27,804 nucleotides of DNA from a virus: positions 1 to 27,804 of IMG/VR virus record IMGVR_UViG_3300025767_000101. The stretch is one strand, 5' to 3'. The position numbers and the translations under genes are program-made. Below are positions 1-27,804 of this stretch, in pieces. The notes under the pieces are model-generated. The model was not told the origin of the DNA. It saw only the letters and a list, made by a program, of their open reading frames with translations, and made no database searches. Position 1 is the first letter of the stretch, and every line of letters starts with the position of its first letter.

Positions 1-1
1 C

Positions 2-175
2 GATACCGACATGCAGCCAAAAGACACCAGAACTGATGAGCAGAAAGACGCGCTGCTGGAACTCTTTAAAGAGATTAAGGAGAAACACCCCGACATCAAG
101 GTCTACGGTCACCGCGATTTTGCGAGAAAGGCGTGCCCGTCTTTCGACGCAAAGGCTGAATACGAGGATTTGTGA
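2..175 (+). CDS. N-acetylmuramoyl-L-alanine amidase (endolysin), C-terminal end
   Basis: This is the last 57 codons of a gene that begins outside the window. The end reads KVYGHRDFARKACPSFDA and then a short tail. The GHRDF...K-CP-FD pattern matches the C-terminal zinc-site region of T7-lysozyme-type amidases (Amidase_2 family), where the histidine and the cysteine act as metal ligands. Such enzymes cut the bond between N-acetylmuramate and L-alanine in peptidoglycan to release progeny phage. The stop TGA shares one base with the ATG of the next gene, so the two are probably translationally coupled. The N-terminal half, including the first zinc histidine, cannot be seen. A lysin domain within a larger protein is possible. 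Confidence 0.75.
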   Translation, partial: DTDMQPKDTRTDEQKDALLELFKEIKEKHPDIKVYGHRDFARKACPSFDAKAEYEDL

Positions 176-1680
176 TGCTCACTCCTATCAAGATGCCACC
201 AGGCGTTTTTAAAAACGGCACTGAGTACGACCAGAAAGGTCGGTGGAACAATGCTGACCAGGTACGGTGGTATCAGGGTGAGCTGCAGCCGACCGGGGGG
301 TGGACCCGTGTCGCCACCGGTCAGCTGACCGGCAAACCATCGAGCATCTTTTCCTGGCGCGACAACGACGGCGACAACTACTTTGCCATCGGCACACATC
401 AAAAGCTGTACTACTACAGTGACGGCTCGATCAATGACATCACGCCGTCAGGTTTGATTGAAGGCTACGCCAAAACCGAGCCAGGCGCGGGGTTTGGTGC
501 CGGTCCATTTGACGAAGAAGAATATGACACCGCTAGGACATCGACTTCTTTGTCGTTCCAGGCAACGACCTGGTCACTGGCTGCGTTTGGTGAAATCCTT
601 CTGGCATCATCGACATCAGATGGAAATCTGTATTACTGGAACCCGGCAACAATTCCAACCCAATCTCAAGCTGCTTTGATCAGCAACGCTCCTACAAGCC
701 TTAAAGGAGTCCTGGTTAGTGCGGAGCGTCATGTTTTTGCGTTCGGTGCTGACGGTGACCCTAGAAAGATCGCGTTTTCAGATCGTGAGGATTTCAACAC
801 CTGGACGACAGCAGCCGATAACCTGGCAGGTGATCTGCTGCTTGACTCACCAGGCGATATTCTGTGCGGGCGTAAGATCCGCAACCAGATCCTGGTTTGG
901 ACAACTGATGACCTGCACACCATTAACTACTTGGGAGCTCCCCTGGTCTACGGTGTACAAAAAGCCGGTGACGCTTGTGGCATCGCCGGTCCAAACGCCG
1001 TGGCATCAACACTTGATTTTGCAGTCTGGATGGGGGCAAACGGGTTCTTTATCTATGACGGCTATGTGAAACCATTGGCCTGTGATGTCCATGACTATGT
1101 GTTTGGCGACATGAATACATTTCAAAGGGGCCAGGTCACAGCAGCTGTGAACTCACAGTTCAATGAGGTGTGGTTTTTCTACCCTAGTTCTAACAGCGAT
1201 TATAACGACCGATATGTGATCTATAACTACAGAGAGAACCATTGGTCTATCGGCAACCTGACACGGTCAGCCTGGTCTGACTCTGGTGTCCTGGACTATC
1301 CACTTGCAGCTGACCCGGATGGCTACCTCTATCAGCATGAGCAAGGGTACAAAAACGCAGGCATTAGTCGCGTAGGCAACATTTTCGCCGAGACCGGACC
1401 TATTGATGTGGCTAACGGTGATCGCAACCTGGTAGTTACACAGCTTGTTCCTAGTGGCTGCGCAAATGTGCCAACTTGCACCCAGGTCAAATTTGAGCTG
1501 CAGCAGGCACCACACGCCCCGGCCACAGTAGTTGGACCGTTTACCTTTGGCCGACCTGATGGCACTGCTGATGCAAGGTTCCAGGCCAAGCAGCTGCAGC
1601 TGCGCGTAGAAGCCACCGCTGACGAACCATTTCGATTTGGAACATTAAGACTCGATGCACGACCAGGAGGCCGTCGATGA
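175..1680 (+). CDS. Structural protein, P22 gp10-like packaged-DNA stabilisation type
   Basis: A 501-residue protein that begins MLTPIKMPPGVFKNGTEYD and continues with a GRW...RWYQGELQPTGGW segment. It is rich in aromatic and beta-type sequence throughout and ends FGTLRLDARPGGRR. This layout is what I know from podovirus head-completion/stabilisation proteins related to P22 gp10 (472 residues), which plug the portal after packaging. The assignment rests on overall pattern and on position just before the ejection-type genes, as in P22. The ATG at 175 overlaps the amidase stop; a GTG at 172 is an alternative start one codon longer. There are no membrane segments. A generic tail or neck protein is the main alternative. 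Confidence 0.65.
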   Translation: MLTPIKMPPGVFKNGTEYDQKGRWNNADQVRWYQGELQPTGGWTRVATGQLTGKPSSIFSWRDNDGDNYFAIGTHQKLYYYSDGSINDITPSGLIEGYAKTEPGAGFGAGPFDEEEYDTARTSTSLSFQATTWSLAAFGEILLASSTSDGNLYYWNPATIPTQSQAALISNAPTSLKGVLVSAERHVFAFGADGDPRKIAFSDREDFNTWTTAADNLAGDLLLDSPGDILCGRKIRNQILVWTTDDLHTINYLGAPLVYGVQKAGDACGIAGPNAVASTLDFAVWMGANGFFIYDGYVKPLACDVHDYVFGDMNTFQRGQVTAAVNSQFNEVWFFYPSSNSDYNDRYVIYNYRENHWSIGNLTRSAWSDSGVLDYPLAADPDGYLYQHEQGYKNAGISRVGNIFAETGPIDVANGDRNLVVTQLVPSGCANVPTCTQVKFELQQAPHAPATVVGPFTFGRPDGTADARFQAKQLQLRVEATADEPFRFGTLRLDARPGGRR

Positions 1681-1886
1681 TGCTACCTGCACCACCTGAG
1701 TGGTTTGACACAGGCTATATGGTTAGGCTCAACAGTGCTTTAGAGGCTGCAGACAGATATAATTTGAAGCGTGGAGCACAAATTGAGTTGTCTAGTGACA
1801 CTCAACTGGTTCTGACTTCCCCAAACGGGAGTCGGTTTGTTTTGACAGTGGCTGACGATGGAACGCTTTCAGCAACTGCGATATGA
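1677..1886 (+). CDS. Small hypothetical protein in virion operon
   Basis: A 69-residue protein of unknown function. It starts with MMLPAPPEWFDTGYMVRLNS and ends in a predicted beta-rich stretch (QLVLTSPNGSRFVLTVADDG). An AGGAGG ribosome-binding site lies six bases before the ATG at 1677, and that ATG overlaps the stop of the previous gene (ATGA); the ATG at 1680 is equally usable. It ends in another ATGA overlap with the next gene. The tight packing between the gp10-like gene and the ejection genes suggests a minor virion or assembly role. In P22 a small gene set occupies the same interval, but I see no sequence similarity that would let me name it. Confidence 0.7.
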   Translation: MMLPAPPEWFDTGYMVRLNSALEAADRYNLKRGAQIELSSDTQLVLTSPNGSRFVLTVADDGTLSATAI

Positions 1887-2248
1887 CAGACATAACCATT
1901 GAATGGGCTCGCTGCCAGGACTGGATCCAGGCAGCGGTGAATGAAGCGGAAGGGCTATTTTTAATCGAGGACATAGCATCCGGGGTTGAACAGGGACTTT
2001 TTCAGTTCTGGCCGGGCGAGAAATGTGCAGCGATTTCAGAGATAATAACCTTTCCAAGGGCTAAGGCCATGAACATCATATTGGTAGGCGGTGACATGAA
2101 TGAGCTGCTCAATATGATCCCATCCTGGGAGGCGTTCGCTAAGTACATGCAATGCGATCGCATTACCGGTGGTGGCCGGATTGGTTGGAATAGATTCTTG
2201 AAACAGCACGGCTTCAAAGTGGTCGGTAGAGTGGAGAAATTCATATGA
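1883..2248 (+). CDS. Small phage protein with acetyltransferase-like C-terminal pattern
   Basis: A 121-residue protein in an ATGA overlap with both neighbours. The second half runs ITFPRAKAMNIILVGGDMNE, then an aromatic helix and a C-DRI-GGGRIGW-RFLKQHGF segment. The order beta strand, helix, glycine-rich turn and 'R-L-hydrophobic-G-F' resembles the end of a GNAT acetyltransferase fold, and similar small proteins occur in many podovirus virion operons next to internal-protein genes. I could not see a convincing acetyl-CoA loop (Q/R-x-x-G-x-G/A), so enzymatic activity is doubtful. By position it corresponds to P22 gp14, but that is synteny only. Function is unknown. Confidence 0.7.
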   Translation: MTDITIEWARCQDWIQAAVNEAEGLFLIEDIASGVEQGLFQFWPGEKCAAISEIITFPRAKAMNIILVGGDMNELLNMIPSWEAFAKYMQCDRITGGGRIGWNRFLKQHGFKVVGRVEKFI

Positions 2249-3858
2249 GCAAGGGTGGCGGGTCATCTACGACCACATCGCGGAACGAACTAGATCCGTT
2301 CATTAAAGATCAGGTACAGAAAAATTTAGACCTGGCAGACACCATTGCTGAAAAACCCTACGAACCCTATACCGGGGAACGCATCGAAGGTTTTTCAGAT
2401 CCTCAAGCGCAAGCGCAGCAGATGGCCCTGGACCGTGTTAACAACGGTACAATGGGGCAGAGTCAGCTCAACCAGGCACAGCAGTATTTGACTGGCGCGA
2501 TAGATCGTGGCCCGCAAAACATGAACGCTGCAAGTTATGACCCGGCGATGGCCCAGGCCAATATGCTTGATCGATCACAGATCCAGGACATTGGCGTGAA
2601 CCCAATTCAAAACGCGCAGCTCTTTGCGCAGCAGACAGCTCTGGGCACGGCTGCACAAGCCAACGCAAACCAGGGACAGCTTGAACGAGCGCAGCAGGCC
2701 CAGGTGAATCGTGGTGACATCCGCGAGATGCAGGGTCAGCGCGCTGTAGATTACGCTGCGTCCTACGCCAACCCATATGAGGACCAGGTCGTGAATGCTG
2801 CCCTGGGCGACATTGAGTCTGCCAGGAAGCAAGCGATCCAGAAAACCCAGGACCAGGCTATTGGCCAGGGCGCGTTTGGCGGATCCCGTGCAGGCGTGAC
2901 TGAGGCGTTAACAAACCAAACATATGCTGACCAGGCAGCCCGTACAGCTGCGCAGCTGCGCTCCCAGGGCTTTAACCAGGCCATGACTATGGGTTCCCAG
3001 GACGCAAGCAACGCGCAGAACGCGATGGGGCAGAACATGTCAGCTGACCAGGCGGTGACTATGCAAAACGCCGGGTTCGGTCAACAGACCAACCTGACAA
3101 ACGCAGGCGCGTCTAACAACATGTCGCAGTTCAACGCGAGCGCACAGAACGCCAACAGCCAGTTCAATGCAGGCAACCGTCAGCAAATGGAACTGGCTAA
3201 CATGGGTGCTGTTAACCAAACTAATGCATCCAATGCAGCTGCTGCCAACCAAAACGCGCAGTTCAATGCGAACCTGGGGCTGCAGAATAACTCCCAGGCG
3301 ATGCAAGCGCAGCAAACTAACCAGGCGATGGATTACCAAACAATGCTTGCGAATCAGCAAGCAGGTAACCAGTTCAACCTGGCAAATCAGAGCGCGTTGA
3401 ACCAGGCAGGTGTAACTAACGCCGGGTTCACGCAGCAAGCTAACATGGCAAATCAGCAAGCAGGTCAGAACTATCAGCAGCTGATGATGCAGGGAGCAAA
3501 CATGCTGCCTGGATTGGGCGCGCAGCAGCGTGCGTTTAGCAACGAAGACATCAACATGCTCAACTCTGTCGGTGGACAGCAGCAGGCGATGGGTCAAATG
3601 CAAAGGGATCTCGATTACGCGAATTTTGTTGAAGCGCGTGATGAGGACATCCGCGACCTGGATCTACGGCTCAGAGCTATCGGTCAATCACCGTATGGTT
3701 CGTCCCAAACTACTACGCAGCCAGTTAACAGGAACATGGCAGCAGGTGGCCTGGGCGGAGCTCTGGCAGGCGCGCAGCTTGCCGGGATGGTTCCGGCACT
3801 CGGTCCTTACGCAGGTGTTGCAGCAGGCATTGGTGGGTTACTAGGAGCATTCGGATAA
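2245..3858 (+). CDS. Putative ejection/internal virion protein, Gln/Asn/Ala-rich
   Basis: A 537-residue protein. The N-terminus has EKPYEPYTGERIEGFSD, a pattern I associate with phage tail or internal proteins. Residues about 250-420 are extremely rich in Asn, Gln and Ala, with recurring NQ-x-NAQFNA, ANQQAGNQF and ANMANQQAGQ units that should form long amphipathic helices. Residues 499-537 form a Gly/Ala hydrophobic tail (AGGLGGALAGAQLAGMVPAL and onward) that looks membrane-active. Composition, length and position after the gp14-like gene fit one of the P22-type ejection proteins (gp7/gp20/gp16 group) that leave the virion with the DNA. It starts in an ATGA overlap with the preceding gene and its TAA shares a base with the next ATG. 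The exact counterpart is uncertain. Confidence 0.65.
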   Translation: MSKGGGSSTTTSRNELDPFIKDQVQKNLDLADTIAEKPYEPYTGERIEGFSDPQAQAQQMALDRVNNGTMGQSQLNQAQQYLTGAIDRGPQNMNAASYDPAMAQANMLDRSQIQDIGVNPIQNAQLFAQQTALGTAAQANANQGQLERAQQAQVNRGDIREMQGQRAVDYAASYANPYEDQVVNAALGDIESARKQAIQKTQDQAIGQGAFGGSRAGVTEALTNQTYADQAARTAAQLRSQGFNQAMTMGSQDASNAQNAMGQNMSADQAVTMQNAGFGQQTNLTNAGASNNMSQFNASAQNANSQFNAGNRQQMELANMGAVNQTNASNAAAANQNAQFNANLGLQNNSQAMQAQQTNQAMDYQTMLANQQAGNQFNLANQSALNQAGVTNAGFTQQANMANQQAGQNYQQLMMQGANMLPGLGAQQRAFSNEDINMLNSVGGQQQAMGQMQRDLDYANFVEARDEDIRDLDLRLRAIGQSPYGSSQTTTQPVNRNMAAGGLGGALAGAQLAGMVPALGPYAGVAAGIGGLLGAFG

Positions 3859-5339
3859 TGAACTGGAATCCATTCGGCTACGATAGCGAAGAGCTAAAAC
3901 AACTTTACGGCGCGTCGGCTATGAAAATGGCCAACAACGACAGCATGATGAACATGGCGATGGCTCTGTTGAAGGCAGGGTCACCGCAAGTGGGACCGCG
4001 TGTCGGGATGGGCGAAGCTCTAGCTGACGCATATGCGTCTGGCCGAGCAGGTTTCCAAGACAGCCTTCAAAACCGTGGTGCACAGATAAAACTTGCATCA
4101 GATTTAAGAAAGGTTAGCGACGAACGCAATTACAAAGCAAAGATGGCTCAACTGCTAGGCGTTAACCTGGCAGGGAACAACGGTCAGGCTCCGGCTGCGA
4201 CCGCCCCTGCAGCGTCGCCTGGCGTGCCCGCCCCTGCTGCTACTTCTGCCGAAGCTCCTCAGCTGCCTGGCGGTCCTGCAGGAACTCTGTACTCCCAGAT
4301 AACTGGCGGTCCAGGACAAGGCCCACAAGTTTCACCACAAAATCCTACGGCAGCGATAGCGCAGCAGCGTACATCTGCAGCTGCAGCCGACGCAACGGCA
4401 GGCAGAGAGGAAGAGGCTTCCCTGGATATGGCATCTAAGTATCTCAAAGCAGCGCAGTTTGCTGCCGCCACCGGTAACGGCGACGACGCGAATGCGTTTA
4501 TGAGGCTATACGAAAACGCTATGAACAACAGCCAACAGTTTGAGATTTTGCAAAATGTTGATGCGACACAGCTCGGCTTCCCGGAAGGGTCAGTGCTGCA
4601 AAGAAATACCAGGACCGGTGATGTCAGTGTCAAATACAACCCACTGAAAGACAAAGCTCCAGATCAGCGGGTGCAGGTCAATCTTGATACCAAAATGAAC
4701 GAAACATTTTTGAAAATGATGACCGACGATTGGGACGGGGTTAATCAAAATTTCATGATGGCCAGGGATAACTCAGCTTCACTGGACGATATGATGGCGG
4801 TGCTTAACAGCGGGTTCCAAACAGGCTCGGGTGCCGAGCTCACGCTTGCGCTTAACAAGATTGGTCAGTTCTTCAACCCAGAGTACAAAGCCGGTGATGT
4901 TACAAATGCGGAAGCATTCCAAGCTGCGTCAACCAGAATCATTCTGCCAGAGGTTAAGAAACTAGGTGTAAACCCAACCGACACCGATTTGAGATTTATT
5001 GTTACCGGGTCGCCTACTTTGGCTAAATCCGTCGAGGGTAACCGCGTCATGATAGGTGCGTTGAAGCTGTCGCAGGACCGCTCAATAGCAATGCAGCAGT
5101 GGGTCAACCAGTGGCGGGGCCAAAACCTGGATTTGGTTACATCAGATCCTGCGAAAGCGCAGCTCAAGTATGTACAAGATCGTGACAACTTCACGCAGAA
5201 CAATCCGCTCTGGACAACCAGTGCGATGCAGCTGCGCAACCAGTATTACCAGGCACTGCAACAGGGGGCTGTCTCCGGCCAGACTCCGGTAGACCCAGCG
5301 CAGCAGGACAGACTGAGAAAATTGGGGTTAATTAAATGA
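3858..5339 (+). CDS. Putative ejection/internal virion protein with Pro/Ala linker
   Basis: A 493-residue protein with an N-terminal helical region (MKMANNDSMMNMAMALLKAG), a low-complexity Pro/Ala/Gly linker at about residues 108-165, and a long helical C-terminal part. The linker separates two domains and uses alternating alanine, proline and serine codons. It is the middle member of three large overlapping genes, starting at TAATG and ending in ATGA, so stoichiometric co-translation is likely. Its position matches P22 gp20, which forms part of the DNA-ejection apparatus, but I see no diagnostic motif. A structural internal-core protein is the best call. Confidence 0.6.
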   Translation: MNWNPFGYDSEELKQLYGASAMKMANNDSMMNMAMALLKAGSPQVGPRVGMGEALADAYASGRAGFQDSLQNRGAQIKLASDLRKVSDERNYKAKMAQLLGVNLAGNNGQAPAATAPAASPGVPAPAATSAEAPQLPGGPAGTLYSQITGGPGQGPQVSPQNPTAAIAQQRTSAAAADATAGREEEASLDMASKYLKAAQFAAATGNGDDANAFMRLYENAMNNSQQFEILQNVDATQLGFPEGSVLQRNTRTGDVSVKYNPLKDKAPDQRVQVNLDTKMNETFLKMMTDDWDGVNQNFMMARDNSASLDDMMAVLNSGFQTGSGAELTLALNKIGQFFNPEYKAGDVTNAEAFQAASTRIILPEVKKLGVNPTDTDLRFIVTGSPTLAKSVEGNRVMIGALKLSQDRSIAMQQWVNQWRGQNLDLVTSDPAKAQLKYVQDRDNFTQNNPLWTTSAMQLRNQYYQALQQGAVSGQTPVDPAQQDRLRKLGLIK

Positions 5340-7396
5340 GCCAGATTGAAAACGAATACGAAGCTGTCCTCGCTGTCCTGGCGAAAGCCGAGGCCGACGG
5401 TACGCTGACACAAGAAGGCCGGGCGACCCTGGCTAAAATGCGTCAGCAGATCCAGGGCGGGTTTGGTGGAGCTGTCGGTCAGGGCTTGACCCTTAACGCT
5501 GCAGACGAAATCTACGGCACGCTGCGAGGCTTTTCTGGCAGCGCGGATGACGCGACTAAAACTGTCAATGCCTACATGGGCACACAATACAAGCCAGGTG
5601 AGATCGCCAGGGCTCAAGAGGCTATGGCGGTAAAAGGCTATCGGGATACAAACCCCAAGTCAGCGATGGCCGGGGAAATGCTTGGGGCAGCCATCCCTGC
5701 CCTGGTGCCGACCGGAGCGACCCAGGCGAACCTAGTAGCGCGCACAGGTATGGCCCTGGGAACTGGAGCAATTTCGGGTGTCATGGACGCAGATCGAGAA
5801 GATATGGTCTCAGCCGGTTTAACTGGTGGGGGCATTTCTGCAGGCGCGGAGGCAACCCTGGGAGCGATAAGCAAGCCCCTGGGGGCGACATATCGTGCGA
5901 TCAAAGGTGCGATCAAAGGTCCAAGTCGTCTCGGCCAAGACCAGGCGCGTCAATTGATCAGGGAAGCTGCAGCAAACGACTCAGGCACCCTGGACGATGC
6001 GCTGCTGAAATTAGCCCAGGCATCAGGCAAACCCTACACCCTCGCCGATATGGGCCCGAACAGCATGGGGCTGCTCGATGCGGTCAATGTGCTGCCTGGT
6101 CCAGGCAAACGCTCTGCGCAGAAATTCTTAAATGAGCGCGACCTGGGTATGCCAACAAGATTGAAGGGCGATCTGCAAGAAGCATTTGGGCAGCGTGCGT
6201 CCTGGTTTGAAACTTTTACTGCGCTGCGTAACGCCAGGAAAGAAAATGGCGATGTACTGTACAACGCTGCGTACCGCAAAAAGATCCCGGTGCAGCCACA
6301 ATTGACTGCGCTGCTCAGTCGGCCATCGATGAAAAGCGCGTTTAGCCGTGCGTATGAGATCGCAGCTGAGGAAGGTATTAACCTGCCCAAGGTTGTTATG
6401 GACGCGAGCGGTCGCCTGGTCACAACGACTGGCGGGGTCGTCAAAGATATTGACACCAAGTTTCTGCACTACATCAAAATGGGCTTAGATGACCTGGCGT
6501 TCACCGGTACATCACCATCAAACGCAGCAGGGATCGGTGGCACGCAGCTAACAGCAATTAAAGGCACCAGGGCCGAGCTGCTTGATTACCTGGACGCATC
6601 CAATCCTGCGTACAAGACAGCCCGGAATTTCTGGGCGGGATCTACAGCGACAATGCACGCCATGAAGAATGGCCGAGACGTTTTTACGATGAATCCTGAT
6701 GAGCTGCTTGAAGATCTAGCCAAGATGTCCAGGGCAGAAAAGGAAGCGTTTCGCCTGGGAGCGATGGACGCTGTGCTGCAAAAGTCAGGAGGCTATGGAG
6801 CTGAAGACGCTGTCATGGCGATGGCAGGAAACCCGGCCCGGAACCTGCTCAAGGATCCAAAGAAGGTCGCGCTGATCAAAATGACTTTTCCCGACACTGA
6901 CAGAGGCCGGGACAGCTATGCGACCTGGGTTGAGAATTTCCTACGCGAGTCTGACATGAAGAGCACAAGTGCGACGGTCCAGGGCAACTCCAGGACGGCT
7001 GCACGCCAGGAAGCGGTCAGCTCGATCAAAGATGGAGCGCAGCGCGTCATACCAGAAGGCTTAGGCAGCTTGATCATGAACACGATCCGAGGCAGCGCAA
7101 CTGACCTGGAGACTCGGCAACTTCAAGCTGTAGGCGATGAGGTGGTCAAGCTCTTAACGAAGCGAGCCAACAACCCAGACGAATTAGCGCAGCTGAAAGC
7201 AGCCCTGGAGAAAGGTGGTGGAATTAAAGCTCTGATGGCAGCGATACCTGAGACGGTGCCGGTGCTTGCCAGGGTCATCACTGGACCGCAGGCGGTAGGT
7301 GTGCAATCGGGCCAGGTTGGAGCCTCGCTTTACGCAGGAGACAACAAGCCTGGCCCGGTGGAAGAGATGTTCCCTGGACTACTGTTTACACCATAG
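5336..7396 (+). CDS. Putative ejection/internal virion protein with Gly/Ala hydrophobic core
   Basis: A 686-residue protein, the last of the rightward virion genes here. Residues 1-50 are helical. Residues about 110-195 are a run of Gly/Ala-rich hydrophobic stretches (GEMLGAAIPALVPTGAT, GMALGTGAISGV, AGLTGGGISAGAEATLGAIS) of the kind that inserts in membranes in podovirus ejection proteins. The remaining 450 residues are largely helical and soluble. In P22 order this is the gp16 position (609 residues); gp16 helps DNA cross the cell envelope. The protein ends with EEMFPGLLFTP. The last 18 bases overlap the end of the opposite-strand 54-residue gene, so the two operons converge tail to tail. 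Confidence 0.6.
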   Translation: MSQIENEYEAVLAVLAKAEADGTLTQEGRATLAKMRQQIQGGFGGAVGQGLTLNAADEIYGTLRGFSGSADDATKTVNAYMGTQYKPGEIARAQEAMAVKGYRDTNPKSAMAGEMLGAAIPALVPTGATQANLVARTGMALGTGAISGVMDADREDMVSAGLTGGGISAGAEATLGAISKPLGATYRAIKGAIKGPSRLGQDQARQLIREAAANDSGTLDDALLKLAQASGKPYTLADMGPNSMGLLDAVNVLPGPGKRSAQKFLNERDLGMPTRLKGDLQEAFGQRASWFETFTALRNARKENGDVLYNAAYRKKIPVQPQLTALLSRPSMKSAFSRAYEIAAEEGINLPKVVMDASGRLVTTTGGVVKDIDTKFLHYIKMGLDDLAFTGTSPSNAAGIGGTQLTAIKGTRAELLDYLDASNPAYKTARNFWAGSTATMHAMKNGRDVFTMNPDELLEDLAKMSRAEKEAFRLGAMDAVLQKSGGYGAEDAVMAMAGNPARNLLKDPKKVALIKMTFPDTDRGRDSYATWVENFLRESDMKSTSATVQGNSRTAARQEAVSSIKDGAQRVIPEGLGSLIMNTIRGSATDLETRQLQAVGDEVVKLLTKRANNPDELAQLKAALEKGGGIKALMAAIPETVPVLARVITGPQAVGVQSGQVGASLYAGDNKPGPVEEMFPGLLFTP

Positions 7397-7543
7397 GTCG
7401 TAAGATTTTTCGTAGTCAGGCCAGGATCCGTTCTTAACCATTTCGCAGTACATGCGCTGCTCGGCCTGTTCGTCTTGAAAATCTAGGTGACCCGCGATTC
7501 CAAACACGCTGATGAACAACACAAAAATAAGAAAGGCTCTCAT
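7379..7543 (-). CDS. Small secreted or membrane-anchored phage protein (54 aa)
   Basis: A short reading frame easily missed because of its size. Translation begins MRAFLIFVLFISVFGIAGHL, a hydrophobic signal/anchor segment, followed by an acidic stretch and YCEMVKNGSWPDYEKSYDLW, then CKQ and a stop. The 'YC-MV--G-WPDY---Y---C' pattern recurs in small early proteins of many phages, from memory. Its ATG overlaps the stop of the preceding 93-residue gene (ATGA), so it is probably translated by coupling. The two cysteines (residues 33 and 52) could form a disulfide outside the cytoplasm. Function is unknown. The start codon lies inside the loop of a strong hairpin, and the 3' end is antisense to the end of the 686-residue gene. 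Confidence 0.75.
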   Translation of the reverse strand: MRAFLIFVLFISVFGIAGHLDFQDEQAEQRMYCEMVKNGSWPDYEKSYDLWCKQ

Positions 7544-7552
7544 GCGAGAGCC
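7522..7552 (-). terminator. Hairpin plus T-rich tract spanning a stop/start overlap
   Basis: On the minus strand GGCTCTC-GCAT-GAGAGCC forms a perfect seven-pair stem with a four-base loop, followed at once by a T-rich run (TTTCTTATTTTTG). This has the form of an intrinsic terminator. The loop holds the overlapping stop and start codons of the 93- and 54-residue genes, so the structure could reduce both read-through and translation of the second gene. On the plus strand the same hairpin has a T-run only about 16 bases further on, so it is weaker in that direction. Confidence 0.55.
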
Positions 7553-7821
7553 CTGCTAGCTTTGATTTGTTTTTTCAAATGGCGGTTGATCGCCTCGCCA
7601 ATATTCTCTTCAAGGTTCAATCCCATGAAGGCGCGGATGTCAGCGTCACGCGCATCAGCTGTCGCCTGAACAACGGCATCAGAAATGTCGTAAAACTTAC
7701 GCAGATCGCGTACCTGATCGTCCATCGCAGCGCGACCAATCGAGTTGCGAAGAACATTGTCGTCGCCGAGATTAAACTCAGAAGTAGCACCGAAGTTAGA
7801 AATGGTTGTGAAAATACGCAT
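7540..7821 (-). CDS. Small early phage protein of unknown function (93 aa)
   Basis: A 93-residue protein starting MRIFTTISNFGATSEFNLGD and ending in a basic helix (INRHLKKQIKASRALA). I do not recognise it. A GAGGA ribosome-binding site lies about eight bases upstream of the ATG. The gene has its own promoter, which overlaps a palindromic operator-like site, and a small hairpin (TGTGCC/GGCACA, 7842-7858) falls in the leader. It is separated from the end of the primase-helicase gene by 111 bp, so it can be expressed independently of the replication genes. Its stop overlaps the start of the 54-residue gene. The arrangement suggests an accessory early function, but nothing in the sequence names it. 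Confidence 0.75.
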   Translation of the reverse strand: MRIFTTISNFGATSEFNLGDDNVLRNSIGRAAMDDQVRDLRKFYDISDAVVQATADARDADIRAFMGLNLEENIGEAINRHLKKQIKASRALA

Positions 7822-7863
7822 TTTTTTTAGTCCTCATTGTCTGTGCCCCCTTGGCACAATTGA

Positions 7864-7892
7864 AGTATCTCAAATGCGTAACGCTGTTACAA
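7864..7892 (-). promoter_or_regulatory. Sigma-70-like promoter with palindromic operator
   Basis: On the minus strand TTGTAA and GATACT are separated by exactly 17 bp, a good match to -35 and -10 elements, and lie some 40 bp before the 93-residue gene. GTAAC-GCT-GTTAC (7878-7890), a perfect five-base inverted repeat with a three-base gap, covers part of the spacer and the -35 box, so a bound repressor would block polymerase. A further half-site, TTGTTACA, lies just upstream at 7896-7903. Confidence 0.6.
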
Positions 7893-7932
7893 GCATTGTT
7901 ACACATATTTTTTAAATTATTTTCAGTTACTT

Positions 7933-10326
7933 CTATCGTGTAATTGAGACGACATTTGAAGCGAACTCACTAGCCAATCTCACCCTGGGGTAACACACCC
8001 GCCTGGTGTTGCTGTCGCGTACCGGCTGCACCCCGTACTCTTTAGCGCGCAGCTTAAACGATGCCCCGAATTTCCTAAGCGACATAGGACGCATACTTTC
8101 GTCAGCGCACCACCGGCAGTAATCCGAATAGACAGATTGCGCCTCAACCAGGTTGTCCTCACCGCCGTCCCAGGACACATTGCTGTAGATCCACCGACCG
8201 ATGTCGTCGTTGTCCACCATGTAATCCTCGGTCGCTGCAGCCACAACTTTCGGTATCACCAGGCCATTCTCGGCCCACATGGCAGCCCCGTCGATCATCC
8301 AGGCCAGGATGCCTGGCATTTCCTCGGCGAGCTTGTCATCGAGCAGCGGATCCCTGGTCGTTGGCATAAAATCGAACGGCACAATGTGGATGCGTCGCTT
8401 GATCGCGTTGGTCACATTCTTGACCGATGGCGCGTGGTTGCTCGAAATCACCAGGGTAAACTGTGGATCAAAGCTAAAGAAATTGCCGTACAGCAGCCTG
8501 GCTTTGATTGTGTCACCACCAGTCATCAGCTTGATGCGCTGCTCATCCCATCCATCATCGTCGTCAGTTTCATCAGTACAGACGAAGCGCATGCCAACCA
8601 GGCCTGCCAGGTCGTTGGTCTGTTTCTCATGTCGTGACCGGGTAACCGATGATGCCGGTATGGTTGTGGAGTATTCCTGCCCCAAGGCTCTGAGGATCTG
8701 ACGCACAAACACGCCTTTACCGTTACCGCCAGGCCCAAACAAGAACGCAAACATCTGCTCACGACTGGTGCCCCATAGACAGTACCCGGCCAGGTGCTGC
8801 AGGTATGATCGCAGCTCGGTGTCTCCCTGGGTGATCTCGGTCAAGAAGTTATCCCAGACCGGTGTCTCCACTTCCCAGGCAGGAGCAACCGGGGTGATCC
8901 TGGACTGCCATAGCTCTGGCCGATGCTCCAGGCGTTGTGAGTCACGCAGATCGTACACCCCAATCGGTGTATTCAAGTGATGCGCAACCTGGTCGAACTG
9001 CTCAAGCGTACTGTTAAGCGTGCGCAAATTAGCACTGATCTTTAGCACCTGATCAACGGTTCGGGCCTTGCTGAGGTACATGGCCAGGCTCTCAGCTCTG
9101 CTGACAGGCTCGACAGTGCGCAGCGCACGACTAGCTTCCTGGTCCAAAAACCGACGACACAGATCGAACGCCTCACCGTTCTGATCGCGTGACCACCTCA
9201 TGCCGTCCCAAACAAACCACAGCCCGTGACCAGGCACTGACTTCAGCCTGGCTGCATGCTTCCTGGCAAAACGCTGCGCCAGGGCAGACTCGCTGAACAT
9301 TGCGAGCTGCACAGTCTCATCTTTTTCTGGTGGCTGCTCTGGTGCAGGCTCGGCTGAGAAATCCCAAGCCGGGTCGTAAACACCACGACGCTGCGCCTGG
9401 GCGTACAGCCAGGCCTTTCCGATTTCATAGGGCGGGTGCATGCGATCCCAGTCTGATGTGACCATCTCTGGGTTGTTGTCGCCTTGCTCCCACCGGCTGC
9501 ACCAATCGAGAAACAAATCCAGGCCGAGACCGGGGTCTTCTTGGGTTGCTGCTTTAATCGCGTAACCACATTGTATGTACGCCTCTCGATCTGGGTAGTC
9601 ATTCGGCAGCGACTTAACAATCGACGCGAGTTTATCCAGGTCGCGCTCGATCAGATCATCCTGGTCAACGCTGCCTCGATCCTTAGCGTTGCTGCCACTG
9701 ATCGCGATGACCTCATATCCGAACAGAGGCAGCAGCTCGGACAGCTCTTGGAAAAACGCATCAATCTCATCCTGGGTGATGACTGTAAGGCTATTAGAGT
9801 CACCAGGCATGTCCTCGATGCTGTAAGGTTTCTTGGTGATCGGGTGCGTGCCACTGACGATGTACTGCGCACCGTCGCCCAATGCTTCTACCAGGTGGAT
9901 CTCGCCCGTTGTGGTGTCAGCAAAGCGCAACCTGGTCGTGCGAATTTCTGACTCAGCCCGGTACATTACCAGGGCTTTTGGCGGTCTACCGACGCGCACT
10001 GGCCCTGGACCCAAAATCTTGTGAGCCAGGTCAACGATGTGAGGTGCTAGTTCTGGGTCGGTAATATCGACATCGATCCCTGGATACCTGGCTGCCTTCA
10101 GCCCGATGTTCGCACCGTCCACATCCCAGGTCATTACTTCCTGCCTGGACGGGGTGTGCTGCTGCCAGGGGTAACCGGCCCACCGGCCCATCTGATTTTT
10201 TCTGCCTGGTACTTTGCCTCGGCTTTTTGGTGAGATATTGCTGTTGTGTGACAGCTCTGCGTCTACTGGGATGACGCTGACCAGGTCAGTAAATCCCGCA
10301 TCAAATAAATCAATTCCTTTCATCAT
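7933..10326 (-). CDS. Primase-polymerase / SF3 helicase fusion (PrimPol-D5)
   Basis: A 797-residue replication protein with three modules. Residues 1-200 are an archaeo-eukaryotic primase (bifunctional primase/polymerase) with GIDVDITD (83-90), carrying the two metal-binding aspartates, VRVGRPPK (110-117) and SGTHP (158-162). Residues about 225-310 fit a primase C-terminal (PriCT) domain. Residues about 350-480 fit D5_N, followed by an SF3 helicase with Walker A GPGGNGKG (531-538), the acidic CTDETDDDD region after it, TLVISSNHAP, and an arginine-finger region AIKRRIHIVPF. It would melt the origin, unwind and prime phage DNA. It follows the polymerase gene by 3 bp. The first of two adjacent ATGs was chosen. 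All visible motifs are intact. Confidence 0.9.
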   Translation of the reverse strand: MMKGIDLFDAGFTDLVSVIPVDAELSHNSNISPKSRGKVPGRKNQMGRWAGYPWQQHTPSRQEVMTWDVDGANIGLKAARYPGIDVDITDPELAPHIVDLAHKILGPGPVRVGRPPKALVMYRAESEIRTTRLRFADTTTGEIHLVEALGDGAQYIVSGTHPITKKPYSIEDMPGDSNSLTVITQDEIDAFFQELSELLPLFGYEVIAISGSNAKDRGSVDQDDLIERDLDKLASIVKSLPNDYPDREAYIQCGYAIKAATQEDPGLGLDLFLDWCSRWEQGDNNPEMVTSDWDRMHPPYEIGKAWLYAQAQRRGVYDPAWDFSAEPAPEQPPEKDETVQLAMFSESALAQRFARKHAARLKSVPGHGLWFVWDGMRWSRDQNGEAFDLCRRFLDQEASRALRTVEPVSRAESLAMYLSKARTVDQVLKISANLRTLNSTLEQFDQVAHHLNTPIGVYDLRDSQRLEHRPELWQSRITPVAPAWEVETPVWDNFLTEITQGDTELRSYLQHLAGYCLWGTSREQMFAFLFGPGGNGKGVFVRQILRALGQEYSTTIPASSVTRSRHEKQTNDLAGLVGMRFVCTDETDDDDGWDEQRIKLMTGGDTIKARLLYGNFFSFDPQFTLVISSNHAPSVKNVTNAIKRRIHIVPFDFMPTTRDPLLDDKLAEEMPGILAWMIDGAAMWAENGLVIPKVVAAATEDYMVDNDDIGRWIYSNVSWDGGEDNLVEAQSVYSDYCRWCADESMRPMSLRKFGASFKLRAKEYGVQPVRDSNTRRVCYPRVRLASEFASNVVSITR

Positions 10327-10329
10327 GGC

Positions 10330-12255
10330 TCACTTTCTATATCTGTTCCCGCGCCAACCTTCAGCTGCGACAGGACATCCTGCAGCCCACTCTGGTGTCA
10401 CAGCCATCAGCTGCTCGACTTCTTTGAGCTGTCCAAAATCGATAGGCTGCTCGGTAAGGATTTCGTCATGAATGGTCGCCACTACCGGGTAACCGTGATC
10501 CTCAAGCCTGAGCATTGCTTCAACCAGGAGATCCCTGGCCACCGCTTGCACGATGTTTTCGGCCCATCGACCGCCATACATTTGTTGCTTTTCATATTTT
10601 CGGGTCACACTGTTCAGTCCAAAAAACATGAAAGTGTCGCGCATCCCCCAGGGCGTTTCGGTTTCTTCTATGGATGGTCTATGGTAGGTCAGATTCCTAC
10701 CCGACGGCAATGTCACCAACAGCCACGCGCCATCCTTTTGAAACCGAATACGGCCGATTTGAAATACCCGGCCTGGATACATCAATGCATTTTTTGAAGC
10801 GTTTTCCAGGTCATACCAAAACTTTTTAATGTGATTGTTCTCTGTTCGGTACACATCGATAATAACTTTCGCGTCAGCTTCACTCAGCTCGATGCCGATA
10901 CTTGTACAAGTCTGAGCGAATTTCGCCGCGCCCATGCCGTAACCACAGCCCAGGATCGCCATCTTCCCCATCTGTCTCTGATCTTTTGTGACCTCATCGT
11001 AGGTGCATTTGTAGATCTTCTGAGCCATGAGCTTGTACACATCCTGGCCCTGTTTGAACGCAGCAACCAGGTCAGCCTGGTCAGCAATCCAGGCCAATAC
11101 CCTGGCCTCAATTGCAGCAAAGTCAGCAGCGATAAAATCTTTACCGTCAGCAGCGACGATGCAGCTGCGCAGCAGATCAGAGATCACCTGCAGCGGTGGA
11201 CCGAAACACACATCGACCAGGTCAGCATCCCTGGACATCACAGCCGGGATTGCTTTCTCTGGGTTCGACAGCTCTGGTCGGGGTAAGTTTTGAGGCTGCA
11301 CCAGGCGACCGGCAAACCGTCCTGTCCTGGCTGCGCCTGCGTACAGCAGCGCGCCTCGGATGCGTTCGTTCTTACTTAGCGCGTCTCGCATTGCCTGGAG
11401 CTTGGCTGTTGATGTTTTGCCAGTCTCCATGCGCAGCTGCAGGATGCGTCGAGCCAGGGCATCGGTACGCGGATCGTCGATGTATGCTCGGACATTTGCT
11501 TTATCCAGGCTTTGGATCTGCACACCATGTTGACGCAGCCAGGTTACAATCCTGGCCGGATTTGTCAGCGAGGTACAAAACCCGCCGGTCAATTCGAACA
11601 GCTCGACATTCGCCTTGTTGGTGGCGTGCTCGACAACCTCAAGCGCAGCGTCCACCAACCACACATCAATGCCCAGGCCTCTGTCGTTCGCTACCTGGTC
11701 GAGCAGGAAAACCTTGCGCTCGATGTCGGACCAGGGTCGCAGCATCGACGCTATGGTGCGCTCAACCTCGACATCCTGGACGCAATACTCAACCAAACGC
11801 TGCACACGATCCGGTTCATCCCACCAGCTGTGCTTGCCGTTGACTGTTTTTCTAGGCCGGGCCATGCGCATCATCAAACGCTGCCCGTCCATATCCTTCT
11901 CCAAGCCCATGTTCAAAGCCAGGGCTGCTTGCTCCAAGGAGCTCGGCAGCGACATCAGTCTGGCCTGGGCAGCAGTACACCACCACTCATCCACACTGAA
12001 TTCGGGGAACCCGTATTTGGGCACCATAATATTTTCCCAGATCACGCGCTCAAACTGACTATTCCAGGCGCGCTTGGGCAGTGCCCAGTCAATGTCTGGG
12101 ATCTTATCCCCAGGCAGCCAGGTCTCAATTGGTCCATCGCCTACAGCATAGGCCATACACCAAACATCCGTATCCCGGTGCTCCGCATAGGCATAGGCTC
12201 CGGCTCGACGCAGATCACATGATGACCGCGTCTCGAAATCGATTGATATATACAT
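10330..12255 (-). CDS. Family-A DNA polymerase (Pol I type, 3'-5' exonuclease plus polymerase)
   Basis: A 641-residue polymerase. The exonuclease domain has DFET (6-9), AWNSQFE (63-69) and YCVQD (157-161). The polymerase domain has motif A DFAAIEARVLAW (D378), the O-helix segment RQMGKMAILGCGYG (427-440) and motif C IHDEIL (D597). There is no 5' nuclease domain, as is usual for phage enzymes of this class. It synthesises phage DNA with the PrimPol-helicase encoded just downstream. No Shine-Dalgarno sequence is visible because the 30 bp upstream is occupied by a terminator hairpin and its T-tract, so expression may depend on read-through or on a leaderless-type start. The ATG at 12255 gives a complete exonuclease domain. 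Confidence 0.93.
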   Translation of the reverse strand: MYISIDFETRSSCDLRRAGAYAYAEHRDTDVWCMAYAVGDGPIETWLPGDKIPDIDWALPKRAWNSQFERVIWENIMVPKYGFPEFSVDEWWCTAAQARLMSLPSSLEQAALALNMGLEKDMDGQRLMMRMARPRKTVNGKHSWWDEPDRVQRLVEYCVQDVEVERTIASMLRPWSDIERKVFLLDQVANDRGLGIDVWLVDAALEVVEHATNKANVELFELTGGFCTSLTNPARIVTWLRQHGVQIQSLDKANVRAYIDDPRTDALARRILQLRMETGKTSTAKLQAMRDALSKNERIRGALLYAGAARTGRFAGRLVQPQNLPRPELSNPEKAIPAVMSRDADLVDVCFGPPLQVISDLLRSCIVAADGKDFIAADFAAIEARVLAWIADQADLVAAFKQGQDVYKLMAQKIYKCTYDEVTKDQRQMGKMAILGCGYGMGAAKFAQTCTSIGIELSEADAKVIIDVYRTENNHIKKFWYDLENASKNALMYPGRVFQIGRIRFQKDGAWLLVTLPSGRNLTYHRPSIEETETPWGMRDTFMFFGLNSVTRKYEKQQMYGGRWAENIVQAVARDLLVEAMLRLEDHGYPVVATIHDEILTEQPIDFGQLKEVEQLMAVTPEWAAGCPVAAEGWRGNRYRK

Positions 12256-12256
12256 A

Positions 12257-12281
12257 CAAAAACAGGGGGCTTACGCCCCCC
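12257..12281 (-). terminator. Intrinsic terminator/attenuator between SSB and DNA polymerase genes
   Basis: On the minus strand GGGGGC-GTAA-GCCCCC forms a perfect six-pair G/C stem with a tetraloop, followed by TGTTTTTG. It starts a few bases after the SSB stop and ends two bases before the polymerase ATG. It should end most transcripts after the single-strand binding protein, giving high SSB and low polymerase expression, unless antitermination occurs. Confidence 0.8.
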
Positions 12282-12286
12282 GCTCC

Positions 12287-12853
12287 TCAGTTCAGCAGAT
12301 CGTCCAGATCTCCCGATGTTCCGTCCATGTCAGCAGCAGCTGACTCCAATGCGTCAAACTCAGAAGTGGCCGGTTTGCGACCGTCAATCCTTTGACCGTC
12401 TGCGAGTTTTTGGAGGTTGTTCAGCCCAAAAGCCACGCCTTTATTGCCGTTAGCATCGTAAGCATATGGTCTAAGAGAAGCCCGCACCCTAGCCCCAGGA
12501 TAAAGCTCATCAGGATCGGAAATCGTTCTTGGCTTGCCTGATGCATCAGCGTAACGATCAACCACACCAGGCGCAGCCTTGCTCTTAACGCGAATGAAAG
12601 TAGTGCCACTTCCATAGTTTTCTTCACCGTCTTTAAACGGCATGCGCGCTTGGCCCTTAGCAACCAAGTCTTTAAATTTGCCACCGAATCTCTCCTCACC
12701 TGCTTTCTGAGCAGCCTCGACCAACTCATTGAGGTCAGAGTCGCTTTCGAAAACTAGGGTGCAACTGTACTCCAATGTGCCCTGCATATTTGGTTTGGGC
12801 TCAAAGAGCTGTGGGTATGAAAGGATCGCCTCTGGCGTTATCAGATTACTCAT
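12287..12853 (-). CDS. Single-stranded DNA-binding protein, DUF2815 / Enc34-like
   Basis: A 188-residue protein with the DUF2815 layout: an N-terminal ITPEAILSYPQLFEPKP segment, a beta-rich OB-fold core (YSCTLVFES, TTFIRVKSK, GARVRASLRPYAYDANGNKG, VAFGLNNLQKL), and a disordered acidic tail ending SGDLDDLLN. The family is known from the phage Enc34 SSB, which coats single strands during replication; the acidic tail is the usual contact for partner proteins. A GAGGAA ribosome-binding site precedes the ATG. The gene sits between the DUF2800-type nuclease and the polymerase, the pairing typical of this replication module, and is followed directly by a terminator. Confidence 0.85.
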   Translation of the reverse strand: MSNLITPEAILSYPQLFEPKPNMQGTLEYSCTLVFESDSDLNELVEAAQKAGEERFGGKFKDLVAKGQARMPFKDGEENYGSGTTFIRVKSKAAPGVVDRYADASGKPRTISDPDELYPGARVRASLRPYAYDANGNKGVAFGLNNLQKLADGQRIDGRKPATSEFDALESAAADMDGTSGDLDDLLN

Positions 12854-12865
12854 TTCGTCATTTCC

Positions 12866-14008
12866 TCATTTATCAAAAAATTCAGATCCGCCTGACGCTG
12901 CAGGACGCTTGTCTGCTTCCGGGGCCAGGGTCAAACCACTGGATACGCGCTCGATGAACGCTTCCAGGTCGCCTTTGCCCACAACTTTTTCGAGCTGCGC
13001 AGGTGACTTGAGTTTCGTATCGAAAATTTCGTCACCAAATCCTTGGGCTTTGAGGCTATCAGTGACCTCAGCTTCAGATCGCCATTTGCGCATGGCTCTT
13101 TTTTCCACCAACTTATATCCAGGCACCGGGTTGCCGGAGTGCAGCCGTTTAAAGACCAGGTCTTTGACTGCCTTTACCCAGGCCTCGATCAGATCTGCCT
13201 GGTCCAGGACAGCCCCTAGCTGCTCATCAGTCATGTATGAAGGATGCTCAGGTGACTGAGGCTCCCCCTTAAACTCGACCTTTGCAGCTGCCAGGGCTGT
13301 GTCCATTAGACTTGGGCACACTGCCTTTGCCGGACAGAACCGACACCAGGAGCCAGGATTTGTTGGTGCATCAGCAGCCCTGGTAGCCTCAGCTGCTGCA
13401 AGCAGATCGGCTGCCCATACCATTAGGTCCGGGGCTTCAATAACATCAAAGCGAATTGGACCGTCAGCGTGAGCAAACCGTGGCTGCACAACGACCATCG
13501 CGACATGGTTCACTTCCCATTCGGGATGCGAAACCATCGTGGCCAGGCCATAGAAGCGCAGCTGTGGATTGTTCTCCACGCCCACGCCCACGCCCATACC
13601 ATGCTTATAGTCGATGATGGTCAGCAGCTTTTGTGTTGGTGAATAGATGACTGCGTCAGCTGTGCCAAACATTGGCTCAGGGCTGCCTAACGCATCCAGG
13701 GATACACGCTCCTCAATTAGGAGAATGTCATACTTTTGGATCCGCTCGCGTACCTCTCGGACATAATCGGCGACCGCCTCGGCCATCTCCCTGGTGACAA
13801 CGAAACCCTCTAGCTCCGCACCGATGAAATCGGTAGGCCAGGCATCGTTGTCCAGGAGAGTTTTTTCAGCCAGGGCGTGCGCAGCAGTTCCTTCTGCTGC
13901 ATGGATTGATGTCTCTTCCACAGGCACCTGTTCAGACAGGGCCACGCTTCCAGGACAATTCATCCATCGATATGCACCAGAGGCACCAAGCCTCGCATGA
14001 GCAGTCAT
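12866..14008 (-). CDS. DUF2800-type PD-(D/E)XK nuclease with Fe-S cysteines (Cas4/RecB-like)
   Basis: A 380-residue protein. The nuclease core shows an early EGTAAH (39-44), GTADAVI (D118), IIDYKHG (D133, K135) and NPQLRFYGL (Q149), which matches the RecB/Cas4-type active-site order. One cysteine near the N-terminus (C18 in MNCPGS) and three later (C222, C225, C231 in WCRFCPAKAVCP) form the usual four-cysteine set for an iron-sulfur cluster. It is expected to resect DNA ends for recombination, next to the SSB gene that usually accompanies it. It starts two bases after the stop of the 105-residue gene. The family name DUF2800 is from memory of this gene pairing. Confidence 0.85.
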   Translation of the reverse strand: MTAHARLGASGAYRWMNCPGSVALSEQVPVEETSIHAAEGTAAHALAEKTLLDNDAWPTDFIGAELEGFVVTREMAEAVADYVREVRERIQKYDILLIEERVSLDALGSPEPMFGTADAVIYSPTQKLLTIIDYKHGMGVGVGVENNPQLRFYGLATMVSHPEWEVNHVAMVVVQPRFAHADGPIRFDVIEAPDLMVWAADLLAAAEATRAADAPTNPGSWCRFCPAKAVCPSLMDTALAAAKVEFKGEPQSPEHPSYMTDEQLGAVLDQADLIEAWVKAVKDLVFKRLHSGNPVPGYKLVEKRAMRKWRSEAEVTDSLKAQGFGDEIFDTKLKSPAQLEKVVGKGDLEAFIERVSSGLTLAPEADKRPAASGGSEFFDK

Positions 14009-14010
14009 GA

Positions 14011-14328
14011 CTACTTACCGATGCGTTCTAAGACGATGGCGTAGTCTTCCGCTTTGAGGTCGCCGATACGCGCTGCGTCGAAATCCTTTAACAGATCTTT
14101 CAGTTTGGCCGGTCCATTATCCTTGCCGTACTGTGTCAACGCAGCTCGCACCTGGTCGAGCGTGGGAGCATCTGCATGTTCTGCGACAGTTTCCTGCGCA
14201 TCGTCAGCAGCTGCGACAACATCCTGGGCTTCAGCTTCAGCTGCAGGAGCCAGGAAAGCATCATTGAACCACTGGATTACTGCTGCCAGTTCCTGTGGGT
14301 TACGCGGTTTGATTGTAATTTCAATCAT
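14011..14328 (-). CDS. Small replication-module protein of unknown function (105 aa)
   Basis: A 105-residue protein: a short N-terminal strand-helix (MIEITIKPRNPQELAAVIQW), a central Ala/Glu/Asp-rich linker at residues 29-54, and a C-terminal domain with LDQVRAALTQYGKDNG and LKDLLKDFDAARIGDL. The 'LK-LL--F-A-R-xDL' ending recurs in small phage proteins encoded beside recombination genes and resembles a small helical nucleic-acid-binding module, but that is inference. It overlaps the helicase stop (ATGA) and lies two bases before the nuclease start, so it belongs to the same operon. Its role is unknown; an accessory to the helicase or the nuclease would fit. Confidence 0.75.
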   Translation of the reverse strand: MIEITIKPRNPQELAAVIQWFNDAFLAPAAEAEAQDVVAAADDAQETVAEHADAPTLDQVRAALTQYGKDNGPAKLKDLLKDFDAARIGDLKAEDYAIVLERIGK

Positions 14329-15623
14329 GTGAGTGTCCTCTCAACAATTTCATCAATTAGTCGTGTTTTGCGAGCGAGGGTCTCAGCGACCTGCTCATCG
14401 ATTGTCCCGGCAAGAGCCAGGTAAGTCCCCAGAACGGGAAATTTAGTCCCGATCCGATGACACCGTTTGATCGCCTGAGCGTTCTCAGCCGGGGTCCAGG
14501 ATGCCTCCATGAAGACCACGCGACTGGCACGCTGCAGGTTGATCGCAGTCGCACAGCTCTGCAGCTGCCCGACGAAAATTTGTGTCTCTCCTCCCTGGAA
14601 GCGTCTGATCTCCTCGCCTCTCTTGTGTTGAGGGGTGCTTCCATCTACAAATGAGAATTCATGCTTTAGCTGCTCTCGCACAATGCCCAAGGGTTCCCGG
14701 TGAATCCCGAAGACCACCACGGGTTCCTGCTCCGCTATCAAATTGATGTATTCAGCAGCTGCCTCGGCCTTAGCCAGGGCTGTGAGACGACGAAGCGTGG
14801 CGACATGAGGGATCAGGATGGCCTGGTCCTCTCCAAGCAGTGATTCTACATCCTCTAGTTCCGGGTGTTGCTCAAGCAGCTCTCGCACCCGGTTCAAATA
14901 TCTGCTGTCTGATTTGATCACAGCTGTTTCATGTCGCAGCGGTGGCAAATCTTTCAGCACGCGCTCGGTCGTTTCCCTGGCCATTACGCTGCGCAGCATG
15001 TTGACCAGGCGATCCTGGTTCTTATTGCTCACGATCTTGTCGCCGAATGGTGTCGCGACTGTGTGGCAGAACTGACGCACAAAGGATGCCTGGCTTGCTT
15101 CTGCGATGCTGCTCGGCCATAAGGCTCTGAGGTGTGTCCAGAGCTCGCCACTGTGATTGGGCATCGGTGTGCCACTCAGCAGCCACACGCGCTGCGCGCA
15201 GGAAGCGATGCAGTTTTGCATCCGGCACAGGTGACCGTAGATTACTTTGGTTCGCTTGGCCGTCGGGTTCTTAATGTAGTGAGCCTCATCAATAATCAGA
15301 ACATCCGGTGCAAAGTTCTGCAGCAGGGCTTTCTGTTTGACAGCGCGTTCGTAGCTGCAGATCACCACATCTGCCTGGGGGTAATCTTTTTTGCCGTCGA
15401 GCACCTGGACGCTGCGCTTGAAAAGCTGCCACTTTTCGAACTCAGCAGCCCAGTTATAGGTTGCGATTGCCGGGCAGATGACCAGGATATGACTCGCGCA
15501 CAATTCGTCAGCTGCGCGAATCGAGATCGGTGTCTTGCCGAGACCCTGCTGAAACGCAAGGAACCGCCTGGGTTGTTGGCACAACCAATCGACAGCCTTT
15601 TCTTGGTAGCCGAAGAGGTTCAG
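14325..15623 (-). CDS. SNF2-family (SF2) DNA helicase/translocase, probable CTG start
   Basis: A 432-residue ATPase. From the CTG at 15623 the protein reads NLFGYQEKAVDWLCQQPRR and on to GLGKT (27-31), then DEAH (112-115), LSGTP (149-153) and a C-terminal lobe with the arginine motif QAIKRCHRIG near residue 390. These are SNF2/SF2 motifs in order, on two RecA-like lobes without the large eukaryotic insertion. The only conventional start, TTG at 15584, would remove YQEKAVDWL, the conserved stretch before motif I that holds the adenine-contacting glutamine. The CTG overlaps the RuvC stop (CTGA) and has GGGGGTGA about four bases upstream. It probably remodels forks or protein-DNA complexes during replication and recombination. 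Confidence 0.85.
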   Translation of the reverse strand: MNLFGYQEKAVDWLCQQPRRFLAFQQGLGKTPISIRAADELCASHILVICPAIATYNWAAEFEKWQLFKRSVQVLDGKKDYPQADVVICSYERAVKQKALLQNFAPDVLIIDEAHYIKNPTAKRTKVIYGHLCRMQNCIASCAQRVWLLSGTPMPNHSGELWTHLRALWPSSIAEASQASFVRQFCHTVATPFGDKIVSNKNQDRLVNMLRSVMARETTERVLKDLPPLRHETAVIKSDSRYLNRVRELLEQHPELEDVESLLGEDQAILIPHVATLRRLTALAKAEAAAEYINLIAEQEPVVVFGIHREPLGIVREQLKHEFSFVDGSTPQHKRGEEIRRFQGGETQIFVGQLQSCATAINLQRASRVVFMEASWTPAENAQAIKRCHRIGTKFPVLGTYLALAGTIDEQVAETLARKTRLIDEIVERTLT

Positions 15624-16090
15624 ACATCACCCCCGCATGAGGCTATGAGAACGGCTTCAGCTCTGCCGTCGTCTTTTACCCTGGCAAATTGTATCGAGTG
15701 TTGAGGATACAGCTCTGCTGCGCGCTGCCGACTGCCGTCTTTACCGCCGGTCACGCGCATGCGTCGCTTCCATTCCTGGGGCGTTATAAATGTCACCGGC
15801 AGCTCCATGCCTGCGCACACACCCTCAATTATCCCGGCAGCTCGACCGAACGAAAACATGCTCGCAACACCTTGGCCAGGCATCGCATTGACCTGCTCGA
15901 TCAAAACCTTGTCCGGCTGCCACATCTTGATGATCTGAGCCAAAACCTGAGCGTGCACTTTCTTACGGTGCGACCGCCCGACCTGAAGCTCCATCGTCGG
16001 CATGTCGTGCAGCTCTATCAACTGCATCGAATCACCATCGATCATTGCGATGGCCCCGTTAATGCCAGGATCAACTCCTAAGATTTTCAT
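15620..16090 (-). CDS. RuvC-like Holliday junction resolvase
   Basis: A 156-residue RNase-H-fold nuclease. GVDPG carries the first catalytic aspartate (D7), VLIEQV the glutamate (E65), and KDDGRAEAVLIA the C-terminal acidic pair (D140/D141). MPGQGVASMFSFGRAAGIIEG is the typical RuvC loop-helix between them. Length matches the family. It would cut four-way junctions and branched replication intermediates before packaging. It starts in an ATGA overlap with the HTH gene and its stop overlaps the probable CTG start of the helicase, so these three genes are coupled. Confidence 0.9.
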   Translation of the reverse strand: MKILGVDPGINGAIAMIDGDSMQLIELHDMPTMELQVGRSHRKKVHAQVLAQIIKMWQPDKVLIEQVNAMPGQGVASMFSFGRAAGIIEGVCAGMELPVTFITPQEWKRRMRVTGGKDGSRQRAAELYPQHSIQFARVKDDGRAEAVLIASCGGDV

Positions 16091-16371
16091 AATTTGAGCC
16101 CTAATTTCTTGGCGATCAACTCGCGCTCTACGGCTTTTAAACTCATCCTCAGCCTGAGCAGCTGCTCACAACTATCCCAGACCGAGTGCAATGAGCGCAG
16201 CTGCTGCTGCTGCTGACGTTTGCCCGAGATAATTCTCCAAATAGTAGTACGGCTGACACCAGAATGATCCTCGATCTCTCGGAAAGTAATCTTCTCCCGT
16301 CGGCATTCCTGTAGCTTTTCGACGACTAACTGGGAAAGATCAGGAAATAATTTTTCGTTATCGCTACCCAA
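16087..16371 (-). CDS. Small HTH DNA-binding protein, first gene of the replication operon
   Basis: A 94-residue protein with a helix-turn-helix at residues 28-51 (ITFREIEDHSGVSRTTIWRI), where 'I-D-SGVSRTTIWRIISG' is a clear recognition-helix pattern. It is followed by five glutamines and a helical C-terminus (SLHSVWDSCEQLLRLRMSLK). It starts at TTG (16371), with AGGTG about 11 bases upstream; no ATG is available in frame before the HTH. Being first in the leftward operon and next to the divergent control region, it may regulate that operon and the rightward genes. A repressor or activator role is inferred. The glutamines are encoded by a CAG/CTG triplet run, giving possible length variation. 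Confidence 0.75.
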   Translation of the reverse strand: MGSDNEKLFPDLSQLVVEKLQECRREKITFREIEDHSGVSRTTIWRIISGKRQQQQQLRSLHSVWDSCEQLLRLRMSLKAVERELIAKKLGLKL

Positions 16372-16612
16372 AACTACGTTTCACCTATGCAACATTACAA
16401 TTCGGGGCATGATCTCGCAATCATATTTCGAAAACAAGGGTTGTACGGTAATTTATGACTAAAGGAGTCAAAACGGGAAAATAAGGGATTGACAGGGTCA
16501 AGCTAGGGACTGTTTAAACGATATTGGTGCATCTAGGCTGTAACGACAATTTACGGGACAGGAGCTTCTCAGGCGGGGTTTCTAAAAATGTTAGAAAAAA
16601 AAGGAGAATGCG
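16372..16612. promoter_or_regulatory. Divergent control region between leftward and rightward early genes
   Basis: This 241-bp gap separates the HTH gene (left) from the excisionase-like gene (right). Rightward, TTGACA (16489-16494) and TTTAAA (16513-16518) are 18 bp apart and make a plausible promoter. Around it, AGGG recurs at 16484, 16494 and 16505, about one helical turn apart. TGACT-AAAGG-AGTCA (16456-16470) is an inverted repeat and GTTTAAAC (16512-16519) is a palindrome at the -10 box. I found no convincing -35/-10 pair for the leftward operon, although one must start here. Confidence 0.5.
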
Positions 16613-16840
16613 ATGGACCCAACCGCAACTTTTTTGACACCCCACCAGGTTGTCAAACGGTACGGCAACTGGATCAGTGTTAAAACCCTGGCCAATTGGA
16701 GAACGAAACAATCCGGCCCTGCTTATGTAAAAATTGGTGGTCGCATTTTCTACAAGCTATGCGCGTTGACGAAGTGGGAGCGGGAGCGAGAGGTCAAGTT
16801 TGACCAGGTGACAAAAAACATTGAGAATCCTGTCATCTGA
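16613..16840 (+). CDS. Excisionase-like winged-helix DNA-binding protein
   Basis: A 75-residue protein. LTPHQVVKRYGNWISVKTLA-NWR is the first helix-turn-helix of the MerR/excisionase type, and GPAYVKIGGRIFYKLCALTKW is the wing and following strand typical of helix-turn-helix 17 (AlpA/Xis-like) proteins. A GGAG site precedes the ATG. Such proteins bend DNA at attachment sites or act as small transcription regulators. With the integrase and attP about 1 kb downstream in the same orientation, a recombination directionality factor is a reasonable inference, but a regulatory role is equally compatible. Confidence 0.75.
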   Translation: MDPTATFLTPHQVVKRYGNWISVKTLANWRTKQSGPAYVKIGGRIFYKLCALTKWEREREVKFDQVTKNIENPVI

Positions 16841-16857
16841 ACAAAAAGGATTTTCAA

Positions 16858-17184
16858 ATGACAGATATGGTCCACAACCCGGCTCACTACACGGGCGGTC
16901 ACATTCAATGTATCGACGCAATAGAAAGCTGCCTAAGCCCCACCGAATATCTCGGCTATCTACGGGGCAACATTATGAAATACACCTGGCGTTTCCGTCA
17001 GAAAGTCACGCATCCCACTGCTGTCGAGGGCAAACAAGACCTTGAGAAAGCACAGTGGTACATGGTGCGCTTGATGGAGTTCAATATTAAATACCAGGCC
17101 TGGATTGAAAAGCACAACCTGCAGGCCGAGATTGATCAACTGAACGCGATGGCTGCTATCTGGGAGCAGCAAGACGAAGGATAG
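16858..17184 (+). CDS. DUF3310 family protein (T7 gp1.7-like nucleotide kinase annotation)
   Basis: A 108-residue protein with the DUF3310 signature: NPAHYTGGHIQCIDAIES at the start, then YLGYLRGNIMKYTWRFRQK and LEKAQWYMVRLME. The family is widespread in phages, and members are often annotated as nucleotide kinases because of T7 gp1.7; I treat the kinase activity as unproven here. An AAGGA site lies about eight bases before the ATG. The C-terminal 35 residues are an extra amphipathic helix. It is the second gene of the short rightward early group and is probably involved in nucleotide metabolism during replication. Confidence 0.85.
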   Translation: MTDMVHNPAHYTGGHIQCIDAIESCLSPTEYLGYLRGNIMKYTWRFRQKVTHPTAVEGKQDLEKAQWYMVRLMEFNIKYQAWIEKHNLQAEIDQLNAMAAIWEQQDEG

Positions 17185-17238
17185 TCAAGACTGCACCTGC
17201 GCGAAAGGAATTGAGATAATCACCAGGAGCGGTGAACT

Positions 17239-17436
17239 ATGGACGACATTGATAGAGCGCAGGCACAAGAGGAATGGTTTAGGTCGCAGGCCTTACAAAA
17301 AGCCAGGCGGGGACGAACCGACATCTACCCTACAGGACTCTGTTGGAACTGTGAGGACGAAGTCGATCACCCTCGCCTTTTCTGCGACAACGACTGTGAA
17401 AGAGACCACGCAAGAAGAAAACTAAATGAAAATTAA
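17239..17436 (+). CDS. Small four-cysteine zinc-finger protein
   Basis: A 65-residue protein with CWNC (35-38) and CDNDC (49-53), four cysteines spaced as a compact zinc-binding module, preceded by an acidic/basic helix (DRAQAQEEWFRSQALQKARR). The pattern resembles the C-terminal zinc finger of DksA/TraR-type proteins or small phage zinc fingers; the coiled-coil tip acids of DksA are not evident. An AGGAG site lies nine bases before the ATG. Regulatory or nucleic-acid binding is likely but the target cannot be read. It overlaps the next gene by 11 bases. Confidence 0.75.
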   Translation: MDDIDRAQAQEEWFRSQALQKARRGRTDIYPTGLCWNCEDEVDHPRLFCDNDCERDHARRKLNEN

Positions 17437-17611
17437 GATGTACGATCCAGAGGATGCTCTGGACGAAGCTATTTTCTCCGCTAAAAAAGAAGGCATACCC
17501 TACGCGATCATCCAGGTCGCAGATTTTTATTGGGTCACGCCAGAACATAAAGCAAGAAGCGCACCGACCGTCGTGGTCGGGAGGAGACCTGATGGTTGGC
17601 GGGGCCGATGA
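17426..17611 (+). CDS. Small hypothetical protein before terminator (61 aa)
   Basis: A 61-residue protein, MYDPEDALDEAIFSAKKEGI and onward, with a plausible alpha/beta start and a basic end (VVVGRRPDGWRGR). There are two in-frame ATGs, at 17426 and 17438. The first overlaps the zinc-finger gene by 11 bases; the second lies just after its stop and within better protein-like sequence. I do not recognise it. It is the last clear gene before the intrinsic terminator of this group. Confidence 0.6.
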   Translation: MKIKMYDPEDALDEAIFSAKKEGIPYAIIQVADFYWVTPEHKARSAPTVVVGRRPDGWRGR

Positions 17612-17686
17612 CTTGGAAAAGTTTTTGAGGGAGCGTACTATCTAATCTCCCTCATTGGAGTATTAGGGCGACACCCCTGCCCTTTG

Positions 17687-17717
17687 GACCTGGCAGCCCC
17701 TGCCGGGTCTTTTTTTT
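17687..17717 (+). terminator. Strong rho-independent terminator
   Basis: GACCTGGCA pairs with TGCCGGGTC (nine pairs, one G-T) around a GCCCC loop, followed by eight T residues (17710-17717). It ends the rightward early group and insulates the attachment site from transcription. Confidence 0.92.
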
Positions 17718-17732
17718 GATTCGCTGCTGATC

Positions 17733-17763
17733 TGTTTCCTATGTGTTTCCTGGCCTGTTTTCC
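17733..17763 (+). repeat. attP arm repeats, left cluster (TGTTTCCT)
   Basis: TGTTTCCT occurs at 17733-17740 and 17744-17751, 11 bp apart, with a variant TGTTTTCC at 17756-17763. The same octamer is repeated with the same spacing on the other side of the tRNA-derived core. Helically phased direct repeats flanking a core are typical of arm-type integrase binding sites. Confidence 0.6.
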
Positions 17764-17798
17764 AGGGGAACCAAAACTGCGCTAAGTCATTGAAAAGA

Positions 17799-17843
17799 TG
17801 GTCGGAGTGGAGAGATTCGAACTCCCGGCCCTCTGGTCCCAAA
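17799..17843 (-). other. attP: attP core: 3' half of a tRNA-Pro(UGG) gene
   Basis: Read on the minus strand, these 45 bases are a tRNA 3' half: anticodon loop TTTGGGA (anticodon UGG, G37), anticodon-stem 3' strand CCAGA, variable loop, a T-stem/loop containing TTCGAAT, acceptor strand CACTCCG, discriminator A and CCA. The matching 5' half is absent; the next bases cannot form the D-arm or acceptor 5' strand, and the would-be anticodon-stem 5' strand does not pair. A tRNA 3' half beside a tyrosine integrase gene is the standard form of attP for phages that integrate into tRNA genes, restoring the tRNA on insertion. It is not a functional tRNA by itself. The exact crossover point cannot be read. 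Confidence 0.88.
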
Positions 17844-17885
17844 CCGCGTATCTATAGATCCCAAATATTCCCGACACATCCCAAA
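17837..17885 (+). repeat. Triple TCCCAAA repeat and palindrome at the core edge
   Basis: TCCCAAA occurs at 17837, 17859 and 17879, about two helical turns apart. The first copy is the tRNA anticodon loop itself. ATCTATAGAT (17850-17859), a perfect palindrome, lies between the first two. They may be core-type integrase sites or spare copies of the anticodon-loop target. Confidence 0.45.
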
Positions 17886-17956
17886 GCACCTGGAATCATT
17901 CATTTTTTACTTGCCAGGGAATCACACCTGGTCGTAGTAAATAACTATTGTTCCCG

Positions 17957-17981
17957 TGTTTCTGTTTCCTGGATGTTTCCT
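17957..17981 (+). repeat. attP arm repeats, right cluster (TGTTTCCT)
   Basis: TGTTTCCT at 17963-17970 and 17974-17981, again 11 bp apart, preceded by a partial TGTTTC at 17957. The second copy abuts the integrase start, so integrase bound here could repress its own gene. Confidence 0.6.
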
Positions 17982-19070
17982 ATGCTCACACAATCACAGA
18001 TCAAAAAATTGCTGCAGTCTCGCCCTGGTAAAGACACTTGGATGCTCGATAGTCCAGGCTTGTATCTACGCAGCCAGGGTGATGCCTGGTTTTGGTATAT
18101 AAGAACCCGTGCACACGGTAAGCAGCACACTGTCAAAGTCGGTCCAGGCTCGATGGACGCTGCAGCTGCACGCACTGAGGCTATGAGGATCATGCTCGAT
18201 CTACGCCAGGGCGTGGTGCAGCAGAAGTTCACGATGGCTGATCTGATGCAGCTGCATGAGCAGCAGACCCAGGATGTCAAACCGTCAACGCACGCGAACT
18301 ATCGCGGTCTACGACGAAAGATACTGGAACACATTTCGCCTCGCGCCCAGATCAATACAGTCTCGCCTGAGCAGCTGCGCAAGCTGCACATCAAACTGGG
18401 TGGCAGCTACTCGGCCAACCGTGCCCTGGAAGTGCTGAAAAAATCCTGGCGTTTAGCTCGCGAATATAAGTGGACCGAGTCCGACCCGACAGAATTTGTT
18501 CGCGCTGCGCGAGAGCAGCCTCGCCAACATGTGCTCACCCAGGCTGAGATCACCAGGCTGCTCGATGCCTGTGAGGCTTGGCAAGGTGCAGCCAGGGCGT
18601 TCCCTCACCTGGTTCGGCTTCTATTGTTTACCGGGCTGCGTAAGACCGAATGGTCGCTGCGTCCATGGGCTGACCTGGATGATGATGTCATTCATCTACC
18701 AGACTCAAAAAGCGGTGAGCGGTGGCATGCGCTGCCTGGTCCTGCGCTTGAGCAGCTCAAAGCCTTAAAGGCTATGAGGCTGTCAGATACCTGGATCATC
18801 CCGAACATTGAGGGGGATGGACCGCTGACCTGGACGAAACGGCACTGGAACCGGCTGCTGCGCGACGCAGCTCTGGATGATGGCGTGCGCATGCATGATC
18901 TGAGACACACAGCAGGCAGCTATGCTCATAGCCGTTTAGGGTTGTCGCAGCGTGAGATCGCCGACATGTTAGGACATCGTGACATGGCCTCATCTGCCAG
19001 GTACATCGGTGGTGTTGACTCATCGAGGCGATCAATCGCTCGACGGCTCGATGGATTGTTTGATTTGTAA
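17982..19070 (+). CDS. int: Tyrosine-recombinase integrase
   Basis: A 362-residue integrase from the ATG at 17982 (GGA eight bases upstream); the ATG at 17973 adds three residues. The N-terminal part has the arm-binding DUF4102-like pattern (AWFWYIRTRAHGKQHTVKVG), followed by a helical core-binding domain. The catalytic domain shows TGLRKTEW (Arg), PDSKSGE (Lys), MHDLRHTAG (His-x-x-Arg), GHRDMASSARY (second His and the tyrosine). The open frame extends back to 17790, but the extra residues read WSEWRDSNSRPSGPKP, the well-known false peptide obtained by translating antisense tRNA, so they are not protein. Integrates the phage at tRNA-Pro(UGG). All catalytic residues are present. Confidence 0.95.
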   Translation: MLTQSQIKKLLQSRPGKDTWMLDSPGLYLRSQGDAWFWYIRTRAHGKQHTVKVGPGSMDAAAARTEAMRIMLDLRQGVVQQKFTMADLMQLHEQQTQDVKPSTHANYRGLRRKILEHISPRAQINTVSPEQLRKLHIKLGGSYSANRALEVLKKSWRLAREYKWTESDPTEFVRAAREQPRQHVLTQAEITRLLDACEAWQGAARAFPHLVRLLLFTGLRKTEWSLRPWADLDDDVIHLPDSKSGERWHALPGPALEQLKALKAMRLSDTWIIPNIEGDGPLTWTKRHWNRLLRDAALDDGVRMHDLRHTAGSYAHSRLGLSQREIADMLGHRDMASSARYIGGVDSSRRSIARRLDGLFDL

Positions 19071-19079
19071 CGCTGTCAC
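19067..19079. promoter_or_regulatory. Operator-like site GTAAC-N3-GTCAC at integrase stop
   Basis: GTAAC-GCT-GTCAC differs by one base from the perfect palindrome in the promoter at 7878-7890. It overlaps the integrase stop codon. The core GCTGTCACGC recurs at 20591-20600. Confidence 0.35.
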
Positions 19080-19083
19080 GCCC

Positions 19084-19371
19084 GAAACAATCCCGAAACA
19101 AACTACAGGCAATTGTTTCGCTGTAAGTTATTGATTTGATTGATGTTCGAAACAAACGAAACAAACGAAACAAAATTTGAGAACAAAACGGTATAAATAA
19201 ATATGTGTTTCATTTGTTGCATATATGAAACGTTTTTTAGCTATAGGAGATAACAAATAGAGTTTTTTGTTTCGTTGTTTCGGAAGGGTAGGAATTGAGG
19301 GCTAAAAGGCTATGAGGATCAAGCACTTAGCTTTCCGAAACAAACTGAGGCCAAAATCGAGTTTGTTTCGG
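19084..19371. repeat. Iteron-like array of GAAACA/TGTTTC in a gene-free region
   Basis: The 384-bp gap between the integrase and the oxygenase holds no gene. GAAACA or its complement TGTTTC occurs at 19084, 19095, 19114, 19149, 19158, 19167, 19206, 19268, 19276, 19337 and 19364. At 19148-19174 three copies of the nine-base unit CGAAACAAA stand in tandem. GTTTCAT and ATGAAAC (19207-19213, 19225-19231) form an inverted repeat, as do the 12-base arms at 19335-19346 and 19360-19371. The stretch 19180-19270 is strongly AT-rich. Tandem iterons beside an AT-rich region is the form of a replication origin; extra integrase arm sites or a partition-type site are alternatives, since the hexamer is shared with the attP arm repeats. 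Confidence 0.7.
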
Positions 19372-19454
19372 AACACCTGGGACGCATCGAGGTAGTGGTT
19401 TTTGGTTTATCCGCTGTACAATATCGAGACAGTAAACGGGAAGAACAACAACCA

Positions 19455-20021
19455 ATGAACGACAGATCGATCTACCAGGTCGAGAATGCATTTACCCAGG
19501 ATTTATGCGAGAGGATCATCGCCCAGGCTGACACAGTCAGGCTGCTAGATGATGGACCGGTCCAACATAACCGAGAGCTCAATCGCCTGGAAGATTGCAT
19601 CAGTTTATTCGACAACCCAAACATGACTGACCTGGTCGAACCAATTGAGCAGCAGCTGCAGCCACATTGGGAAGCGTACCAGGAGCTGTTCCCGGTTCTT
19701 AAACTGGCTCAGTTTGATCACAAGCTGCTGAAGTACAACCACGCACCGAGATATGGTGGTATTCAGTTCTGGCACTGTGAGCAGCGCAGCGGAGCCGAGC
19801 ATGTAGCGTCCAGGGCAGCAGTGTGGATGGTGTATCTCAATGATGTTGAGCTCGGTGGTGAGACGGAGTTCCTTTATCAGCAGCTGCGCATCCAGGCCAA
19901 AGCAGGTCGCCTGGTAATATTCCCCGCCACATACACGCACACACATCGCAGCGCGCCAGTCTGGGATGAACGCAAAGATGTAATAACTGGCGTATTTAAT
20001 TTTGAAGTATTTAGTGGATGA
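19455..20021 (+). CDS. 2-oxoglutarate/Fe(II)-dependent oxygenase (prolyl-4-hydroxylase-like)
   Basis: A 188-residue protein with the double-stranded beta-helix pattern of this superfamily: LLKYNHAPRYGG, then FWHCEQ (H107 and E109, an H-x-E metal pair), VYLNDVELGGETEF, and GRLVIFPATYTHTHR with the distal histidine (162 or 164) and a basic residue after it for 2-oxoglutarate. It would oxidise a substrate using oxygen and 2-oxoglutarate; the substrate cannot be read, and protein side chains or nucleobases are both possible. Such genes are common in aquatic phages. The ATG at 19455 has GGGAAG 11 bases upstream; the longer frame to 19395 lacks a site. It precedes the small terminase gene by 19 bp. 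Confidence 0.8.
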   Translation: MNDRSIYQVENAFTQDLCERIIAQADTVRLLDDGPVQHNRELNRLEDCISLFDNPNMTDLVEPIEQQLQPHWEAYQELFPVLKLAQFDHKLLKYNHAPRYGGIQFWHCEQRSGAEHVASRAAVWMVYLNDVELGGETEFLYQQLRIQAKAGRLVIFPATYTHTHRSAPVWDERKDVITGVFNFEVFSG

Positions 20022-20040
20022 CAATCGTGGAGTGATAGCG

Positions 20041-20589
20041 ATGGCAGGTGCACCAGTAAAAAGAGAAAGGCATGAACGGTGGGACAAGATGATCGCACAG
20101 CCTGCGTTCTGGGATTCAGTGTTTGAATTGATGAGCGAAGGACAGTCGTTGACATCTGTCTGTCAAAAGAAACAGATCGGCTATTCGTATGTGATGCGCA
20201 GGCTGCACAACGATGAAGAGCTCAAGCTCAGGTATGCAGCAGCACGCCAGGCTAGAGCACAGAGCCATGTCGAGCAGATCGAGCAGCACTTGGATGATGT
20301 GATAGATGGTGCGATGGATCCACATGTTGGTCGAGTGGTCATCGATGGTCGCAAGTGGTTGGCCAGTCGAATGGATCCGCAACTGTGGGGTGACAAGCAG
20401 CAGCACAGTGTCCAGGTGCTTGATGTGACCAGGATGCACTTGGATGCGCTGAAGATCATCAACCAGGGAACAACGATCACCATTGAGAATACTGACACGG
20501 CAGACCGTGTCGAAGAGCGGTCCATACCTGCAAGCGCGACCGCTACTTTGCCGACCGAGGAGAAAACCCGTTCAAAATCAAGCACTTAG
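20041..20589 (+). CDS. terS: Terminase small subunit (Sf6-like)
   Basis: A 182-residue protein with an N-terminal DNA-binding helix-turn-helix (FWDSVFELMSEGQSLTSVCQ, then YSYVMRRLHNDEELKLRYAAA), a central oligomerisation helix (ARAQSHVEQIEQHLDDVIDG), and the family motif WLASRMDPQLWGDK (106-119) before a disordered tail. This order is that of the Sf6/P22-type small terminase, which recognises the packaging site and forms a ring that feeds DNA to the large subunit. The ATG at 20041 has GGAG about nine bases upstream; an upstream ATG at 20002 would overlap the oxygenase gene and lacks a site. The large subunit gene follows after the serine recombinase. Confidence 0.82.
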   Translation: MAGAPVKRERHERWDKMIAQPAFWDSVFELMSEGQSLTSVCQKKQIGYSYVMRRLHNDEELKLRYAAARQARAQSHVEQIEQHLDDVIDGAMDPHVGRVVIDGRKWLASRMDPQLWGDKQQHSVQVLDVTRMHLDALKIINQGTTITIENTDTADRVEERSIPASATATLPTEEKTRSKSST

Positions 20590-20604
20590 GGCTGTCACGC
20601 TATG

Positions 20605-20617
20605 TTAACAGCGTTAC
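20605..20617. promoter_or_regulatory. Operator-like site TTAAC-AGC-GTTAC
   Basis: A 13-base near-palindrome one mismatch from GTAAC-N3-GTTAC, placed just after the small terminase stop. GCTGTCACGC, shared with the site after the integrase, lies immediately upstream at 20591-20600. Confidence 0.35.
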
Positions 20618-20641
20618 ACCGACCCTTTGAGACCTCGATCT

Positions 20642-20718
20642 GACCCTACCCCCCGGCCTGGCACCCCCGCCGGGGGCGGTTGCATGAGCTAGGGTCTCAC
20701 AGAAAAAATTTATTTTTC
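20642..20718. other. Nested palindromes between small terminase and recombinase
   Basis: An outer inverted repeat GACCCTA (20642-20648) and TAGGGTC (20690-20696) encloses a very stable G/C hairpin, CCCCCGGC (20650-20657) with GCCGGGGG (20669-20676). It is followed by an A/T palindrome, GAAAAA-ATTTA-TTTTTC (20702-20718). There is no T-run directly after the GC stem, so a normal intrinsic terminator is unlikely. Its place beside the terminase genes suggests a packaging start site (pac/cos) or a crossover site for the adjacent serine recombinase. Confidence 0.5.
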
Positions 20719-20746
20719 ATCCAGAAGTAGACACACTGCTACAATC

Positions 20747-20770
20747 AGCGTTACTATTACGGCGTTACAC
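20747..20770 (+). promoter_or_regulatory. Repeated half-sites AGCGTTAC / GGCGTTACAC before serine recombinase
   Basis: AGCGTTAC at 20747-20754 and GCGTTACAC at 20762-20770 repeat the right half of the GTAAC-N3-GTTAC element 15 bp apart, just before the AGGAG site of the recombinase gene. They may be repressor half-sites or part of a recombinase binding site. Confidence 0.35.
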
Positions 20771-20784
20771 AGGAGAACGCAAAA

Positions 20785-21462
20785 ATGGCAACTTACGGTT
20801 ATATCAGGGTTTCAACAGTAGAACAGATCGACGGCAGCTCCCTGGCTGAACAGACCCGCCGGATCGAAGGCCTGGCCATGATGGAAGGCCATGAACTCGC
20901 CCAGGTTTTCTCTGATGGCGGTGTCTCAGGCTCTGTGCCCCTGGCAGAACGCCCAGAAGGGTATAAACTCATGGCAGCCTTAAAGCCTGGTGACCTGGTC
21001 ATCGTTGCGAAAATGGATCGTATGTTCCGTGACGCAGCTGATGCCCTGGCAGTCGCCAAGCGTTTTAAAGACCAGGGTGTTGATCTGGTCCTGGCTGACA
21101 TGGGACCACAGCCGATTACAGGCAACGGTGCCGGTAAACTGTTTTTTGGTGTCCTGGCCATGGTCGCTGAGTTTGAGCGCGAGCGCATCGCCGAGCGTTT
21201 GAATGAAGGCCGTAAGGCTAAAAAGGCATCAGGGGGTTTTACTGGGGGATCCAGGCCTTTTGGTTATCGTGTTATTGGAGAGGGTAAGGAAGCGCACCTG
21301 GCACCAATAGCCCGTGAGCAGGAAGCAATAAAGCTCATGGTTGAGCTGCAAAAAGAAGGGAATTCGCTGCGCAAGATCGCGCACCAGGTCAAGGAGACCT
21401 ACTGGTTCGATATGTCAGCGATGAAAGTAAAGCGCGTTTTGGACCGCGAGGATGCAATGTGA
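20785..21462 (+). CDS. Serine recombinase (resolvase/invertase family)
   Basis: A 225-residue protein. YIRVSTVEQ holds the catalytic serine (S10) and R8; DLVIVAKMDRMFRD carries the conserved arginines; GKLFFGVLAMVAEFERERIAERL is the long dimer helix; the rest (GGSRPFGYRVI, NSLRKIAHQVKE) looks like a short linker and an HTH for DNA binding. Length fits the resolvase/invertase group rather than large serine integrases. An AGGAG site precedes the ATG. The stop overlaps the GTG start of the large terminase (GTGA), so the two are co-translated. A separate tyrosine integrase is present, so this enzyme probably does something other than lysogenic integration, such as multimer resolution or inversion. 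Confidence 0.92.
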   Translation: MATYGYIRVSTVEQIDGSSLAEQTRRIEGLAMMEGHELAQVFSDGGVSGSVPLAERPEGYKLMAALKPGDLVIVAKMDRMFRDAADALAVAKRFKDQGVDLVLADMGPQPITGNGAGKLFFGVLAMVAEFERERIAERLNEGRKAKKASGGFTGGSRPFGYRVIGEGKEAHLAPIAREQEAIKLMVELQKEGNSLRKIAHQVKETYWFDMSAMKVKRVLDREDAM

Positions 21463-22859
21463 ATGAACATAATCCGTATTTAGAATTTTTATACCGCTAC
21501 AAGGACGACCCGGTCGGGTTCGTCCGAAATGTTCTCCACTGCACGCCTGACGATTGGCAGGCTGATTTTCTCCAGGCAATCGCCGATGGCAACCGGAAGG
21601 TCACTGTCCGGTCTGGCCACGGGGTTGGTAAATCGACCGCGTCGTCCTGGGCCATGCTCTGGTATATGTTGACCAGGTTCCCCGTCAAAGTCGTTGTGAC
21701 CGCGCCCACATCTGCGCAGCTGTTCGATGCGTTGTTCGCCGAGCTGAAGCGATGGGTCCGGGAGCTGCCTGATCCGCTGCGCGAGCTGCTCGATGTGACC
21801 AGTGATCGTGTCGTGCTGAAATCGGCACCGACTGAAGCATTTATCTCGGCCCGGACATCCAGGGCAGAAACGCCGGAAGCACTCCAGGGCGTTCACTCGG
21901 ACAATGTGCTCCTGGTGGCTGATGAGGCCTCTGGTATTCCTGAGCAGGTGTTTGAAGCTGCTGCAGGCTCGATGTCGGGCCATAACGCTTGTACCCTGCT
22001 CCTGGGCAACCCGGTCCGGTCGAGCGGGTATTTTTATGAGACACATCATCGACTAAAGGATGAATGGAAAGTGCTGCATGTGTCCTGCACTAACTCTCAT
22101 CGAGTGTCTGACGACTATGTGCGAGAAATGGCGCAGCGATATGGGGAGGATTCAAATGCGTTTCGTATTCGCGTTCTGGGGGAGTTCCCCCTGGCTGATG
22201 ATGACACCTGTATCCCTATGGACCTTATACAGCGCGCAATCACTCGCGACATCGCTGTGAACCCTCACGCCCCGTTTGTCTGGGGATTAGATGTGGCCAG
22301 GTTTGGCAGCGACAGCAGCGCGATGTGTATACGCCAGGCTAACAAGGTGCATGAGCTGCATGTGTGGAAAGGCCTGGATTTGATGGAGCTCTCAGGGCGC
22401 GTGGCTGCCATGTACAACGATGTCGAGACCAAGCCCCAGGAAATCTTGATTGACTCGATAGGCCTGGGCGCGGGTGTTGTTGACCGGCTGCGCGAGCTCA
22501 ACCTGCCGGTCCGGGGCGTAAATGTATCGGAAGCCCCTGCCCTCAAAGGAACATACGCCAACCTGCGTGCAGAGCTGTGGTTTAAGACCAGGGAGTGGTT
22601 TGAGTCGATGGAAGCCTCGATCCCGAACGATGCCAGGCTTGTCGATGAACTGGCGATGGTCCGGTATAAGTACACATCGAACGGCAAGTTTCAGATCGAA
22701 AGCAAAGACGATATCAGGAAGCGTGGCAATAAATCTCCCGATGTTGCGGAGAGCCTGGTGCTCACGCTGTCGAGCGATGCTGTGACGACTCTGTTCGGCA
22801 GCCGAGGGAGCATTACCAGGAAAGGACCGTTAAAACGAAACATTAGCGGGATTGTGTAA
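21459..22859 (+). CDS. terL: Terminase large subunit (ATPase plus RNase-H-like nuclease)
   Basis: A 466-residue packaging motor. The ATPase has Walker A GHGVGKST (53-60), Walker B LLVADEAS (151-158, D155 and E156) and the coupling motif LLLGNP. The nuclease domain has GLDVARFG (D278), ILIDSIG (D332) and SPDVAESL (D428), the three metal-binding acids. Length and pattern fit the P22/Sf6-like group that pumps DNA through the portal and cuts it. The GTG start overlaps the recombinase stop by four bases and there is no in-frame ATG before the motifs. No other site is visible, so expression depends on coupling. Confidence 0.95.
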   Translation: MNEHNPYLEFLYRYKDDPVGFVRNVLHCTPDDWQADFLQAIADGNRKVTVRSGHGVGKSTASSWAMLWYMLTRFPVKVVVTAPTSAQLFDALFAELKRWVRELPDPLRELLDVTSDRVVLKSAPTEAFISARTSRAETPEALQGVHSDNVLLVADEASGIPEQVFEAAAGSMSGHNACTLLLGNPVRSSGYFYETHHRLKDEWKVLHVSCTNSHRVSDDYVREMAQRYGEDSNAFRIRVLGEFPLADDDTCIPMDLIQRAITRDIAVNPHAPFVWGLDVARFGSDSSAMCIRQANKVHELHVWKGLDLMELSGRVAAMYNDVETKPQEILIDSIGLGAGVVDRLRELNLPVRGVNVSEAPALKGTYANLRAELWFKTREWFESMEASIPNDARLVDELAMVRYKYTSNGKFQIESKDDIRKRGNKSPDVAESLVLTLSSDAVTTLFGSRGSITRKGPLKRNISGIV

Positions 22860-22877
22860 ACAGCAGAGAACTAAGGT

Positions 22878-22915
22878 AAAATCGGGCCCATAACCTATAC
22901 TGTGGACCCGATTTT
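22878..22915. promoter_or_regulatory. Inverted repeat touching the next start codon
   Basis: AAAATCGGG (22878-22886) and CCCGATTTT (22907-22915) are perfect nine-base arms around a 20-base loop, and the right arm ends directly before the ATG at 22916. The A/T ends make it terminator-like in both directions. A TATACT (22896-22901), a good -10 hexamer, lies in the loop but has no clear -35 partner. No Shine-Dalgarno site is visible for the following gene. Confidence 0.5.
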
Positions 22916-24316
22916 ATGCCGACTGCACTCAAATACGCTGTACCGGGTATGGCAGGCCTACTTGGCCTGGGAGCACCGGAAGAAAGTGAAGCGATGCCAA
23001 TGGCCCGCCTGGTGGACACAGCAGGTGGTTTATTGGATGCCAATTCAAAACGCATCGCGACCAGGGTTCCTGGCGGTAAAGATCCTGTTGGTAACTCTCT
23101 CACCGAAAACTTAATCATCGACGCTCCGACGATGGAGCTGTCTCCAAAACAGTTCGACATCAATGTGAAGTCGCTGAAAAATGAATCGACACTGAAATCG
23201 AACGCTAGACGGCCCGATGTCATGGGCACCGATTTCAGAAATCAACTTTCTGATAATTTGCTGTTCATGTTTGACCAGGTGCCTGGCGAAATCCGAGATC
23301 AATCGAAACTCTGGTACGACGGGGCTAATCGCCTGGCCGGTAAATTTGCGCAGCGTTATGGTGTCTCCCAGGAACAAACATCAGCGGTGATGGCTGCACT
23401 AAGCCCTCAAATGGATTGGTTCAAAAATGTGAGCCTGGCCGAGCGCGTTATGGATGCTGTCCAGGTGCAAGCCAAAAATGGCGTGACACCACAAATGCGT
23501 GAAGACATCACAAGAATTTATGGTGATCCAAAATACGCGAAGGATGTGCAGGCTGTCCTGGCTAAACCCTGGGAATCTCTGACAGGCGAACAGAAAGCGA
23601 TTTTTGTGCGTACATATGACGAAGCGCACAACCCACGCCACTATCGAATTGTCAGCCCTGACGGTCAATTTATGGATTTCGCCAAAAAACAAGACGGCGA
23701 TCCCATGGCAGCAGGATGGGGTTCCAACCGCGAAATCGCTAAAGCGATCTCTGTCCTGGAGGATGGCAGCATCGAAAACATCTCGAAACAGATGGGTGGT
23801 GCGCACAAAGTCAGAAACTTTTTTAACAACATCAATGTGCCAAATGATATGTATGGCGATGTCACTATCGATACGCACGCGGTGGCAGCTGACCTGATGA
23901 GCCCCTTCTCTGGCGCGTCCCCTGCAGTAAAGCAAAACCTGTCGGGTAACGCCGCAAAGAATACCGGCGCGATTGGCACCTACGGTTTACACGCCGACGC
24001 TTATCGCCAGGCAGCAGGCCAGGCCGATGTGCTGCCCAGGGAAATGCAATCAATTACCTGGGAAGCGATCCGGGGTCTGTTTAAGCCTGGTTTCAAATCA
24101 AATCCAAAAAATGTCGAGGCTGTCGCCAATATTTGGCAGCAGTACCGCAAGGGTGAGATCACCCTGGACAAAGCACGCCAGAATGTCATCGACCTGGCGG
24201 GTGGCATCGAAAACCCGTCCTGGTACCAGCCTGGTCGCAATGTGCAGCAGATCAAATCGACTGCTGAAAGCAGCTTCCAACCGAGCATCAAATCGCTCTT
24301 GGATCTTGAGCAATGA
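22916..24316 (+). CDS. Large phage protein with HhH-GPD (DNA-glycosylase)-like motif order
   Basis: A 466-residue protein between the large terminase and portal. It begins with a hydrophobic Gly-rich segment ending in acids (GMAGLLGLGAPEESEA, 11-26). Residues 158-171 (VMAALSPQMDWFKN) recall the 'LSAQ--D--VN' helix of endonuclease III; 294-306 (GGAHKVRNFFNNI) recall its hairpin 'GVGRKTANVVLN'; 316-321 (VTIDTH) recall 'VDTH'. Aligned this way K298 and D319 fall on the catalytic Lys and Asp. Residues 371-387 (LPREMQSITWEAIRG) fit the following helix. The spacing is longer than in the enzyme, so this is an inference, and the protein may have only the fold. Similar phage proteins are annotated as unknown. 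The gene ends in an ATGA overlap with the next. Confidence 0.6.
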   Translation: MPTALKYAVPGMAGLLGLGAPEESEAMPMARLVDTAGGLLDANSKRIATRVPGGKDPVGNSLTENLIIDAPTMELSPKQFDINVKSLKNESTLKSNARRPDVMGTDFRNQLSDNLLFMFDQVPGEIRDQSKLWYDGANRLAGKFAQRYGVSQEQTSAVMAALSPQMDWFKNVSLAERVMDAVQVQAKNGVTPQMREDITRIYGDPKYAKDVQAVLAKPWESLTGEQKAIFVRTYDEAHNPRHYRIVSPDGQFMDFAKKQDGDPMAAGWGSNREIAKAISVLEDGSIENISKQMGGAHKVRNFFNNINVPNDMYGDVTIDTHAVAADLMSPFSGASPAVKQNLSGNAAKNTGAIGTYGLHADAYRQAAGQADVLPREMQSITWEAIRGLFKPGFKSNPKNVEAVANIWQQYRKGEITLDKARQNVIDLAGGIENPSWYQPGRNVQQIKSTAESSFQPSIKSLLDLEQ

Positions 24317-25599
24317 GCAAGCGCGCAACTCTTAAAGAGCTGATCGAAATATTTCTTGGCCAGGGCACAGCGGAGCGTATGGCGACCGCGCAAAAGCGTG
24401 CAGCGTTGCCAGTATCGGAAGGTGGTCTTGGATTACCCTCGACCAACACGCCAGGTGATCGAGCTGCGCTGATGTACCCGGCTACTACTTTCCGAGGCAT
24501 GAAATCTATCGATGACGCGGAGTACCCGTCATTGGTTACTGCGCATCCGAACCCCAAAGATGAAAACACGATGGTGTTTCACACACCACATCGATACCTG
24601 GCAAACACTTACAACAACAATGTCGAGCAGCTGCGCTTTGATCCCAGGGGCCACCTGGAAGCAGATTACGACGGGCGGTTTTATACTGGCACCAGGTTCA
24701 ATCCTGATGAACTAGACGAAATCCCAGAGCCAATTTTTGATGAAATGGAAAACAGGGATATGGCTATCGGCGATTTTGCCAGTGACGCTCTTGATGTGCG
24801 TTCGCCGTATCCAAACGACGCAGCCGTCGAGGTGCCGTTAGGCACGACAGATCGCCTGGCTGCTTACGCAGCTAATCCCTCAGAATCTTATTCTGGCCCG
24901 ATCAGCGGTGTTCGCATGGACAATGTTGTTGATGTCGGAGCGTCGCGCAGCAAAGCCGGAACGCGAGCCCTGGAGGCCGAGGTTATGGCCAGGGGGCTGC
25001 CGGTCACTGAAGAGAACAAAACGGCAGTGCGGTGGAGCCCGGCGACGGTGTATGCTTCTAAAGGCAACACGCTGCGCAGCCAGGACGCTGCGTATGATCC
25101 GTTCCTAAAAGAATGGCACAATTTAAAAGCAGGCCTGGTTGGCCCGGCGGTTGCGACTGGTGGGTTGTTATCGACTACAAATGACGCTGAGGCACAGACT
25201 GACGGTTTTGATTTTAAGGCTGCGTCAAAGCAGGCCAAAGAAATGAACGACTATCGAGCGATGGTCGCGGAGCTTGGACGCGCTGCCGAAGGTGAGCAGC
25301 TGCTCGCTGCAATGTTGAAAAACTCAGACAGCCTGTCCCCCGAAATGAAAAAGCGGTTGAAAGACATCGGTCCAAAGATGAGCCCTCAAGCGTCAAAATT
25401 AGACTACGCCAAAGGTTTCGGGAGAGAATATGCAAAGACCTTAAAGGATTTGGCGACAGATCCCATTACCTGGTTGGACATAGCTACGGGCTTACACCCG
25501 GCCAAATGGTTGGTGAAGGGTGCCGTGGCTGCAAACTCAGGTTTGGCAACCCATGAGCTCATGGGCCTTTTAGACGATAGACGGGATGGGCTATTTTGA
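24313..25599 (+). CDS. Large phage protein with possible ADP-ribosyltransferase-like domain
   Basis: A 428-residue protein. Residues 56-102 (PATTFRGMKSIDDAEY and MVFHTPHRYLANTY) resemble the 'FRG ... F-T----A--Y' pattern of phage ADP-ribosyltransferase-like domains, and 199-230 continue as an alpha/beta region (VRMDNVVDVGASRSKAGTRA). A Gly-rich hydrophobic segment ending in acids (GPAVATGGLLSTTNDAEAQ, 277-295) then leads to a helical C-terminal third. The same kind of hydrophobic-acid segment starts the preceding protein. The catalytic glutamate of the transferase family cannot be placed with confidence. It overlaps both neighbours (ATGA and TGATG), placing it in the packaging operon as possible virion cargo. 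Confidence 0.55.
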   Translation: MSKRATLKELIEIFLGQGTAERMATAQKRAALPVSEGGLGLPSTNTPGDRAALMYPATTFRGMKSIDDAEYPSLVTAHPNPKDENTMVFHTPHRYLANTYNNNVEQLRFDPRGHLEADYDGRFYTGTRFNPDELDEIPEPIFDEMENRDMAIGDFASDALDVRSPYPNDAAVEVPLGTTDRLAAYAANPSESYSGPISGVRMDNVVDVGASRSKAGTRALEAEVMARGLPVTEENKTAVRWSPATVYASKGNTLRSQDAAYDPFLKEWHNLKAGLVGPAVATGGLLSTTNDAEAQTDGFDFKAASKQAKEMNDYRAMVAELGRAAEGEQLLAAMLKNSDSLSPEMKKRLKDIGPKMSPQASKLDYAKGFGREYAKTLKDLATDPITWLDIATGLHPAKWLVKGAVAANSGLATHELMGLLDDRRDGLF

Positions 25600-27707
25600 T
25601 GGATTACAAAGATGATGATGTAGACCTGGAAGAACTCGACCAGGAATTAGCCCCCGGAATGGATTTTGAGGAGTTCCAGGGCGTTGTGGCGGGTGCGATA
25701 GACAGCGCAGTCGATTATGTCGACGCAGAGCTGTCCCAGGAGCGCGCTTTCGCGACTGACTATTACCATGGCCGACCGTTCGGTGATGAAGATGAAGGTC
25801 GCAGCACTGTCGTGTCCAGAGATGTCCGAGACACAGTGCAGCAGATTATGCCGTCGTTGATGCGGATATTCACATCAGCTGACCGTGTGGTTGAGTACAT
25901 TCCCCGACAGCCAGAAGATGAAGCAGCTGCGCTGCAGGCGACTGATTACGTCAATTTCATCATGGAGAACGACAACAACGGTTTTCATGAATTGTATTCC
26001 GCGTTCAAAGACGCTCTGATCCGCAAAACCGGCACAATCAAGGTTACCTACGAAAACAACGCAGATGTGAAGGTAGAGCACTACACAGGCCTCACCAACG
26101 ACGCGCTCACAATGCTTACGGGCAATGAGGATGTCGAGATCGAGGATATCGATGAGGTCGAGCAAGAGGGCACAATGGAGCCCCTGTTCGATGTCACGAT
26201 CAAGCGTCGCATCGAGGACGGTCGCGTGCGCGTCCAGGCGGTGCCACCAGAAGAGCTAATCTTTAATCGTGATGCCAGGACGGTAGAGGATGCCGAAATC
26301 ATCGGACATCGTCGGATGGTCACCAGGTCAGAGCTTGTCGCAATGGGCTACGATGACGACGACATTGATGAGCTCGGTGCAGGCGATGATGATGAGCTGA
26401 ATACAAACCCCGAAGCATTCGCCCGGAACCCAGACACCAGGTATCCGAAAGATACGAACTCTGATCCGTCCCTGGATCGGTTTATGTACATCGAAGCCTA
26501 CATGCGCGTAGATTACGACCAGGACGGTATTGCCGAGCTGCGTCGCGTATGCGTTGGCGGGACCGGCAAAAAGATCCTCCACCATGAGCCAGTAGACGCT
26601 GCGCCATTCGCGCTGTTTTGCCCAGATCCAGAGCCACATACTCTGATTGGAACATCCACAGCGGAACTGGTCATGGATATTCAGCGCATCAAATCAGCTG
26701 TGCTGCGCAACACCCTGGACAGCCTGGCCATGTCGATCCACCCGCGTATGGCAGTGGTCGAAGGTCAAACCAATATCGACGATGTGCTCAACTCAGAGGT
26801 CGGTGGTGTAATTCGCCAACGCGCCCCTGGCATGGTCACACCGTTAGCAATGCCGTTTGTAGGGCAGCAGGCTTTCCCGATGATGGAGTACCTGGACTCT
26901 TTGAAGGAGTCGCGCACAGGCGTTACCAAAGCAGCTGCCGGGCTGAATCCTGACGCGCTGCAGTCAACTACTCGCGCAGCTGTTGATGCGACAATCCAGG
27001 CAGCCCAGGCTCAAATCGAGCTGATCGCCAGGATCTTTGCCGAAACAGGTATGAAGCGTCTATTTAAGCTGCTGCTGAAGACGATTACGGTCCACCAGGA
27101 CAAAGAGCGGATCGTCCGGCTGCGCAACACCTGGGTGCCAATCGACCCTCAATACTGGAACGCCGAAATGGATGTCCGGGTCAATATCGCCCTGGGTACT
27201 GGCGGTATTGATCAAAAGATGCAGATGCTCGCTCAAATCATGGGCAAGCAAGAGCAGCTGTTGCAAATGCTTGGTCCAGACAATCCGCTGTGTGGCATCC
27301 AGGAATATCGAAATACCCTGGTCAAGATGGTCGAGCTCGGAGGCTTTAAGAACCCGAACGCATTCTTTAAAGATCCTGCGCAGCAGCCACCACAGCCACC
27401 TAAGCAGCCAGAACCTGAGAAACCAGATCCGGCTATGCTCCTGGCTCAGGCTGAGATGGCCAAGGTCCAAGCAGAAGTGCAGCGCATGCAGCTTGAAAAT
27501 CAACTTAAGATTGAAGAGCTCAAGCGCAAGGATGATCGCGAGCGCGACAAGGATGAGGCTGATGTCATGCTGCGTGCAGCTGAGATCCGGGCCAAATATG
27601 GCACCCAGGTCGACGTTGCCAAGATCCGCGCAGACATGGATCGTGACCGCGAGGCCATGAACATTCAGTACAACCAACAGCCACAGCAGGGGGTGCCGAA
27701 TGGGTGA
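25599..27707 (+). CDS. Portal protein (P22-like)
   Basis: A 702-residue protein. The N-terminal part has FEEFQGVVAGAIDSAVDYVD and STVVSRDVRDTVQQIMPSL, the middle YDQDGIAELRRVCVGGTGKK and IGTSTAELVMDIQRIKSAV, then GVTKAAAGLNPDALQSTTRA, all typical of P22-type portal proteins. A proline-rich hinge (600-620) precedes a long charged helix (KVQAEVQRMQLENQLKIEEL) that would form the barrel. Length is close to P22 portal (725). Twelve copies form the ring through which terminase pumps DNA. The ATG at 25599 shares a base with the previous stop; a TTG at 25596 is the alternative. The residues DYKDDD near the start resemble the FLAG epitope by chance. Confidence 0.9.
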   Translation: MDYKDDDVDLEELDQELAPGMDFEEFQGVVAGAIDSAVDYVDAELSQERAFATDYYHGRPFGDEDEGRSTVVSRDVRDTVQQIMPSLMRIFTSADRVVEYIPRQPEDEAAALQATDYVNFIMENDNNGFHELYSAFKDALIRKTGTIKVTYENNADVKVEHYTGLTNDALTMLTGNEDVEIEDIDEVEQEGTMEPLFDVTIKRRIEDGRVRVQAVPPEELIFNRDARTVEDAEIIGHRRMVTRSELVAMGYDDDDIDELGAGDDDELNTNPEAFARNPDTRYPKDTNSDPSLDRFMYIEAYMRVDYDQDGIAELRRVCVGGTGKKILHHEPVDAAPFALFCPDPEPHTLIGTSTAELVMDIQRIKSAVLRNTLDSLAMSIHPRMAVVEGQTNIDDVLNSEVGGVIRQRAPGMVTPLAMPFVGQQAFPMMEYLDSLKESRTGVTKAAAGLNPDALQSTTRAAVDATIQAAQAQIELIARIFAETGMKRLFKLLLKTITVHQDKERIVRLRNTWVPIDPQYWNAEMDVRVNIALGTGGIDQKMQMLAQIMGKQEQLLQMLGPDNPLCGIQEYRNTLVKMVELGGFKNPNAFFKDPAQQPPQPPKQPEPEKPDPAMLLAQAEMAKVQAEVQRMQLENQLKIEELKRKDDRERDKDEADVMLRAAEIRAKYGTQVDVAKIRADMDRDREAMNIQYNQQPQQGVPNG

Positions 27708-27804
27708 CATTGCTGATGATGATGATTGGGGTTTCGACTTTGGTGGAACCTCCGATTGGTCAGGAAACGATGACAACGACGCTCAACATACCGGCACGAA
27801 TTAT
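27700..27804 (+). CDS. Start of an acidic protein, possibly scaffold (partial)
   Basis: The first 35 codons of a gene that runs off the right end. It begins MGDIADDDDWGFDFGGTSDW and continues with further acidic and polar residues. It overlaps the portal stop by eight bases. In the P22 order the next gene after the portal is the scaffold, and scaffolds usually start with acidic disordered sequence, but 35 residues do not allow a firm call. Confidence 0.5.
   Translation, partial: MGDIADDDDWGFDFGGTSDWSGNDDNDAQHTGTNY

What the first reader, a model, noticed from the sequence alone, without database searches (positions are those of the whole stretch)
19084..19371. Iteron-like GAAACA array beside an AT-rich stretch: candidate replication origin
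Eleven GAAACA/TGTTTC hexamers in under 300 bp (about 0.14 expected by chance), including three tandem nine-base CGAAACAAA units, sit in the largest gene-free gap next to AT-rich DNA. The form matches an iteron origin, which the phage PrimPol-SF3 protein could open. The hexamer is shared with the attP arm repeats, so an extended integrase-binding or superstructure site is the rival view.
Basis: partly seen in the sequence, partly recalled or inferred. Interest (0 to 1): 0.7.

Follow-up and report, generated by a model that had tools for sequence, protein, structure and literature searches.

The report
Likely phage replication origin with iterons
A 290-base stretch of a phage genome carries ten copies of one short word in two mirror-image sets around the most easily melted DNA of the whole fragment, and comparison with relatives suggests it is the spot where the phage's own primase-helicase starts copying its DNA.

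Summary
In detail: 11 GAAACA in 19084-19371 against 0.16 expected. The real unit is CGAAACAA(A), ten copies, strands ++-+++ / --+-. Three tandem 9-bp units on one side and two inverted units on the other flank DNA at 19172-19259, the least stable 88 bp of the window. All ten sites are unchanged in a 91%-identical relative (0/80 against 38/304 changes). Best explanation: a bipartite iteron origin of the kind described for phage-inducible chromosomal islands (PICIs) and P4, used by the phage's P4-family PrimPol-helicase. A motif-blind detector finds that layout beside the P4-family primase gene in BPP-1, phi105, CL2, AcaML1 and R9Y1, in 22/74 regions 3' of such primases against 2/1192 control windows, and not in shuffles. 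Close relatives carry arrays of other sequence in the same gap before terS: far from the integrase in G008, between convergent genes in L203. That argues against integrase and promoter readings. Caveats: the array is 8.8 kb from PrimPol, its set polarity is opposite to the others, some relatives show no array, and nothing was tested at the bench.

The parts
19083..19120 (.). Outer left sites: CGAAACAA at 19083 (+), 19094 (+), 19113 (-); the last two form an inverted pair
   Evidence: all unchanged in L002
19148..19175 (+). Inner left iteron set: three tandem 9-bp CGAAACAAA units
   Evidence: detector hit 19148-19282
19172..19259 (.). AT-rich core, proposed DNA unwinding element (24% GC), with a small inverted repeat GTTTCAT/ATGAAAC at 19207-19231
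   Evidence: Least stable 88-bp stretch of the window
19267..19282 (-). Inner right iteron set: two tandem CGAAACAA units, opposite orientation
19333..19373 (.). Outer right sites 19336 (+) and 19363 (-) inside a perfect 14-bp inverted repeat TTCCGAAACAAACT
   Evidence: arms identical and loop diverged in L002
7933..10326 (-). PrimPol-SF3, P4-family primase-helicase: proposed initiator; C-terminal 158 residues (7936-8409) a predicted RFX-like winged helix
   Evidence: TIGR01613 E 2.6e-75; model pLDDT 84; fold matches
10330..12853 (-). PolA (10330-12255) and Gp2.5-like SSB (12287-12853), the proposed fork proteins
16858..17436 (+). DUF3310 protein (16858-17184) and small gene p17239 (17239-17436): synteny markers found between PrimPol and the array in L203 and G008
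17731..17981 (.). attP: tRNA-Pro 3'-half core about 17799-17845 between two pairs of YAGGAAACA arm-like repeats (17731-17751, 17961-17981); not part of the origin
17982..19070 (+). Tyrosine integrase with arm-binding domain; neighbour, rival binder
19455..21462 (+). 2OG-Fe(II) oxygenase, terminase small subunit, serine recombinase: start of the late-type operon after the array

Best explanation
The array is the phage's replication origin, of the bipartite iteron type described for PICIs and P4. Shown: ten conserved CGAAACAA sites, oppositely oriented tandem sets flanking the least stable DNA of the window, and association of this layout with P4-family primase genes across phages. Inferred: the C-terminal winged-helix domain of PrimPol-SF3 binds the iterons, its helicase ring assembles there and melts the AT-rich core, the primase part makes primers, and the phage PolA and SSB extend the forks.
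For: Cluster about 1e-20 by chance. Core is the least stable 88 bp of the window. Sites 0/80 changed against 38/304 elsewhere in the gap. PICI origins are described as always two iteron sets flanking an AT-rich region (PMC6092414); P4 ori/crr has 8-bp repeats in both orientations. Motif-blind detector: one hit each in the window and five phages with P4-family primases, next to the primase in the five; none in 2.3 Mb shuffled or 735 kb of other loci. 13 of 14 loci with hits have it 57-270 bp beyond the primase match; 22/74 against 2/1192 with 6-mers. Relatives G008 and L203-L205 have arrays of other words in the same gap before terS; in G008 the core is the least stable DNA of the genome. PrimPol is of the P4 family with an RFX-like winged helix.
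Against: The array lies 8.8 kb from PrimPol, not beside it. Read as TTGnnnCG, its inner sets point away from the AT-rich core, opposite to the other phages. G005, G001, G006 and L206, with related PrimPols, show no array, though several are fragments. The detector misses P4 itself and two streptococcal PICIs. The survey loci include near-duplicates. No binding, melting or replication was tested.
Confidence: 0.75

Rival explanations
1. The array is an operator/promoter region: a phage regulator binds the repeats and switches the late operon (oxygenase, terS, recombinase, terL) that starts about 80 bp downstream.
For: The array lies directly upstream of the late operon. AT-rich DNA suits promoters, and a TATAAAT lies at about 19191. 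In G008 the array is also upstream of terS.
Against: No sigma-70-like site found in the gap. In L203 the array lies between convergent genes, so it cannot drive either. In phi105, CL2 and AcaML1 the same layout follows the 3' end of the primase gene.
Confidence: 0.12
2. The array is an extended set of integrase arm or accessory sites (or Xis sites) used with attP.
For: The hexamer GAAACA is shared with the attP arm repeats, and one array pair has the same 11-bp spacing. The array abuts int.
Against: Extended words differ: C before GAAACA in 10/11 array sites against 0/5 arms. attP already has two pairs of arm repeats around its core. In G008, which has a related int, the array is 11 kb away; L203 has an array but no int in its 13 kb.
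Confidence: 0.07
3. The array is a packaging (cos/pac) or recombinase (res) site serving TerS or the serine recombinase downstream.
For: TerS and a serine recombinase follow within 1.7 kb, and both are present with an array in G008 and L203. Inverted pairs of 27 and 35 bp exist.
Against: Tandem 8-9-bp units and odd-length pairs do not fit resolvase half-sites (family knowledge). In phi105, CL2 and AcaML1 the layout follows the primase and is far from terS.
Confidence: 0.06

Closest known systems
PICI/SaPI-type replication origin (two iteron sets flanking an AT-rich region; PMC6092414)
   Same: Short iterons in two oppositely oriented sets flanking AT-rich DNA, in an element with a P4-family primase-helicase.
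   Different: PICI origins lie directly 3' of the rep gene; here the array is 8.8 kb from PrimPol, beyond int, in a phage with terminase and portal genes. Outer palindrome and outward polarity of the inner sets.
Phage P4 ori1 and crr (type 1 repeats)
   Same: 8-bp repeats in both orientations at 9-11-bp spacing, near attP but distinct from the attP arm repeats; primase-helicase of the same family.
   Different: P4 word is GGTGAACA, absent from the window; P4 has two separate cis regions, one next to the primase gene.
Array beside the primase gene of Bordetella phage BPP-1 (26607-26710)
   Same: Similar replication genes; two 9-bp tandem pairs in opposite orientation around AT-rich DNA; unit AAACGAGGC against AAACGAAAC.
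   Different: Only four copies, next to the primase, opposite polarity; not annotated as an origin in that record.
Iteron plasmid and lambda-type origins
   Same: Repeats beside an AT-rich unwinding element.
   Different: Those use longer direct repeats, about 17-22 bp, bound by RepA or O proteins (general knowledge); none was found in the window.

Membership tests
[quoted passage not shown]
   Sets at 19148-19175 and 19267-19282 around 19172-19259
PICI-type bipartite iteron origin | Element encodes a cognate primase/rep (P4-type helicase) | tested here: met
   PrimPol, TIGR01613; that it is the cognate initiator is inferred
PICI-type bipartite iteron origin | Origin lies immediately 3' of the rep gene | tested here: not met
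   8.8 kb away; the gap 3' of PrimPol (7397-7932) has no such array
PICI-type bipartite iteron origin | Drives autonomous replication with its rep | not testable with these tools
   Needs a plasmid assay
P4 ori/crr | Type 1 repeat word GGTGAACA | tested here: not met
   No match in the window
P4 ori/crr | Short repeats in both orientations bound by an alpha-type primase-helicase with an origin-binding domain | tested here: inconclusive
   Layout and domain present; binding untested
Integrase arm-type sites | Same extended word as the attP arms | tested here: not met
   C before GAAACA in 10/11 against 0/5
Integrase arm-type sites | Array stays with int/attP in relatives | tested here: not met
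   G008 array 11 kb from int
DnaA-box origin | DnaA boxes at the AT-rich element | tested here: not met
   No TTATCCACA with up to one mismatch near the array

The most novel reading that the evidence does not exclude
The bipartite 'PICI' origin is not special to satellites: it is the general origin of phages that encode a P4-family primase-helicase with a C-terminal RFX-like winged helix, its iteron word following the recognition domain. In the window's lineage it has become detached from the primase gene and sits in the gap before terS.
Probability: 0.55. Interest if true: 0.65.

Novelty: new variant of a known kind. Interest (0 to 1): 0.55.

Why it matters
[quoted passage not shown] The same layout is found here beside primase genes of complete phages (BPP-1, phi105, CL2, AcaML1, R9Y1) and, detached, in this phage. 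If confirmed, origins can be read off the sequence in many phages with P4-family primases, and the layout no longer marks satellites apart. It also allows a direct test of how the winged-helix domain of these initiators reads its iterons.

Tried and rejected
Exact 24-base tandem pattern in viral contigs: only this phage, L002 and unrelated matches. Inverted-pair pattern: three unrelated chance loci besides these. TerL relatives L010-L088: a different lineage without integrase or array. Integrase in bacterial genomes: no relative, and no exact tRNA-Pro attB, so the host is unknown. GC skew: the minimum near 16.3 kb coincides with divergent gene strands and says nothing about the origin. Serine recombinase res site: spacing does not fit; the gap before its gene was also read. 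Rfam: no RNA family in 16000-20800. The first AlphaFold run, without an alignment, was useless (pLDDT 34). G001, G005, G006 and L206: no array. G007's TCGAGAA repeats near the PrimPol 3' end lie in GC-rich DNA and were not counted.

Full report
What was checked. The window is a linear 27,804-bp virus record of a phage with terminase and portal genes, PolA, PrimPol, SSB, exonuclease, SNF2 helicase and RuvC genes, a tyrosine integrase and a serine recombinase. Between the integrase (ends 19070) and a 2OG-Fe(II) oxygenase gene (starts 19455) lies a 384-bp gap. It holds 11 GAAACA hexamers where about 0.16 are expected in the stretch. Ten extend to CGAAACAA. The order of strands is ++ - +++ then -- + -. 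Three units are tandem at 9 bp, two at 8 bp, two at 11 bp. The gap is not the largest in the window, since 7397-7932 is longer.

Anatomy. The inner sets, +++ at 19148-19175 and -- at 19267-19282, flank AT-rich DNA. The stretch 19172-19259 has 24% GC and is the least stable 88-bp piece of the whole window by nearest-neighbour energies. Outside lie further inverted pairs, including a perfect 14-bp inverted repeat at 19333-19373. In L002, a 91%-identical relative, all 80 bases of the ten sites are unchanged while 38 of 304 other bases of the gap changed. The hairpin arms are identical, while its loop has 4 of 13 bases changed. So the sites appear to be under selection.

Not integrase arm sites. 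attP lies upstream of int: a tRNA-Pro 3'-half core at about 17799-17845 between two pairs of repeats 11 bp apart. Their word is YAGGAAACA in four of five copies, against CGAAACAA in ten of eleven array copies. P4 offers a precedent, with separate attP arm repeats and origin type 1 repeats close together.

The layout is known from origins. [quoted passage not shown] P4's annotated ori and crr have 8-bp repeats in both orientations, and a plain word-cluster scan recovers them as the top two clusters in P4.

A motif-blind test. I wrote a detector for a tandem 7-mer pair (spacing 7-13) followed at 30-160 bp by a tandem pair of its reverse complement. It gives one hit each in the window, BPP-1, phi105, CL2, AcaML1 and R9Y1, none in 2.3 Mb of shuffles and none in 735 kb of TerL-relative loci. 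In those five phages the hit is beside the P4-family primase gene, directly or with one small gene between. In 80 further loci around P4-family primases, 14 have a hit and 13 of these lie 57-270 bp beyond the primase match. With 6-mers, 22 of 74 regions 3' of the primase hit, against 2 of 1192 control windows from the same loci. Many loci are near-duplicates, so the formal p-values overstate the case. The detector misses P4 and the two streptococcal satellite phages fetched, so its sensitivity is low.

Synteny. Relatives that share the full-length PrimPol and PolA were fetched. In G008 an array of a different word (AAGGGTTGAAGGGT on the left, ATCCTTCAATCCTTC on the right) lies between the homologue of a small window gene (17239-17436) and TerS. 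Its AT-rich core is the least stable DNA of that genome, and int is 11 kb away. In L203-L205 an array of TTGGGGACGG words lies 3' of PrimPol and DUF3310; in L203 and L204 TerS follows on the other side. In L203 the flanking genes are convergent, so the array cannot be their promoter. The window array is in the same neighbourhood: DUF3310 and p17239, then attP and int, then the array, then oxygenase and TerS. The gap position is conserved while the word changes, as expected for an origin that co-evolves with its initiator. G005, G001, G006 and L206 gave no array; several are fragments, but this counts against a simple rule.

The proposed initiator. PrimPol (797 aa) matches TIGR01613 'phage/plasmid primase, P4 family' and the solved primase 7ola, which I know as the SaPI5 primase-helicase. 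Its C-terminal domain, modelled from 26 relatives at pLDDT 84, matches RFX winged-helix domains (1dp7, 8zjr), African swine fever virus PrimPol and Orc1/Cdc6 on origin DNA, all at modest E-values of 0.001-0.02. Binding of this domain to CGAAACAA is inferred, not shown. Iteron words of several phages read roughly TTGnnnCG (R9Y1 TTGTAACG, BPP-1 TTGCCTCG, L203 TTGGGGACG with one base more, window TTGTTTCG on the opposite strand). This similarity was seen by eye and not tested.

What does not fit. The array is 8.8 kb from PrimPol. With words read as TTGnnnCG, the inner sets point outward from the AT-rich core here but inward in the other phages. A late-promoter role in addition cannot be excluded, although no sigma-70-like site was found in the gap.

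Verdict. A replication origin of the PICI/P4 layout is the best explanation (0.75). It is a new variant: in a phage with its own terminase and portal, detached from its primase gene, with its own word and an outer palindrome. The wider point, that this layout accompanies P4-family primases in complete phages, is the more interesting part and is directly testable in phi105 or CL2.

Noticed in passing
window 20785-21462; L089:966-1634; G008 (L217) about 36545-37198; L203:9040-9693: A small serine recombinase sits between terS and terL in this phage and in several relatives (39-45% identity), with or without a tyrosine integrase; its role is unclear.
   Followed up: partly
L111:26607-26710, L117:33902-34015, L118:32057-32227, L119:13713-13806, L120:28880-29015: Bipartite iteron arrays beside the primase gene in BPP-1, phi105, CL2, AcaML1 and R9Y1, none annotated as an origin in these records.
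   Followed up: partly
window 18176, 18764, 18922 (-), 19302: A 16-18-base word around GGCTATGAGGAT recurs three times inside int (one inverted) and once in the gap; 17 of 18 bases agree between 18178 and 19307.
   Followed up: no
window 7397-7932: A 536-bp stretch without a clear gene at the 3' end of PrimPol, where related phages keep the array; it has the second least stable DNA of the window (7858-7945) but no iterons.
   Followed up: partly
L113:30900-31255 (MW202496): About nine CTGTTACG words in both orientations around AT-rich DNA, 10 kb from the VapE-type gene: another detached candidate origin.
   Followed up: partly
G009 (L218-L220) 25040-25194 and 35734-36010: Eight CATTGCA in 155 bp beyond the PrimPol 3' end, and twelve AGGACGG, all on one strand, in 277 bp elsewhere.
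   Followed up: no
G008 (L216) 774-802: Three tandem 10-bp TTGACTTTCC-type units just outside the G008 array, reminiscent of P4's separate 10-bp type 2 repeats.
   Followed up: no
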